From Gammaproteobacteria bacterium (GTDB lineage Bacteria; Pseudomonadota; Gammaproteobacteria; Chromatiales; Chromatiaceae): a stretch of 64,000 bases of DNA. Under the pieces are notes generated by a model. That model was not told the DNA's origin and did no database searches. It saw nothing but the letters and a program-made list of their open reading frames with translations. The translations under genes and the position numbers were made by a program. The stretch spans positions 1-64,000 of the forward strand of contig JAJRZI010000122.1 of the NCBI GenBank assembly GCA_024275295.1, given 5' to 3'. Positions 1 through 64,000 of this stretch are shown here, piece by piece. The stretch's first letter is position 1. The number at the start of each line of letters is the position of its first letter.

Positions 1-71
1 AACAAGGAGCAATATACCTGGAGAAAAGGCCTGCATCTCAGCAGAAAATGTAATTTCCCGAACCAAAATTT

Positions 72-137
72 TGGAGGCGGGTATCGAACCGACACAGAGT
101 ATTTCTGCGTCAGACAGTTAAACCCGACAGACTCCTA
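72..137 (-). other. Degenerate tRNA/tmRNA 3'-end-like sequence
   Basis: Read on the minus strand, this stretch contains a T-arm-like GGTTCGATACCCGCCTCCA, similar to the 3' end of bacterial tmRNA or some tRNAs. The acceptor stem does not close, the T stem has a C-C mismatch and there is no CCA, so it is not an intact tRNA. It could be a remnant of an integration site at a tRNA or tmRNA end, or chance. It lies directly beyond the stop of the phosphatase gene. Confidence 0.2.
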
Positions 138-620
138 GGGATCAAGATGCTGCTCGCGGATATCTTCCAGCAAACCTTTAGCCGCCGCCTCAACCATATC
201 AAACACCTTTTCAAAACCCTGTGGGCCACCACAATAGGGGTCAGGTACTTCACGCATTCTTAAATCAGGCGCATAGTCCATGAGCAACTGCAGCTTACTC
301 TCCATACCTTCAGGGCAGATGGCGCAGAGCGCATGATAGTTCTCCTGATCCATCGCCAAGACATAGTCGTATTGCAGAAAATCATCGCTCTCTGCCTTAC
401 GCGCCCTTTGGTGACCAATATCCAATCCTCGTTTTTGCGCCGTCTTCTGTGAACGCTGATCAGGGGATTTACCCACATGATAGGCGTGAGTTCCAGCTGA
501 ATCCACTTCAATTCGGTCAGCCAACCCTTCCCGTTCAACCAGCGTTTCAAATACACCATGCGCAGTGGGCGACCTGCAAATATTGCCCATACAGACGAAA
601 AGGACTTTGATTTTTTTCAT
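135..620 (-). CDS. Low molecular weight protein-tyrosine phosphatase
   Basis: This 161-residue protein is a cytoplasmic LMW-PTP that removes phosphate from phosphotyrosine. The P-loop CX5R is seen as CMGNICRS, with nucleophile Cys10 and Arg16, and the general-acid loop is present near the C-terminus as VPDPY. The length is typical of the family. Bacterial members either regulate exopolysaccharide tyrosine kinases (Wzb type) or act as arsenate reductase-like enzymes. No Wzc-type kinase is in the window, although two glycosyltransferase genes lie about 4 kb away. It sits just downstream of lpxD on the same strand, 33 bases apart, and may be cotranscribed with it. Family assignment is firm; the substrate is unknown. 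Confidence 0.93.
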   Translation of the reverse strand: MKKIKVLFVCMGNICRSPTAHGVFETLVEREGLADRIEVDSAGTHAYHVGKSPDQRSQKTAQKRGLDIGHQRARKAESDDFLQYDYVLAMDQENYHALCAICPEGMESKLQLLMDYAPDLRMREVPDPYCGGPQGFEKVFDMVEAAAKGLLEDIREQHLDP

Positions 621-653
621 AACATCTCAACCATCAGTTTTACATGCACCTCA

Positions 654-1709
654 TCACTCTTGGGGCAGTTTACTCGCTAGCTCAGCCACCAATTCCTGCA
701 GACGCTTTAACTCTTTCTCTTGTGCTTTTACTGTTTTAGCCAAGCTGGGTAGTCGTTTGAGGTAAGCCAGCTCTTGAAATGTCTGGCGTTTGGGCTGAGC
801 AGGCATCCCAAACACGACAGCCCCTGGCTCGACATCCTTTATGATAACGCTGGCACCTCCCACACATGCCTTTTCGCCCACACTTAAGTGGTCTGCAATA
901 CAGGCTTTTCCTCCAAAAATCGCCTGGTTCCCAATCGTCACACTACCCGATGAACCAAACTGTCCCGCTATAATGACATCTTCACCAATATCATTGTTGT
1001 GCGCGATATGCACCTGATTATCAATCTTGGTACCACGCCGTATACGGGTCAGCCCCATTGTTGCGCGATCTACACAGCTATTGCAGCCAATTTCAACATC
1101 ATCGCCAATCTGTACCGAGCCAAGCTGGGGCACCTTATGGTGATGATCATTTAGCCAGACAAAACCAAAGCCCTCACCGCCAATGGTCGCACCGGCATGG
1201 ATGACAACCCGATTTCCCAGCTGGGTTCCTTTCATCAGTACGGCATTGGCTCCAATATAGCAATCCTCTCCAATGCTGACATCAGTACCAATATAAGCAC
1301 CCGGTTCAATAAAACTTCGCGCACCTATGCTTGCCTGATCTGCAACAACAGCAGATGCGCCCACTGAAACTGCCTCAGCCAAAACGGCTCCATCGGCAAC
1401 AGTGGCATCCGGGTGTACCCCCGTCACCTCAAATGGTGCTACAAACATCTCCATGATTTGCATAAAGGCAAATCTTGGGTTGGAGACCCGCACCAGATTG
1501 CGCCCCGGCAAATCCGGAAAACCCTCTGCTACAATGATTGCAGCAGCACGGCCCTGAGACACTTTTTCATAATATCGACTCTCTTCTGCAAAGGTAATCT
1601 CATCACAAGTGGCATCATCAAGCGTATTTACACCCTGGATCAGGATACTCCCATCACCCTCAAACCAACCTCCAATGCGCCCACAGATTTCATTAAGGCT
1701 GTACGTCAT
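654..1709 (-). CDS. lpxD: UDP-3-O-acylglucosamine N-acyltransferase LpxD
   Basis: LpxD adds the second 3-hydroxyacyl chain from acyl-ACP to UDP-3-O-acylglucosamine, the third step of lipid A synthesis. The 351-residue protein has the N-terminal uridine-binding domain (about 1-100), then a left-handed beta-helix of hexapeptide repeats (about 100-310), and a C-terminal helical tail. The catalytic histidine is seen in the IAHN motif (His237), equivalent to His239 of E. coli. LpxD normally lies in the bamA-skp-lpxD-fabZ-lpxA cluster; here it stands alone between a phosphatase and an MFS gene, so it may be a second copy with different acyl specificity. Start ATG is unambiguous. Confidence 0.93.
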   Translation of the reverse strand: MTYSLNEICGRIGGWFEGDGSILIQGVNTLDDATCDEITFAEESRYYEKVSQGRAAAIIVAEGFPDLPGRNLVRVSNPRFAFMQIMEMFVAPFEVTGVHPDATVADGAVLAEAVSVGASAVVADQASIGARSFIEPGAYIGTDVSIGEDCYIGANAVLMKGTQLGNRVVIHAGATIGGEGFGFVWLNDHHHKVPQLGSVQIGDDVEIGCNSCVDRATMGLTRIRRGTKIDNQVHIAHNNDIGEDVIIAGQFGSSGSVTIGNQAIFGGKACIADHLSVGEKACVGGASVIIKDVEPGAVVFGMPAQPKRQTFQELAYLKRLPSLAKTVKAQEKELKRLQELVAELASKLPQE

Positions 1710-1711
1710 AG

Positions 1712-2860
1712 CTACATCTCCTCACAGATATCAGGGCTACCCACCCATTTCCAGACAAGGCCAAAAGCCAAAAGTGACACAACTGCCGAAACACCATAAG
1801 TAACAGCAGGCCCGGCAGCAGACCAGAGAAAACCACTATAGAGGCTGCCAACAGCACCACCCGCACCAAAGCTTAGACTACTATACAGTGCCTGCCCTCT
1901 TCCTTGGTGACGCCCTCGAAAATAGTGGTGCACCAAATGCATGGCAGCCGCATGAAAGGTGCCAAAGGTCGCCGCATGCAGCACCTGTGCAAACAGCATC
2001 AACCACAGCGTATCAGGAAAGTTGCCAATCAAAACCCAACGCAATGATGCCAGCAACAGACTGGCCATTAATACCTGTCGGGCACTGAAACGGTTTAGCA
2101 ACCGATGCATAACGATAAATATCAACACCTCTGCCACTACACCCAAGGCCCATAGCCGTCCGATCACCGTACTCGTGTAGCCGTGATCACTCAGGTAGAT
2201 GGAGTAAAATGTATAGTATGCACCATGCCCCATCTGCATAAAAAAAGCGGCTGCAAGAAAGGCCAAAACCGCCGGTTGACGCAATAACTGCCCCAAAGAT
2301 ATTGATTCATGGGTATGCATAGCTGCGCTCTTTTCAGGCACAGCCAAGCTCATCAACCAGATCAGAAAATAGAGGCACAACACAACGGGCGGGATAATAG
2401 CTGCATTCTGGCTATCCAATATCATCCCCAGCCCGGCAACACTCAGGATAAATCCAATTGATCCCCAGAGACGAATGCGGCTGTAGTAGCGCACTCGCCC
2501 CACAAGATGACTAAGTGTTACCGCCTCAAACTGAGGCAAAGAGGCATTCCAGAAGAAACTAAAGCAGACCATGACCAATGCCAGAGGCCAGAAACCATCA
2601 ACCCAAAACACACCGATAAATATAAAGAAGGCCAACAGTGAGGCGATACGAACAATGGCCATGCGCCGCCCCGTATGGTCTGCAATCCAACCCCAGATAT
2701 TTGGCGCAATAATCTTGGTAGCCATCAAGAGCGCCATCAGCTCTCCGATAGCAATGGCATCAAAACCACGGGACTTAAGATAGAGTCCCCAATAGGGGAT
2801 CAACGCACCAAGTGCAGCGAAATAGAGCAGATAGAAGCCGGATAGACGCCAGTAAGGCAT
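1712..2860 (-). CDS. MFS transporter, HcaT-like (phenylpropionate/nucleoside permease family)
   Basis: This is a 382-residue inner-membrane carrier with about twelve hydrophobic helices. The N-terminus (YLLYFAALGALIPYWGLYL) and the loop GWIADHTGRR after helix 2 match the MFS_1-like group that includes HcaT (3-phenylpropionate permease) and LacY-type sugar symporters. The substrate cannot be told from sequence, and no aromatic degradation genes are nearby. Its stop is two bases before the lpxD start on the same strand, so the two genes are almost certainly cotranscribed, and aroC lies just upstream. It may export or import a small metabolite; family confidence is good, function open. Confidence 0.8.
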   Translation of the reverse strand: MPYWRLSGFYLLYFAALGALIPYWGLYLKSRGFDAIAIGELMALLMATKIIAPNIWGWIADHTGRRMAIVRIASLLAFFIFIGVFWVDGFWPLALVMVCFSFFWNASLPQFEAVTLSHLVGRVRYYSRIRLWGSIGFILSVAGLGMILDSQNAAIIPPVVLCLYFLIWLMSLAVPEKSAAMHTHESISLGQLLRQPAVLAFLAAAFFMQMGHGAYYTFYSIYLSDHGYTSTVIGRLWALGVVAEVLIFIVMHRLLNRFSARQVLMASLLLASLRWVLIGNFPDTLWLMLFAQVLHAATFGTFHAAAMHLVHHYFRGRHQGRGQALYSSLSFGAGGAVGSLYSGFLWSAAGPAVTYGVSAVVSLLAFGLVWKWVGSPDICEEM

Positions 2861-2881
2861 TGAGTTTGTCAGTATGCCCTT

Positions 2882-3982
2882 TTAATTGGCGCCAGGAGGG
2901 ATAACAGGCGTGCCGGATTTTACATCCCTGTTTTGCGCCCGGTGACGCAGCAGATGATCCATCAACACAATCGCCAGCATCGCCTCTGCAATGGGTGTTG
3001 CACGAATACCAACACAGGGATCATGCCGCCCCTCAGTAATCACCTCAGTCGCCTTGCCGTTCACATCAACGGTACGGCCAGGGATACGCAAGCTGGATGT
3101 CGGTTTCAAGGCCATACTGGCAAGAATATCCTGTCCACTTGAGATTCCACCCAGTATCCCACCGGCATGGTTGCTCAAAAAACCATCCGGCGTCATCTCA
3201 TCCCGATGCACGGTACCTTTCTGCTCAACACAGTCAAAACCGGCCCCAATCTCCACCGCTTTAGCCGCATTGATGCACATCAGCGCCTGGGCAATATCGG
3301 CATCCAATCGGTCAAAGACAGGTTCACCCAATCCTGGCGGTACACCTGTCGCGACAACATTGATGCGCGCACCAACCGAGTTGCCCTCACTGCGCAGCTC
3401 ATCCATATAGGCCTCCATCTCCGAGACCTTATCCGGATCAGGGCAGAAAAAGGGGTTCTGCTCAACCTGATCCCACTCCAGCTTTTCAATCTTGATTGGC
3501 CCCAGCTGAGCCAGGTAGCCACGAATCTCTATGCCATAACATTCAGCCAGATACTTTTTAGCAATCGCACCTGCCGCAACCCGCATCGCAGTCTCACGTG
3601 CCGATGAGCGACCACCACCGCGGTAGTCCCGGTGACCGTATCTTTGCGTATAGGTGTAGTCAGCATGGCCGGGGCGAAAGCGATCCATCACGCTGGAGTA
3701 GTCTTTCGAACGCTGATCCTGATTGTAGATAATCAGCCCGATAGGGCAACCCGTGGTCTTCCCCTCAAATACGCCAGAGAGGATCTGCACCTGATCTGGC
3801 TCCTTCCTTTGGGTGGTATGACGGGAGGTACCTGGGCGGCGCCGATCCAGATCTTTTTGCAGATCTGCAGCACTCAGTGCCATCCCCGGAGGGCAGCCAT
3901 CGACAATGCAGCCAATGGCCGGGCCGTGGCTTTCACCAAAGGATGTCACAGTGAAGAGTTTTCCGATGCTATTTCCAGACAT
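2882..3982 (-). CDS. aroC: Chorismate synthase
   Basis: AroC converts 5-enolpyruvylshikimate-3-phosphate to chorismate using reduced FMN, the last step of the shikimate pathway. The 366-residue protein begins with the signature [19 protein letters not shown] and contains the RPGHADYTY and GGRSSARET segments of the FMN/substrate pocket. Length is standard for the bacterial enzyme. It ends in TAA and is followed by the MFS gene 21 bases downstream on the same strand. Chorismate made here feeds aromatic amino acids and, through UbiC near 43 kb, ubiquinone. Confidence 0.98.
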
Positions 3983-4060
3983 GACTGTTTTTGTTGGCCA
4001 GTAGATAAGGCTTGCGCCGGGGATGAAATATTATCACATCAATGATCGAATCTAATCTGT

Positions 4061-5203
4061 TTATGAACGCCCAGACAGCGTCTCTTCACAGATGGCACAC
4101 AGACGCTGGCCATATTTATCCCATGAAAAGCGGGTGGCATATTCAATACAGCGCTGCGCAGACAGCTCTTTACCCAATGCATCCAGCCCCCGGAGCACCG
4201 CCTGAGAAAAGGCCGCATAATTCTCTGCCTCCACAAGATAACCCGTTACCTTGTCCTTGAGCGCATCTGGCACACCTCCCGCATTGAAGGCGACAGTCGG
4301 CACCCCATGGGCAGCAGCCTCGATCGCAACCATCCCAAACCCCTCCACATCCCCTGGCAGATCCAATACAGGGAACAGATGCAGACTGGTTATTGAAAAC
4401 AGCTGCTCCAGCAGCTCATCAGAGACACGCCCCAACAGCCTCACATGCTCCTGCATGCCTGCTTCAATCACCGCATGCTGCAAATCCATTTCAATCCCCT
4501 CCTTCTTTAGCGGTGATGATTCTGAGGCAGCGCCGATCACTAAAAACAGCACATCAGGGTTTTTATGCACAATTTCAGGCAGCGCATACCGAATAAACTC
4601 AGGCAGACCCTTGCGTCGGATCAGCCGCCCCACAGCCAGCAGAATCACCTTTCCTTCTAGATCAAAACCCAGCTGCGGAGGCTGTATCTCAGAACACTGC
4701 TTTGGAAGAGCAACCCCCGGATGCAGTATCTCTATGCGATCTTGTGGAACACCCGCAGAGAGTGCCAGCCTGGCGGTATTGGCACTATTGGCAATTACCC
4801 TGTCTGAACCGCGAATGGCCGGCACAAAGCCCATCTGATAGAGGCGACTGGGATAGATAATATCCAGCCCATGTACCAGGGTCACAGTGGCCGCCCCCGT
4901 CCATCTTGCTGCAATCCGGGCCAGCAGTGCCGCCACACCACTTCCCGCGATGATCAAATCCGGCTTCCACTGACGGGAGAGTCTGCAAGACTCAAAGCAG
5001 CAGCGCATAACATATTGCAGTGATGAATCCGTTGAAATGCCCGTTACAGGCCTACCCAGCGCATAATCATCACACTCCTCAGGGCCAAGAAGCACCATAT
5101 CGTACCGCTCGGAGAGCGCCTCAAAGGCGTGATAGTTCAACCGCTCCATACCACCGGTCAGTGGAGGAAAATTCCGGGTAATAAAGAGAATACGTTTTTT
5201 CAA
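4061..5203 (-). CDS. Glycosyltransferase, GT4 family
   Basis: This 380-residue protein has the GT-B fold of family GT4. The N-terminus shows RNFPPLTGGMERLNYHAF, the glycine-rich acceptor loop of mannosyl- and glucosyltransferases. The C-terminal half carries RLIRRKG and the EX7E-type donor site GFGMVAIEAAAHGVPTV. It probably transfers a hexose from a nucleotide sugar to a surface glycan or lipid at the inner membrane; donor and acceptor are unknown. The upstream gene is a second glycosyltransferase ending 8 bases before this start, so they form a pair acting on one glycan. Confidence 0.85.
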   Translation of the reverse strand: MKKRILFITRNFPPLTGGMERLNYHAFEALSERYDMVLLGPEECDDYALGRPVTGISTDSSLQYVMRCCFESCRLSRQWKPDLIIAGSGVAALLARIAARWTGAATVTLVHGLDIIYPSRLYQMGFVPAIRGSDRVIANSANTARLALSAGVPQDRIEILHPGVALPKQCSEIQPPQLGFDLEGKVILLAVGRLIRRKGLPEFIRYALPEIVHKNPDVLFLVIGAASESSPLKKEGIEMDLQHAVIEAGMQEHVRLLGRVSDELLEQLFSITSLHLFPVLDLPGDVEGFGMVAIEAAAHGVPTVAFNAGGVPDALKDKVTGYLVEAENYAAFSQAVLRGLDALGKELSAQRCIEYATRFSWDKYGQRLCAICEETLSGRS

Positions 5204-5211
5204 GAGCGCGC

Positions 5212-6198
5212 CTATCGTACCGATTCAAACAGGCATTGATACTGGTTAACCATGCGAGAGAGCGTGAATTTCTCCTCTACCTGCACACGATTAAACGCCC
5301 CCATGCTACGGCAAAGCTGTGGGGCATCCATCAACCTTTCAAAGACCTCGGCATATTGTCTGATTTGCCCAATTTCACATAAAAACCCGCCATCCCCATC
5401 CTTTACCAGCTCAGGGATTCCTGAACAGTCATTACCCACAACTGGCAGACCACAGGCCATTGCCTCAACTACGGCAAGCGGACACCCCTCTCGTATAGAG
5501 GGTATAAATAGCGCATCTACTGAACCATAAAGCTCATGCATCTTCCTATAAGGAACCACCCCACGGGCAACCACCCTGCCTGCGCCAATATCATCTGTAT
5601 TTAATTCCCCCCCGCCCACATGATGTATCTCATAATCAGAACCCAGCATTTTTGCCAGGGGCACAATCATATCCGCCCCTTTTTTTCTTGTTAGCTTGCC
5701 ACAGAAGAGAATGCGGAATGGTTGTTTTCCGCGCGGTCTGGAGCGCACAGGTTGGAAGCGTGTCTCATCAATACCGTTATAGATCACCTGAATATCAGTC
5801 GGGCTTTGCGGATGTTGCTGTAGCTGATCTGCAATATATTGGCTCACTGCGGTGACCCGGTCTGCTGTTGCCAAAGAGATATTCACAAACCAGCGTAGAT
5901 CCGTACGGTAATGAAGACGTTGCAGAGGAGACGAATAAGGCGCCAAAAAGGCATCCAGAGAATAGCCGTGAGCAGTAGCCACAAGAGGCACACCGGGGCG
6001 CTTAAAAAAACAGGCATAATTGAGTTCAGTATGAATCATCTCCACTTGCCGACCACGCGCAAACCAGGGCAGGCTAATCGGCGCTAATGTCCACCAGGGA
6101 GAGTAGCTACGCACACGGTATCCTGGCAAACGAGCCTCCAGCTGCTGATGCACCACATAAGCACCATTCCCGCTGGGCATAGGACTTAGAATTTTCAA
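5212..6198 (-). CDS. Glycosyltransferase, GT4-like
   Basis: This 328-residue protein is a GT-B glycosyltransferase. It starts MKILSPMPSGNGAYVVHQQ, an acceptor-loop sequence, and has the nucleotide-binding stretch ILFCGKLTRKKGADM and the donor site SIREGCPLAVVEAMACGLP typical of GT4. It is the first gene of a two-gene unit with the glycosyltransferase downstream. No polymerase, flippase or polysaccharide kinase is near, so these may be auxiliary genes for lipopolysaccharide core or capsule decoration. The enzyme class is clear; the sugar is not. Confidence 0.83.
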   Translation of the reverse strand: MKILSPMPSGNGAYVVHQQLEARLPGYRVRSYSPWWTLAPISLPWFARGRQVEMIHTELNYACFFKRPGVPLVATAHGYSLDAFLAPYSSPLQRLHYRTDLRWFVNISLATADRVTAVSQYIADQLQQHPQSPTDIQVIYNGIDETRFQPVRSRPRGKQPFRILFCGKLTRKKGADMIVPLAKMLGSDYEIHHVGGGELNTDDIGAGRVVARGVVPYRKMHELYGSVDALFIPSIREGCPLAVVEAMACGLPVVGNDCSGIPELVKDGDGGFLCEIGQIRQYAEVFERLMDAPQLCRSMGAFNRVQVEEKFTLSRMVNQYQCLFESVR

Positions 6199-6278
6199 CC
6201 CTGACCTCTTAAACCCGTTACACTTGTACGCCGAATTGACACACTAACTTCATACTCTTTAACCCGGAAAGAGAGACA

Positions 6279-6755
6279 ATGAAACATGCCATCCTGTTTG
6301 TTCTATCTTTCACGCTAGCTGCATGTGGTGCAAATATTGATGTTCAGAAGCCTATCCCGCGTGAACTCATTACAGATAGCGAAAAAGGAGGATACACCAC
6401 CATTAACATTAGAGCAGGAAAGACAGAGGCATCAAGCGGTTTTATTGGTTTACTCTCCAATAACCTACGGCAATATCTATCAGAACTCTCCTTATATCCC
6501 AAAAAAGATGCCTCACTGAAGGTTTATATCAAAATAATCGGTTACAACATTAAGGGGGGAACCTCCCGCGAAGTGATGGGGACGCTTGCTGGCGCAGATG
6601 AGGTCAAATCCAGGGTTCAGGTTATCAATATAAACACGGGGCAGGTCGTGGGGGAGTCAACCGTTTTCACCAGCAGCTCAATGGCCTATGGGCAAAAGGC
6701 CATGGCCTGGGTACATGCAGACGATATTGCAACATTTCTCTCTACGCCGAATTGA
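6279..6755 (+). CDS. DUF4410-like lipoprotein
   Basis: This 158-residue protein has a lipoprotein signal with lipobox LAAC (Cys16), so it is expected on the periplasmic face of a membrane. The rest shows alternating beta-type sequence (VYIKIIGYNI, SRVQVININTGQVVGEST) resembling DUF4410 or related small envelope lipoproteins. A purine-rich ribosome site (GAGAG) precedes the ATG. It is transcribed opposite to both neighbours, diverging from the glycosyltransferases and converging on the TRAP genes, and so stands alone. Function unknown. Confidence 0.65.
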   Translation: MKHAILFVLSFTLAACGANIDVQKPIPRELITDSEKGGYTTINIRAGKTEASSGFIGLLSNNLRQYLSELSLYPKKDASLKVYIKIIGYNIKGGTSREVMGTLAGADEVKSRVQVININTGQVVGESTVFTSSSMAYGQKAMAWVHADDIATFLSTPN

Positions 6756-6761
6756 GATCAA

Positions 6762-8147
6762 CTACCCACCATAAACGACACCGGGCAGCCAGGTTGCAAG
6801 CCCCGGTTGCCACGCCAACAGCCCCAACATAAAGAGCTGGATAATAATAAAGGGCGCAACACCTCGATAGATCTGCCCCGTCGTAATCTCCGGCGGTGCT
6901 ACCCCTCGCAAATAAAAGAGTGCAAAACCAAAGGGGGGCGTCAGGAACGAGGTCTGTAGATTAATGGCAATCATGATGCCCAGCCAGACCGGATCAAGCC
7001 CCATTGCCAGCAGAATAGGGCCAACAATGGGCACCACCACGAAGGTGATCTCAATAAAATCGAGGATAAAGCCCAACAGAAACATAATCAGCATAACAAC
7101 CAGCACAGCGCCAAAGACACCACCTGGCAGATCAGAGAGCAGGTCAGCAACCAACTCATCACCCTCAAACCCCCGAAAAACCAGAGAGAAGACCGCCGCC
7201 CCAATAAAGATCAGAAACACCATGCTGGTCACACGGGTGGTGTTTTGCATCACCTCACGCAGGGTAGAGAGATTCAGTTGGCGCTGCAAAGCCGCCAACA
7301 GGATGGCCCCCATGGCGCCCACTGATGCCGCCTCGGTCGGCGTCGCCAGGCCGCCAAGGATTGAGCCCAACACAGCAACAATCAGCAATAGCGGCGGAAG
7401 CAGCACCTTAACCACCTTGCCCCATAACGCCCCACTGTTTTGCTCCCGCTCTTCTAATGGGATAGCAGGTGCTGCAGTTGGCCTAAAAAAAGCCACCCCC
7501 ACCTGGTAAAGCAGATAGAGCACCACCAGCAGCAGTCCAGGAACCAACGCCCCAACAAAGAGATCACCCACTGAAACAGTATCAGGCGAGAAAATACCCA
7601 TATCCAGCTGAGCCTGCTGATAGGCCGATGAGAGCACATCACCCAGCAAGACCAGCACAATGGATGGCGGGATAATCTGTCCCAAGGTGCCGGAAGCACA
7701 GATCGTGCCTGCAGCAAGTGCCGGATCGTAATTACGGCGCAGCATGGTTGGCAGAGAGAGCAGCCCCATAGTGACCACAGTTGCACCGACAATACCCGTG
7801 CTTGCAGCCAGCAGCATGCCGACCAACGTCACAGAGATGCCCAGGCCACCTCGCACCGGGCCAAACAGGGATGCCATGGTATCCAACAGATTCTCTGCCA
7901 CACGGGATCGCTCAAGCATGACCCCCATGAATACAAACAGCGGCACCGCAATCAGGGTCTGATTGGTCATGATGCCATAGAGTCGATTGGGCAGTGCCTG
8001 TAAAAAAGCCGCATCAAAATGGCCGGTCATGCCGCCGATCCAGGCGAAGAGGAGCGCCGTCCCCGCCAGTGAAAAGGCCACCGGATACCCCAGCAGCAGC
8101 ACCAGGCAGACACAGAGAAACATCAGCAGTGGCAGGAACTCCGCCAT
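6762..8147 (-). CDS. dctM: TRAP transporter large permease (DctM-type)
   Basis: DctM is the ion-coupled membrane subunit of a tripartite TRAP carrier in the inner membrane. The 461-residue protein has about 12-13 hydrophobic segments and conserved stretches such as ASGTLGQIIPPSIVLVLLGD and GFILDFIEITFVVVPI. It resembles the mannitol/chloroaromatic TRAP subfamily more than the C4-dicarboxylate one, but the solute cannot be deduced. Its ATG overlaps the stop of dctQ (ATGA), indicating translational coupling. No DctP binding-protein gene is adjacent. Confidence 0.9.
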   Translation of the reverse strand: MAEFLPLLMFLCVCLVLLLGYPVAFSLAGTALLFAWIGGMTGHFDAAFLQALPNRLYGIMTNQTLIAVPLFVFMGVMLERSRVAENLLDTMASLFGPVRGGLGISVTLVGMLLAASTGIVGATVVTMGLLSLPTMLRRNYDPALAAGTICASGTLGQIIPPSIVLVLLGDVLSSAYQQAQLDMGIFSPDTVSVGDLFVGALVPGLLLVVLYLLYQVGVAFFRPTAAPAIPLEEREQNSGALWGKVVKVLLPPLLLIVAVLGSILGGLATPTEAASVGAMGAILLAALQRQLNLSTLREVMQNTTRVTSMVFLIFIGAAVFSLVFRGFEGDELVADLLSDLPGGVFGAVLVVMLIMFLLGFILDFIEITFVVVPIVGPILLAMGLDPVWLGIMIAINLQTSFLTPPFGFALFYLRGVAPPEITTGQIYRGVAPFIIIQLFMLGLLAWQPGLATWLPGVVYGG

Positions 8148-8710
8148 CAGACGCTCTCCTCCGGTGCATCCTCGCTGTCATAGAGCTGATCGATATAACC
8201 ACCCAACAGCAGCCTGCAGCGCAACAGAATCGCTATGCCCTGCAACACCAGCAGTCCGGCCATCACCAAAATCATGCTTTTGAGCAGAAAGACGCCATCC
8301 AGGCCACCCGCCTCACGCGACCCTTCGTACAGTGACCAGGAATTTGCAACATATTCCCAACTGATAAAAAAGATAAAGAGGCAGACCGGCATCAATAGAA
8401 ACAGGGTGCCCAACAGATCGACCCAGGCTCGGGTGCGTTGCGAAAAGCGACCATAGAAGATATCCACCCGCACATGCCCCTGATGGCGCAGTGTATAGGC
8501 CGCCCCAGTGAGAAACAGCACCGCATGCATGTAGGTAATGGACTCCTGCATAGCGATCCAGCCCATATCAAAGGCGTAGCGCAGCACCACAACCGTGAAG
8601 GTCACCAACACCATCAGCAGGGAGAGCCAGGATGCAGCTCGCCCAACCCACTCACTTACGGATTCAAGAGCCTGGGCACAGCGCAGCAGAGAGCCATTAA
8701 ACGAACGCAT
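8147..8710 (-). CDS. dctQ: TRAP transporter small permease (DctQ-type)
   Basis: DctQ is the four-helix subunit that forms a complex with DctM. The 187-residue protein has four hydrophobic segments and the family signature ALFLTGAAYTLRHQGHVRVD-like region (here VLFLTGAAYTLRHQGHVRVD). It precedes dctM with a four-base overlap. The gene upstream is thrB rather than a dctP, which is unusual because the periplasmic binding protein is normally encoded in the same operon. The partner must be encoded elsewhere or shared with another TRAP system. Confidence 0.9.
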   Translation of the reverse strand: MRSFNGSLLRCAQALESVSEWVGRAASWLSLLMVLVTFTVVVLRYAFDMGWIAMQESITYMHAVLFLTGAAYTLRHQGHVRVDIFYGRFSQRTRAWVDLLGTLFLLMPVCLFIFFISWEYVANSWSLYEGSREAGGLDGVFLLKSMILVMAGLLVLQGIAILLRCRLLLGGYIDQLYDSEDAPEESV

Positions 8711-8725
8711 GAAAGGAGTGGCGAA

Positions 8726-9676
8726 TCAGACCCAGGGAAGGCTATTTTTTTTACCGCATACAATGCGGTCACGCAGGACGCGGGCATACTCATCCGGGTC
8801 TTTGATGTGGGTCATCTCACCGGGGCGCGGGAAGAGTTTATCTTGCAGACGTGACAACCAAAAACGGAGTGCCCCTGCACGCAGCATCACGGGCCAGCTT
8901 TTACGCTCCTGATCGGTCAATGGGCGTTCAGCACTGTAGGCTTGCAACATGGCTGCGGTTCGTGCCTCATCCAATGACCCATCATTATTCGAACACCAGT
9001 CATTTACAGTGACGGCCAGGTCGTAGAGCAATACATCGGTACAGGCGTAATAGAAATCGATCACCCCGGTCAGCTCATCACCCTGAAACAGTGCATTATC
9101 CCGAAACAGATCCGCATGAATCACCCCTCTGGGCAACTCATCCAGGCGGTGGCTGGACTGGTAAGCCAGCTCATCTTGCAGCATCCTGGCATCTGCCTCA
9201 GAGAGCCGGCCCATGACCCGCTCTGAGGTCACCCGCCACCAATGAGGGCCACGGGTATTTGGACGCTCCCCTTTAAAGGCCTGTCCTTCACGATTCAAAC
9301 GACCCAGCACAGTGCCTAAAGCGGCGCACTGCGCTGCTGATGGCGTAGCAACCCAGGCACCGCTCAGCCGCTCAACCAACGCTGCCGGGCGGCTATTCAG
9401 TGTACGGAGGTAACTCCCTTCACCATCAGCCAATGGAGAGGCACTGGGTACATTATGGTCAGCCAGAAAGGCCATCAGGTCGAGAAAAAAAGGCAACTCT
9501 TCCGCACTGAGGGACTCAAACAGGGTGAGAACATACCGACCTTTGGTAGTGGTGACGAAGTAGTTGGTATTCTCGATGCCATCAGAGATGCCCTGCTGCT
9601 CCAGCAGCTCTCCCAGGTCATAGTTTGTTAGAAAGGCTTCGAGCTGTTCGCGCTCAACTCTGGTGTAGACGGACAT
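8726..9676 (-). CDS. thrB: Homoserine kinase, ThrB2 (APH-fold) type
   Basis: This enzyme phosphorylates homoserine in threonine synthesis. The 316-residue protein is of the aminoglycoside-phosphotransferase fold found in Pseudomonas-type bacteria, not the GHMP type of E. coli. Seen are the N-terminus SVYTRVEREQLEAFLTNYDL, the segment GIENTNYFVTTTKGRYVLTL, the catalytic loop VIHADLFRDNALF and the metal-binding VIDFYYACTD. The following dctQ starts 15 bases away, so the TRAP genes are probably cotranscribed. Upstream is a DUF2782 gene, a common neighbour in gammaproteobacteria. Confidence 0.95.
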   Translation of the reverse strand: MSVYTRVEREQLEAFLTNYDLGELLEQQGISDGIENTNYFVTTTKGRYVLTLFESLSAEELPFFLDLMAFLADHNVPSASPLADGEGSYLRTLNSRPAALVERLSGAWVATPSAAQCAALGTVLGRLNREGQAFKGERPNTRGPHWWRVTSERVMGRLSEADARMLQDELAYQSSHRLDELPRGVIHADLFRDNALFQGDELTGVIDFYYACTDVLLYDLAVTVNDWCSNNDGSLDEARTAAMLQAYSAERPLTDQERKSWPVMLRAGALRFWLSRLQDKLFPRPGEMTHIKDPDEYARVLRDRIVCGKKNSLPWV

Positions 9677-9739
9677 TGGGTTCCGCTCGGTTATTTATTA
9701 GTGAGAGATCTAAAACAGATGGGTTATGGAGCTGCAAGA

Positions 9740-10084
9740 TCAGTCCCAGCTAAAAAGCACCCATTGCTGGACACTGGCACTTCTCGGATCATCTTCCTGG
9801 GCATCCAGCGTACCATCACCATCGGAATCAACCAGATAGTACGCCGGCCCAGCTGCAGGTGTAATTTTCACCATAACCAGCTTTCCATCCAGGCGATACT
9901 CCTCCACCGTCTTCTCTTCTGATTTAATAATGGTCACCTCTGGCTCCAGCACCTCACCACTCTCAACCTGCGGTGGCAGCACAGGAGGCTCAGGCGCAAT
10001 GGCGGGTTCCACAGCGCCCTCTTCAGCGGCTAAAGGCGAGCTGGCAAGAAACAGCAGTAGACCCAGATTGATTAGTTTTTTCAT
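9740..10084 (-). CDS. DUF2782 periplasmic protein
   Basis: This small exported protein (about 114 residues from the chosen ATG) starts MKKLINLGLLLFLASSPLAAEE, a clear signal peptide with cleavage near LAA. An upstream in-frame start would add 15 residues ahead of the signal and is less likely. The mature part is proline- and glutamate-rich, then holds the DUF2782 core: EYRLDGKLVMVKITPAAGPAYYLVDSDGDG. In related genomes it is found between thrB and polA; here thrB follows it but the gene on the other side is rep. Function unknown. Confidence 0.8.
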   Translation of the reverse strand: MKKLINLGLLLFLASSPLAAEEGAVEPAIAPEPPVLPPQVESGEVLEPEVTIIKSEEKTVEEYRLDGKLVMVKITPAAGPAYYLVDSDGDGTLDAQEDDPRSASVQQWVLFSWD

Positions 10085-10308
10085 CTCAATAACCGCCCAT
10101 ATCGTTGGGGGAAGCGACAGATATCGCAAAATTATCTCTGGGATTAGATTTTATTACAGTTTGCACAGAATTGCCTGCCCCTCTTTTCATATTTCCACTC
10201 CACTCTTCAGCCCGGCTATAATAGGCTCATTCCAATGAAGCAACCTCAACCCTAGCAATACCCCAAATATGCATTCATCACCTGATTCAACCTCAGGCAT
10301 AATAACCT

Positions 10309-12321
10309 GTGTCTAAATTAAACCCCCATCAGCATGAAGCGATGTCGTATATCAGCGGCCCCCTGCTGGTGCTTGCCGGCGCAGGCAGCGGCAAGACACG
10401 GGTCATCACCAACAAGATCGCCTATCTGATAGAAAAATGCGGCATCCCGCCTCGCAATATCACCGCCGTCACCTTTACCAACAAGGCATCACGGGAGATG
10501 AAGTCCCGTGTCGACAGCCTGCTAAAAGGGGTGGAGACCCGAGGCCTCAGCATCTCAACCTTTCACACCCTTGGGCTGAATATACTGCGCCGCGAATGCA
10601 AGTTGATAGGATACCGGCCTGGATTTTCAATCTACGATGCACAGGATGCCGAAACCCTACTCAAAGAGCTCTTACGTAAAGCCACACACAATGGAGAGGA
10701 TGACACCGCCCGCAACAGTCTCTGGCAGATATCCAGCTGGAAGAATGACCAGCTTTCACCCGAGCAGGCCTTTGCTCAGGCCCAGGATGAGGTAGAGAGC
10801 AGAATTGCACTACTTTATGCCGAGTACCAACGCGCCATGCTCGCCTATAATGCAGTCGATTTTGATGATCTGATTCTGCTCCCGGTACAACTCCTGCGCC
10901 AGCACCCTGAAGCCCTGGAACGCTGGCAACATCGCATCCGCCACATGCTGGTGGATGAGTATCAGGACACCAACAACTGCCAATATGAGCTGGTCAGACT
11001 GCTGGTAGGAAAACTCACCCCCTTTACCGCCGTTGGCGATGATGATCAGTCCATCTATGCTTGGCGCGGTGCACGGCCAGAGAATCTGGGGCGACTGAAA
11101 GAGGACTTTCCCCGGTTGAAGGTTGTGAAACTGGAGCAGAACTACCGCTCATCCGGCCGCATCCTGCGTAGCGCCAATCAGCTGATCAAAAATAATCCAC
11201 ATCTGTTTGAGAAAAAGCTCTGGAGTGAGCTGGGGCCAGGCGACCCTATCCGAATCCTGGAGTGCAAAAATGAAGAGCATGAGGCACAAAAGGTTGTCTC
11301 CGAGATCCTGCATCACCGCTTCACAAAGGGTACTGACTACAGGGATTACGCCATCCTCTACCGGGGCAATCACCAGGCACGCATCTTTGAAAAGGTACTG
11401 CGTGAAAACAGCATTCCCTATTTTCTCAGCGGTGGAACCTCCTTCTTTTCACGCACCGAGATCAAGGATGTCATGGCCTATCTGCGGCTGCTGGCCAACC
11501 CGGATGATGATGCGGCATTCCTGCGCATCGTCAACATCCCACGCCGGGAGATTGGCCCATCAACACTGGAGAAACTATCCGGCTATGCCCAAAAACGCCA
11601 GATCACACTGCTGCAGGCCTGCGGAGAGTTTGGACTGGAACAGATACTCTCAAAACGCGCCCGGGAGAAATTGGCTGATTTTAGCCACTGGATCGGGCAC
11701 TTTCATCAGCGTGCTGAAAACGACAGCCCGGCAGGCATTGCCCAGGATCTGATCCACGAAGCCGCCTATGAAGATTGGTTACATGAAACCAGCAACAGTG
11801 ATCGAGCCGCTGAGCGCCGCATGGAAAATGTTGCTGACCTGATCAAATGGCTCGACACACTAAGCAAAGATGACCAGCATGGAAAAAACCTGGCTGAGAT
11901 AGTTAACCACCTTGCACTGATGGATATGCTGGAAAATCAGGAGCGTGAAGAGGAGAGCAATCAGGTTCATCTGATGACGTTGCATTCCGCCAAAGGGCTG
12001 GAATTTCCACATGTATTCCTGGTGGGCATGGAAGAGGAGCTACTGCCCCACCGCAACAGTATTGAAGACGATAATATTGAAGAGGAGCGCCGTCTTGCCT
12101 ATGTTGGCATTACCCGTGCACAACGGACACTCACCATCACATTTGCCGCCAAGCGCAAGCAGTTTGGGGAGTTGGTTCGCTGCGAACCCAGCCGTTTTCT
12201 GGAGGAACTGCCTGAGGGTGATCTCATCTTGGAAGGCCGTGACAGCCAGCTGTCAGCGGAAGAAAAACAGCAACGCGGCACAGCTCATCTGGCCAACCTC
12301 AGAGCCATATTGGGCAATTGA
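10309..12321 (+). CDS. rep: ATP-dependent DNA helicase Rep
   Basis: Rep is a superfamily 1A 3'-5' helicase that moves with the replisome and clears protein roadblocks. The 670-residue protein shows motif I AGAGSGKT, motif II DEYQDTN, motif III DDDQSIYAWRGA, motif IV LEQNYRS, motif V LMTLHSAKGLEF and motif VI VGITRAQ. Length and N-terminus (LNPHQHEAM) fit Rep rather than UvrD or PcrA. It starts at a GTG; no better ATG exists upstream. It is divergent from the DUF2782 gene, with about 220 bases between them. Confidence 0.96.
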   Translation: MSKLNPHQHEAMSYISGPLLVLAGAGSGKTRVITNKIAYLIEKCGIPPRNITAVTFTNKASREMKSRVDSLLKGVETRGLSISTFHTLGLNILRRECKLIGYRPGFSIYDAQDAETLLKELLRKATHNGEDDTARNSLWQISSWKNDQLSPEQAFAQAQDEVESRIALLYAEYQRAMLAYNAVDFDDLILLPVQLLRQHPEALERWQHRIRHMLVDEYQDTNNCQYELVRLLVGKLTPFTAVGDDDQSIYAWRGARPENLGRLKEDFPRLKVVKLEQNYRSSGRILRSANQLIKNNPHLFEKKLWSELGPGDPIRILECKNEEHEAQKVVSEILHHRFTKGTDYRDYAILYRGNHQARIFEKVLRENSIPYFLSGGTSFFSRTEIKDVMAYLRLLANPDDDAAFLRIVNIPRREIGPSTLEKLSGYAQKRQITLLQACGEFGLEQILSKRAREKLADFSHWIGHFHQRAENDSPAGIAQDLIHEAAYEDWLHETSNSDRAAERRMENVADLIKWLDTLSKDDQHGKNLAEIVNHLALMDMLENQEREEESNQVHLMTLHSAKGLEFPHVFLVGMEEELLPHRNSIEDDNIEEERRLAYVGITRAQRTLTITFAAKRKQFGELVRCEPSRFLEELPEGDLILEGRDSQLSAEEKQQRGTAHLANLRAILGN

Positions 12322-12340
12322 TTGTAAAACCTGGGTTTAA

Positions 12341-12360
12341 AATTCAGTATTCAGTATTCG
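12341..12360 (+). repeat. Short 7-bp tandem repeat (attcagt)
   Basis: Downstream of rep the intergenic DNA contains attcagt twice in tandem followed by attcggg. It is a minimal repeat in an otherwise unremarkable 210-base spacer. A similar 7-bp repeat lies upstream of mutS. No function can be inferred. Confidence 0.45.
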
Positions 12361-12555
12361 GGATATGCAACCTTCTCCTGACTCCTTAAAATACCCCGTC
12401 CGCTCACAGCAGAAATTTTTATTTCTGCACCCTCCAACCACAATAGTTAATTCTTCCATTGATGGTAAAATCATCTCCCATCAAATAAAACCGCAAAAAC
12501 AGCTTAACTACACTACAATCTGATAAATAACCTTTTGATATCAAGGGAAAAGAAG

Positions 12556-12897
12556 ATGAGCACAATGCCAGAGATCAAAACCGACCCCATGTACCAACTG
12601 CTGCGCGAAGAGAACGTCACGGAGTTTAATGAAAGAAAAGCGAAAGGAGAGAAAAGCGACCTCAGAAACTCTGACCTCCGCAGCATGGATCTGCGAGGAT
12701 TGGATGCGCATGGACTTGACATGAGGGGCTGCTATTTAAGACAGGCGGATCTACGTGGAATTGATCTGCGTGAGACACAACTTGAAGGCGCGAGCATAAA
12801 GGGCGCCAGAATCTCCGGCGCCACTTTCCCATCCACGCTCTCCGCAGAGGAGATCACCCTGTCACTGCTGCATGGCACCTGTATGCGGAACCGTTAG
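12556..12897 (+). CDS. Small pentapeptide-repeat protein
   Basis: This protein of about 113 residues carries consecutive A(D/N)LXX-type pentapeptides from residue 33 to 90 (DLRNS DLRSM DLRGL, QADLRGIDLRET QLEGA SIKGA), enough for roughly two turns of a right-handed quadrilateral beta-helix. It has no signal peptide. The ATG at 12556 is preferred over an upstream start 21 bases earlier because of the purine-rich AAGGGAAAAGAAG before it. Members of the superfamily include gyrase-protecting proteins, but this one is too short to assign. It stands alone between rep and tatC. Confidence 0.75.
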   Translation: MSTMPEIKTDPMYQLLREENVTEFNERKAKGEKSDLRNSDLRSMDLRGLDAHGLDMRGCYLRQADLRGIDLRETQLEGASIKGARISGATFPSTLSAEEITLSLLHGTCMRNR

Positions 12898-12952
12898 GCT
12901 GATTTTCTTTTCTTACATAAAACCCATTAGCCCGGATGCGGATTTTAAGCCT

Positions 12953-14113
12953 TTAGTAATCATCATCCATCTGCTTTAAAATATCTTTTGCCACGCGGAT
13001 CTGGTCTTCATTGCCATCAGCCAGTACCTCATACAGTAGCGCACGGGCTTGCTCTTCGTCCGCCTCATCACGGTAATCAGCAACAAGCCGCAGTTTTGCA
13101 TCGACATCCAGTTCAGCCGCCTGCATATCTACAGCGTGATGCGGTTTTGGTGTTGCTGGCCTGCTCGCTTCATCGCTCTCCTCAATACGGTCAAGCTCCG
13201 CAGACAGCTCTTCCGGGGTCAGCGGCGTGAAATCCTGATTCTGATGACGGCCAGGAGGCACATCTTCACTCGGAGCAGGTGCCGATGCAGAACGGGGTGT
13301 TACCAGATGAGACATCAGGTCATCATCCATCTGTTGTGGCGTCCCCGGCTGTACCGGCTCATTATCCTGATCCCCGACAAACGCCCGCGAACAGATGAGT
13401 CCCACCTCAAACAGCACCCACATAGGCACTGCCAACAGGGTTTGTGAGATGACATCAGGCGGGGTCAACAACATGCCGATACAGAAGGCGCCAATAACGA
13501 TATAGGGTCTCTTTTCTGCAAGCGATTCCGGCGTGCTGATGCCCATCCAGACCAGAATGATGGTGGCAATCGGCACCTCAAAGGCCACGCCAAAGGCAAA
13601 AAAGAGGGTCAGAACAAAATCCAGATAATCGGTAATATCCGGTGAGACGGTGATCTGCTCAGGCGCCATGCCAGGCAGAATATCAAACAATAGTGGAAAT
13701 ACGACAAAATAGGCAAAGGACATGCCCAGGTAAAACAGAAATACACTGGAGACCAGCAATGGCACCGCCAGCCGCTTTTCATGGCGATAGAGACCCGGTG
13801 CAATAAAAGACCACATCTGATGCAATATGTACGGAATTGACAGAAAGATGGCAAACACAAAGGTCATCTTTAACGGCGTTAGAAACGGGGCGATGACGCG
13901 TGTGGCAATCATCCCGGTGCCTTCAGGCAGATGCTTGATCAGCGGGGTCGCAAGGGCCGTATAGAGATCATTGGCAAACGGAAACAGCACAAGAAAAATC
14001 ACAAACGCTACGACACCGACGCGCAACAATCTATCGCGAAGCTCAAGCAGGTGACTAACAAAGGGTTGTTCTTGCAGGGCGGCCTGCCCAACTTGATCTT
14101 CAGGCGTCGTCAT
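12953..14113 (-). CDS. tatC: Sec-independent translocase TatC with long C-terminal extension
   Basis: TatC is the six-helix inner-membrane receptor that binds twin-arginine signals of folded proteins. Residues 15-245 are a normal TatC ([11 protein letters not shown] at the N-terminus, [18 protein letters not shown] near helix 5). The protein then continues for about 135 residues instead of ending near 250. The tail is proline- and acid-rich (251-330) and ends in [20 protein letters not shown]...VLADGNEDQ (338-371), which resembles the C-terminal TPR-like motif of FimV. The gene overlaps tatB by 14 bases. Confidence 0.95.
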
Positions 14114-14492
14114 AGGCCTCTTTGGATGATACCGCTTTTACGGCATCCTTCTTTTCACTCTTATTATTACCTTCAAACTGTTGAAACTCTTCAAACTGTG
14201 ACTTGGCATCATTTATCACCTTTTCCGTGTCTTGTCTGATCGTTCGCATCGGATCTACAGTTTGCCCAACAGCCTGCTCAATAGGGTTCTGCACGGCTTC
14301 CTGCGCCGCTTTTTTGATCTCATCGACCCTGACCTCACGATCAATCTCATCCTTGATGCTGGTCAACATACGCCGCGCCTTACCCAGCCACAGCCCAATC
14401 GTGCGCGCAAGACCCGGCAGTCGCTCTGGCCCAACCACCAATAGCGCAACCACTGAAATCAGGCCCAGTTCCCAAAATCCGATATCAAACAT
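14100..14492 (-). CDS. tatB: Twin-arginine translocase subunit TatB
   Basis: TatB forms the receptor complex with TatC. The 130-residue protein has one N-terminal membrane helix ([20 protein letters not shown]), the conserved [13 protein letters not shown] hinge and an amphipathic helix, then a charged coiled C-terminal tail. The order tatA-tatB-tatC on the minus strand is the usual one. Overlap with tatC indicates translational coupling. Confidence 0.95.
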
Positions 14493-14535
14493 AAGCGTCT
14501 TGAGTTATGTTGCGTTTAAGCAAAACAGTACGCGC

Positions 14536-14793
14536 TTAAACCTTCTTCTGCTCACTCTCTTTTGCCTTATTTTCAGTAACGGTATCGGCCTTTTCTGCCG
14601 TAGATTCTTCCAGCTGCTCTGGCTTGGCATCCTCTTTTTTCTCCTGCCCACCATCACTCATTGCACCTTTAAAGCCTTTAATCGCGCTACCCATGTCTGA
14701 ACCAATATTCTTCAGACGTTTGGTGCCAAATACCAGCAGAACGATAAGCAAAACAATTAACAGTTGCCAGATACTAATGCCACTAAAACCCAT
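14536..14793 (-). CDS. tatA: Twin-arginine translocase subunit TatA
   Basis: TatA oligomerises to open the Tat pore. The 85-residue protein has a single N-terminal helix ([19 protein letters not shown]) followed by [15 protein letters not shown], the amphipathic region, and a charged tail. The ATG at 14793 is chosen because GGAG lies six bases upstream; a GTG four codons earlier is the alternative. It is the first of tatABC, following hisE on the same strand after about 110 bases. Confidence 0.95.
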
Positions 14794-14904
14794 TGCATTC
14801 TCCACACACTAAATAAAGGGATCGCACTGAAATTATCGCTCGTCAGCAAGATCCCGGTTATGATTTTGTTTACACAGCTGCCCGATGATACATCAAATCT
14901 ATAT

Positions 14905-15222
14905 TCAAGACAGGCGTTGTGCCTTCTCTTCTAATCCAGACAGGCCGAAGCGCCGCTCAAGCTCTTGCAAAACATCCTGTGGTTTCAGCCCTTGTGAAGC
15001 GAGCAGTACCATTGTATGAAACCAGAGATCAGCTATTTCATACACTATTTTTTCAGCATCGCCATCTTTGGCCGCCATGACGGTCTCAGTTGCCTCCTCC
15101 CCTATTTTCTTTAGGATGGCATCCAGCCCCTTTGCATAGAGCTCTGCCACATAAGAGGAATCAGGATCAGACGCTTTACGCGCCTCCAGTACTTCGGCCA
15201 GTTTCTCTAATGTATCAGACAT
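14905..15222 (-). CDS. hisE: Phosphoribosyl-ATP diphosphatase
   Basis: HisE removes pyrophosphate from phosphoribosyl-ATP in histidine synthesis. The 105-residue all-helical protein shows the MazG-like motifs [21 protein letters not shown] and [10 protein letters not shown]. It is a stand-alone HisE; in enterics HisI and HisE are fused. Its ATG abuts the TAA of hisF. A hisI gene, often found between hisF and hisE in relatives, is not here. Confidence 0.95.
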
Positions 15223-15993
15223 TTACAACCTGACTTCAACGCCACGCTCGGCCATGTACTGCTTGGCTTCACCCACGCTGTATTGGGCAAAATGGAAAAT
15301 GCTAGCAGCCAGTACGGCATCGGCCTCACCCTCTTTCACCCCTGCAACCAGATGATCCAGATTACCCACACCACCCGAGGCGATCACAGGTATGGGAACA
15401 GCCCGGCTGATAGCCCGGGTCAGCTCAAGATCAAAACCGATCGTGGTGCCATCCCGATCCATGCTGGTCAGCAGGATCTCGCCCGCGCCATAGTCGGCCA
15501 TTTTTTTGGCCCACTCAATGGCATCCAGCCCAGCTGATTTACGACCACCGTGGGTAAAGACCTCCCAGCGTGGCAGCTCGCCATCACCACTGACCCGTTT
15601 GGCGTCAATCGCCACCACAATGCATTGCGAGCCAAAACGGTCTGTCGCCTCTTTTACAAACTCAGGATTAAACACCGCAGCCGTATTGATACCGACCTTA
15701 TCAGCACCCGCATTCAGCATGCGGCGCACCTCGTCCACTGTACGAATCCCACCACCCACGGTAAGAGGAATAAAGACCTCACTGGCCACCTGCTCTACAA
15801 CGTGGACAATGGTCTCCCGGTTATCAGAGCTGGCGGTGATGTCGAGAAAGGTAATCTCGTCGGCGCCCTCACGGTCATAGCGTCTGGCCACCTCAACAGG
15901 ATCACCGGCATCACGGATGTCGACAAATTTAACCCCCTTCACCACACGGCCATTGTCCACATCCAGACAGGGGATAATACGCTTTGCTAACAT
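15223..15993 (-). CDS. hisF: Imidazole glycerol phosphate synthase subunit HisF
   Basis: HisF is the cyclase half of IGP synthase and uses ammonia from HisH to make imidazole glycerol phosphate and AICAR. The 256-residue TIM barrel starts [20 protein letters not shown], containing the catalytic Asp11, and has the second catalytic Asp in LTSMDRDGT. Phosphate-binding loops TVGGGIRT and ASGGVG are present. It is placed between hisA and hisE in the his operon. Confidence 0.98.
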
Positions 15994-16037
15994 GGGCTTA
16001 ACTCCTGGACAGCGATTTCAGATTGCCAAACCATACT

Positions 16038-16778
16038 TCACTGCTTACATGTTGCGTCTGCAAGCCGCTGAGCCTTGGCAAAATCAAGTGTCCCCTCATA
16101 GATCGCCCGCCCGGTAATCGCACCCATAATGCCTACCGGGGATGCCTCACACAACTCACGAATATCATCGATATTGGTTATACCACCCGATGCAATAATC
16201 GGAATATTGACCGTTACGGCCAGGGATTTTGTCGCCTCTACATTGGGGCCATTGAGCATCCCGTCACGCCCAATATCGGTATAGACAATGGCGGAGACGC
16301 CATCCTGCTCAAACCTGCGCGCAAGATCCATGACCAGATGATCAGTCACGGTAGCCCAGCCATCGATGGCAACCATGCCATCCTTTGCATCCAGGCCGAC
16401 GATGATTTGCCCAGGAAATAACTCACAGGCACGGGTTACAAACTCAGGCTCTTTGACGGCCTGGGTTCCAATGATGACATAGTTCACACCGGCATCCAGA
16501 TAGGCTTCAATGGTCGCCTCATCACGAATCCCACCCCCCACCTGAATAGGTAGATCAGGGTATGCTTTGGCAATGGCCGCAACCACATCGCCATTGACAG
16601 GCTCACCGGCAAAGGCACCATTCAGATCCACCAGATGCAGGCGTCGCGCCCCGGCATCCACCCAGCGGCCAGCCATCTCGACTGGATCATCAGAGAATAC
16701 CGTATCATCTTCCATACGGCCCTGGCGAAGGCGCACACACTGGCCATCTTTAAGATCAATTGCAGGAATTAGGAGCAT
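16038..16778 (-). CDS. hisA: Phosphoribosylformimino-AICAR-phosphate isomerase HisA
   Basis: HisA isomerises ProFAR to PRFAR by an Amadori rearrangement. The 246-residue barrel begins [20 protein letters not shown] (catalytic Asp8) and has the second Asp in YTDIGRDGM and phosphate loops QVGGGIRD and ASGGI. It lies between hisH and hisF, in the usual order, with short gaps of 44-51 bases. Confidence 0.98.
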
Positions 16779-16829
16779 AATTTTTCATCTCTTCAATGAA
16801 GGGCTGCATCAGAAATTTTGCAAGCACCT

Positions 16830-17471
16830 CTACACTTTCCATTGCACAAAATTGCGCAACAGTGTCAGGCCATCCCGAGCGCTTTTCTCCGGGTGAAACT
16901 GCACTGCAAACAGATTATCTTTTGCCACAGCGCTGGTAAAATCGACACCATAATCGGTGGTTGCAGCAATAATGTTCTGATCCTGTGGCACTACAAAATA
17001 GCTGTGTACAAAATAGAAGCGGCTATCCTGTTGAATATCTCTCCATAATGGATGGTCACCTATATGATGCACCTTGTTCCACCCCATATGGGGTATCTGC
17101 AGCCGCGGGCCGTTGTCTTCCATATTTCGTTCAAAATGGCGCACCTGCCCAGGCAGCAGTTTCAAAAGCCCGGTGCCACTATTTTCCTCGCTAGACGCCA
17201 TCAACACCTGCAGCCCCATACAGATGCCCAAAAAGGGTTTGCTTGCAGCGGCATCCAGTATAGCCTGGTTGAGGTGATGTTCTGAGATGGCAGTCATACA
17301 ATCACGCGCTGCACCCTGCCCAGGAAACACTACACGATCAGCTGAGAGGATCTGACCCGGGTCATCTGTAACCAGCACCCTGTCACCTGCAGCTGCAACA
17401 TGCTCAACAGCCTTGGCAACCGAGCGCAGATTACCCATGCCATAATCAATAACTGCAATAGTCTGTGCCAT
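16830..17471 (-). CDS. hisH: Imidazole glycerol phosphate synthase glutaminase HisH
   Basis: HisH is the class I glutamine amidotransferase subunit of IGP synthase. The 213-residue protein has the nucleophile in GICMGLQ and the His-Glu of the triad in FHPEKS. The start MAQTIAVIDYGMGNLRSVAK is typical. It follows hisB by 17 bases and works with hisF two genes downstream. Confidence 0.98.
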   Translation of the reverse strand: MAQTIAVIDYGMGNLRSVAKAVEHVAAAGDRVLVTDDPGQILSADRVVFPGQGAARDCMTAISEHHLNQAILDAAASKPFLGICMGLQVLMASSEENSGTGLLKLLPGQVRHFERNMEDNGPRLQIPHMGWNKVHHIGDHPLWRDIQQDSRFYFVHSYFVVPQDQNIIAATTDYGVDFTSAVAKDNLFAVQFHPEKSARDGLTLLRNFVQWKV

Positions 17472-17488
17472 GATAAAACCGCAGATCT

Positions 17489-18079
17489 CTAAAGAGCACC
17501 TTTCGTGGAGGGCAACTGCCCTTGCATGCGCTCATCGGCCTCTAAAGCCATGCGCAATGCACGGCCAAAGGCCTTGAACAGGGTCTCTGCAATATGGTGG
17601 CTGTTGCTACCGCGCAGGCTATCGACATGCAGTGTAACCGCTGCATGATTTACAAAGCCCTGGAAAAACTCCTGGAGCAGATCCACTTCAAACTCCCCAA
17701 TCCGGGCGCGGGGAAAGTCCACCGCATAAACCAGCCCTGGACGACCGGAAAGATCAATAACCACGCGGGCGAGCGCCTCATCCAATGGCACGTAGGCATG
17801 CCCATAGCGTCGAATACCACTCTTGTCACCCACGGCCTTTGCAAGCGCCTGACCCAGGGTAATGCCAATATCCTCGACCGTGTGGTGGGCATCAATCTGC
17901 AGGTCGCCTGCGGCTTTGATCTGCAGATCTATCAGGCCATGGCGTGCCACCTGATCCAGCATGTGATCAAGAAAAGGAACGCCTGTTTCAAGTTTTGCAG
18001 CGCCAGTTCCATCCAGATTCAGCTTGACGCTGATCTGGGTTTCCAGGGTATTGCGCTCTATCTCTGCGGTGCGCGGCAT
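17489..18079 (-). CDS. hisB: Imidazoleglycerol-phosphate dehydratase
   Basis: This enzyme dehydrates imidazole glycerol phosphate using two Mn ions. The protein (about 196 residues from the chosen ATG) is the single-domain type without the histidinol-phosphatase domain of E. coli HisB. Metal-binding motifs [10 protein letters not shown] and [13 protein letters not shown] are seen, and [17 protein letters not shown] start eight codons upstream is possible but unsupported. It is the first gene of the his-tat cluster; about 70 bases separate it from dtd. Confidence 0.97.
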
Positions 18080-18148
18080 AGGTTTTAACTCGGTGGAGGT
18101 CAAAGAAAAATGCGAACAGTGGGTATTTTATTGGAAATAAAAAAAATA

Positions 18149-18586
18149 TCAGGCTTGAAGCCAAAAAGTAACGGGGCCATCATTTGTCAGACTGACCTGC
18201 ATATCCGCACCAAAAACGCCTTCAGCCACTTGACTGTATTTGGCGTGAGCCTGCTCGACCAAAAGATTGAATAGCCGTTGCCCCTCCTCTGGCGCAGCAG
18301 CAGTGGAAAACCCTGCCCGCATCCCTTTTCGCGTATCTGCCGCCAGGGTAAATTGGGGTATCAGTAACAACCCACCATCAATATCGCGCAGACTCAGATT
18401 CATTTTTCCTGCCGCATCATGGAAGACACGATAACCCAGCAGGCGCTCTAAAAGGCGATCTGCCTTGGCTTCAGTGTCACCCCGCTCTACCCCGACCAGC
18501 ACCAGCAGGCCAGTAGTAATCTCACCTACAATCTGCGCATCAACTTCAACCCGCCCGTGCGTAACTCGCTGCAGCAACCCGATCAT
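18149..18586 (-). CDS. dtd: D-aminoacyl-tRNA deacylase
   Basis: Dtd hydrolyses D-amino acids mischarged onto tRNA. The chosen ATG gives 145 residues starting [16 protein letters not shown], the family's normal start; an upstream in-frame start would overlap pip. The SQxT-like loop is seen as [13 protein letters not shown] and the cross-subunit Gly-Pro motif as [10 protein letters not shown]. The gene begins one base after the pip stop, so the two are cotranscribed. Confidence 0.95.
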
Positions 18587-18587
18587 A

Positions 18588-19538
18588 TTAATCCAACTGA
18601 TCTGCAAACCAGTCAGATGCATCAACCAAGGCGCTTAAAATGCCTGGTTCCAAGGCTGAATGCCAGGCATCCGGAACAATCTTCAGTTCACTTTTAGGCC
18701 AGGCTTTGTGTAGCTCCCATGCCGACTCCATCGGGCAGATTGCATCATACCGACCTTGAATGATGACACCAGGAATATCCGCAATACGCCCAACATCCTC
18801 CAGCAGCTGATTAGCTCGCATAAAGGCATGGTTTATAAAATAGTGGCACTCAATACAGGCCACACTTAATGCCGTATGCGGTGACCCAAAATGCTTCACA
18901 ATTGATTTGTTCGCAACCAGGGAAGCCGTTCGCCCCTCCCAGATTGACCACGCCTTGGCTGCTGCCATGCGCGCCAGCTCATCACTGCCTGTCAAGCGGC
19001 TATGGTAGGCTTGCAGCAAATTACCCCGCTCATCCTCTGGAATAGGCGCGACAAAATCTTCCCAGTAATCAGGGAAGATGCGGCTGGCCCCTTGCTGATA
19101 AAACCACTGGATCTCATGTTCTCGGCAGAGAAAAATCCCTCTTAGAATAAGCCCCTGCACACGCTCTGGATGGCGCTCGGCATAGGCCAATGCCAGGGTA
19201 GACCCCCAAGAGCCACCGAAGAGCAACCAACGATCAACGCCAAGCATTGATCGGATGGCTTCAATATCACTGATCAGGTGCTCTGTTGTATTTTCAGTTA
19301 AATCGGCATGGGGTAAGGAGCGGCCGCAACCACGTTGATCAAACAGTATGATGCGATAGCGATAGGGATCAAAGAAACAGCGATGATAGGCTTCACAACC
19401 TGCCCCCGGGCCACCATGCAGAAACAGCACAGGAATACCGTCCGCAATCCCACTCTCTTCAACATAGAGATGATGCCCACTACCCACTTCAATGGTATGG
19501 GTGGCATAGGGTCGTATACTAGGATAGAGATCAGCCAT
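18588..19538 (-). CDS. pip: Proline iminopeptidase
   Basis: This alpha/beta-hydrolase releases N-terminal proline from peptides in the cytoplasm. The 316-residue protein shows the oxyanion region [27 protein letters not shown], and the nucleophile elbow GGSWGS, with the acid in the segment GRYDAICP and the histidine in AWHSALEPG. The length fits family S33 bacterial Pip. It is the first gene of a pip-dtd pair, and its promoter region faces the candidate small RNA. Confidence 0.95.
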
Positions 19539-19609
19539 GACAGCTTAGTTTAGCGGCGAACTATTCAGAGGTCACTATGAAAATGCTAATTTTTTTTGAG
19601 AAACCACAG

Positions 19610-19627
19610 TGTAGGAAATCCCCTACA
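19610..19627. promoter_or_regulatory. GacA/UvrY-type upstream activating palindrome
   Basis: The 18-base sequence TGTAGGAAATCCCCTACA is a symmetric pair of half-sites, TGTAGG-N6-CCTACA. The known GacA (UvrY, LetA) binding site upstream of rsmY, rsmZ and csrB genes is TGTAAG-N6-CTTACA, so each half differs at one matching position and the spacing is identical. It lies about 60-70 bases before the predicted start of a GGA-rich small RNA on the plus strand. Assignment rests on this combination. Confidence 0.65.
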
Positions 19628-19686
19628 AATCAAAGGGGGGAAACGACCTATTTTTCCCTTTTAAGCTGTGCGACTATCTTCTCCGG

Positions 19687-19818
19687 TCGCCAGTCAAGGA
19701 AGAACGAAAAGGATATTACTCACATCTAAGGAGAGAAGAGCCAAGGATGGAACCCCTTTGCCAACCAAGCCCGGCGGCCATGCCCCGGTAGTATGGAATA
19801 CTACCGGGGCTTCTTTTT
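19687..19818 (+). ncRNA. Candidate RsmY/RsmZ-type CsrA-sequestering small RNA
   Basis: About 130 bases between the activating palindrome and a strong terminator contain six GGA triplets in plus orientation: 19698, 19711, 19730, 19745, 19749 and 19795. Most have the AAGGA or ATGGA context bound by CsrA/RsmA. The last is exposed in the terminator loop. No ORF is present. RsmY and RsmZ of pseudomonads are of similar size, GGA-rich, end in a terminator and are switched on by GacA. A TATCTT at 19675-19680 could be the -10 box, giving the start used here; the 5' end is uncertain. It would act by titrating CsrA. The gene is antisense to neither pip nor typA. Confidence 0.7.
19783..19818 (+). terminator. 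Intrinsic terminator with GGA loop
   Basis: A perfect 12-bp stem, CCCCGGTAGTAT / ATACTACCGGGG, closes a three-base GGA loop and is followed by CTTCTTTTT. The T tract is on the plus strand only, so it ends a rightward transcript and not typA or pip, which run leftward. It is the main evidence that a plus-strand RNA is made here. Confidence 0.85.
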
Positions 19819-19826
19819 GATCCCTA

Positions 19827-21647
19827 TCAACTAGCAGTCGCTCTGGATGCCCGCTTGCGTTCATGCTCTTTCAGATGGCGCTTGCGGATACGGATTGCAG
19901 AGGGGGTAATCTCCACCAATTCATCATCCTCAATAAACTCCAGTGCCTGCTCCAGGGTGAATTTTATCGGCGGTGTGAGCAGAATATTCTCATCGGTTCC
20001 TGCCGCACGGATATTGGTCAGCTGTTTTCCCTTCAATGCATTGACCACCAGATCATTGGCTCGGGAGTGGATACCAATCACTTGGCCTTCGTAGATCTCC
20101 TCAGCATGCCCCAGAAACAGCTTGCCACGCTCCTGCAGGTTAAACAGCGAATAACCCAGCGCCTTGCCCGTCTCCTTCGCGATCATGGTGCCATTGACAC
20201 GGGCAGCAATACCGCCAGAAACAGCAGGCCCATAGTGATCAAAAACATGGTAGATCAACCCGGTACCTGAGGTCATGGTCAGAAAGTCTGTTTGAAATCC
20301 GATAAGCCCACGGGATGGAATAATATAGTCCAAACGGACACGCCCATTGCCATCCGGCACCATATCCTGCAGCTGGCCACGCCGGATACCCAACGCCTCC
20401 ATCAGGCCACCCTGATGGGCCTCCTCCACATCAACCGTCAGCTGCTCATAAGGCTCACACACCTCGCCATCCACTTCACGGAAAATAACCTCTGGACGAG
20501 ACACTGCAAGCTCATAGCCTTCACGGCGCATCGTCTCCAACAATATAGAAAGGTGCAGCTCTCCACGCCCGGAGACCCGGAATTTTTCCGGGTCAGTCCC
20601 CTCTTCCACACGTAGCGCAACATTGTGGATCAACTCCCGCTCCAGACGCTCCTTAAGCTGGCGTGAAGTGAGGTATTTACCCTCTTTGCCTGCAAAGGGT
20701 GAGGTATTGACCTGAAAGGTCATGGTGACGGTTGGCTCATCCACCGTCAGTGGCGGCAGCGGTTCCATGCAGGCCGGATCACAGAGGGTATCGGAGACAT
20801 TCAATCCTTCAATACCGGTAATCGCAATAATGTCACCCGCTGAAGCACTCTCAACCTCAACCCGCTCCAATCCAAGGAAGCCCATAACCTGCCCAATCTT
20901 GCCTTTGTGTGGATCACCATCAACCTTGTCCACCAGCACTTGCATATTGCTGCGCACACTGCCGCGCGCGATACGCCCAATACCGATAGCACCCACATAA
21001 CTGCTATAGCCCAGTGAGGAGATCTGCATCTGAAAAGGCCCATCGAGATCAACTTCCGGGGCAGGACAGTTTGCGACAAGCGCCTCAAACAGTGGCGTCA
21101 TATCCCCCGAACGTACGTCAGCAGAGTCTCCGGCATAGCCATTGATTGCTGAGGCATAAATGATGGGAAAATCCAGCTGCTCATCCGTCGCCCCCAGGCG
21201 ATCAAATAGATCAAATGTCTGATCAACCACCCAATCGGGCCGTGCACCATCCCGATCAATCTTATTAACAACTACAATAGGGCGCAGACCGTGCTGGAAC
21301 GCTTTTTGGGTAACAAAACGGGTCTGAGGCATTGGCCCCTCCACCGCATCAACCAGCAGCAGAACCGAATCAACCATTGAGAGTACCCGCTCAACTTCAC
21401 CACCAAAATCAGCATGCCCCGGCGTATCCACAATGTTGATACGGTAATCATTCCAGCGGATGGCGGTATTCTTGGAAAGAATGGTGATGCCACGCTCTTT
21501 TTCCAAATCATTTGAATCCATGACCCGCTCCACTGGGCCAAAACGGTCACCCAAGGTGCCAGACTGCTGTAACAGTTGATCGACCAAGGTGGTCTTGCCA
21601 TGGTCTACATGCGCGATGATCGCGACATTACGAAGTTGATTAATCAC
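19827..21647 (-). CDS. typA: Ribosome-associated GTPase TypA/BipA
   Basis: TypA (BipA) is a translational GTPase with EF-G-like domains that binds ribosomes and helps 50S assembly, growth at low temperature and stress responses. The 606-residue protein has G1 [11 protein letters not shown]3 [14 protein letters not shown] and G4 [15 protein letters not shown], then domains II, III, V and the BipA-specific C-terminal domain ending in basic residues. The start [18 protein letters not shown] is normal. It is monocistronic; the AT-rich spacer lies upstream and the small RNA lies downstream on the other strand. Confidence 0.98.
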
Positions 21648-22076
21648 AAGAGGGTAAATCCGGTATGGAAAAGGTCGCGCATTATAACGGATTTGCAGCC
21701 AACATTAGGGATCAACATTCTGAATTATTCAAATAATATATTTATGCAATCAATACAATTATTTACATTGCTAATATAATGTTTTCACTGCGATAGTTAT
21801 CCCACTAACCTAACTATTAAGGGATTTTTATATTATTCACAGATCCTGTGGATTACTCTGTGGATAAAACCGGCACAACACCCACAAACCCCTACAGTTA
21901 AACCTTAGGGGTTAGATTGTAAAAATTTCATACAATTAATATTTATTATTAATTTCAACAACTTAATTTAATGCCAACTATTTTCAACTTATCACTTGAC
22001 AGCATTTAGCCATTGCTATAACACCCAAAGCCATCTGTGCATAAGTGACTCTGGTTACAGGAAAAATTGATTTATC
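21648..22076. other. AT-rich intergenic region with DnaA-box cluster (origin-like)
   Basis: This 430-base spacer between divergent typA and the metalloprotease gene holds three DnaA-box-like 9-mers within 35 bases: TTATTCACA at 21833, TGTGGATTA at 21847 and TGTGGATAA at 21859, the last a perfect reverse-strand TTATCCACA. Directly to the right (21930-21975) is a very AT-rich stretch that could unwind. This resembles the core of gammaproteobacterial oriC, but dnaA, mnmG and parAB are not adjacent, and gene direction does not switch to the right of it. It may instead be a DnaA-titration or regulatory site. Confidence 0.4.
21996..22022 (+). promoter_or_regulatory. Possible sigma70 promoter of the metalloprotease gene
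   Basis: TTGACA at 21996-22001 is a perfect -35 box; TATAAC at 22017-22022 is a near-consensus -10 box, with a short spacer of 15 bases. It lies about 55 bases before the ATG at 22077. The spacing is below optimum, so strength is uncertain. Confidence 0.4.
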
Positions 22077-22871
22077 ATGAAACTATTCAGTTTTCGCAAC
22101 CTGCGTATTGTGCTGCTGTTGACCATCTTTGCCACTGTGGCTATTTACAGTAAAAGCCAGCTACTCACATCCACCGCCTGGCTGGAGCCACTGCAGGTCA
22201 GCATCTACCCAATAAATGGGGACAATAGCCCAAAAACAGCCCGCTATATTCAGAATCTGAATCACCGCAGTTTCAGTGATATCGATGATTTCATGGCACA
22301 TGAAAGCAGGAAATTCAATATTCTGGAAGAGAGACCAACCCTGACCAGGCTGGGCCCTGAGGTGATGGAATCACCTCCACCACCGCCTGAAATCGGATCA
22401 AGAAGCGCACTATCCACCATGTTATGGAGTCTAAAGTTGCGTTATTGGGTCTGGAAAAAGACACCCGACAACAGATCCAACCTCAATCGTGTACGCATAT
22501 TCGTACTCTATTACCAGGGAGATGACGCTCAACCACTTGCCCACTCTCTCGGGTTACAAAAGGGATTAATCGGTGTCGTGCATGCCTTTGCCATTAAAAA
22601 ACAGAACCGGCAAAACAATATCGTCATTGCACATGAGCTGCTGCATACGGTCGGCGCCACAGATAAATATGATGACAATAACCAGCCCATCTTTCCTGAT
22701 GGTTATGCTGAGCCAAACCGCAGCCCACGTTACCCCCAATATCAGGCAGAGATCATGTCGGGGCATATCCCGACATCACCCACTGAGTCACAGATGGCCA
22801 CGAGCCTCAAACGCTGCGTTGTGGGGCCAAAAACTGCCCGGGAGATCAATTGGATCAGCACCCAAAACTAG
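22077..22871 (+). CDS. Putative membrane-anchored zinc metalloprotease
   Basis: This 264-residue protein has one N-terminal hydrophobic segment (about 9-24) and so is probably anchored in the inner membrane facing the periplasm, or exported. It contains HELLHTVGATD (His186, Glu187, His190, Asp196), the HExxHxxGxxD form of the metzincin zinc site in which aspartate is the third ligand, as in snapalysin. A Met-turn-like AEIMSG follows at about 225-228. A run of prolines (99-104) precedes the catalytic part. The protein is not recognised as a characterised family. Substrate and role are unknown; it stands alone upstream of purC. Confidence 0.6.
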   Translation: MKLFSFRNLRIVLLLTIFATVAIYSKSQLLTSTAWLEPLQVSIYPINGDNSPKTARYIQNLNHRSFSDIDDFMAHESRKFNILEERPTLTRLGPEVMESPPPPPEIGSRSALSTMLWSLKLRYWVWKKTPDNRSNLNRVRIFVLYYQGDDAQPLAHSLGLQKGLIGVVHAFAIKKQNRQNNIVIAHELLHTVGATDKYDDNNQPIFPDGYAEPNRSPRYPQYQAEIMSGHIPTSPTESQMATSLKRCVVGPKTAREINWISTQN

Positions 22872-22908
22872 CCCGGATATTTCATGAATTCATGAAATAT
22901 CCTGGCTA
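22869..22908. repeat. 40-base near-perfect palindrome (terminator or REP-like)
   Basis: Bases 22875-22902 are a perfect 28-base palindrome (GGATATTTCATGAA and its complement). It extends outward as TAGCC-C ... T-GGCTA, interrupted by one mismatch. It starts at the stop codon of the metalloprotease gene. There is no T tract, so it is not a classic terminator; it may be a transcript-end hairpin or a dispersed palindromic repeat. Only this one complete copy is in the window. Confidence 0.6.
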
Positions 22909-22963
22909 ACCCACCCAGCATGATTACGGTATAATTTTTCTTTTTTCTCGCTACAAATAAGTC

Positions 22964-23857
22964 ATGACCGAATCCACAGCCCTTTTTGAATCTGATCTTC
23001 CACATCTAAAACTGCTCAACCGAGGCAAGGTTCGAGACATCTATGAGATTGATGACCAGCACCTGCTGATCATCACTTCAGACCGCCTCTCAGCCTTCGA
23101 TGTGGTGCTTCCCCAGCCCATTCCCGGCAAAGGCGAGGTACTGACCCGTGTCGCCAACTTCTGGTTTCAGCGCACCGCTGAGCTGATCCCGAATCATCTG
23201 TCAGATCTTTCATTGGAAGAGGTCGTACCCGATGCTCAACAGCGTGCAGCGCTGGGAGATCGCGCCATTGTGGTGCGCAGACTCAAGCCGCTTCCCATTG
23301 AGGCCATCGTACGCGGTTACTTGATTGGATCAGGCTGGAAGGATTACCAGAAGAGCGGCTGTGTATGTGGCATTCAACTTCCAGCTGGCCTGCGTCAGGC
23401 AGATCAGCTTCCCGAGGCCATCTTCACACCCTCCACCAAGGCGGAGATTGGGGATCACGACGAAAATATCAGCTTCGAGAAAACGATCAACCTACTCGGC
23501 AAGGAGCTGGCGGAACAGGTGCGCGATATCAGCCTCAAGATCTACACCGAAGCCGCCCGCTACGCACGGGAAAAGGGCATTATCATTGCCGATACCAAAT
23601 TTGAGTTTGGCCAGGATGATGAGGGGCGGCTCTATCTCATCGACGAAGCGCTGACCCCGGACTCATCACGCTTCTGGCCCATCGAAGAGTACCGCACCGA
23701 TACCAGCCCCCCCAGCTTTGATAAACAATGTGTGCGCGATTATCTGGAGACCCTGGATTGGGATAAAAAGGCTCCAGGGCCAGATCTTCCGGCAGAGATC
23801 ATTGCCAAAACGGCTGAAAAATACCGTGAGGCGGAAAGAAAACTGACCGGCAACTAA
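22964..23857 (+). CDS. purC: Phosphoribosylaminoimidazole-succinocarboxamide synthase
   Basis: PurC joins CAIR and aspartate to make SAICAR in purine synthesis. The 297-residue protein is the longer form found in yeast and many proteobacteria, against about 237 residues in E. coli. It shows [12 protein letters not shown], the ATP-binding [24 protein letters not shown] and [19 protein letters not shown]. It is a single-gene unit convergent with the kinase gene on the right. Confidence 0.97.
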
Positions 23858-23871
23858 ACCCGTCAAATCTG

Positions 23872-23897
23872 CCCCGGTGTTATTAATGGCACCGGGG
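23872..23897. terminator. Hairpin between convergent genes
   Basis: An 8-bp stem, CCCCGGTG / CACCGGGG, closes a ten-base loop between the purC stop and the end of the convergent gene, overlapping the latter's stop codon. There is no clear T tract on either strand. It may act as a weak shared terminator or 3' end stabiliser. Confidence 0.4.
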
Positions 23898-25466
23898 ATC
23901 ATTCACTTTTAGATACTGCCTCACTTCAGCAAGCAGATCTCTTTTCTCCGGCGTAACCCTGATAGATAGCGTCTCTTCCGACATAGCCAGCGGCTCCCGG
24001 GCAGCCAGCTGGGCATCCAGCACATCCTGATTGGCCTCCGATGGATCCGCCCCTTCAGCCAGACGCTGATCAATACGTTCCCGCAGAATCTCCTCCGGCA
24101 CCTGAAAGTCGAGTATCAGAAAAGGCACACCCAATCGCCGGGCCAGCTCATTAAATGATTGGCGATGGCAACGTTTGAGAAAGGTCGCATCTACAACAGT
24201 AACAAAGCCAGCCTTGATTACAACGGCTGCCAGTTTTTTCAGACGCCGATAGGTATCCTCTGTCACCTGCGGACGATAGATTCCCTGGTGAAGATCAGAG
24301 CCACTATTAGCGCCTGCCACCAATCCAGCCAAACGCTTGCGCTCAATATCAGAACGTAGCTGAATCGCAGAAAGCACACCCAGCAGCGACGTCACAACCG
24401 TGCTTTTCCCAGAGCCAGAGAGGCCATGGGTAATGATAAGTGCAGGGGTTGTTTTACAGGTGTAACCCTCTGCCTGAGCCAGATAGGCTCGATAATCGAC
24501 CAACACAGCCTCTTTATCGGCCAACGACAGATCCGGTTGCTGCAGACGAATCAGATCAACCTTGGCACGCACCATTGCCCGATAGAGCTGGTAAAACCGC
24601 AGCAGGCTCAACCCTGCATAGTCACCCGTAATGGCCAGATAACTGTTCAAAAACCGCTGCGCCAGGTCTGCCCGCCCCTTCTCCTGCAGATCCATAATCA
24701 GGAAGGCAATCTCGCTGATGGTATCAATCCAACGCAGGCCTGGGGCAAACTCTATACCATCAAAGATCAGGATTTCATCATCAACCAGTGCAATATTGCC
24801 CAGATGCATATCCCCATGACACTCCCGGACAGACCCGCCATCACGCCGCTGAGTCAACACACCCTGCAGGGATTCCAGCTGCATCCTGCTCCAGCACTCC
24901 AGCCGGTTCAGTCGCTGCTGATCATCAGCTTGATCCAGTAACTCCCGAATCTGGATGAAATTCTCCTCCATTGGGGCAAAGACGGCTTCAGCTGTACCAA
25001 AGGACTCATTGAGATCCACCACGGCAATATGGCTATGAAAACTGGCCACAATCCGAGCCAACTGATCCATCCGCTCAATGCTCAATAGATCCAGGTGGTT
25101 GGATAACAACGCATCCGGCTCAAACTGCCTCATCCTGACAGCATATTCAATGGCTGGCCCTGCACCACAGATATGCGGTTGGCTTGCTGTGCCGGTAATC
25201 GGCACAACATCCAGATAGATCTGCGGTGCCAGGCGGCTGTTGAGGCGAATCTCCTCTTCACAGAAATATTTGCGGCGCTCCAATGATGAGAAATCCAAAA
25301 ACCCCAGATCAACCGGCTTCTTGATCTTGTAGGCATAATCTCCGGTCAGCAGCACCGTGGAGATATGCGTTTCAATATGCTGAACCCCAGCAACAGCCTC
25401 CGGCCAGGCAGCAGGCTGCAATAGACCTTTGATCAGCTTCGCATGGAAATCAAGGTTTTTACCCAT
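23883..25466 (-). CDS. Fusion of APH-like kinase domain and AAA_33 P-loop domain
   Basis: This 527-residue protein has two parts. Residues 1-330 resemble the aminoglycoside phosphotransferase fold, with the catalytic loop ECHGDMHLGNIALVDD and metal-binding IFDGIEFAPGLRW. Residues 345-520 are an AAA_33 nucleotide kinase-like domain with Walker A HGLSGSGKSTV. The pairing is a widespread conserved family annotated as bifunctional aminoglycoside phosphotransferase/ATP-binding protein; its substrate is unknown and resistance is not implied. It follows rimO by about 20 bases on the same strand and is probably cotranscribed with it. Confidence 0.85.
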   Translation of the reverse strand: MGKNLDFHAKLIKGLLQPAAWPEAVAGVQHIETHISTVLLTGDYAYKIKKPVDLGFLDFSSLERRKYFCEEEIRLNSRLAPQIYLDVVPITGTASQPHICGAGPAIEYAVRMRQFEPDALLSNHLDLLSIERMDQLARIVASFHSHIAVVDLNESFGTAEAVFAPMEENFIQIRELLDQADDQQRLNRLECWSRMQLESLQGVLTQRRDGGSVRECHGDMHLGNIALVDDEILIFDGIEFAPGLRWIDTISEIAFLIMDLQEKGRADLAQRFLNSYLAITGDYAGLSLLRFYQLYRAMVRAKVDLIRLQQPDLSLADKEAVLVDYRAYLAQAEGYTCKTTPALIITHGLSGSGKSTVVTSLLGVLSAIQLRSDIERKRLAGLVAGANSGSDLHQGIYRPQVTEDTYRRLKKLAAVVIKAGFVTVVDATFLKRCHRQSFNELARRLGVPFLILDFQVPEEILRERIDQRLAEGADPSEANQDVLDAQLAAREPLAMSEETLSIRVTPEKRDLLAEVRQYLKVNDPRCH

Positions 25467-25487
25467 GCCAAAATACCTCGGGCAGGG

Positions 25488-26804
25488 TCAGCACACCGGC
25501 TCACCCCACAGATCATGCTCACTGGAATCGGTAATATCCACCTCAATAAAATCCCCTGGCTGCATATCCCAGCCCCCTTTGATGATGACATAACCATCAA
25601 TCTCAGGCGCCTCACCTGCACTGCGCGCCAGCACTTCATCAGCCTCAACCTCATCCACCAGCACCGTCATGCGACGCCCCACCTTGGCCGCCAGCTTTTC
25701 CGCACTGATCCCGGCCTGTAGCGCCATAAAGCGCTCCAGCCGATGTTCCTTAACCTCTTCAGGGATCTGATCCGGCAGCTCATTGGCGGCAGCACCGACC
25801 ACTGGCGAATAGGCAAAACAGCCGACTCGATCGAGTCGGGCCTCTCGCAGAAAGTCCAGCATCTCTTCAAATTCAGACTCCGTCTCACCCGGAAAGCCCG
25901 CAATAAAAGTGCTGCGCAGTGTGATATCCGGGCAGATCTCACGCCAGCGCCCAATGCGCTCCAACATCTTCTCTGCCGCTGCCGGGCGGCGCATGGCCTG
26001 CAACACACGTCGATTGGCGTGCTGCAGTGGAATATCGAGATAGGGCAGGATCTTCTCCTGCGCCATCAACGGGATCAGATCATCCACATGAGGATAGGGA
26101 TAGACATAGTGCAGCCGCACCCAAACCGGCAGATCACCCAACGCATCAGCCAATGACTGAATACGTGTCGTCAGCGGGCGGCCATTCCAAAAATCGGGAC
26201 GATAGTTCAGATCCACGCCATAGGCAGCTGTATCCTGAGCCACAACCAATAACTCCCGGACACCTGAATTGGCCAGACTCTCCGCCTCCTGCATCACCTC
26301 ACCAATAGGACGACTCACAAGATCGCCCCGAAGATCAGGGATGATGCAGAAACGACAGCGGTGACTACACCCCTCAGAGATCTTCAGATAGGCATAGTGA
26401 CGAGGGGTAAGCTTAATGCCGTGTGTTGGAACAAGATTGGCAAACGGTTGATGGGGCGCAGGCAGATGCTCATGCACCGCCGTCATCACCTCTTCATAGG
26501 CATGCGGGCCGGTGACTGCCAATACCGCAGGATGCACCCTGCGCACCTCATCTGCATTCGCACCAAGGCAGCCGGTCACAATCACCCGGCCATGCACCTC
26601 AACCGCTTCACCAATGGCTTCGAGAGACTCCTCAATCGCCGCATCGATAAAACCGCAGGTGTTTACAATAACCAGATCCGCACCTTCATAGGATGCCGAA
26701 ATTTCATACCCTTCAGCTCGCAGCTGAGTGAGAATACGTTCAGAATCAACCAAGGCTTTGGGGCAACCAAGACTGATAAAACCAATACAGGGGGCTTGAG
26801 ACAT
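25488..26804 (-). CDS. rimO: Ribosomal protein S12 methylthiotransferase RimO
   Basis: RimO adds a methylthio group to the conserved aspartate of ribosomal protein S12 (Asp89 in E. coli) using two iron-sulfur clusters. The 438-residue protein has the N-terminal methylthiotransferase domain with cluster cysteines (SLGCPK, NTCGF, TGCLG), the radical-SAM motif CSHRCRFC and a C-terminal TRAM domain. Length is standard. It is the first gene of a two-gene unit. Confidence 0.97.
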
Positions 26805-27260
26805 CGTGAAAGAGTAACCAGCAGATAGGGGAAAGATATATCCATTATATCCACTTCAGTATGCATGCAAAACAACAGCACACACATTAAGGCCATTTGG
26901 AAGATAACCTTGTAACCCTATTTCACCATTACCATGATTGTGCTGACAGTGAAAACAACTTTGATGGAATACAAATTCAATAGGGCTGTAGGGCAGTACC
27001 GAATGGAAGCCTTATTGGTGGGGCATGTTCCTTCTTTCTGGATCAGCACCAGGAGCTGCCCTTCCCGTTATGCAAATTCGTCTACCGTCATCTGATAATC
27101 ACCATGGCAATGGTGTGAATGCAAGATATTGCAGGAGCAATATATCTGGGCTAGATACGCCATTGCCTTGTTGACGTCGTCCGTCCGGTAACGGCAGATC
27201 ATAATGCGCCAGGTCCCACCCGGAATGGCAGCCTGTGCGTCAGCCAGGCACATATAAAAA
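26805..27260. other. Intergenic region without a recognisable gene
   Basis: About 450 bases between rimO and the terminator of the VPLPA-CTERM gene hold no recognisable gene. A minus-strand ORF of 61 codons (27068-27253; contains PGGTWRIMICRYRTDDVNKA) is open and in the same frame continues past a TAA for another 50 codons. No family is recognised, so it may be a decayed gene or chance. Confidence 0.4.
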
Positions 27261-27288
27261 AGCCCACCCGGCTTGCGCCAAGTGGGCT
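27261..27288 (-). terminator. Intrinsic terminator of the VPLPA-CTERM gene
   Basis: AGCCCAC and GTGGGCT form a 7-bp stem with a 14-base loop. Read on the minus strand it is followed by TTTTTTATATG. It lies about 60 bases past the stop of the cohesin-like protein gene. The plus strand side is also T-rich, so it may work both ways. Confidence 0.7.
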
Positions 27289-27346
27289 AATATTTTATTT
27301 TGCTCTATTTAGATCTGCTAAGCCGGTATACCTTGTATACCCAGTC

Positions 27347-27922
27347 CTATGCAGCACGACGGTGACGAAAGGTGAGAAAACCCAAGCCACTCAGCATAAA
27401 CCATGCTGCAGCCGGCAGTGGTACCGCATTTACAGTAACAGTGCCTGGTGTAGCATTAAATACAACTGTCGCAGTATAACTTTCAGGATCCCATGGTAGT
27501 CGTCCCTCAGCACCCATGGTGTCATATAATGCTATAAGACTGGTGCCAGCCCCAATGGCCTCCATCCCAACACTGGCTATTTGATATGTGCCAGCCCCAA
27601 GTGCAGTAAACGATGAGTCGAAATATGAAAAACCAATAAAATCAAGCGTTCCGTTTACATTATCTATGAGAGATATAGTTTCGGTTAAAGTCGGGATGGT
27701 TATCGTTGCGCTTGTCACATTAACGATACTTGGATCAAAATCCAGAATAACACCCCCTGAATACATGGGTGCATCCCAATCGCCCATTACATTTACAGTA
27801 AAAGTATCACCTACATTGTATGGACCACTATCCGCAGGATCAACCCAAACATTTACAATTGCAGCCTGTATAGTGAACGGTGCAAACAATATCGCCAAAA
27901 AACAGTATTTGATTATTCTCAT
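27347..27922 (-). CDS. Exported protein with cohesin-like domain and VPLPA-CTERM signal
   Basis: This 191-residue protein has a signal peptide (about 1-20, cut after IQA), a cohesin-like beta domain (about 24-160; VWVDPADSGPYNVGDTFTV, GGVILDFDPSIVNV) and a C-terminal sorting signal: VPLPAAAWFMLSGLGFL followed by RHRRAA. That is the VPLPA variant of PEP-CTERM, which an exosortase recognises and removes in bacteria that make extracellular polysaccharide. No exosortase is in the window. The gene is monocistronic with its own terminator. The protein is probably displayed on the surface or in the biofilm matrix. Confidence 0.85.
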   Translation of the reverse strand: MRIIKYCFLAILFAPFTIQAAIVNVWVDPADSGPYNVGDTFTVNVMGDWDAPMYSGGVILDFDPSIVNVTSATITIPTLTETISLIDNVNGTLDFIGFSYFDSSFTALGAGTYQIASVGMEAIGAGTSLIALYDTMGAEGRLPWDPESYTATVVFNATPGTVTVNAVPLPAAAWFMLSGLGFLTFRHRRAA

Positions 27923-28394
27923 TTCAACAAGTACCTCAGTATCTAGTTATTTTATATTCATGGATATTATACGCTGAGCTTGTAGCAGATAGATGCTCCA
28001 TCACCACTACACAAGAACACAAAAGGTCGAGGAACATTGTATTCATTGTTCAACCCAACCTCAAGCCCATTGAGCATATAACCCCCCCCCTCTCTATCAT
28101 CAAATCAATATCAACATATAAACGTAACCAATTGATAACATAAAGTAATAAATAGCAGATGCCCTATCATGCTTCTTTCTTTGCAAAATCATCTAATGGT
28201 TCAGGAAATATATGCCTAAGATTCAGCTCCACATCAGCATATTCATCCTGCCATATCAACATAATATTATTTAGTGCTTTTAATGCCAGCACCATCTCGC
28301 TTAAAATCACACTTTCTACAACAGCATCAAATAGAAATAAAACAGATACTTTATAAGCACTTTTAGATCCTGGAATAAATAAGGCCACATAACT
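27923..28394. other. Intergenic region with a C9 tract
   Basis: This 470-base stretch lies between the VPLPA-CTERM gene and a divergent lipoprotein gene. It contains a run of nine C at 28082-28090 about 160 bases upstream of the VPLPA-CTERM start. A short minus-strand ORF fills its right part and is listed separately. No promoter could be assigned with confidence. Confidence 0.4.
28167..28388 (-). CDS. Small hypothetical protein (doubtful)
   Basis: This ORF of 73 codons starts at a GTG without a clear ribosome site and encodes a protein with a hydrophobic N-terminal half and an acidic C-terminus (QDEYADVELNLRHIFPEP). No family is recognised. The plus strand is also open over most of it, so coding status is uncertain. 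It diverges from the lipoprotein gene. Confidence 0.25.
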   Translation of the reverse strand: MALFIPGSKSAYKVSVLFLFDAVVESVILSEMVLALKALNNIMLIWQDEYADVELNLRHIFPEPLDDFAKKEA

Positions 28395-28760
28395 ATGAAA
28401 CTTAAATTTACCACTTTAATGATTGCCTCCACAGTTTTTTTGGTTGGCTGCAGTGAATCAGACAATAAAGCATCACAGCAAAAAAGCCAGGCGGCGGCTA
28501 TAAAAACACAACCTCTAGCTGCACCTAAGCAGGAGCAAAAACCCACGCTAACAACCAATCAGCCTAAAGAAATAGCACCTCAAAATAAAACGCAGACAGC
28601 GCAAGAAAAGCTAACGCAGGAAGCCAAATCGCTGGCAGACGCCCTTGCTTACAAAGAAGACGAAACCCCACAGGAACAGATAGAACTAGAGATCAAAGAA
28701 GTATTAGAGGCTATAAAGGCTGATTTACCTGAAGCCGAAAAAGGCACGAACAAATATTAA
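28395..28760 (+). CDS. Small lipoprotein of unknown function
   Basis: This 121-residue protein has a lipoprotein signal with lipobox LVGC (Cys19). The mature part is low in complexity: rich in Gln, Lys, Pro and Thr up to about residue 75, then an acidic helix (EQIELEIKEVLEAIKADLPE). No domain is recognised. It converges on the ppiC gene, separated by a hairpin. Confidence 0.6.
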   Translation: MKLKFTTLMIASTVFLVGCSESDNKASQQKSQAAAIKTQPLAAPKQEQKPTLTTNQPKEIAPQNKTQTAQEKLTQEAKSLADALAYKEDETPQEQIELEIKEVLEAIKADLPEAEKGTNKY

Positions 28761-28814
28761 ATGTTATTCGCCCTGCCGTAATTCAAAACCCAAGAAAACC
28801 ATATTGAGGTCAAT

Positions 28815-28848
28815 AACCCCCCTCTCTCTTCAAGAAAGAGAGGGGGTT
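28815..28848. terminator. Hairpin between lipoprotein and ppiC genes
   Basis: AACCCCCCTCTCTC pairs, with one bulge, with GAGAGAGGGGGTT around a short loop. It sits between two convergent genes and so may end both transcripts. T tracts are weak on both sides. Confidence 0.45.
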
Positions 28849-28876
28849 AAACAATCAAGAACACCTAATTCTAAAT

Positions 28877-29950
28877 TTAAGAACCTGACTCCTGCATGGG
28901 TACAGATGCTTTCTGCTCATCTAAAGAAAAGAGTTCTATATTGGCTTTCTCTCTTATCTGTTTCGCATGAGCTGGCGCTTTTTTAACCCTTAACTCACCT
29001 GAAAGATATTTTGCAAAAAAATCTCTTAAGGCTTCATAGCTTTTAATCGTACCCTTAGGCCTTATATCTGTAACCTTTAACAGATGGTAACCATATTTTG
29101 TTTCAACAATATTGCTAACCTCCCCTGGTTTAAGCGAAAAAGCCACTTTATCAAACTCAGGAGGCATATAACCAGGCTTGATATAACCCAAGAGGCCTCC
29201 AGAATAAGCACTAGTATCTTCTGAAAACTCTTTAGCCACCTCTGCAAAATCCTTACCTTCAAGAATTAGCTTCCTAGCTTGCTCTATTTTCTCACGTGCT
29301 TGTTTCTGCTCTTCACCCGATGCATCCTTGCCTCTACTAACCAATATATGCAGTACGCGCACCGCAATCTCTTTACTAACATAACCCTGCTTTGTGCGCT
29401 CATAGAAGGCTCTAACTTCCTCCTCAGGGACTTGCGGATTGATTAGATCATTGAATGCCATATATTCATTGATATAGAAGCGACGCCTGACATACTCCCG
29501 AATTTCATCGTCACTAATTTTTTTCTGCTGCTCATCAGTAAGCGATGCCTTAATACGGGCCTCTTCCTCAGCTATCTTTTTGGCTGCATCAGGGATATTG
29601 AGTTTTTGCCCCCCTTGGTAAAAAAGCTCAGCTGCAATCTCCTCATCCAAAGCTTGCTCCAGACTTGCACGGGTTATTAACGCCTGGTCTTCTTTAGTAA
29701 AACCAAAACCACGAACCTGTCGCATCCAATTTCGTATTCGCTTTTCAAGCTGATCTCTGTAAATTGATTGCCCATTCACTTTGGCAACTATAATTCTTGC
29801 TGGCTCTTCCTGTGCTTCCTTACCTCCAGGATCAGCAATCACAGAGGGAGATGATAAGATCAAAATAGCTGCCTCAATCATCAGCATAATTACTGACCGC
29901 TTATACAGTGTAGATAAATCTGACTTTATTGACGTTTTAATATTTTTCAT
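28877..29950 (-). CDS. Exported parvulin-type peptidyl-prolyl isomerase (PpiC)
   Basis: This protein of about 357 residues has an N-terminal hydrophobic signal (cut near VIADPGG), a SurA-like helical domain (about 45-200) and one parvulin domain (about 205-300; VRVLHILVSRG, GKDFAEVAKEFSEDTSAYSGG, TKYGYHLLKV). It should fold exported proteins in the periplasm or outside. An ATG at 29950 is used; a GTG four codons upstream and an ATG further in are alternatives. It is the last gene after the octahaem cytochrome and the subtilase on the same strand. From memory, the Geobacter omcZ locus also ends in a PpiC gene, so its client is probably the cytochrome. Confidence 0.88.
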   Translation of the reverse strand: MKNIKTSIKSDLSTLYKRSVIMLMIEAAILILSSPSVIADPGGKEAQEEPARIIVAKVNGQSIYRDQLEKRIRNWMRQVRGFGFTKEDQALITRASLEQALDEEIAAELFYQGGQKLNIPDAAKKIAEEEARIKASLTDEQQKKISDDEIREYVRRRFYINEYMAFNDLINPQVPEEEVRAFYERTKQGYVSKEIAVRVLHILVSRGKDASGEEQKQAREKIEQARKLILEGKDFAEVAKEFSEDTSAYSGGLLGYIKPGYMPPEFDKVAFSLKPGEVSNIVETKYGYHLLKVTDIRPKGTIKSYEALRDFFAKYLSGELRVKKAPAHAKQIREKANIELFSLDEQKASVPMQESGS

Positions 29951-30026
29951 AGTTTTTGGCACACAGGCACTGGTTTATAAATCAGCAGCCTTGTTGTTTA
30001 ATATATCAATCCAGGTGGATGCTGCA

Positions 30027-30056
30027 GCTGTTACAGCTGTTACAGCTGTTACAGCT
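30027..30056. repeat. 9-bp tandem repeat, 3.3 copies
   Basis: GCTGTTACA is repeated three times, followed by GCT, in the 140-base spacer between the subtilase stop and the ppiC start. Three exact copies could vary by slippage and change the spacing or leader of ppiC. Confidence 0.85.
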
Positions 30057-30103
30057 AAAATGATACTACAGGCATCAGCCAAAAAGGACTGCCGTAATAC
30101 AGC

Positions 30104-31510
30104 CTACCGATAACGCCGCCAGCTTTGTGGCCTTGCTCGCCAATGGCGAGTGCGAAACAATTCACTACTCATCTGAACACTACGCCTAACCCGAGTGTCG
30201 CACACGTTCCCAATACCATCCCCATCACTGTCTGCCTGATCAGGATTGGGGCGATATTTACAGTTATCCACGTTGTCAGCAACACCATCCTTATCCTGGT
30301 CAGGTTGATTTTGCCTTACCCACGCTGGGTTCTCTGTTGTTGCTGCCTTGGCATTAATCAAACCAAACCCATAGGAGTTATCTTTTCCGGGATCACCAAG
30401 GTCAAATGCAGCATTCTGTAGCTGGAGCCTTAGATCTTGATTATTTATGACTCCGTCACCATTAAGATCATCCAACCCGGCAGATAGGATTAATGCCGCA
30501 ACACCTGAGACATGGGGGGCGGCCTGTGAAGTGCCCGTTAAATAGCCATAATCCTCATAAGCCTTACTGGAATAGATACCAGCACCAGGCGCCACTACCT
30601 CTATATCAGGGCCAACCGCAGATTTAAAATAAACTGCATCATCAGGATTAGTTGCCCCAACAGCGATCACAGAAGGGTATAGCGCAGGATATCGAACTTC
30701 ACCACCTTCAAAAGTACCTGTATTTCCCGCTGCCCCGACCAACAATACACCTGCTTCATAGGCTTTCGCACAGGCTTCAGCAAGCGCTTGTGAGTTATTC
30801 TTCAGTCCAAGACTTAGATTCACAATATCCATATTATTATCTATAGCCCATTTAATACCCGCTATCACATCACTAAGATACCCAAGGCCACCACCATCCA
30901 ATACTTTAATGGCATAAAGCGATGCGGCAGGAGCTACACCCACCACGCCACTGCCATTAAGCTCTGCGGCTATAACACCTGCCACATGCGTACCATGGCT
31001 ATTCCAGCTATCATCAAACGGGTTGTCTGGCTGAGCATCATCAACTAAATTAATCCCACCTTTATAGCTGGCATCAAGATCAGGGTGATTGTAATCGATA
31101 CCGGTATCAAGCACGGCAACCTTAACGCCAGCACCTTTTATATTCTCTGCATGCACTGAAGCTGACTTAATGCGATCAACGCCCCAGCTCTCTGAATATT
31201 CAATATTGCCAAATTCAGCATCAATTGACATAACGACAACATCTTCTTCCACATAGGCAACCCTGGGATCATTTTGCAGTTTAGCAATGGCGCGATCTGT
31301 CAGTCTTGCTGATAGTGCTTTAATACCTTTAAATCTACGTTTTAGCTTACCTCTATAACGCCGTATCAGTGCACGCTCGCTGGCATGAGGTGTTTGATGA
31401 AACCCGACAATGACCCTCCGCTCACCAGCCATCACCGCAGATGGTAGAGCGCATCCAAATACAATTACAGCCACAAACAAAAGCAGCAAGATTTTAGAGG
31501 ATCGATTCAT
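30104..31510 (-). CDS. Subtilisin-like serine protease (OzpA-like) with I9 propeptide and TSP3-type C-terminus
   Basis: This 468-residue exported protease has a signal peptide (cut near VMAGE), an inhibitor-I9 propeptide (about 30-95; RRVIVGFHQTP to DPRVAYVEEDVVV) and a peptidase S8 domain (about 110-390). The triad is visible: Asp in VAVLDTGIDYNHPDLD, His in NSHGTHVAGV and Ser in GTSQAAPHVSG, with oxyanion Asn in GAAGNTG. A dockerin-like calcium loop (LNGDGVINNQDLR) and one thrombospondin type 3 repeat (DQDKDGVADNVDNC, DSDGDGIGNVCD) follow. It lies just downstream of the octahaem cytochrome gene. In Geobacter the equivalent protease OzpA cleaves OmcZ into its filament-forming form; the same task is inferred here. 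Confidence 0.9.
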   Translation of the reverse strand: MNRSSKILLLLFVAVIVFGCALPSAVMAGERRVIVGFHQTPHASERALIRRYRGKLKRRFKGIKALSARLTDRAIAKLQNDPRVAYVEEDVVVMSIDAEFGNIEYSESWGVDRIKSASVHAENIKGAGVKVAVLDTGIDYNHPDLDASYKGGINLVDDAQPDNPFDDSWNSHGTHVAGVIAAELNGSGVVGVAPAASLYAIKVLDGGGLGYLSDVIAGIKWAIDNNMDIVNLSLGLKNNSQALAEACAKAYEAGVLLVGAAGNTGTFEGGEVRYPALYPSVIAVGATNPDDAVYFKSAVGPDIEVVAPGAGIYSSKAYEDYGYLTGTSQAAPHVSGVAALILSAGLDDLNGDGVINNQDLRLQLQNAAFDLGDPGKDNSYGFGLINAKAATTENPAWVRQNQPDQDKDGVADNVDNCKYRPNPDQADSDGDGIGNVCDTRVRRSVQMSSELFRTRHWRARPQSWRRYR

Positions 31511-31542
31511 CCTTAGATTCCTTTTTTGTTTGCCAAATGAAT

Positions 31543-31568
31543 GAGGGGGCCTACTTAGTGGCCCCCTC
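31543..31568 (-). promoter_or_regulatory. Second GC-rich hairpin before the protease gene
   Basis: GAGGGGGCC / GGCCCCCTC form a 9-bp stem with an eight-base loop 33 bases upstream of the subtilase start. On the minus strand it lacks a T tract. It follows the cytochrome terminator, so any read-through message must pass both hairpins. It may stabilise the protease message or end transcription from the right. Confidence 0.5.
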
Positions 31569-31584
31569 GTTTATATTACTTCCT

Positions 31585-31619
31585 AAAAAACAGTAACCAG
31601 CGGGAAACCCCGCTGGTTA
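31585..31619 (-). terminator. Intrinsic terminator of the octahaem cytochrome gene
   Basis: TAACCAGCGGG and CCCGCTGGTTA form an 11-bp stem with a four-base loop 14 bases past the cytochrome stop. On the minus strand it is followed by CTGTTTTTT. It should end most transcripts before the protease gene, so that the protease is made in smaller amount. Confidence 0.8.
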
Positions 31620-31632
31620 ACTGATCAAGCGG

Positions 31633-33396
31633 CTACCAAAGTCTCGGTGTTAGTGTTACTGAACCGAACACGTTGGTTACCGTAACCTCACTAGGGCATC
31701 CACCATTGAATCGAGCCGCAATCATGTTATCTCTCCATAAGTAAATAACATTTGCATCGACACCATCACCAGTGATACCTGTTACTGAACTTGGAGCACC
31801 ACGGTACAGCTCGTTAAAGCCCTTTCCACGCAGGAAGACAAGCCTATACTTTGTAACACAAATAGCAGGCCCAGTATCTATGCCTGGAAGGATATTGGCC
31901 TTAAGCGGATTACTAAGCGTATCTCCCTTTTTAACCTGGATATCGTAAGTACCGGCAGGCAGATCAGCTGGGACAGCCACAGTGATCTGGGTTTTATCTG
32001 ATGAGGTTGGTTCCAGAACCGTGACGTTACCGTCTTGATCTGTGAACTGTACGCTCGGCATGTAGTAGTGTGGAATCCACATATAGTTATCATAATCCCA
32101 CTCAACGCCATCATTCTCAAAGCCACGGCCAGCCAGGATTAAATCATCAAACCCTGTACCTTGTGGCCACATTACAGCATTGATCGCATCCAGCTGTGCA
32201 ACAGTTGCCTGCACAGGGTAATCACCCATATCCTGTGCATATGCTTGCGCATCTGGTGCTCCAGTTGAATCAAAGCCATGGCAGCCCCAGCAGTTATCCT
32301 GGTTACCAACATGACCGTTGTAGGGGGTTTCTCCACCAGGCACGATACCGTCGCCTGCTACATCAGCTTCGATAGAGTGCAACGATGGAATATCGTGACA
32401 ACGCTGACAACCGCGAATAGCCCACGTCTCAACGCTTTCAAGCGGATTCCCATCCGCATCTGTGCGTATTACATAGCCATCAGGAAAACCAAGCACATCA
32501 AAGTGACACCATTCACAGGCATTTACTGCACCAGTAGGAAGCTTGCCATCCCCGGCGCCTGTAGATTCTGCTTCAGTAATAAATGGTACACCAGTTGCGT
32601 GATGGTTCTGCTTGTTTTGATAGATCTTAATTGCACCAAAACCATTGCTGAACGAACTGGTTTCGTCAATAGTACCTAGCGTATTGCCATCTGCTGAATT
32701 GTGACAGAAGACACAGTTGCCTGGGTGAGTTCCAGCTGAACTTGTTACAGACCCATCTTCGGCATCCTTTTTACTTGGCCATGGGGTAATAATACTTGGC
32801 ATCCAGGTTGGTGCAGGGCGCCCTGTATCAAGGCTACGAATCAGATAGCCATGGCACTTTCCACACTCTGCCCTAAAAGCCTTAGGCGTATCATGGTGAA
32901 CAGTTCTAGGCTTGTTTTCAGGTCTTGGAGAACCATCTGCCATGGTCACTATATGACAGTTAAAACAATCACGGTGGTTTAGCTCAATACCACCATCAGG
33001 CCCGACCGGCATGATGATATGGCAGTTGAGACACTTATAGTGCGTATCCTCTACACCATCATTGTCAGCATCCATGCTAGGTGGTTGCTCAGGTCCGCCT
33101 GCAATCAAACCGCCTCTCAATGCATTTGGTCCAACATGCATGTGATGGCGGGTAGGAAGGTAGGTTTTTTTAAGCATCGGGATGCCAGTTGGCTGCGGAA
33201 GCCCATGTACAAGGTCATCAGGCTTGTGGCATCTCCGACATGTGTTTGCTCCCACCGTATCGAACAGGGTTTGGAATTGAGTATCAGGAATACCCAGATT
33301 CTGGTTAACAGGTGGCGGGGGGACTACTGCCCACGCTACGATTGTTGAGCATGCCAACAATACGATGCCAATAATAGGTAAGTAAATTTTTCTCAT
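31633..33396 (-). CDS. Octahaem c-type cytochrome with C-terminal beta domain (OmcZ-like nanowire candidate)
   Basis: This 587-residue exported protein has a signal peptide (cut near AWA, residue 23; an LLAC at 13-16 leaves a lipoprotein possible) and eight CXXCH haem sites, starting at Cys53, 122, 144, 178, 228, 294, 330 and 369. Thirteen further histidines in the haem region can give bis-His ligation. Residues 400-587 have no haem and look beta-rich, with IPT-like segments (DDLILAGRGFEN, RLVFLRGKGFNE). Geobacter OmcZ also has eight haems in its N-terminal part, a C-terminal part removed by a protease, and protease and PpiC genes next in order. That one of its haem motifs is CX14CH differs from here. 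The ribosome site GGAGG lies ten bases before ATG. A role as an extracellular electron conduit is inferred, not shown. Confidence 0.9.
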   Translation of the reverse strand: MRKIYLPIIGIVLLACSTIVAWAVVPPPPVNQNLGIPDTQFQTLFDTVGANTCRRCHKPDDLVHGLPQPTGIPMLKKTYLPTRHHMHVGPNALRGGLIAGGPEQPPSMDADNDGVEDTHYKCLNCHIIMPVGPDGGIELNHRDCFNCHIVTMADGSPRPENKPRTVHHDTPKAFRAECGKCHGYLIRSLDTGRPAPTWMPSIITPWPSKKDAEDGSVTSSAGTHPGNCVFCHNSADGNTLGTIDETSSFSNGFGAIKIYQNKQNHHATGVPFITEAESTGAGDGKLPTGAVNACEWCHFDVLGFPDGYVIRTDADGNPLESVETWAIRGCQRCHDIPSLHSIEADVAGDGIVPGGETPYNGHVGNQDNCWGCHGFDSTGAPDAQAYAQDMGDYPVQATVAQLDAINAVMWPQGTGFDDLILAGRGFENDGVEWDYDNYMWIPHYYMPSVQFTDQDGNVTVLEPTSSDKTQITVAVPADLPAGTYDIQVKKGDTLSNPLKANILPGIDTGPAICVTKYRLVFLRGKGFNELYRGAPSSVTGITGDGVDANVIYLWRDNMIAARFNGGCPSEVTVTNVFGSVTLTPRLW

Positions 33397-33892
33397 TGAA
33401 ATTATGCCTCCAGCCTATTTGTGATTGTTTGAGTTGTTTACTTCTATCCCTTATCTATATCAAGCACTGAACCTCACGGCATAGCCACCAAGAACATGCT
33501 TTATTTTCTTACTTCGAAATAATACAAATGCATTAGAAAAAAGAACAGCATTTTAGAAAATTTAAAAAAAACATTATTACGCTTAATAATCAATAGATTA
33601 CATCAAATAAGCCCTACTATAAATACGGAATACACTTCCTTTTCCTTGATCATTTTGAACTTTTTCTGTAATTTAATGCCGCTAATGTCAATTCCCTCAT
33701 TTCAAGCACTTTTCTTAATGAAAAATATCTATCAGTCTAAATCAAGCTGTCGGTTCTCCATGTTAGAGGCCATATTCTAAGGCGATAGATCACAAATCAT
33801 CCATCCCGTTTTCTTGCGCTACATTTACATTGCCTGCCGCCCTGGTAATATGAACATTGCAATTATCAGGCACTACATGGAAGGCAATTGGC
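33397..33892. other. AT-rich divergent regulatory region between two cytochrome genes
   Basis: These 496 bases separate the octahaem gene (leftward) and the tetrahaem gene (rightward). The DNA is markedly AT-rich, with A and T runs at 33530-33600. The only firm element is the strong ribosome site GGAGG (33407-33411, minus strand). No convincing FNR, ArcA or CRP palindrome was found by eye. Being long and shared, it probably holds the control sites of both genes. Confidence 0.5.
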
Positions 33893-34348
33893 ATGATGAT
33901 GAATAATCAATACAGCCTCACTTTGGTAATCCTAATTCTGGGACTTGTAGCTTCTCAGAATATTTTTGGCGCAAACTCTACTGCGGTTGAAAATCATAGG
34001 ATGTGTCGAAACTGCCATAATAATCACGAAAACACCTCTTTTAAAATATCCATCTCTGATCGACATCATTATCTTTATGGATCAGAGATACTACATTCAA
34101 CAGCACCCAATTCAGAGACCGATAATGACGGTCTCTATGACTGTTCAACCTGTCATATTTCCATCATAACTGAAACAGGCACTGTAGATATCAAAACAGA
34201 AAGAGACTGCCTCCAATGTCATCTGCCGGAGCAAACTAATTTAGCAAGTCGACATCACAAATTAGTGAATGCCAATGATATGAAATGCTTTGACTGCCAC
34301 TATATTACTGTCACGGAGAACGGGGGGACTGTTTTGAATCTCAGGTAG
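33893..34348 (+). CDS. Tetrahaem c-type cytochrome, paralogue of the octahaem protein's N-terminal half
   Basis: The protein of about 151 residues has a signal peptide (MMMNNQYSLTLVILILGLVA) and four CXXCH sites: CRNCH, CSTCH, CLQCH and CFDCH. Spacing and flanks follow haems 1-4 of the octahaem neighbour: CRxCH, RHHxxxG, DNDGxxD, then CHI, RDCxxCH and a final HH before CXXCH. It ends shortly after the fourth haem. The start is chosen because GGAAGG lies eight bases upstream; an earlier in-frame ATG has no such site. It is divergent from the octahaem gene. It may carry electrons between periplasm and the filament, or be a truncated duplicate. Confidence 0.8.
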   Translation: MMMNNQYSLTLVILILGLVASQNIFGANSTAVENHRMCRNCHNNHENTSFKISISDRHHYLYGSEILHSTAPNSETDNDGLYDCSTCHISIITETGTVDIKTERDCLQCHLPEQTNLASRHHKLVNANDMKCFDCHYITVTENGGTVLNLR

Positions 34349-34475
34349 TCAATTCAGTCTTTGACGGAATGGCTATCCCTTGACCGCCGCGCCATCCAGA
34401 AATTGATGGGGCTGTTTGGGTGTTTCAATGTGGGGATCATTCATGATGATTTTCATGCGTATGCCATATTTTTCT

Positions 34476-36038
34476 CTACCCTGTTTCTACCTGCCTCTTT
34501 GCTTTATAGAGCGCTTTGTCGGCAACATCAACAACCCAACTCGGATCCATTCCTTTTTCAGGAGTAACTGTGCAAAAACCAACACTTATTGTTACTACAG
34601 CTGCAGCTTCTGAAAATTCATGTGGTATCTGTAATTCCTCAATTGACTGTCGACAATTACTTGCCACAAGTTCCGCTTCTTCAGTATCGGAAAGCACAAG
34701 CGCAAACTCCCCCCCCCCGTATCGGGCAACCAGATCGCCAGGACGATGAACCAAGCTTTTGAGCTTTGCTGCGACTTTTTTTAAACATTCATCACCCTCA
34801 GGGTGGCCGTAGTTGTCGTTGTATAATTTGAAAAAATCAATATCAATGAGAATAAAGGATATAGATGATTTGTTTCGGATTGCCCGCAGCCATTCTTTAT
34901 CAAAAAACTCATCCATAAATCTTCTATTGGCAACTCCTGTCAAGCCATCAGTGCGTGAAAGCAATTCCAGCTTTTTGTTCGCTTCATTTAACTCATTGGT
35001 TTTTTCGATGACTATTCTTTGAATAGTGGCCGCACGTCTTGAAATTATGTGGATATACAGAGCAATAAAGATGGTAAAGATAATGCCGGATACAAAAGTT
35101 GCCAGCGGCAGCATGTCTCTCCTGACAGCAATATAGCTTAATGTGGGGGAAGCAATCAGGCTCCATTTTCGCCCCCAGACTTCAGGCAGCTCTTTTCTAT
35201 AAGCAATACTCTCATAGACTTTAAACTCGGCTCCTGGTTTATGAATATGGAGGATCTCATGACTGGATAACGGCGTTTCGTCAACAAGCTTCATTTCAAT
35301 GCCCAGCGCCTCATGGCGCAGGGCGGAGCTGGCAAAAATATCAGCGATCCGATAGACACCAAGAACAAATCCCATTAGGTTATCCTGGCGCTTTACCACT
35401 GTTGCCGGACTACCTTTATATATCGGCAGAAATGCCAGAAACCCTTTCTGGTTTTCACGTTCCTGAACAAGAGTAATACTGGCGGTTGCCTGAGGTATGG
35501 CAGTATCTCTAGACTCTTTGAGCGCCTCAAGTCGGGTGGGACTGGACGCAAGGTCAAAACCGAAAGCGGCTTCGTTTCCTATTAATGGTTCAACATAATA
35601 GACAGGATAATACTCCTGCCTCTCTTCTGCAGTCACCATATGCCCCTGTTCTTGTCGTTCGGTGATTTCAAACTCTGGAAATTCCTGCAGTAGTTTTGAC
35701 TTATATGTGGCCCGTTCCGAATGAATAACACGCGGTATCCATTCAAGTGCCTGGATATCATGGTGACGAGTCAGAATCTTTTGGGCCTCAAGGCTGAATT
35801 GTTTCCATCCCGGAACAGCGCCTCTGTTGAATAATATGGCCAGCGATCTCAAAGTTTCAAAATTGATTATCACCTCACGATATAATGAAGCTGCACGCTC
35901 ATCTACATCTTTTTGGAATTAACTAATTATCGCTTTCTCTTCTACTTTATAAAGAAACCATCCACTCAAACTGGATAAAAGGACGCCAGTGATTACAACG
36001 AATATCAGTATAAGTCGTGAATGATTTTTGCTATCCAT
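34476..36038 (-). pseudogene. CHASE-GGDEF protein interrupted by in-frame TAA and with GGGEF signature
   Basis: The reading frame from ATG 36038 (ribosome site AGAGG nine bases before it) encodes a membrane helix (LILIFVVITGVLLSSLSG), then meets TAA as codon 40 (35919-35921), then continues open for 480 codons. The continuation gives a CHASE sensor domain, a second helix (LATFVSGIIFTIFIALYIHI) and a GGDEF domain. The signature reads RYGGGEFALVL: the third position, normally Asp or Glu and needed for catalysis, is Gly, encoded within a run of ten G. The inhibitory-site RPGD (RxxD) is intact. The 465-residue downstream ORF lacks the first helix. It looks like a lost diguanylate cyclase, or at best a c-di-GMP-binding relic. 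Confidence 0.8.
34709..34718. repeat. Ten-base C/G homopolymer inside the GGDEF signature
   Basis: A run of ten C on the plus strand (ten G in the coding sense) spans the three glycine codons of the GGGEF motif. Such tracts slip easily in replication and are error-prone in sequencing. Confidence 0.95.
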
Positions 36039-36076
36039 AAGCAATGCCTCTTTTTGGTTCCAGATGCTCCACACTT

Positions 36077-36109
36077 AATCCATAATCCGTAATCCGTAAT
36101 CCGTAATCC
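36077..36109. repeat. 7-bp tandem repeat (aatccgt)
   Basis: Four to five consecutive 7-bp units read aatccat, aatccgt, aatccgt, aatccgt, aatcca in the spacer between the broken CHASE-GGDEF gene and mutS. About 190 bases separate it from the mutS start. Confidence 0.85.
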
Positions 36110-36300
36110 AGTATTTTCACCTGAGTCTGTCTTTATTTTATCATTAGATATGATCACATCAATTGCCCTTAACGAAAGTGTTTTTTTTCTGATTTGGTAT
36201 TTATGATGATTTGCATAACAATACGCCTATCTATTATGCAGCCCATTGCATCAATATCACCTGCTAACTAACTGTGTATTAACATAACAATCAATATTTA

Positions 36301-38889
36301 ATGAATAAAAAACCAAGCAATTCAGCTACAAAAACACCATCACATACGCCAATGATGCAGCAATACCTGCGTATCAAAAGTGAATATCCACAGATGTTGG
36401 TTTTCTACCGCATGGGTGATTTCTACGAGCTGTTCTATGAGGATGCGAAACAGGCAGCACAGCTACTCGATATCACGCTGACCAAACGGGGCAAATCCGC
36501 TGGCCAACCCATCCCAATGGCAGGTATCCCCCATCATGCTGCAGAGGGATACCTGGCCAAGCTGGTCAAGCAGGGTAAATCCGTTGCCATCTGTGAACAG
36601 GTTGGCGACCCGGCAACCAGCAAGGGGCCGGTTGAACGCAAGGTGATGCGGGTGGTCACCCCGGGCACCGTCACAGATGAAGCGCTGTTGGAAGATCGCT
36701 GGGATAATCTGCTTGCTGCACTCTATGAATCAGGCGCAAATTTTGGTCTTGCCACATTGGATCTGACCAGTGGCCGTTTTACTATTCAACAGCTATCGGA
36801 TGCAGAGGGAGTGGCCGGAGAGCTGGAGCGCGTCCATCCCGCTGAGCTACTGATTGCCGAGGAGAACAGCCTGCCTGCCCAGATCACCAGCCGGGCCGGG
36901 ATTACCCATCGCCCAATCTGGCATTTTGACAGTGACACCGCCCACCGCCTGCTGACCCAACAGTTTGGCACACGCGATCTCGGTGGCTTTGGCTGCGAAG
37001 ACCAGCCGCTGGCACTCTGCGCTGCAGGCTGCCTGTTGCAGTATGTAGCAGACACTCAGCAAAGCGCCCTCCCCCATATTCGGGGGCTGACCACAGAGCG
37101 CCGCGACGACGCCATCATCATCGATGCGGCTACCCGACAGAATCTGGAGATTGACCGCTCCCTCTCCAACCAGCCGCAGCACACCCTGGCAGGCATACTG
37201 GATCGCACCACAACCGCCATGGGCAGCCGCATGCTGCGACGCTGGATCAACCGCCCACTGCGCAATATTCAAACCGTGAGGGCGCGCCATGCCGCTATTG
37301 GCGAGCTGCTGGAGCAACAGGTCTATTCGGCACTACAGGAGGAGTTGCGCGGTATCGGTGACATCGAACGCATTCTGGCCCGTGTTGCACTAAAATCCGC
37401 CCGCCCGCGTGATCTGGCCGTGCTGCGTGACTCACTGGCCTGCCTGCCTGCAATCCAAAGCCAGCTCGCAACACTGAGTTCACCACTACTGATACAGCTG
37501 GCGCAAGAGGCAGATTCTCACCCCGGCACGGTTAATCTGTTGACCCGCGCCATTATTGAAAACCCACCCCTGTTGATCCGTGACGGCGGTGTATTGGCCG
37601 AGGGCTACGATACAGAGCTGGATGAGTTGAGAGCACTCTCCCAAAACGCAGACCAATTCCTGCTTGATCTGGAAACCCGGGAGCGGGAGCGCACCGGCAT
37701 TACCAACCTCAAGGTCAGTTACAACAGGGTGCACGGCTATTACATTGAGATCAGCCGCCTCCACTCAGACCGGGCGCCTACAGATTATATTCGTCGCCAA
37801 ACCCTAAAAGGGGTCGAACGGTTTATTACCCCCGAGCTAAAGAAGTTTGAGGATCAGGTACTGAGCGCCCGTGAGCGCTCTCTGGCCCGAGAAAAAGCAC
37901 TCTATGATGGGTTACTGGATCAGCTGCAGCCGCAGATCCCGATACTGCAGCAGTGCGCAGAGAGTCTGGCCGCACTGGATGTGCTCTGCAATCTGGCTGA
38001 ACGGTCCGAACGCATGAACCTGCATGCCCCAGAGCTTAGCGAAGAGCCGGGGCTGCACATTGAGGGGGGGCGGCATCCCGTAGTCGAAGAGGTGAGCGAC
38101 ATACCTTTTGTCGCCAACGGAGTCCACTTTGACGACAAGCGCCGCATACTCATCATCACCGGCCCCAACATGGGCGGCAAATCCACCTTTATGCGCCAAA
38201 CAGCACTGATTGTGCTGCTTGCATACGCCGGGAGTTACATCCCGGCAAGCAGCGCCAAAATCGGCCCGATTGACCGCATCTTCTCCCGTATTGGCGCATC
38301 GGATGATCTGGCAGGCGGGCGCTCCACCTTCATGGTTGAGATGGAGGAGACCGCCAACATCCTGCACAACGCCACCCAAAACAGCCTGGTGCTGATGGAT
38401 GAGATTGGCCGTGGCACCAGCACCTTTGACGGTCTCTCACTCGCCTGGGCCTGCGGGGTGGAGCTTGCCACCCGCATCAAGGCCTATACCCTGTTCGCCA
38501 CCCACTATTTTGAGCTGACCACCCTGCCCGAAGAGTTCTCCGGCATTGCCAATGTACATCTGGATGCGGTGGAGCACGGCGACTCCATCGTCTTTCTGCA
38601 TGCGGTTAAAGAGGGGCCGGCCAATCAGAGCTATGGTCTACAGGTCGCTGCACTAGCAGGGGTGCCCAAAGGCATCATAGATCGCGCCCGTCAACGTCTG
38701 CGGGAACTGGAGGATGCCGCCCAGCGCCACACCGAAGGACAGACGGTGCAGATGTCACTGTTTCAGCCTGTCGAAGAACAGCCGGTTAAGAGACATCCCA
38801 TTGAGGAGGCACTGCATGAGGTGGAGCCGGACAATCTCACTCCCCGGCAGGCACTGGACGAACTTTATCGCTTAAAGCAGCTTGTCTAA
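36301..38889 (+). CDS. mutS: DNA mismatch repair protein MutS
   Basis: MutS recognises mismatches and small loops and starts methyl-directed repair. The 862-residue protein has the mismatch-binding [11 protein letters not shown] (Phe-X-Glu motif), connector and lever domains, and an ABC-type ATPase with Walker [13 protein letters not shown], Walker [17 protein letters not shown] and the His in ATHYFELT. The C-terminal tetramerisation region is present. It ends in TAA and has no operon partner. As mutS is intact, the nearby tracts are not explained by loss of this gene. Confidence 0.98.
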
Positions 38890-38891
38890 GA

Positions 38892-39515
38892 TCAATCCAG
38901 CGTGATCTTTATTTGATGTTCGCCCACATCAATTACATCACCGTGCTGTAGTTGCACCGTCTGTTGTGTCATCTCCACCCCATTGACCTCTGGCATCTCT
39001 CCACCAATATGCAGCAGGTAAGTACCCTGGGTTCTCCGGGCGATCACGGCAACACTCTCTCCAGGGCGACCAATGGTAAAGAGGGGATCTTTCAGTGTTT
39101 CAACCTGCCCTGCCTCCGGGCCTTGCAAAAAGAAGATCATCCCTTTTTGCCGCCTGCTCTTTTCAACCGGTTGAACAGCCGCATGCCCTGCATCGGCAGA
39201 CTGCTCTGCACCATCTGCAACCACATAACGCAGTTCAAAATTACCAATCTGCAGGTTATCCCCAGGCCTGAATATATGCTTATGCACCGGCCTGCCATTG
39301 AGCAAGGTGCCATTGCTGCTGTTGCAGTCTTCAATAAAATAGTTGGATGAGATTTGAGTCAGTTTGGCATGCTGGCGGCTGATTTTTGGATCAATCAGCT
39401 GGACATCACCCTGTGGATCACGCCCAATGGAGAGTGCCGCCTTGTCCAGAGGCAGTTCGCTGACCAGCGTCCCTCCAGAGAAAACCTCCAGCTTTCTTAT
39501 GGTTTGTTTGGCCAT
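38892..39515 (-). CDS. FHA-domain protein
   Basis: This protein of about 207 residues has two forkhead-associated domains that bind phosphothreonine. The first (about 8-95) is clear: LSIGRDPQGDVQLIDPKISRQHAKL, then SSNGTLLNGRP. The second (about 130-207) is degenerate (FTIGRPGESVAVI, GDVIDVGEHQIKITLD). The ATG at 39515 is chosen because AGGA precedes it by seven bases; a longer reading would add 16 unlikely residues. It follows the PP2C phosphatase gene by about 77 bases, so the pair is a phosphothreonine reader and eraser. No kinase is adjacent. Confidence 0.85.
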   Translation of the reverse strand: MAKQTIRKLEVFSGGTLVSELPLDKAALSIGRDPQGDVQLIDPKISRQHAKLTQISSNYFIEDCNSSNGTLLNGRPVHKHIFRPGDNLQIGNFELRYVVADGAEQSADAGHAAVQPVEKSRRQKGMIFFLQGPEAGQVETLKDPLFTIGRPGESVAVIARRTQGTYLLHIGGEMPEVNGVEMTQQTVQLQHGDVIDVGEHQIKITLD

Positions 39516-39592
39516 CACATCCTTTGACAGGGACAGATCATGATAAGAGAAGTGTAGACCCAAAACAGAGGGGTTACTTGTTTAAATCAATC

Positions 39593-40354
39593 TCATCCCA
39601 AAACGGGGATTTCAGGCCGCGCCAACACCAGCGATATGTTATCTGTCCCACCCTGTTTCAGAGCCAGTTCAAGCAATAGATCAGCTGCACGGGGGAGATC
39701 CGGTAGACTCTCCTGAATCACTGCACCGATCATTCCATCGGTCACCATATTGGTTAATCCATCGGAACAGAAGAGATAGATATCACCAGGCTCCAGCTCA
39801 ATCTCGGCACTATCCACATCAACCCTGGCACCCAGCCCCACGCCCCGGATCAGTTTGCTGCTGGATATGCCAGCCGCCCTTGCCTCACGCTGCGTTCTAA
39901 AAATGCCTTGATCCACCAGAGACTGCAGCAGGGTGTGATCACGTGTCAGAGTGATCAATCTGCCACGGCGCAGCAGATAGAGGCGAGAGTCTCCCACATG
40001 GGCATAGAACAACCTGTTCTGGATAAACAGCCCTGCAACAACCGTTGTCCCCATCCCCCGATATGCAATGGATTGCTCCGACAGATCAAAGATTGCCTGA
40101 TTAGCCAATTCCACCGCCTGCCGCACCCCGCCTTGCGCGGTGCTACCACCACTCTGATGCAGCTGCGCCACCAGGGCATCACTGATCTTTTGCACCGCCA
40201 TCTCACTGGCAACCTCTCCTGCCCGATGACCACCCATACCATCCGCCAGGACAACTATACCGGCATCAGGCAGAAGCCTGAAAGCGTCTTCATTTCTCTT
40301 GCGCACCAGACCGCTGTCGCTGCGTGCTGTTGCATCCAGCATGTAAGGCGTCAT
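39593..40354 (-). CDS. PP2C-family serine/threonine protein phosphatase
   Basis: This protein of about 253 residues removes phosphate from Ser/Thr using two metal ions. It shows the PP2C motifs SDSGLVRKRNEDAF, VVLADGMGGHRAGEVAS, GTTVVAGLF, VGDSRLYLLRRG, LTRDHTLL and the C-terminal FCSDGLTNMV and GGTDNISLVLA. All metal-binding aspartates are present. The ATG at 40354 overlaps the end of the kelch reading frame; a TTG seven codons earlier and an ATG four codons later are alternatives. It forms a unit with the kelch gene and the FHA gene. Confidence 0.92.
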   Translation of the reverse strand: MTPYMLDATARSDSGLVRKRNEDAFRLLPDAGIVVLADGMGGHRAGEVASEMAVQKISDALVAQLHQSGGSTAQGGVRQAVELANQAIFDLSEQSIAYRGMGTTVVAGLFIQNRLFYAHVGDSRLYLLRRGRLITLTRDHTLLQSLVDQGIFRTQREARAAGISSSKLIRGVGLGARVDVDSAEIELEPGDIYLFCSDGLTNMVTDGMIGAVIQESLPDLPRAADLLLELALKQGGTDNISLVLARPEIPVLG

Positions 40355-40358
40355 CAAC

Positions 40359-41726
40359 CTATTCAAACGCCTCAACCGGGATCAGATCCTTTACAAACAT
40401 CACAACCTGAAAGCGCCTTTTCAAGGTCGGGTTGTAGTAGTTGGGATAGAGATTGCCATTGGCAAAACGGATGTACATACCCTTGGCATAGGCACCGGAT
40501 GGCACCACCAGCCAGGCCTGCATACCATCTGTTCTTTCAACCTGTAGCAGGCTGAACTGTCCTGCATGCAGATACTCAATCACCCTGGCCTTGTTCGGGT
40601 AGGCATGTCGAAGCTGCTGCAACCTGTTGGCCTTTGCCTTTCTGACTTGTTCCGCCTCTTCTGGCCTGCCCCAATAGCCAATATCACCCTGCTCATTAAA
40701 AAAGGCGAAGGCGACATCATTGGTCAACTCTGCACCCACAGAACCACCCAAAATATAGAGGGCATCCTGATGCACCACCGCACTAAATGAACCACGGGCA
40801 TCGGGGAGGGGCGTGGTATATTGCCAATCCGCAATCGCCCCCTCTTCGGTTAAACGCCCCTTCTCGATGCTGGCCAGATGCATTATGCCGTCGATCCCAC
40901 CCATCGCATAGATATAACCATTATGGGCTACGGCCTCCAGTCCATAACGGTTTTTCTGCATCGCAGAGGTGGTCTGCCACGGGTTAAACATCCCTTCATC
41001 ATCCTGCTGTTACCACTCTACCGATGCAATGCCCACGCCTGCACTCTTGTCGTGTCCACCCAGCACATAGAGCTTGTCGCCCACATTTTTAACCGCATGG
41101 ACATAACGCGCATACTGCATCGGATCGGACAGCAGCTCCCACTCACCCAGGCTGCCATCTGCTTCGATCCTTGCCCGCTCAATGCTGTCCAGCAGCTTGC
41201 CACCAAAGCCACCCACCGCATAGAGATAGCCATTAATATGTGCGATATGCACGCAGCGTCTGGCAATATTGAGTTTGTTCTTCTCCAGCACCCATGGACC
41301 AATGCTGCCATCTGGATTGACCGCTGCCCGCTCTACTGAATCCAGCAGACCCTTCACATTAGTGCGTGACCCCCCAACGACATACACATAGCCTCCGACA
41401 TGCGCCACTCCATGATAGGAGCGACCAACGTTCAACTTATGCTTGGCATATTGCCACGCTGAAAGAGAACCATCCGGGCCGATATGACTGTACTCAACAC
41501 GGCTGATATAGACCTCTTTATTGGTGCCGCCAATCAGATAGAGACGATCCTGAATAACCAGTGCGGCATGCCCGGTACGCTCCATCGAGAGCGCAGGCCC
41601 ACTCTTCCAGCCAGGAATCCAGGCCTTCTCATCCGTGGTTATGGGTGCAGCAATAGAGGGTGATTGAAATAAAAACAGAGCAGACAAAAACCAGGCAGAA
41701 CAATGCAACACTTTTAATATTTTCAT
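40359..41726 (-). pseudogene. Kelch-repeat exported protein interrupted by an in-frame TAA
   Basis: From ATG 41726 (GGAG eight bases before it) the frame encodes a signal peptide (cut near SIAAP) and kelch repeats of the type SVExxxIxxDGSxGxW ... YVLGG, with GG doublets at each blade. Codon 239 is TAA (41010-41012). Past it the same frame continues with QQDDEGMFNPWQT and IYAMGG, exactly the next repeat, for another 216 codons. Aligned with other blades, the stop falls at a Ser/Ala position and TCA to TAA would be one change. The C-terminal part (RFQVVMFVKDLIPVEAF) is not kelch. If translated to the first stop it would give 238 residues with about four blades. Confidence 0.8.
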
Positions 41727-41745
41727 ATCAAACTCCGCCTCTGTG

Positions 41746-42642
41746 TTAGATGAGATAATCCAACACCAGACCTGCAAATATGACTGCACCAACATTATTG
41801 TTGTTCAAAAAGGCACTAAAACAACCCTTTTTATCACGCTCACGCGTAATATATTGCTGGTAGACAAACAGCACGGCCGCCGTCGCAAGTCCAATATAGT
41901 AGCTGATGCCAAGTTCTGCATTAATGCCCACCAGCAGCAAAATGCCCAGCATGGTGACCTGCAGGATGCCGATAATGATCAGATCCATATCCCCAAACAG
42001 AATCGCTGTCGATTTGACACCAATCTTTATATCATCTTCGCGATCGACCATGGCGTATTGGGTATCATAGATCAAAGCCCAGATCACGGTGGCCACAAAC
42101 AGCAGCCAGCCTACCGGCACAACGGTCTGCGTGAGTGCCGTAAAGGCCATCGGCACGGCCCAGCCAAAGGCAGCACCCAGCACCAGTTGCGGGAGATGCG
42201 TATAGCGTTTCATGAAGGGATAGAGAGCCGCCAGGGTAACTGCCACAAACGACATCAATACGGTTTGCCAATTCAACAGCAGCACCAGCAGAAAGGCCGA
42301 ACCCACCAACGCAGCAAACACGCCCAGCGCCTCTTTGGGGCTGACCAGCCCGGCGGCAATAGGCCGGTTTTTTGTACGCTCTACCTTTCCGTCGATCTTG
42401 CGATCGGCATAGTCATTGATGGCACAGCCCGCCGAGCGCATCAGCGTGACCCCGATGATAAAGACCAGCACCACACCCCAATCCGGATGCCCCTCCCCGG
42501 CAATCCACAAGGCCCACAGGGCGGGCCACATCAGTAGCAGAATGCCAATCGGACGGTTTGCCCGCACCAGCAGTGCATAATGACCCAGGCGCTCACACCA
42601 GGAAAATTGGGGGGAGTTTACATTCAACTCAGGCTGAGTCAC
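41746..42642 (-). CDS. ubiA: 4-hydroxybenzoate octaprenyltransferase
   Basis: UbiA attaches the polyprenyl tail to 4-hydroxybenzoate in ubiquinone synthesis, in the inner membrane. The 298-residue protein has about eight to nine helices and both Asp-rich motifs: [15 protein letters not shown] and the second [12 protein letters not shown]. Its start overlaps the ubiC stop by four bases. The product makes the quinone of aerobic or nitrate respiration. Confidence 0.97.
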
Positions 42643-43226
42643 GGCTTAGGCTCCTTAACTAGCAGAGGGATCTCCGGCAGAAAGATCTCATTCACCAACA
42701 GTGGCTTTCCCGCCAGATAGAAGAGGGTGCGCCGCCCCCACAATTCAGCAGGTTTCTGTCCCAGATGAGCGGTAGCCGCAGCAAACAGGGGATGACGCGG
42801 TTGCAGTCGGGCAATCTGAATGGGGCCACGTCGCATGCCGGGATCAGAAAAGAGGACAGCACCCAAAGGTTTACTGCCCAGATTGGCAAGCCGTCGGGCC
42901 GAGCCACGCAAGCTGCTGGCAGGAATCAGGGTGCGTGCAAACACCCATGGGGTGCCATGCCCAAGCAGTTCAACTTCACGCACCAGCGCCGTTTCGGCCC
43001 GGCGGGTATGTAACAACCGACTCTCGCTGTAGAGCGGTCGCCCCCACCCCTGGCGCAACACTCGTACCCGGAATGCCCCCTCACTGGCCTTGACCAATCG
43101 GCTGGTCAGCGACCCGCGATCCAGCAGCCAATCCTCCAGGCCGGTTGGCACATTTGAACCGCGATGAACCTGCCAGCTGCCCCAGTTTGGCTCAAGGTTA
43201 GCGGAGAGTCTGTTCTCTGAACTCAA
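42639..43226 (-). CDS. ubiC: Chorismate pyruvate-lyase
   Basis: UbiC removes pyruvate from chorismate to give 4-hydroxybenzoate, the first committed ubiquinone step. The 195-residue protein shows [16 protein letters not shown], the invariant Arg in [12 protein letters not shown], and the C-terminal FLPEIPLL containing the active-site Glu. It lies upstream of ubiA in the usual order, with recG on the far side. Confidence 0.95.
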
Positions 43227-43275
43227 GATTTTTTCCAGCCGTTATAGATTAAGGAGGGGGATTATCGCATAAGTT

Positions 43276-45375
43276 TCAGACAGAACCGTACTCTGTCTTC
43301 TGCCCCAGCCATCGTCTGACCAACGGCTGTGCATGCGCAGGGTAGCGCTCTAAAACAGTCTCAGCTGCCTGCTGCACCTCAGGCAGCAGCGACTGATGAT
43401 GCACCAGGTCTGCAATTCGCAGCTGCATCTCACCCGTCTGACGGGTACCCAGCACCTCGCCGGGGCCACGCAGCTCCAGATCCTTCTGCGCAATGGCAAA
43501 ACCATCATTGGTGGCCCGCATGATGCTCAACCGCTCACGCGCACTCTCTGACAGGAGATGATACATCAGCACGCAGTGACTCTCGGCAGCGCCCCGCCCG
43601 ACCCGCCCTCGCAGCTGATGCAGTTGCGCCAGCCCAAGGCGTTCGGGGTTTTCGATAATCATCAGGCTGGCATTGGGTACATCCACACCCACCTCGATCA
43701 CCGTCGTAGCCACCAGCAGATCCAGCTTTCCGGATTTGAAATCCAGCATGATCTGCTCTTTATCACTCGCTTTCAGGCGTCCGTGCACCAGCCCCACATT
43801 CAGCTCCGGCAGGGCTTCCGCCAGCAGTGCTGCGGTATCCTCTGCCGCCTGACACTGCAGTGCCTCAGACTCTTCAATCAGGGTGCAGACCCAGTAGGTC
43901 TGCCGCCCCTCTTTGCAGGCGCTGCGCACCCGGCTGATGACCTCTTCCCGGCGACTGTCAGGGATCACCACCGTGGCAACCGGCTTGCGCCCGGGTGGCA
44001 GCTCATCAATCACCGACACATCCAGATCGGCATAGGCTGACATCGCCAGCGTGCGCGGTATCGGGGTGGCCGTCATGATCAGCTGATGCGGCACCCTGCC
44101 ATTCTCTGCACCTTTCTCCCGTAGCGCCAGGCGTTGATGTACACCAAAACGGTGCTGCTCATCAATGATGGCCAGTCCCAGGGACTTAAACTGCACATCA
44201 CCCTGAAACAGGGCATGCGTGCCGACAATCACAGCAGCACTGCCATCCACCAGTTGTGACAGCACCTGCTCCCGTTTTTTGCCCTTGTGCCGCCCGGTGA
44301 GCCAGGCCACCTTGATCCCCAGCGGCTCCAACCAGCCCTGAAAGTTTCTCAGATGCTGCTCTGCCAGCAGCTCCGTCGGAGCCATCAGCACAACCTGATG
44401 ATGGGCCTCAACCGCCTGGACGGCCGCCAGCGCAGCCACCACTGTCTTACCAGAGCCGACATCCCCCTGCACCAAACGCATCATCGGGTGCCGCTGTTTC
44501 AGGTCACTGCTGATCTCGCCCACCACCCGCTGCTGGGCAGCAGTCAGCTTGAATGGCAGTGCTGCAAGCAGCATTTTCCCTAGCCGATCTCCCCCATCCA
44601 GCATGGGAGCAGCTGTTTTACGCTGCTCATGGCGCAATTTGCGCAGACTGATCTGATGGGCCAGCAGCTCTTCAAAGGCCAGTCGTCGTTGAGCTGGGTG
44701 GTCTCCCTCCAATAGCTGATGTTGTGACACATCCGGTGGTGGGCGGTGCAAAAAACGAACAGTCTCCAACAGCGCTGGCAGGTTATAGCGATCCAACAGC
44801 TCTTGCGGCAACCACTCATGCAGCAGACCCGGCTGCTCTTCCAAAACAGCCAAGGCCCGCTCAGTCATGCTTCGCCAACTTAGCTGATGCATCCCCTCTG
44901 TTGTGGGGTAGATGGGGGTGAGTGTCTCTTCAACCGCGCTCTCATCCCCCTCCTCCAGGCGGCTGTATTCCGGGTGGATCAGCTCCAGTGATACAGGCCC
45001 ACGCCGCACCTCGCCAAAGCAGCGCAGACGAACTCCTCTCACCAGATTGGCCTTTTGTGCCGCAGAGAAATGAAAAAAACGCAGCATCAGGGAGCCGCTG
45101 CCATCCGCTATCTGCACTAGCAACGAGCGGCGGCGGCCAAACCTGATATCACTTAGTTCAACCTCACCCTCAACAACAACCTGCTCACCGGGCCGCAGGC
45201 TGCCTATGGGCACAACCCGGGTTCGATCCTGATAGCGGGATGGCAGATGAAACAACACATCCTGCACCGTGTTGATGCCGAGCCGCCCCAATCTTTCTGC
45301 ATTACGCGGGCCAACCCCCTGAAGTGTGGTAACCGGCATTTCACCCAGGTTGTTATTTTTTATATTCACAGACAT
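43276..45375 (-). CDS. recG: ATP-dependent DNA helicase RecG
   Basis: RecG reverses stalled forks and branch-migrates junctions. The 699-residue protein has the N-terminal wedge domain (TTLQGVGPRNAERLGRLG, PSRYQDRT), and helicase motifs GDVGSGKT (I), DEQHRFGV (II), TATPIPRT (III) and the C-terminal VIEVGVDVPNA and QLRGRVGRG. An internal ATG at 45339 (MPVTTLQGVG) preceded by GGGTG is an equally good start and would shorten it by 12 residues. It lies downstream of a divergent yjbQ gene. Confidence 0.97.
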   Translation of the reverse strand: MSVNIKNNNLGEMPVTTLQGVGPRNAERLGRLGINTVQDVLFHLPSRYQDRTRVVPIGSLRPGEQVVVEGEVELSDIRFGRRRSLLVQIADGSGSLMLRFFHFSAAQKANLVRGVRLRCFGEVRRGPVSLELIHPEYSRLEEGDESAVEETLTPIYPTTEGMHQLSWRSMTERALAVLEEQPGLLHEWLPQELLDRYNLPALLETVRFLHRPPPDVSQHQLLEGDHPAQRRLAFEELLAHQISLRKLRHEQRKTAAPMLDGGDRLGKMLLAALPFKLTAAQQRVVGEISSDLKQRHPMMRLVQGDVGSGKTVVAALAAVQAVEAHHQVVLMAPTELLAEQHLRNFQGWLEPLGIKVAWLTGRHKGKKREQVLSQLVDGSAAVIVGTHALFQGDVQFKSLGLAIIDEQHRFGVHQRLALREKGAENGRVPHQLIMTATPIPRTLAMSAYADLDVSVIDELPPGRKPVATVVIPDSRREEVISRVRSACKEGRQTYWVCTLIEESEALQCQAAEDTAALLAEALPELNVGLVHGRLKASDKEQIMLDFKSGKLDLLVATTVIEVGVDVPNASLMIIENPERLGLAQLHQLRGRVGRGAAESHCVLMYHLLSESARERLSIMRATNDGFAIAQKDLELRGPGEVLGTRQTGEMQLRIADLVHHQSLLPEVQQAAETVLERYPAHAQPLVRRWLGQKTEYGSV

Positions 45376-45430
45376 TTTTTATGTGCTGAAACCTTGTTGC
45401 ATGCCTCACAGAATGCCTAAAATGAACCCT

Positions 45431-45844
45431 ATGATCAAACAACAAACGCTACAGATCCAAACCCGTGGGCGTGGCACTTACGACATCACCCATCAGGTTG
45501 AGCGGATTGTGCATGAATCAACTGCTCGAAACGGGCTCTGTCATCTCTTTATCCAGCACACCAGTGCCTCACTTATTCTATGTGAAAATGCAGATCCTTC
45601 CGTGCGTGATGATCTTGAGGTTTTCATGGCGCGGTTGATCCCCGATGGCGATCCAACCTTCGAACATACGCAGGAAGGGCCGGATGACATGCCGGCACAT
45701 CTACGCAGCATCCTGACCAACATGGATCTGACCCTGCCCATATCCAATGGGCGCTGCGCACTGGGCACCTGGCAGGGTGTTTTTCTGTGGGAGCACCGTA
45801 CGTACCCCCACCGAAGAGAGGTTATCATAACCATTCAGGACTAG
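45431..45844 (+). CDS. YjbQ/UPF0047 family protein
   Basis: This 137-residue protein belongs to the YjbQ (UPF0047) family, beta-rich proteins that form trimers and can show weak thiamine-phosphate synthase activity. It shows FIQHTSASLILCENADPSVRDD and the conserved His-containing LGTWQGVFLWEHR. The ATG at 45431 fits the family start (MIKQQTLQIQTRGRG); earlier in-frame starts would overlap recG. The cellular role is unsettled. Confidence 0.9.
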   Translation: MIKQQTLQIQTRGRGTYDITHQVERIVHESTARNGLCHLFIQHTSASLILCENADPSVRDDLEVFMARLIPDGDPTFEHTQEGPDDMPAHLRSILTNMDLTLPISNGRCALGTWQGVFLWEHRTYPHRREVIITIQD

Positions 45845-45922
45845 ACTTGCTCAGTCCCTCTAAAATAATGGTATGGCTTACCCCTGTGAGCCATCAGTAA
45901 AACACTACCGGAAACATCTGCC

Positions 45923-46585
45923 ATGCACATCACAAAACACAACACCACGACCACCGGGCTGCTGCTGACAGGCCTCATCCTTATCCTTGGCGGATGCCAA
46001 TCGGCCTACTACTCCACACTGGAAAAGGTGGGCTACCACAAACGTGACATTCTGGTTGAACGTGTTGGCAAGGCACGCGACGCCCAGCAGGAAGGGAAAG
46101 AGCAGTTCAAATCTGCATTGGAAAAATTCTCAAGCGTGCTGAATTTCAAAGGTGGTGCACTTGAAGACAAATACAAGCAGCTTAACGAAGAGTATGAAGA
46201 TAGCGAAGAGGCAGCCGATGATGTACGCAGCCGGATAGACGCTGTGGAGTCAGTCGCTGAAGCCTTGTTTGAAGAGTGGAAAGAGGAACTAGGTCAATAC
46301 ACCAATGCATCGCTTAAACGGGATAGCAAAGATAAGCTGCGCAACACACGCAAACGCTATAAAAAATTGATTACCGCTATGCGACGGGCGGAGAAAAAGA
46401 TGGATCCTGTACTTAACGCATTCAAAGATCAGGTGCTCTATTTAAAACACAACCTCAATGCCAAGGCCATTATGTCACTACAAAAAGAGCTGCGCACCGT
46501 TAAGTCAAATATCGCAGCCCTGGTTAATGATATGGAAAAATCAATCCATGAAGCCGATACCTTTATTCGAGAGGTTGGTTTGTAA
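45923..46585 (+). CDS. DUF2959 lipoprotein
   Basis: This 220-residue protein has a lipobox LGGC (Cys25) and then the DUF2959 sequence SAYYSTLEKVGYHKRDILVERV followed by long charged helices with coiled-coil character (residues about 55-215). The family is common in marine gammaproteobacteria; its role is unknown, presumably structural in the envelope. It follows yjbQ by about 80 bases on the same strand. Confidence 0.88.
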   Translation: MHITKHNTTTTGLLLTGLILILGGCQSAYYSTLEKVGYHKRDILVERVGKARDAQQEGKEQFKSALEKFSSVLNFKGGALEDKYKQLNEEYEDSEEAADDVRSRIDAVESVAEALFEEWKEELGQYTNASLKRDSKDKLRNTRKRYKKLITAMRRAEKKMDPVLNAFKDQVLYLKHNLNAKAIMSLQKELRTVKSNIAALVNDMEKSIHEADTFIREVGL

Positions 46586-46665
46586 CCTAATTTATTCGGC
46601 TACTCCTTATAATTTTCAACCCATCATGGGTGGGTAACTCCACACCATGATTATCAAAACAGTGG

Positions 46666-46980
46666 CTAAGAAAGATGGTAAATCAGCAGAGCATTACAGA
46701 GCAGTTGAATCGCAAGCAGTGCCATTACTCTTTTTTTTCCTTTTCTCTCTCTCACCATATTGAGCAATACGAGAAGCACTAACAGAGCACCACCATAAAT
46801 ACCCAGCATTTGAAGTTGCTTGGTAGTTCCTGCAGACGCAGAAATCATTCCATTTGCTATAGCTGCAAGTCGCCCTTCTGCTATGACATCAAAAGATATT
46901 AGCTGAAAAAAGGCCAGCACTAAGCAGTTTGGAATAGATTTTAAGAAAAGCTCAATATATTTCTGATATCGATCAAACAT
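46666..46980 (-). CDS. Small membrane protein of unknown function
   Basis: The protein of about 104 residues starts MFDRYQKYIELFLKS and has two to three hydrophobic segments (IPNCLVLAFFQLISF, GIYGGALLVLLVLLNMV, ALLAIQLLCNALLIYHL) separated by a basic loop RERKGKKR. An upstream in-frame start would add 14 residues. No family is recognised. It lies downstream of the DUF4124 gene on the same strand, after a hairpin. Confidence 0.55.
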   Translation of the reverse strand: MFDRYQKYIELFLKSIPNCLVLAFFQLISFDVIAEGRLAAIANGMISASAGTTKQLQMLGIYGGALLVLLVLLNMVRERKGKKRVMALLAIQLLCNALLIYHLS

Positions 46981-47080
46981 GATCTCTATACCCAATATCC
47001 ACTGGATATCATCGCCATACAATCGTAAGATTATTTAGTAATGTTATATATCGGCATGATTTCTATAAACTGGAATGCAC

Positions 47081-47104
47081 AAAGCCCCACAATGCGGGGC
47101 TTTT
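47081..47104. terminator. Hairpin terminator after the DUF4124 gene
   Basis: AAAGCCCC and GGGGCTTTT form an 8-bp stem with a seven-base loop. It lies about 40 bases past the DUF4124 stop. T tracts are short on both strands, so it may be weak or bidirectional. Confidence 0.6.
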
Positions 47105-47139
47105 CTGTATGGTGAAAATATGATTTCAGGGTGAAACAG

Positions 47140-48129
47140 TTATGGCGTTAATGCCTCACGAAAATTATGTCGGATGGCCTTTACCTTATCTGTCTCGCAG
47201 AATTTCTCACCTCCCGGGGTATTTTTGCACTGTAGATCAAGAAAGATCTCGGTGTCCCTACTCTCTTTATTGGTAATGCGGGAGACCGTCAGACTGAATT
47301 CATCATCCTGTATGGGCATACGGGTCATTAAAATAATTTCGCTGGCCAACTGCATGCGTGTTGTTGCATGCAGCTCGACATAGGTTTGCGCTTTTTTCCA
47401 GGCCAGATCGCAGCTGGCGGTATCGGGACATGTCACAACAGTTTCCAACAGTGACGCACTCTGTTGCGATGGGGTGATTCCTGGCTTTTCAGGCTCAAGG
47501 CTCTTCAGTACGCGAAAGCGTTGCAGATCCTCTTCATGATGCGCCCAGATGGTATCCTTCTCCCGCTCTTTGACGATGATGGAGGCGTATGCATCCTTGA
47601 TCTGTTGACGAAGAGAGGTCATGTCATCCAGATAACGTTGTGAAGGTTTACCTCCCTGGCGCTCAAGATCAGCAGCACCTTTTTGCAGCTCTTCAAGTCT
47701 GTTTTTCAGGCGCTTGATGTTGCCTCTGATCACCTGGATATGAACATCGATGGCAGCAAGTTTGCCGTCCCGCGCCATTTTAATATCATCTTCCGAGCGG
47801 AAGGTGCGCAGCAATACCCGGTCGGCTGCTTTCTGGGTATCTATAATGCGCTGCTGTTCAGCACGGAGCCTTTTTAAGGCCTTCTCACGGGCCAGTTCTG
47901 CTTGAATCTCCTGTTTGCTTTTGGCGGCTTTGACCTTTTCAATCTCAACTCCGCTCTCATCGAGCCGGGAGCGCGCCCTGGCTTTACTGGCAGGGGGTAC
48001 TCTGTCAGAGTATTGAACCCTTCCGTCTTCATCCACCCAGCGATACAATTTTCCACCCATTGCCGAGAGCGGAAGGGTAAGCAGTAAGATAAGAGCAATG
48101 TTGATGATGGTGAAATTAATTTTACGCAT
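47140..48129 (-). CDS. DUF4124-domain protein with coiled coil
   Basis: The protein of about 329 residues has a signal peptide (INIALILLLTLPLSAMGG), then a DUF4124 domain (KLYRWVDEDGRVQYSDRVPP), then a long charged helical coiled coil with KLEELQKGAADLERQ-type heptads, and a C-terminal beta part with two cysteine pairs (VVTCPDTASCD, DLQCKNTPGGEKFC). The ATG at 48129 is chosen because the signal peptide follows at once; a longer frame overlaps the divergent permease and is not credible. The role is unknown, in the periplasm. Confidence 0.8.
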   Translation of the reverse strand: MRKINFTIINIALILLLTLPLSAMGGKLYRWVDEDGRVQYSDRVPPASKARARSRLDESGVEIEKVKAAKSKQEIQAELAREKALKRLRAEQQRIIDTQKAADRVLLRTFRSEDDIKMARDGKLAAIDVHIQVIRGNIKRLKNRLEELQKGAADLERQGGKPSQRYLDDMTSLRQQIKDAYASIIVKEREKDTIWAHHEEDLQRFRVLKSLEPEKPGITPSQQSASLLETVVTCPDTASCDLAWKKAQTYVELHATTRMQLASEIILMTRMPIQDDEFSLTVSRITNKESRDTEIFLDLQCKNTPGGEKFCETDKVKAIRHNFREALTP

Positions 48130-48225
48130 ATCAATTTCCAAGGCGTGACTCTGGCCTGTTATTGAAATCCTGTAGGATCTGTTTTGGGCATTATCTGAAT
48201 ATTCCATCATAGGATCTATACATTT

Positions 48226-48972
48226 GTGGATCAGTTTATCCTGTTCATTATATCGTTGCTGGCCAACCTCTTTTCCGCCTTCTCCGGCGGTGGCGCTGGA
48301 TTGGTACAGCTGCCTGCCATCCTGTTTCTTGGCCTGCCGTTTGGCGTGGCGCTTGCGACCCATAAGGTAGCGTCCGTTGCGCTTGGCCTGGGTGCAACCC
48401 TGCGGCATTGGCGCGAGGGTTCACTGGAACGGCAGTTTGTCATCTTCCTGCTTATAACGGGGGTACCTGGTGTCATCATTGGCGCCAGCCTTATCCTGCA
48501 TGTTCCTGACCGTACCGCTGAGGTTGCCCTGGGTTGCCTGACCCTCGGATTAGGGTTGTATTCTGTATTGCGTAAAGCGTTAGGGCAAAACTATCAACCG
48601 TTACATCGGGATCGTCAAGGCTTCCTCATTGGCGGCACTGGCCTATTTTTTATCGGCATCCTGAATGGATCCTTGACCTCTGGCACGGGTCTATTTGTCA
48701 CACTCTGGCTGGTGCGATGGTTTGGACTCGATTATAAACGCGCTGTAGCCCATACGCTGGTGATGGTGGGAATCTTTTGGAATGGCGCCGGTGCAACAAC
48801 CTTGGGCATGCTGGGCAGTATCCAGTGGAGTTGGTTACCCGCATTGCTATTGGGTTCTCTGATTGGGGGTTATTGCGGGGCGCATCTGTCAATCGTGAAG
48901 GGCAACCGCTGGATCAAGCGGGGATTTGAGATAGTGACGCTGCTGGTGGGTTCAAAGTTGATTATTGGGTAG
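48226..48972 (+). CDS. TauE/SafE-family membrane permease
   Basis: This 248-residue inner-membrane protein has about seven to eight helices and the family motifs FSGGGAGLVQLPAILFLGLP and GSLTSGTGLFVTLWLVRWFGLDYKRA. TauE/SafE carriers export sulfite, sulfoacetate or similar sulfur and organic anions, but many members are uncharacterised. It starts at a GTG with AGGA 11 bases upstream. It is divergent from the DUF4124 gene and convergent with pyrE. The sulfur role is only suggested by family. Confidence 0.85.
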   Translation: MDQFILFIISLLANLFSAFSGGGAGLVQLPAILFLGLPFGVALATHKVASVALGLGATLRHWREGSLERQFVIFLLITGVPGVIIGASLILHVPDRTAEVALGCLTLGLGLYSVLRKALGQNYQPLHRDRQGFLIGGTGLFFIGILNGSLTSGTGLFVTLWLVRWFGLDYKRAVAHTLVMVGIFWNGAGATTLGMLGSIQWSWLPALLLGSLIGGYCGAHLSIVKGNRWIKRGFEIVTLLVGSKLIIG

Positions 48973-49014
48973 GCATGAAGAGAGATAGCGATCAATATCT
49001 CTCCCCATTTGCAG

Positions 49015-49656
49015 CTATACCCCATATTGTTCACGGTAGGCCTGAATACGGGCCAGGGCATCCGCTGAATCTGGCTTTTCAGCCAGGTAGGCAATCAGGT
49101 GCTCCAGACGTACGATGCTGGCCACCGGCATACCGTAGCCTGCCTCCACCTCATCAATGGCCGAACGATCCTGTTGGCCTCTCTCTTGCCGGTCAAGGGC
49201 GATGATGACGCCTGCGGGTGTGGCTCCATTCTCCCGAATGATCTCTACGGACTCTCTCACCGAAGTACCCGCAGAGATCACATCATCAATAATAAGTATT
49301 CGGCCTCGCAGAGGGCTACCCACAATATTGCCACCTTCGCCATGATCCTTTGCCTCTTTGCGGTTGAAGGCGTAGGGAATATCCCGGCCATGGTGATCCG
49401 CCAGTGCGGCGCAGGTCACAGCCGCCAGCGGGATACCTTTGTAGGCCGGGCCATAGAGCAGATCGAACGTGATGCCAGAATCCACAATGGCTTGTGCATA
49501 ATAGCGCCCGAGGCGCGCCAGGCTGGCGCCGGTATTGAATAGTCCGGCATTGAAGAAATAGGGGCTGATGCGACCCGATTTCAGGGTAAACTCTCCAAAC
49601 CGGAGTACGTCTGTTTCCAGGGCGAAATTTAGAAATTCACGTTGATAATTTTGCAC
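49015..49656 (-). CDS. pyrE: Orotate phosphoribosyltransferase
   Basis: PyrE joins orotate and PRPP to give OMP in pyrimidine synthesis. The 213-residue protein shows [16 protein letters not shown], the active-site lysines in [13 protein letters not shown] and the PRPP motif [13 protein letters not shown]. The length fits. It is divergent from the AmpG-like permease gene, and the two start regions are close. Confidence 0.97.
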
Positions 49657-49719
49657 AAGCTGCTCCCAAGGTTATTTGGGTGCATTGTCTGCAGGATGGG
49701 GAAGGGTTGCAAGTCCAAT

Positions 49720-51243
49720 ATGGGACAAACTGATAATACGCACAGCTGGAAGCATACCTTTAAGGCATACGGGCACCCACGGGTGGTTACCATGCTGTTT
49801 CTGGGATTTGCTGCCGGGCTGCCTCTGCTGCTGATCTTTTCCAGCCTCTCACTCTGGCTGCGCGAGGCGGGGATGGATCGCTCTACAGTGACCTATTTCA
49901 GCTGGGCAGCGCTGGGCTACTCCTTCAAATTCATCTGGGCACCCATTGTTGATAAATTACCGATACCTCTGCTGACTCAATGGCTGGGGCGGCGGCGTGC
50001 CTGGCTACTGCTGGCCCAGATCTCCATCATCCTGGCGATTCTCTGGATGGCCTTCACCGACCCCACGCAGGCCTTGATGCCGATGGCCTTTGCCGCAGTG
50101 ATGCTAGGTTTCTCATCAGCGACTCAGGATATCGTCATTGACGCCTATCGCATTGAATCCGCAGGGGAGGAGCTACAGGCTCTGATGTCCTCTTCCTATA
50201 TCACCGGCTATCGGATTGGGATGCTGGTATCCGGTGCAGGGACACTGAAGCTGGCAGCCTGGTTTGCGGGTGATCAGGGATATGATTATCAGGCCTGGCA
50301 GTGGGCCTATATCTGGATGGCTGTTGCCATGGCCATCGGCATCCTGACCACACTGATCATTGCAGAGCCTGTGACTGAAAGCCGTACCAGCCGTTATCTC
50401 AACACCCTGGATGATTACCTTCGATTCCTGGCACTGTTTGGTGTGACGGTCTGTGCATTTGTGCTGGTATTTGCTGGCGGTGGAGGGCTGGTACACCCAC
50501 TTAAGCAGAATATGGGAGTCTTGGGTGGATTTTCTATTGAAGCGGTGAGGCTACTAGTGGCCCTGGGTAGTGCCTGGTGCACAGCCCGGCTAGCAATCCA
50601 TGTTGGATTGGCGCGCAGGGCTGTGTTTCAGGAGACCTACATTGAGCCACTGGCTGATTTTTTCCAGCGTTACGGCAAAGCCGCACTGCTGCTATTGGCA
50701 CTGGTTGGGTTATACCGTATATCCGATATCGTGCTGGGCGCCATATCAAATGTTTTTTATCAGGATATGGGATTTACCAAACATCAGATTGCCGATATCA
50801 CCAAGACCTTCGGCCTGATCATGACCATTGTGGGTGCTTTTTTAGGCGGTGGGCTATCACTTCGGTACGGGGTGATGCGTATTCTTTTTCTGGGTGCCTT
50901 TTTATCCGCAGCAACCAATCTGCTGTTTTTACTATTGGCACAATCCGGGCCGGAGACCTCACTGTTGGTTCTGGTTATTGCCGCAGATAATTTGAGCGCG
51001 GGTCTGGCCAGTGCCGCCTTTATTGCCTATCTCTCCAGCCTCACCAATATCTCATTTACTGCCTTTCAATATGCCCTGTTCAGCTCACTCATGACACTCC
51101 TGCCAAAGCTGCTGGGCGGCTACTCGGGTTCTATTGTGGATGCGATGGGTTACAGCAATTTCTTTTTAATAACCGCTCTGATCGGCCTGCCGGTGATGCT
51201 GCTGGTCTGGCTGGCGGGGCGGGAGCTGGCAATTAAACATTAG
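49720..51243 (+). CDS. ampG: AmpG-like muropeptide MFS permease
   Basis: AmpG carries anhydro-muropeptides from periplasm to cytoplasm for cell-wall recycling. The protein of about 507 residues has 12-14 helices and the AmpG-type sequence VTMLFLGFAAGLPLLLIFSSLSLWLREAG and SATQDIVIDAYRIES. The ATG at 49720 is the likely start; an ATG at 49696 and the longest frame from 49642, which overlaps pyrE, are less supported. It converges on metW with a four-base overlap of the 3' ends. Confidence 0.88.
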   Translation: MGQTDNTHSWKHTFKAYGHPRVVTMLFLGFAAGLPLLLIFSSLSLWLREAGMDRSTVTYFSWAALGYSFKFIWAPIVDKLPIPLLTQWLGRRRAWLLLAQISIILAILWMAFTDPTQALMPMAFAAVMLGFSSATQDIVIDAYRIESAGEELQALMSSSYITGYRIGMLVSGAGTLKLAAWFAGDQGYDYQAWQWAYIWMAVAMAIGILTTLIIAEPVTESRTSRYLNTLDDYLRFLALFGVTVCAFVLVFAGGGGLVHPLKQNMGVLGGFSIEAVRLLVALGSAWCTARLAIHVGLARRAVFQETYIEPLADFFQRYGKAALLLLALVGLYRISDIVLGAISNVFYQDMGFTKHQIADITKTFGLIMTIVGAFLGGGLSLRYGVMRILFLGAFLSAATNLLFLLLAQSGPETSLLVLVIAADNLSAGLASAAFIAYLSSLTNISFTAFQYALFSSLMTLLPKLLGGYSGSIVDAMGYSNFFLITALIGLPVMLLVWLAGRELAIKH

Positions 51244-51845
51244 CTCTCTTGTCGCTGGCAGCGATAGATCGCTATCTGTACCAATAGATTGGGTAGAAAG
51301 GTGATGGGGGCGCTTGCACGATGGGCATAATCCAGTATCACCTTCTCCTGAATCCTAATATTGCGTTGTCGGCAGAGTTGCTGAAAATCCTTGATGGTGC
51401 AGAGGTGTATGTTATGGGTTTCGTACCACTGCGAAGGCAGTGCACGCGACACCGGCATCTTGCCCTGTAGCCCAATCTGAATACGATTCTTCCAATAGGC
51501 GAAGTTGGGGAAGGTGACGATACCCTGCTTGCCAACGCGCAGCACCTCATGCAACAGGTGGTCTGGGAAATGCACCGCCTGTAGCGTTTGGGTCATGATG
51601 ACATAGTCAAAGGCCTGATCATCAAAATCATCCAACCCCTTATCCAGATCCAGCTGGATAACGTTAACCCCTGATTGCAGACAGCTGACGATATTTCTGG
51701 GGCTGATCTCCAGACCATATCCCTCAACCTGACGCTCATCACGTAGTAGACGTAGCAGCGCGCCGTTACCGCAGCCAAGATCCAGCACGCGGGAGCCTGG
51801 AGTGATCCACTCTTTGATAATGGCCAGATCTGATCGCAATGGCAT
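51240..51845 (-). CDS. metW: Methionine biosynthesis protein MetW
   Basis: MetW is a SAM-dependent methyltransferase-fold protein found with MetX and needed for homoserine acylation in several proteobacteria. The 201-residue protein has motif I RVLDLGCGNGALLRLL and the conserved YVIMTQTLQAVHFP. The ATG at 51845 is preferred over one nine codons earlier inside metX because GAGG precedes it and the N-terminus MPLRSDLAIIKEWI is the family start. It begins five bases after the metX stop. Confidence 0.95.
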   Translation of the reverse strand: MPLRSDLAIIKEWITPGSRVLDLGCGNGALLRLLRDERQVEGYGLEISPRNIVSCLQSGVNVIQLDLDKGLDDFDDQAFDYVIMTQTLQAVHFPDHLLHEVLRVGKQGIVTFPNFAYWKNRIQIGLQGKMPVSRALPSQWYETHNIHLCTIKDFQQLCRQRNIRIQEKVILDYAHRASAPITFLPNLLVQIAIYRCQRQES

Positions 51846-51849
51846 CGCC

Positions 51850-52980
51850 TCAAACTCCAGCCATGTAGGCATTTAAAACATCGGTGTAATAGCTGTTTGG
51901 CAGGAGAAAGGCATCATGCCCCTCACTTGATTCAACCTCGGCATAACTGACCTGGCGCTGTGCATCGGTCAGCGCCTTGACGATCTCTGTTGAACGGGCC
52001 GGGGCAAAGCGCCAGTCGCTAGTGAAAGAGATCACCAGGAATCTGGCCTGGGTTTGGTTGAGCGCTTCAGGCAGGCCGTTTTCAAAATCAGCGGCCGGAT
52101 CAAAATAGTCCAGCGCCTTGGTCATGAGCAGATAGGTGTTGGCATCAAAGCGCTCGACAAAGGAGCTGCCTTGATAGCGCAGGTAACTTTCCACCTGAAA
52201 CTGCACATCAAAGTCATAGCTGAGTCGGCCTGTCTGAAGATCACGGCCAAACTGAGCGCGCATGGCATCATCAGAGAGGTAGGTGATGTGCCCCAGCATG
52301 CGGGCCAACATAAGGCCACGGCGTGGGACTACATTGTATTCATAGTAGTGGCCGCCATGGAATTCAGGGTCTGACAGGATGGCCTGCCGCGCCACCTCAT
52401 TAAACCCGATATTTTGGGCTGAGAGGCGCGGGGCAGCTGCAATAATCAGGGCATGGCGCAATTGGTCGGGATAGTCGATGGCCCATTGAATAACCTGCAT
52501 GCCGCCGAGGCTGCCGCCCACAACCGCAGCCCACTGATTGATGCCAATGCTATCCATCAGCCGTTTTTGGCTACTTACCCAATCCTTAACCGTGAAGAGT
52601 GGGAAATCCGGCCCATAAAATTTGCCTGTCTCCGGGTTTATGGTATTGGGGCCGGTTGAGCCTTTACAGCCGCCCAGATTATTTGGGCAGACCACAAAAT
52701 AACGATTGGTATCAAAGGCTTTTCCTGGGCCTATGTAGTTGTCCCACCAGCCGGGTTTGCGATCTTCCATGCTGTGATAGCCCGCTGCATGGTGATCACC
52801 GGAAAGGGCATGGCAGAACAGCAGGGCATTATCACGCCTGGCATTGAGTTTGCCATAGGTTTCATAAACCAGATCGAAACAAGGCAGCGTTTGACCGCAG
52901 ACCAGTTCGATTGGCTCATCAAAATGTTCGGTTTGTGGAGTGACCAGCCCAACTGAATCGGCTGGTATTGACTTTGGCAT
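51850..52980 (-). CDS. metX: Homoserine O-acyltransferase MetX
   Basis: MetX acylates homoserine (acetyl- or succinyl-, which depends on few residues and is not decided here) to start methionine synthesis. The 376-residue alpha/beta-hydrolase has the nucleophile in [21 protein letters not shown], the acid in [10 protein letters not shown] and the histidine in [10 protein letters not shown]. It is followed at once by metW. An inverted repeat lies 20 bases upstream. Confidence 0.97.
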
Positions 52981-53000
52981 ACAGGATTCCGAGGTACTTT

Positions 53001-53031
53001 AAACCTAAATTCAACTGATTAATTTAGGTTT
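53001..53031 (-). promoter_or_regulatory. Inverted repeat just upstream of metX
   Basis: AAACCTAAATT and AATTTAGGTTT are perfect 11-base arms around a nine-base loop, ending 20 bases before the metX ATG. It could be a repressor operator, a leader hairpin or the 3' end of the upstream transcript. It does not resemble SAM riboswitch cores or MetJ boxes. A weak sigma70-like pair (TTGCAC and TAGACT, 17 bases apart) lies farther upstream on the minus strand. Confidence 0.55.
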
Positions 53032-53122
53032 CAAACAAAGGAGCAAGTCTAATTATTGCTTAGGCAGGGTGCAACTGCTCTTTCCAGGCCAAGATCTGTA
53101 ATTGGTCGTGAATATTGGACTC

Positions 53123-55096
53123 TTAAACATTGTTACTGACCAGCCGGGGTCGTGGACGTTCCTCATCTGTGATTGGGTAGCTTTGGGTCAGTCTGTTCTG
53201 CATATTACGCAGACTCGTCAGTTGGCGCGCCAGAACCCTGTACTCTTTTTCCAGCTCACTAATGCGCAGTTGCAGGGTATCTCTGGATTTACTGATTTTA
53301 CGCAGATCTTTTAGCCTACGCTCCAACATATCCCGATGATCACGCATTTGGTACATCAGTGGTTGAAGTGCTGTATCCAGCCAGCTATCCGCATCCTCAT
53401 TAGCTCTGACAAAAATATCACGCGCATTGTCTATGATGGTATTAAAGAAACGTTTTATCACAAAATGCTTGATATTGATCATTGTGGAGGTGCTGTTGCG
53501 GAATGCTTCAGCCTCTTTAAATAGTACCTTCAGTTCCAACCTGTACTTCATAATGGAGAACATCTTTGGCTGAATTGCGGCAAAACCATGATCACATTGA
53601 AAACGGTGATATGCCATTCGAACCAGCTTGCGTGACTCCTCACTGTATTTGGTGACGTGTTGCATCTTGGTACGCAATTTTTCGAACAAACTCCGCATCT
53701 CGTTTTTGAGGCCGTGGGTAGTCCAGTTTTCCAGCATGTTTGCATGTGATTCTGTAATGAGCTGATCCAGTGCATCCAGATCCAGTGCGCTACGGAGCAG
53801 CGTTGCCTGCTCTTTAAGTTTGTGGCGGTTTACCTGAAACTGCTCGACATCATCCAGATATTTGGCCTTTTCAGCCTGTGATTTGCGCAGCAGGTGAACA
53901 ATAATCTCTGTGCTTTCATTGCTGAGTGTTTTAAGTTCCTGATACTCTTTTTTAATCTGAGCCAGGTTGCTGGAAATAATGCTGCTGGCATCTTCCAAAA
54001 GCCCACAGATATCGGTCGCTGTATTTTCCTGGAGTATCTTCTGTTTCTCTTGGAGGATATTGTCAGAGAGATAAACTTCAAGTTCAGGCAGGCCACTCTG
54101 GTGCAGCAGGGCATCATCCTGTTTTACCTTTGCCAGCAGCCCCTTTTGGGCCGATACAGGGAAGATAGTATCTTTATCAACACCCAGTATGGTCGCAACT
54201 AATGATTGCTGCCTTCTGATTGAGTTCTGGATGTCTGCTTTATCCAGCAACTCATCCCAGAGCATATCCACTTTATTCATAACAACAACCAATCCACGCT
54301 GACGGTTGCCTTGAAAACGTTTGATATGATGCTGCCACATCTGAAGATCAGAGCGGGTGACGCCTGTATCTGCAGCCAGTACAAAAAGTACAGCCTGCGC
54401 CTCTGGTAGAAGATTCAGTGTCAGCTCAGGCTCATGCCCCAGTGCATTGAGTCCAGGGGTGTCGAGTATGCTTAGACCCTGCTTCAGTAGTGGATGGGGG
54501 AAACTGATAAGTGCATGCCGCCAACGGGGGATTTCGACATGTGTGACTGGGGCAGAGCGAGCAAACTCCATCTCATCATCATAGAGTCCAAGCTGCCCGG
54601 CCTCTGCTACAGTGATGCGTTTGGTCTCCCCTACCTGGCTTAATGCCTCTTCAATCTGTTTGGGTGATTCAAGATTTAGAGGGTAATGAACCCACTCTGT
54701 TGCATCCTGCTTTAGCTCTGTGAGAGAAATATCCTGAAGACGGGTTTAGATTGGAAGCAGACGAATATAGGCAGCATCAACTGTATTATCGTAGAACAGT
54801 TCAGTCGGGCACATGGTGGTGCGCCCTGGGGTTGATGGCAGAAGCCGGTGCCCGTAGTCAGCAAAAAAAATGGCATTGATAAGTTCAGTTTTGCCGCGTG
54901 AAAATTCAGCAGCAAAGGCAATGGTCAGTCGGTCTTCTTTTAACGTATTCAGACAGGATGCAATACGTCGATCTGTCTCTGGTGTAGCCATGCCATGCTT
55001 TTCAAGCCAAGGCTGGTATTCTTGAACGATTCGTATGAGTTTTACCTTCCATTGCTCATAGGCATGCAGTTGTTGTTTTAGATGGGTGATTTCCAT
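53123..55096 (-). pseudogene. Dynamin-like GTPase interrupted by an in-frame TAA
   Basis: From ATG 55096 the frame encodes a GTPase N-terminus with P-loop AEFSRGKTELINAIF and switch GRTTMCPTE, then meets TAA as codon 117 (54746-54748) in RLLPI-stop-TRLQDIS. Relatives read RLLPIETR here, so GAA to TAA is a one-base change. Beyond it the frame is open for 540 codons: G3 SILDTPGLNALG, G4 VMNKVDML, and a long helical stalk with coiled coil. In total it would be a 657-residue bacterial dynamin. Such proteins remodel membranes; no function can be expected from the fragments, unless read-through occurs. The gene is monocistronic, upstream of metX. Confidence 0.8.
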
Positions 55097-55405
55097 GGGT
55101 GTATCATTGTATTTTTTAAAGTAAAAGAGAACAGATCCAAACAATAACTATTAGCAATTCATGGGATTGTAGCACTGCTTTATCGTTATAGAATACTTTT
55201 TGAGGCTAACTGCACAAATATCTTAATAAAAATCTCCACCGCAAACGGACGGGGTATTAAGAATTCAGAAGAAAAGAGAAGCTTTCCGACTTCTGGCTTC
55301 TGACTACTGAATTCCTGTTCATCAAAAGCATTATTACTATCTTCACTAACGCCACACCAAAAGTAGGCGCTTTAGGCGAGCGGCGGGAAATTAAACCCCA
55401 AAAGA

Positions 55406-55876
55406 TTAAAGCGCTTTGTAATGTTTATTCAGTTCTGCCGAAAGCATTGCAGTGGTTTGACACAGCTGCCGACCTCTACCACAAGCAGCTACCCCCTGAA
55501 TATATCGAGTCAACTCATCATATTCCAACTTAGATAAGTTCATATACTCTAATCCAATATGATAACAATCTTTTGAAACACGCCGAATCTGAAACAGACG
55601 GCAGCACGTATGAGTATTAATTGAAGCCCCCTCTGCCATGGGAAGTATCATTTTAATATTGACCTCGGCCGGCTGGCTTTTTTCAGATAACCGCTGGTTA
55701 ACCGTCAATTGCTCAAATGTATCTCTATCTGTAACAATCAACAGCCCTGTGTGGGAGATGTTTTTTGTTATGGCATTAAAAACCAGACCACACTCTGCCT
55801 TAATCTCTATGGATAGGCTGACTTCAATACGGGGGAACCGCCTCCTGGTTGAAACAGTGGGTTGATTCATTGGCAT
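55406..55876 (-). CDS. PilZ-domain protein (c-di-GMP receptor candidate)
   Basis: The protein of about 156 residues holds one PilZ domain (about 10-115). Both c-di-GMP motifs are present: RRRFPRIEV (RxxxR) and NISHTGLLI (an N/DxSxxG form). The C-terminal part has four cysteines and is not recognised. The ATG at 55876 has GGGA six bases upstream and is preferred over starts up to 13 codons earlier. It stands alone, with 260 non-coding bases downstream that hold only short degenerate repeats. Confidence 0.82.
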   Translation of the reverse strand: MPMNQPTVSTRRRFPRIEVSLSIEIKAECGLVFNAITKNISHTGLLIVTDRDTFEQLTVNQRLSEKSQPAEVNIKMILPMAEGASINTHTCCRLFQIRRVSKDCYHIGLEYMNLSKLEYDELTRYIQGVAACGRGRQLCQTTAMLSAELNKHYKAL

Positions 55877-56069
55877 GCTATATCCCATTAACCACTTCAC
55901 CTGACACTTGTACAAACAAAAATCACGCCGCTTTTACTGTAATCGTAGATAAATAACGGTAATTATCTATAAGTTTCCTCCAAAATGGCCCACCTTTACG
56001 CATGAATTGTCGATTTCATCGCAAAATTATCGCTTTTTTCTCTCATTTAGCCCCCACCCCAACGCTGTT

Positions 56070-56882
56070 CTAATGTTGACAGTGGGTGCAATAGAAGCTG
56101 GAACGCTGGCCTATAACCCGTTTTACAATAGGACGACCACAGCGCAGGCAAGCTCTGTTTTCACGACCATAGACCAGAAGTTTTTGCGCAAAATACCCGG
56201 CACTTCCATCCTCATGGTGGAAATCTTTTAACGTAGTGCCTCCCTGAGCTATCGCCTCCTGCAACACCTGCTTAATCTCTTCAGCAAGTTGCATATAACG
56301 TCTTAGTGCGGTGCAATGACCGGAACGAACTGGATTGATACCCGCACGAAACAGCGATTCACTGGCATAGATATTCCCTACCCCAACAACCACCTTGCTA
56401 TCCATAATAAAGTTTTTTACCGCTACCTTGCGATTACGTGACAGACGATAGAGATAATGGCCATCAAATTCACTGCTCAATGGCTCAGGCCCAAGATGTT
56501 GAATCAGTTTATGTTTGGTTGGGTCGGCAGCTGTCCAGAGCAGTGCGCCAAACCGACGCGGGTCACGCAGACGTAAACACTTTTCACCCAGGAGAAAATC
56601 AACATGATCGTGTGACCCGGGCTGCGCATTTGCAGGCAGGATGCGCAAACTGCCTGACATGCCAAGGTGAATAATAATGGTGCCTTGCGTCAGGCGAAGA
56701 AAAAGATATTTCGCCCGACGCTCAACCGCCAGAATCCGCTGCCCTGGCAGCAACTGTTTTAACCGTTGTGGAATCGGCCAACGCAGACGCGGCTGCCGAA
56801 TGACAATACCCTGAATGGCCTTGCCCAGCAGGTGCGGCTCAATGCCACGGCGAGTGGTTTCAACCTCTGGCAGTTCAGGCAT
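56070..56882 (-). CDS. mutM: Formamidopyrimidine-DNA glycosylase
   Basis: MutM (Fpg) excises 8-oxoguanine and nicks the abasic site. The 270-residue protein has the catalytic N-terminal PELPEVETTRRG (Pro2, Glu3), the helix-two-turn-helix region with VGNIYASESLFRAGI and the C-terminal zinc finger CLRCG and CTHCQ. All key residues are present. It follows the DUF4340 gene by three bases on the same strand, so may be the last gene of the ABC unit. Confidence 0.97.
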   Translation of the reverse strand: MPELPEVETTRRGIEPHLLGKAIQGIVIRQPRLRWPIPQRLKQLLPGQRILAVERRAKYLFLRLTQGTIIIHLGMSGSLRILPANAQPGSHDHVDFLLGEKCLRLRDPRRFGALLWTAADPTKHKLIQHLGPEPLSSEFDGHYLYRLSRNRKVAVKNFIMDSKVVVGVGNIYASESLFRAGINPVRSGHCTALRRYMQLAEEIKQVLQEAIAQGGTTLKDFHHEDGSAGYFAQKLLVYGRENRACLRCGRPIVKRVIGQRSSFYCTHCQH

Positions 56883-56885
56883 GGA

Positions 56886-57389
56886 TCATGGCGCTTCCGT
56901 TTTTTTTACGAAGTCATCCGCCTGCGCCATCAGGTGATGATGATAGCCATTGCTGATCAGATGCAGTTGATCACCAATACGCACATAACGCCGGAATTGT
57001 ATGGGTTCATTACCACCTATCTCTAACTTTATCTCATTTAACTGCAGATGGATTGGGGCCGGGTCAAGATCAAATTCAGCCAATCGCTCCTTAGGTATGG
57101 CAAACCGGCTAAAACTGCGGGTTGTGGTTATATCCAGTAGTTGCCGGATGCGCTGTTCATTGGCCGGTTGTTTATAGGGGTTTGTCATTTGCCAGCTACC
57201 CTGCTGTTTCTCCATGACCAGATCACGGCCACGGTTATCACTGATGCGAATAAAATAGACCTCTTCCGGTTTAAGATCAGTCAGTGGGATCTTTTCAGAA
57301 ACCTGCTCTATACCCGGACCAAAATATACGGCTGATGCCAATAACAGAACCAGTACAAACAACCCCGGATTAACCATCTTGCGATTCAT
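56886..57389 (-). CDS. DUF4340-like membrane-anchored protein
   Basis: This 167-residue protein has one N-terminal helix (PGLFVLVLLLASAVYFG) and a periplasmic beta domain with the DUF4340-type lines VYFIRISDNRGRDLVMEKQQGSW and RFAIPKERLAEFDLDPAP. It follows the GldG-like gene by seven bases. In relatives DUF4340 proteins accompany GldA/F/G-like ABC systems; a periplasmic accessory role is inferred. Confidence 0.75.
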   Translation of the reverse strand: MNRKMVNPGLFVLVLLLASAVYFGPGIEQVSEKIPLTDLKPEEVYFIRISDNRGRDLVMEKQQGSWQMTNPYKQPANEQRIRQLLDITTTRSFSRFAIPKERLAEFDLDPAPIHLQLNEIKLEIGGNEPIQFRRYVRIGDQLHLISNGYHHHLMAQADDFVKKTEAP

Positions 57390-57396
57390 TCTGTAG

Positions 57397-58740
57397 CTAC
57401 CTTCGCCTTCTGCGCCACCAGATCATCACCCCTGTAGCAATCAGCCCAAGCGGCAGCACAAACAGAAACCCAAAGCCAATGACAAGCGTTGCCGTGTGTG
57501 AAAGATCCAGACTCAGATCCGGTGCCGTTTTAGCCGGGATATTGAGCAGGCGCTCATCACCGGTCAACCAGCGTATCAGATTTAACCCCAGGTTAAGATT
57601 GCCTCCATTACCCAGATAGGCATTGGAGAGAAAATCACCATCACCCATCACAAGAATACGTTGCTGATGTGCAGTAGTGTCGTTTGTGATCTCACGCACC
57701 AATGCTATACCAATATACAGTGGCCCAGCCTGCTCACCCAATGATGGATCACGGCTTATCTCACCTTTTATTGGGCCAGTCTCATTCCAGGTACGTGGCA
57801 GCGTGGTCAACAGAGGCGTTGCTTCCCACTGGCTGTCAACGACAGTGATGGCCACCGCATGCGGGTAGACAGTCAGCAGATTGAATCCCTGAGTGGCTGG
57901 ATGTTGAGGATATTCCGGCACCAGCGCCACTGCCGGATCTTTAATATTCAAAGAGCTGGCATTGGCATCCACTATGGTTCCTGGCAAAAACTGAATACCC
58001 AACTCTTTAGCCAGTGGCTCCAGGCCATGCGGCCCATCTGGATCAGAGAGCCAGAGCAGGTTGCCACCCTGTGCAACAAAGTCTCTTATCTGCTCAACCT
58101 CACTGGGGAGATAATCAACCCGCGGTGATGCGATAACCAGCAGGCCGGTGTTGCCGGGAATCTCTGAAGCTGTAACAATATCCAGTGGTTGAAGCTGGAA
58201 GCCTTTGCGTTTTAGCTCTTTGCCAAAGTCACCCAGATCAAAGTTGGCCGCCCCAGCCAGATTTCGTTCGCCATGCCCGGTTATCGGCACGAGCCAGTGT
58301 GTCCGCTGTTGCACCAATCGCTGTATGGCATTGCTTAGCGCCTGTTCAGTAATCTGTCGTAGTGTCTCACTACGCCCCTCATACTCCAATAGCAGCTCAC
58401 CCGACAGGGTGATACCAAGCTGGCGCACCCGTTCTGGATGCCGTTCTGGGTTTACAAAGAGCAATTCAATATCCGGTTTATAGCGCTGATAGCGCTCAAT
58501 GATCTCTCTGATCCCTTGCCGCAGAACAGGATTTTCAGGGGCAAAGCTGGTCACACGAAGCGGCGCATCAAGTCGCGCAAGCATCTGCTGACTGGTTTCA
58601 GATAGCGTGTTGCGTGCCCCTGCACTCCAGTCCCATTGAGCGTCATAGCGTATGCTGAGCCAGGCGATCAGCCCCACCGCCATTATCAATAGAAGGTGAA
58701 AGATCAGGCTTTCCAGACGTTTGATTATTGTCTGCATCAC
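57397..58740 (-). CDS. GldG-like ABC system auxiliary protein
   Basis: This 447-residue protein has an N-terminal helix (LIFHLLLIMAVGLIAWLSI), a large periplasmic region of ABC_transp_aux type (IREIIERYQRYKPDIELLFVNPERHP; VASPRVDYLPSEVEQIRDFV; LLWLSDPDG) and a C-terminal helix before the basic tail WWRRRRR. It matches GldG, which goes with GldA and GldF. It abuts the permease gene, so the four genes are one operon. The substrate of this type of system outside gliding bacteria is unknown. Confidence 0.82.
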   Translation of the reverse strand: MMQTIIKRLESLIFHLLLIMAVGLIAWLSIRYDAQWDWSAGARNTLSETSQQMLARLDAPLRVTSFAPENPVLRQGIREIIERYQRYKPDIELLFVNPERHPERVRQLGITLSGELLLEYEGRSETLRQITEQALSNAIQRLVQQRTHWLVPITGHGERNLAGAANFDLGDFGKELKRKGFQLQPLDIVTASEIPGNTGLLVIASPRVDYLPSEVEQIRDFVAQGGNLLWLSDPDGPHGLEPLAKELGIQFLPGTIVDANASSLNIKDPAVALVPEYPQHPATQGFNLLTVYPHAVAITVVDSQWEATPLLTTLPRTWNETGPIKGEISRDPSLGEQAGPLYIGIALVREITNDTTAHQQRILVMGDGDFLSNAYLGNGGNLNLGLNLIRWLTGDERLLNIPAKTAPDLSLDLSHTATLVIGFGFLFVLPLGLIATGVMIWWRRRRR

Positions 58741-59493
58741 TTATGGCCGGGTACGGAGGGCATCAAGCCTGCGCACCGCAAGGATCAAAAAGAGACCAAT
58801 GCAGAGCATGAAGTAGATCAGATCACTACTGCGCACCAGGCCACTCAGCAGACGGTCAAAATGGGTCGGCATGGCGATCCAGGCAAACAGCGCACTCCCT
58901 CTGCCTTCTGCTCCCGCTGCCAGATTGATCAACCAAAGAAACAGCAGCAGGCCATAACTGCCCACTGCCGCCACGCCCGGTTGGGGGGATAGTGTAGACA
59001 TATACAGTCCAATGGCCGCTGCAGCTGCAAGCACCAGGCCAAGGCCCAGCAACCCGGCAGCCAGTCGCCCCAAATCAAGTTCACCGCCTGCCAACAGCGA
59101 GAGCGCCATCACTGTACTCATCAACAGGATAACACCCAGCATACCCAGCAACCCAAGATACTTCCCCAATACAATCCGAAAGAGGGAGACCGGCGCAGAG
59201 AGCAGCAGGCTAAAGGTGCCACTGCGCAGCTCTTCACTAATCAGACGCATGGACAATAACGGGATCAGCAGCAGGGTGATGATGGCAACATTACCCAACA
59301 GCGGTACAACGATCAGATCGGTCAGCCCCGGCGCACTCTCCAGACCCATGAGGCGGGGCTGAATACGGGTGAAACTCTCCATCTGCACCAAAAACAACCA
59401 GGCAAGGATAAACTGCATCACCGCCAACAGGCTCCAGGCCAGGGGGGAGAGAAACAGGCTGCGCAATTCACGCCCGGCAATGGTCAGGATCAT
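58741..59493 (-). CDS. ABC-2 type permease (GldF-like)
   Basis: The 250-residue protein begins MILTIAGRELRSLFLSPLAW, the typical N-terminus of GldF/NosY-type permeases, and has six hydrophobic segments. The ATG at 59493 overlaps the stop of the ATPase gene (ATGA). It is the membrane subunit of the ABC system with the gene upstream and the GldG-like protein downstream. Confidence 0.88.
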   Translation of the reverse strand: MILTIAGRELRSLFLSPLAWSLLAVMQFILAWLFLVQMESFTRIQPRLMGLESAPGLTDLIVVPLLGNVAIITLLLIPLLSMRLISEELRSGTFSLLLSAPVSLFRIVLGKYLGLLGMLGVILLMSTVMALSLLAGGELDLGRLAAGLLGLGLVLAAAAAIGLYMSTLSPQPGVAAVGSYGLLLFLWLINLAAGAEGRGSALFAWIAMPTHFDRLLSGLVRSSDLIYFMLCIGLFLILAVRRLDALRTRP

Positions 59494-60419
59494 GCGATCT
59501 GCTCTCCCGTGGTGATACGCACAAAGATCTGCTCCAGCCCCGGCTGCTCCGGGACAAACTCCTCCAGCCCCCAACCCGCCAGCACCAGCTGTTCAGAGAG
59601 CTGACCGGCACTGCATGCATTACGATCATCCAGATGCAGGCGGTAGTGGCCATGCGCCAGCTCATCCGCATGGCTAACGCCGGGCATAGCCGCAAAAGAG
59701 GCCAGTTCCGGTGGTCGCGCCAAGCGAATCAGAAAACAACCATCAGCCGGGGCGGCATCCTGCTGCAGGCTGGCCGCATACGCCTGCCTCCCCCTGTGCA
59801 GTATCAGAAGACGGCTGCAGGTGGCCTGCACCTCCGGCAGGATGTGGGTTGAGAGGATCACCCCCCGCTCACTGCCCAGGTCACGGATCAGGCTGCGGAT
59901 CTCACGAATCTGGATGGGATCCAGCCCCACGGTCGGCTCATCCAGAATCACCACCCTCGGATTATGCACAATGGCCTGGGCAATCCCCACCCGCTGCTGA
60001 TACCCCTTGGAGAGATTACCGATAAGCCGCCGCCCCACGTCGCCCAGTCCACAACGTCCCTTCGCATCCGCTACTGCCTCATCAAGCGCGCAGCCAGAGA
60101 TACGATGCAGCCGGGCGCAGTAGCGCAGATATTCATCCACCGTCAGTTCCGGATAGAGTGGCGGGTTTTCCGGCAGATAGCCCAGGTTACGCTTGGCCGC
60201 TATCGGATTGGCCTGCAGATCCACCCCATCAAGCCAGATGTTGCCTGCACTGGGGGCAAGATTACCAGCGATCATACGCAGGGTACTGCTCTTGCCTGCA
60301 CCATTAGGGCCAAGCAGCCCCAACACCTCGCCCGGATAGAGCTCAAAACTGAGGTTCTGCACCGCACAATGGTCACCGTAGTAGCGGTATAAATCTTCAG
60401 CTTTTATCAGTGGTTTCAT
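59490..60419 (-). CDS. ABC transporter ATP-binding protein (GldA-like)
   Basis: The 309-residue protein starts MKPLIKAEDLYRYYGDHCAV and carries Walker A GLLGPNGAGKSSTLR, the Q loop LPENPPLYPELTVDEYL, signature NLSKGYQQRVG and Walker B VVILDEPTVGLD. A C-terminal 80-residue extension is like that of GldA. A longer frame adds 13 residues ahead of the ATG without support. It is the first gene of the four-gene ABC operon and is divergent from modA. Confidence 0.92.
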   Translation of the reverse strand: MKPLIKAEDLYRYYGDHCAVQNLSFELYPGEVLGLLGPNGAGKSSTLRMIAGNLAPSAGNIWLDGVDLQANPIAAKRNLGYLPENPPLYPELTVDEYLRYCARLHRISGCALDEAVADAKGRCGLGDVGRRLIGNLSKGYQQRVGIAQAIVHNPRVVILDEPTVGLDPIQIREIRSLIRDLGSERGVILSTHILPEVQATCSRLLILHRGRQAYAASLQQDAAPADGCFLIRLARPPELASFAAMPGVSHADELAHGHYRLHLDDRNACSAGQLSEQLVLAGWGLEEFVPEQPGLEQIFVRITTGEQIA

Positions 60420-60512
60420 AAGAGGGAGAAAATACAGGGTTAGATAGGTAGACGGCAAGTCAGATTACACATAAGCTCCATTTTTCACGTAAATTGCGGA
60501 GAGTACCGGCCC

Positions 60513-61265
60513 ATGATGAGGCTATTTCTATCTATCCTCTTGATGCTTGCCATCACACCCCCCGCTCTGGCCGGGATCGTGCATGTGGCAACCGCCAGCA
60601 ATTTTCGTCAGCCACTACAGCTTTTGGCCAGATCCTTTGAAGCAGAGAGTGGACACAAGGTGCGCATCAGCACCGCTTCCACCGGCAAGCTCTATGCCCA
60701 GATCAGACATGGCGCCCCCTATCATCTCTTTCTGGCTGCCGATCAGAAGCGGCCGGAACGACTGGAACAGGAGGGGCTTGCGGTTCCGGGCAGCCGTTTC
60801 ACCTACGCAGTGGGTCAGCTGACGCTATGGGCACCTCAGCATCCATTTCAGGGCGAGCCTAAGGCACTGCTTAGCCAGGCAGGTCTACAGCGCTTCGCAA
60901 TTGCCAACCCCAAGACCGCACCCTACGGTATGGCCGCCCAGCAGACACTGAAGGCCATGGGATTGTGGAAGCAGCTGCAAGGGCGGTTGGTGCAAGGTGA
61001 GAATATTGCCCAAACCCTCCAATTTATAGCCAGTGGTGCGGCAGAGATGGGATTTGTTGCACGCTCACAGCTCTCTGAAGAGACCAGGTCCAAAGGCTAC
61101 CACTGGATGGTGCCCCAAACGCTGTATAACCCTATCCGCCAGGATGCCATCCTGCTCAGGCGCGGGGCAGACAATCCGGCCGCCAGGGCTTTCCATGCTT
61201 TTTTACAGGCTGACAGCGCAAGGGCACTCATCAGCACATTGGGCTACGGCCTGGATAATCATTGA
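60513..61265 (+). CDS. modA: Molybdate ABC transporter substrate-binding protein
   Basis: ModA binds molybdate or tungstate in the periplasm. The 250-residue protein has a signal peptide (ending ALAG) and the ModA features VATASNFRQPLQLL, STGKLYAQIRHGAPY, LFLAADQKRPERL and NPKTAPYGMAAQ. It begins modABC, diverging from the ABC ATPase gene. Molybdate supports cofactor for enzymes such as nitrate or sulfite oxidoreductases. No ModE-type operator was seen. Confidence 0.93.
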   Translation: MMRLFLSILLMLAITPPALAGIVHVATASNFRQPLQLLARSFEAESGHKVRISTASTGKLYAQIRHGAPYHLFLAADQKRPERLEQEGLAVPGSRFTYAVGQLTLWAPQHPFQGEPKALLSQAGLQRFAIANPKTAPYGMAAQQTLKAMGLWKQLQGRLVQGENIAQTLQFIASGAAEMGFVARSQLSEETRSKGYHWMVPQTLYNPIRQDAILLRRGADNPAARAFHAFLQADSARALISTLGYGLDNH

Positions 61266-61924
61266 TGGAATCTGCGGATATCAGCGCCCTGTGGGTGACC
61301 TTGCGGCTGGCACTGACCACCAGCTTGATCCTCCTGCTGTTGGGCACACCACTGGCCTGGTGGCTGGTGCAGACCCGATCACGCCTGAAGACCGCAGTAG
61401 AGGCATTGGTGGCGCTACCTTTGGTATTACCACCCACGGTATTGGGTTTCTATCTGCTGATTGCACTGGCACCGGACGGCATCATCGGCGGCATGACCAC
61501 ACACGGGCTGGCCTTCAGCTTTACCGGACTGGTGATCGGCTCAGCGCTCTACTCACTGCCCTTTGTGGTGCAGCCGTTACAAAACGCTTTTTGCAGCATC
61601 AACCCACTGAACCTGGAGGCCGCCAGCACCCTGCGCGCCTCACCACTGGATCGCTTTTTCTCCATTGTCCTACCCCTCTCCCGCCCCGGCTTTATCACCG
61701 CCGCCACCCTGGGGTTTGCCCACACCGTGGGGGAGTTCGGCGTCGTACTCATGATTGGCGGCAATATTCCCGGTGAGACCCAAGTGCTCTCCATCGCCAT
61801 CTACGACCATGTCGAGGCGCTGGAGTATGCCCAGGCCCACTGGCTCTCCGGCGGTCTGTTGCTATTCTCATTCATTATTCTGTTTCTGGTCTATCGCCAG
61901 AACAACCGCTGGTCTCACCCATGA
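61265..61924 (+). CDS. modB: Molybdate ABC transporter permease
   Basis: ModB is the membrane subunit. The protein of about 219 residues has five helices and the EAA-loop segment LNLEAASTLRASPLDRFFSIVLPLSRPG, and the conserved GFAHTVGEFGVVLMIGGNIPGET. The ATG at 61265 shares a base with the modA stop (TGATG). It overlaps modC by four bases. Confidence 0.95.
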   Translation: MESADISALWVTLRLALTTSLILLLLGTPLAWWLVQTRSRLKTAVEALVALPLVLPPTVLGFYLLIALAPDGIIGGMTTHGLAFSFTGLVIGSALYSLPFVVQPLQNAFCSINPLNLEAASTLRASPLDRFFSIVLPLSRPGFITAATLGFAHTVGEFGVVLMIGGNIPGETQVLSIAIYDHVEALEYAQAHWLSGGLLLFSFIILFLVYRQNNRWSHP

Positions 61925-62997
61925 GCGGCATAGAATTCAGCTTTGAACTGGAACGGGATGGCTTTCAGCTGAATGCCAAAGCACGATTGCCAGGCATGGG
62001 GATTACCGCGCTGTTTGGTGCATCGGGTTCCGGCAAGACCAGTCTGCTGCGCTGTATCGCCGGGCTGGAGCGAGCCGGAATGGGGAGACTGACCGTCAAC
62101 GGCGAGTGCTGGCAGGATAGCGCCAAAGGGCTGTTCATCCCGCCTCACCAGCGCGCCCTGGGGTACGTTTTTCAAGAGGCCGCGCTGTTTCCACACCTGC
62201 GGGTCAGGGCCAATCTGGAGTATGGCTGGCGGCGCACCCCCAAGGCTGAGCGCAAAGGCAATCTTAATCATATCTGCGACATTCTTGGCATTGGGGGGCT
62301 GCTGCAACGCTATCCACAGCAACTCTCCGGGGGCGAAAGACAACGGATTGCACTGGGGCGGGCGCTGCTCAATAACCCACGACTGCTATTGATGGACGAA
62401 CCCATGGCCGCGCTGGATCGACCGCGTAAGGCAGAGATCATGCCCTACCTGGAACGGCTGCACACCGAGGCCGATATCCCGATACTCTATGTGACACACG
62501 ATCTGGAAGAGCTGGCCCGCATTGCTGACCATCTGGCTCTGGTTGAAAAGGGTCGCATCCTGAAACAGGGGCCACTGGCAGAGATGTTTGCCAACATCGA
62601 CCTACCGATTGCCCGAGATGAAGATGCTGGCGCCATCATCAAAACCCAGGTCACGGGGCACGATGATGGGTACCACCTGACCCATCTTCATTTTTGTGGT
62701 GGAGAGATTCTGGTCAGCCGTATTGAGCGGGCAGTGGGAGAGCCGCTGAATATCCGCATCCACGCCCGCGATGTCAGTCTGGCCTTGCAGCCACCCGGAG
62801 AGAGCAGCATCCTCAATGTGGTTCAGGCGGTGGTAACCGAGATGCTGGAGCAGGGGGCAGGACGCATCATGGTGCGTCTGGATGCCGGAGGCACGCCTTT
62901 GCTGGCACGCATCACCCATAAATCCCAGTCCCGGCTGGGGCTGGAGAGAGGCACACCTGTCTATGCCCAGATCAAAAGCGTGGCTGTAAGTATTTAA
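61921..62997 (+). CDS. modC: Molybdate ABC transporter ATP-binding protein
   Basis: ModC powers molybdate uptake. The 358-residue protein has Walker A GASGSGKTSLLRC, signature LSGGERQRIALGRALL, Walker B LLLMDEPMAALD, the H-loop VTHD and a C-terminal TOBE molybdate-sensing domain (about 290-355; LNIRIHARDVSLAL). Length is standard. The gene ends TAA, whose last base starts the next gene. Confidence 0.96.
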   Translation: MSGIEFSFELERDGFQLNAKARLPGMGITALFGASGSGKTSLLRCIAGLERAGMGRLTVNGECWQDSAKGLFIPPHQRALGYVFQEAALFPHLRVRANLEYGWRRTPKAERKGNLNHICDILGIGGLLQRYPQQLSGGERQRIALGRALLNNPRLLLMDEPMAALDRPRKAEIMPYLERLHTEADIPILYVTHDLEELARIADHLALVEKGRILKQGPLAEMFANIDLPIARDEDAGAIIKTQVTGHDDGYHLTHLHFCGGEILVSRIERAVGEPLNIRIHARDVSLALQPPGESSILNVVQAVVTEMLEQGAGRIMVRLDAGGTPLLARITHKSQSRLGLERGTPVYAQIKSVAVSI

Positions 62998-64000
62998 TGA
63001 AGTTTATTGGCATCGACACCGGCGGCACCTTCACAGATTTTGTACTGTTTGACCAAGGCCGATTACAGATACACAAGGTGCTCTCCACACCCCACGCACC
63101 GGAAAAGGCCATTTTGCAGGGCATTGCCGACCTCGGCCTAAACCCCGCTGAGCTGAAGGTGGTGCACGGCTCCACGGTCGCAACCAATGCGGCACTGGGG
63201 GGCAAAGGGGTTCGCACAGTCTACATCGGCAACCGGGGGCTGGCTGATCTGCTGACCATCGGCCGCCAGGCCCGGGAGGAGCTGTACAACCTGCACCCTG
63301 TACCTCAGTCACCGCCTGTGCCCTCTGAACGCTGCCTTGAAACCCGCGGGCGTCTGGCTGCGGATGGCTCAGTCGTCACGCCTCTCACAAAGGAGGATCT
63401 CGATAAGCTGCACACGGCGTTGATCACGCTCCGCCCCGAGGCCGTGGCCGTCAATCTCCTCTTCTCCTATCTGGATGACCGTTTTGAACAGGCCATCAAG
63501 GGCATCATCCCGGAGGATATTTTCTGCTCCCTCTCATCAGAGGTTCTGCCCGAGATCAAGGAGTACGAACGCGGCATGGCCACCTGGCTGAACGCCTGGG
63601 TCGGGCCACTGGTCGAGGGGTATCTGAAGCGGCTCTCGACCGCCCTGCCCGGCGCACGACTGGCTGTGATGCAAAGCTCAGGTGAAACCATTGCCGCAGA
63701 GCAGGCCGCCCACCAGGCGGTACGCATGCTGCTGTCAGGCCCCGCCGGGGGGCTGGTTGGCGCACGTTTTGCAGGCGAGGCATCCGGCTGCCGCCAACTG
63801 CTTTCATTCGATATGGGCGGTACCTCCACCGATGTCGCCCTGATTGATGGCGCCCCCCGCCTCACCAATGAAGGCCGCATTGGCCGCTACCCCGTCGCCG
63901 TACCGATGGTGGATATGCACACCATTGGGGCAGGCGGCGGCTCTATCGCCACCATCGATGCAGGCGGCATGCTACAGGTCGGGCCGGAGTCTGCCGGGGC
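62997..64000 (+). CDS. Hydantoinase/oxoprolinase family protein HyuA (N-terminal part; runs off the window)
   Basis: The frame begins MKFIGIDTGGTFTDFVLF with its ATG overlapping the modC stop by one base (TAATG). About 334 codons are visible and the frame remains open at the end of the window. Seen are the Hydant_A_N nucleotide-binding loop DTGGTFTD, VVHGSTVATNAAL, and LLSFDMGGTSTDVALIDG, the second phosphate loop of the actin-like ATPase fold. These enzymes open 5-oxoproline, hydantoins or acetone-type substrates with ATP. Which one is unknown, and the coupling to modABC is unusual. Confidence 0.92.
   Translation, partial: MKFIGIDTGGTFTDFVLFDQGRLQIHKVLSTPHAPEKAILQGIADLGLNPAELKVVHGSTVATNAALGGKGVRTVYIGNRGLADLLTIGRQAREELYNLHPVPQSPPVPSERCLETRGRLAADGSVVTPLTKEDLDKLHTALITLRPEAVAVNLLFSYLDDRFEQAIKGIIPEDIFCSLSSEVLPEIKEYERGMATWLNAWVGPLVEGYLKRLSTALPGARLAVMQSSGETIAAEQAAHQAVRMLLSGPAGGLVGARFAGEASGCRQLLSFDMGGTSTDVALIDGAPRLTNEGRIGRYPVAVPMVDMHTIGAGGGSIATIDAGGMLQVGPESAG

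Follow-up and report, generated by a model that had tools for sequence, protein, structure and literature searches.

A predicted CsrA-sponge small RNA gene with a GacA/UvrY-type box, and its family in an order of sulfur oxidisers and related bacteria

The 64,000-nt stretch of gammaproteobacterial DNA analysed here (the window) contains, between two minus-strand open reading frames, an inverted repeat, a series of GGA triplets and a terminator hairpin. Does this locus encode a regulatory RNA and, if so, of which kind? The ORF on one side (18588–19538) is divergent from the proposed RNA and encodes an alpha/beta hydrolase of the prolyl iminopeptidase type, which we take to be pip-like on the basis of an earlier note on this DNA and general knowledge; the other (19827–21647), convergent with the RNA, is typA, for a GTPase of the BipA type. 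The earlier note had proposed an unannotated RsmY/RsmZ-like small RNA with a GacA-type site. The results presented below indicate that a genuine small RNA gene almost certainly lies here, and we consider it highly probable that the locus is a stand-alone gene for a GacA-activated CsrA-sponge RNA of the Csr/Rsm type. These assignments draw on what can be read from the sequence: a box and its fixed spacing, motifs, covarying helices, conservation throughout the family, genes for a single CsrA and a GacA ortholog, and the tendency of RNA and GacA to occur together.

The predicted RNA gene is located at 19685–19815 on the plus strand (131 nt), with a predicted start placed to within about 3 nt and an end inside the T-run, up to about position 19818. 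A covariance model, R1, gave a full-length match at this position in the window genome (103 bits, E 3.8e-20); the window sequence was one of the 32 used to build the model, and independent conservation is shown by the other searches described below. All features of the R1 family, namely a closing helix, an ANGGA-rich core, a CCAACCAAGC tract and a terminator whose loop holds a GGA, are present in the window RNA. The next R1 matches in the same genome (17.6 and 15.9 bits) are at chance level, and no second copy was found there. A probable -10 element, TATCTT (19675–19680, plus strand), was assigned from where it lies with respect to the GTCGCC at which the conserved part starts, and TATA-type elements occur at that place in relatives. 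A promoter scan at the locus called no strong sigma-70 -35/-10 consensus pair; activator-dependent promoters often lack such a pair.

Conservation of the locus was apparent from searches of two kinds. A DNA search gave matches in 19 of 92 relatives, and the aligned relatives are all built alike: a palindromic box is followed after about 64 bp by GTCGCC, several ANGGA motifs, TTTGCCAACCAAGCCC, GGCGAC and a GGA-loop terminator, with four to nine GGAs per RNA. When the exact composite pattern was searched over 84,980 species genomes, 31 loci were obtained, where by estimate less than one match is expected by chance. The earlier note had named, as a finding that would speak against such an RNA, relatives conserving the terminator and not the GGA motifs and the palindrome. 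In relatives all three are conserved together, and the proposal therefore passes this test.

GGA triplets start at 19614 (within the box), 19639, 19698, 19711, 19730, 19745, 19749 and 19795. The six that the earlier note placed between box and terminator are indeed there, but the first of them (19639) precedes the predicted RNA start; the RNA itself also has a total of six, five in its body and one in the terminator loop. All six are ANGGA motifs, and the five in the body (19698–19751, plus strand) make up a predicted CsrA-binding region. Raw GGA triplets are weakly enriched in the RNA (6 versus 4.0 in dinucleotide shuffles, P=0.14), and GGAs in the CsrA-type context ANGGA strongly so (6 versus 1.16, P=0.0005). 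On both strands of the 64-kb window, the RNA locus is the only stretch with at least six ANGGA motifs per 130 nt. Summed over 32 relatives, ANGGA motifs number 153, where the shuffles give an expectation of 28 and a maximum of 44. Across relatives, 94 of 282 ANGGA sites are found in small loops closed by at least three pairs, versus 42 in shuffles; unlike this family-wide excess, the GGA hairpins within the ring of the window RNA are weakly defined. Several ANGGA motifs, some of them in loops, are a feature of CsrA/RsmA-titrating small RNAs that the window RNA shares.

The RNA is predicted to be closed by a helix in which GGUCGCC (19685–19691) pairs with GGCGGCC (19773–19779). Compensatory changes were found at four of the six modelled pairs in 61 sequences, and a double change from C-G to U-A can be read directly in 12 of them. 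Immediately downstream is the intrinsic terminator (19782–19818, plus strand), with a 13-bp stem and loop (19782–19810; loop AUGGAAU) followed by TTCTTTTT, in agreement with the earlier note. Its T-run is on the plus strand only, and there is no upstream plus-strand gene to use it. Of 61 relatives, 59 retain a GGA in this region although the stem varies and covaries. For the closing helix and terminator stem together, 97.6% of cells are paired versus 84.3% after shuffling, counts that come from the structure-fitted R1 alignment of 63 sequences and so somewhat favour the structure; the covariation score is 0.406 versus 0.152, and none of 500 shuffles reaches either the pairing or the score value. 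Covariation was abolished when the pairing partners were slid, with no slid version coming close.

Between the ANGGA motifs and the 3′ strand of the closing helix lies the tract UUUGCCAACCAAGCCC (19757–19772, plus strand), which is predicted to be mostly unpaired. This CCAACCAAGC tract hardly varies, either in the alignments or across the order, contains no GGA, and is the one element that the sponge model leaves unexplained. The RNA could have a dual function, acting as a CsrA sponge and, through the unpaired tract, pairing with mRNAs or binding a second protein. That few parts of the RNA are as well conserved as this tract despite its having no GGA, and that the known sponge mechanism has no need of it, fit such a role, which we regard as possible but rather doubtful, since the tract may serve merely folding, stability or decay. 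We know of no second-partner tract described for RsmX/Y/Z or CsrB/C.

What would control the RNA is suggested by the box upstream. The palindrome TGTAGG-N6-CCTACA reported in the earlier note is present exactly at 19610–19627 (plus strand) as TGTAGGAAATCCCCTACA, a perfect 6+6 inverted repeat with AAATCC between its arms and its centre 66 bp upstream of the predicted RNA start. UvrY binds an 18-nt inverted repeat upstream of csrB, and the published consensus is TGTAAGNNNNNNCTTACA (PMC4682653), from which the window box differs by one substitution in each arm. By itself the perfect box has no genome-wide significance: a loose version of the pattern occurs once more elsewhere in the genome, is equally frequent in a reversed control, and is expected about once by chance. 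The box gains significance because its placement is conserved in relatives. A version of it, TGTAGGAAAATTCCTACA or TTCAGANNNTTCCTACA, is found at -63 to -66 in 32 non-redundant relatives; the best 18-mer falls at these positions in 26 of them, and in the other six (L016, L021, L035, L039, L048 and L050), where the best 18-mer is off-position, a version such as CTTCAGATTATTCCTACA was recognised by eye at the same place. In a wider set (n=61) the majority of boxes are at -63/-64. The typA-adjacent copies or typA-side tandem array of genus g8 have the box at -85 or -86 in four of the five units examined (L109, L119 and three units of L137), and at -64 in L118. This shift of about 21 bp places the box about two helical turns further out, as an activator bound to one face of the DNA would allow. 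A GacA/UvrY-type box at a conserved upstream distance is what a GacA-activated small RNA of the CsrA/RsmA-titrating class would be predicted to have.

The positions of the neighbouring genes invite another reading, in which the palindrome is an operator of the divergent pip gene and the hairpin is the terminator of typA. Both genes have the orientation that this would need, and both are kept in some relatives: of 40 longer loci, 26 have typA convergent with the RNA at a distance of no more than 400 bp, L108 from another family among them, and some relatives keep pip next to the RNA. For L022, counted among the 26, the match covers just an internal part of typA and has the opposite orientation, so that the gene there is probably a different GTPase. 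However, the distance between box and RNA is kept in loci that have neither pip nor typA nearby (L018, L054, L057 and L059), the strand of the T-run argues against a typA terminator, and what lies between box and hairpin, the ANGGA motifs together with the closing helix, is conserved as well. We consider this reading very improbable. Still less credible is a small protein gene: the 130-base stretch that the earlier note had called ORF-free does contain a 14-codon ORF starting at 19747, with a start codon and a plausible Shine-Dalgarno sequence (AAGGAG) in the window and in three relatives of the same genus, but its ATG is missing in L008, also of that genus, and in most other relatives, indels among relatives are not multiples of three, and conservation tracks the RNA pairing.

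If the locus encodes a GacA-activated CsrA sponge, the genome should provide both partner proteins, and the earlier note had proposed checking for gacA and csrA. Both are encoded. CsrA is present in a single copy scoring above the equivalog cut-offs, and there is one clear GacA ortholog (297 bits versus a curated equivalog cut-off of 280 bits), whose gene lies in the order gacA-UDG-uvrC-pgsA; E. coli has the same gacA-uvrC-pgsA synteny. A genome search for a GacS/BarA kinase did not find the BarA sensor domain sCache_4 (PF09984); the genome has many hybrid kinases, several of them with receiver and HPt-like regions.

The occurrence of the RNA was compared with that of GacA, scored as NF007018 at E<=1e-60, across 210 genomes. 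The RNA is present in 109 of 130 genomes with GacA versus 7 of 80 without it, and among genomes at least 98% complete in 74 of 82 versus 0 of 48. Fisher values are about 1e-27 but are inflated by shared ancestry, and are not probabilities of independent events. From this presence with GacA and absence without it, it seems that lineages retain or lose the circuit as a whole. Some genomes with GacA have no detectable RNA, including G004 of the same genus (94% complete), for which incomplete assembly or divergence may be the cause. Seven near-complete genomes with GacA and without an R1 match (G011, G044, G201, G202, G203, G205 and G210) are candidates for a different, undescribed Csr small RNA.

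The R1 model matches 116 of the 210 genomes of the order, those of Sedimenticola and of tubeworm and Solemya symbionts among them, in 35 of 61 genera (the same 210 genomes make up the family-level and order-level sets), often with two and with up to five copies per genome. Outside the order it matched only two genomes in a class-wide sample (n=369); in one of the two, from another family, the RNA again adjoins typA. The loci found with the composite pattern include those of Sedimenticola, the Solemya velesiana symbiont, Ca. Sedimenticola endophacoides and Ca. Thiosymbion oneisti, together with symbionts of Escarpia and Lamellibrachia and Chromatiales or gammaproteobacterial MAGs. As judged from these matches, the predicted RNA family is common to many marine sulfur bacteria, both free-living ones and symbionts of animals.

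Several loci have unusual arrangements. Tandem arrays were found in genus g8 (L137, G184:C267:1350-2700), with three full copies and a fourth cut by the edge of the locus, and in L023/L014 (G041:C1), with two full copies and a degenerate third. L017 (G015:C85) holds an apparently lengthened copy with roughly double the number of GGAs, in which a CCAACCA segment is partly repeated between GTCGCC and GGCGAC. The typA-adjacent member from a different family, L108 (G457:C1:3305550-3305665), has only three GGAs and lacks one in the terminator loop; it is possibly a divergent or older form of the RNA.

Together these results are consistent with the following model. GacA, phosphorylated by a presumed upstream kinase, would bind the 18-bp box and so activate transcription about 65 bp downstream, where the promoter is placed. 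The resulting RNA of about 131 nt would begin at GGUCGCC and fold as a ring closed by GGUCGCC/GGCGGCC, presenting five ANGGA sites, with the sixth in the terminator loop. Several CsrA dimers would be captured at these sites and so removed from their target mRNAs, and GacA signalling would in this way relieve CsrA control. In this order of sulfur oxidisers and related bacteria, the RNA would then be the part of the Csr circuit that had been missing, its RNA arm. Some members of the order are symbionts of marine animals such as tubeworms and Solemya, and we believe that Ca. Thiodiazotropha belongs to it too. In the lucinid symbiont Ca. Thiodiazotropha endolucinida, csrA tops the listed transcripts, at about 78,000-85,000 TPM (PMC13137333). 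With the R1 model, the RNA can be looked for in genomes and RNA-seq data that already exist, and GacA/CsrA control of symbiosis therefore becomes testable.

How does this RNA relate to those already known? No Rfam family matched the window at its gathering threshold. Around the locus there were no matches to RsmY, PrrB_RsmZ (RF00166), CsrB or CsrC at E up to 10, nor did nine relatives give any at E up to 5, and the family is absent from Rfam 15. Matches to NsiR1, SdsR, P9 and sR53 at permissive thresholds were at chance level only, and the one sub-threshold hit of RF00166 elsewhere in the whole genome is an AAG-rich low-complexity coding stretch. The designation RsmY/RsmZ-like consequently holds for the predicted mode of action and not for family membership: by the Rfam covariance models the RNA is not RsmY, RsmX or PrrB_RsmZ. 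We found no description of this RNA family, or of a CsrA-antagonist RNA in the group, in the open-access literature. Kulkarni et al. 2006 (CSRNA_FIND) reportedly may have predicted related RNAs. The Chromatiales genera looked for in a machine-learning paper (PMC5568370) are not mentioned there.

The RNA resembles RsmX, RsmY and RsmZ of Pseudomonas in its similar length, several GGAs, palindromic GacA-type upstream sequence and terminator, and in often being present in more than one copy per genome; RsmA sequestration needs multiple GGAs (PMC2375449). It differs from them in the closing helix GUCGCC/GGCGAC, the invariant CCAACCAAGC tract and the frequent typA neighbourhood. With CsrB and CsrC of enterobacteria, which belong to the BarA/UvrY system, it shares the upstream 18-nt inverted repeat (PMC4682653) and CsrA sites with GGA in a loop (PMC7652899). 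The UvrY site of csrB, however, is centred near -182 (PMC4682653), whereas the box described here is at about -66, and CsrB, to which there is no Rfam match here, is longer (369 nt in its record) and has many more motifs. Pf1, Pf2 and Pf3 of Pseudoalteromonas, recently described as Csr small RNAs (PMC9927453, PMC11882849), are likewise from non-model marine Gammaproteobacteria. On sequence grounds, and as a member of none of the Rsm and Csr families of Rfam, we rate the predicted RNA as a new family of a known kind, that of RsmX/Y/Z and CsrB/C.
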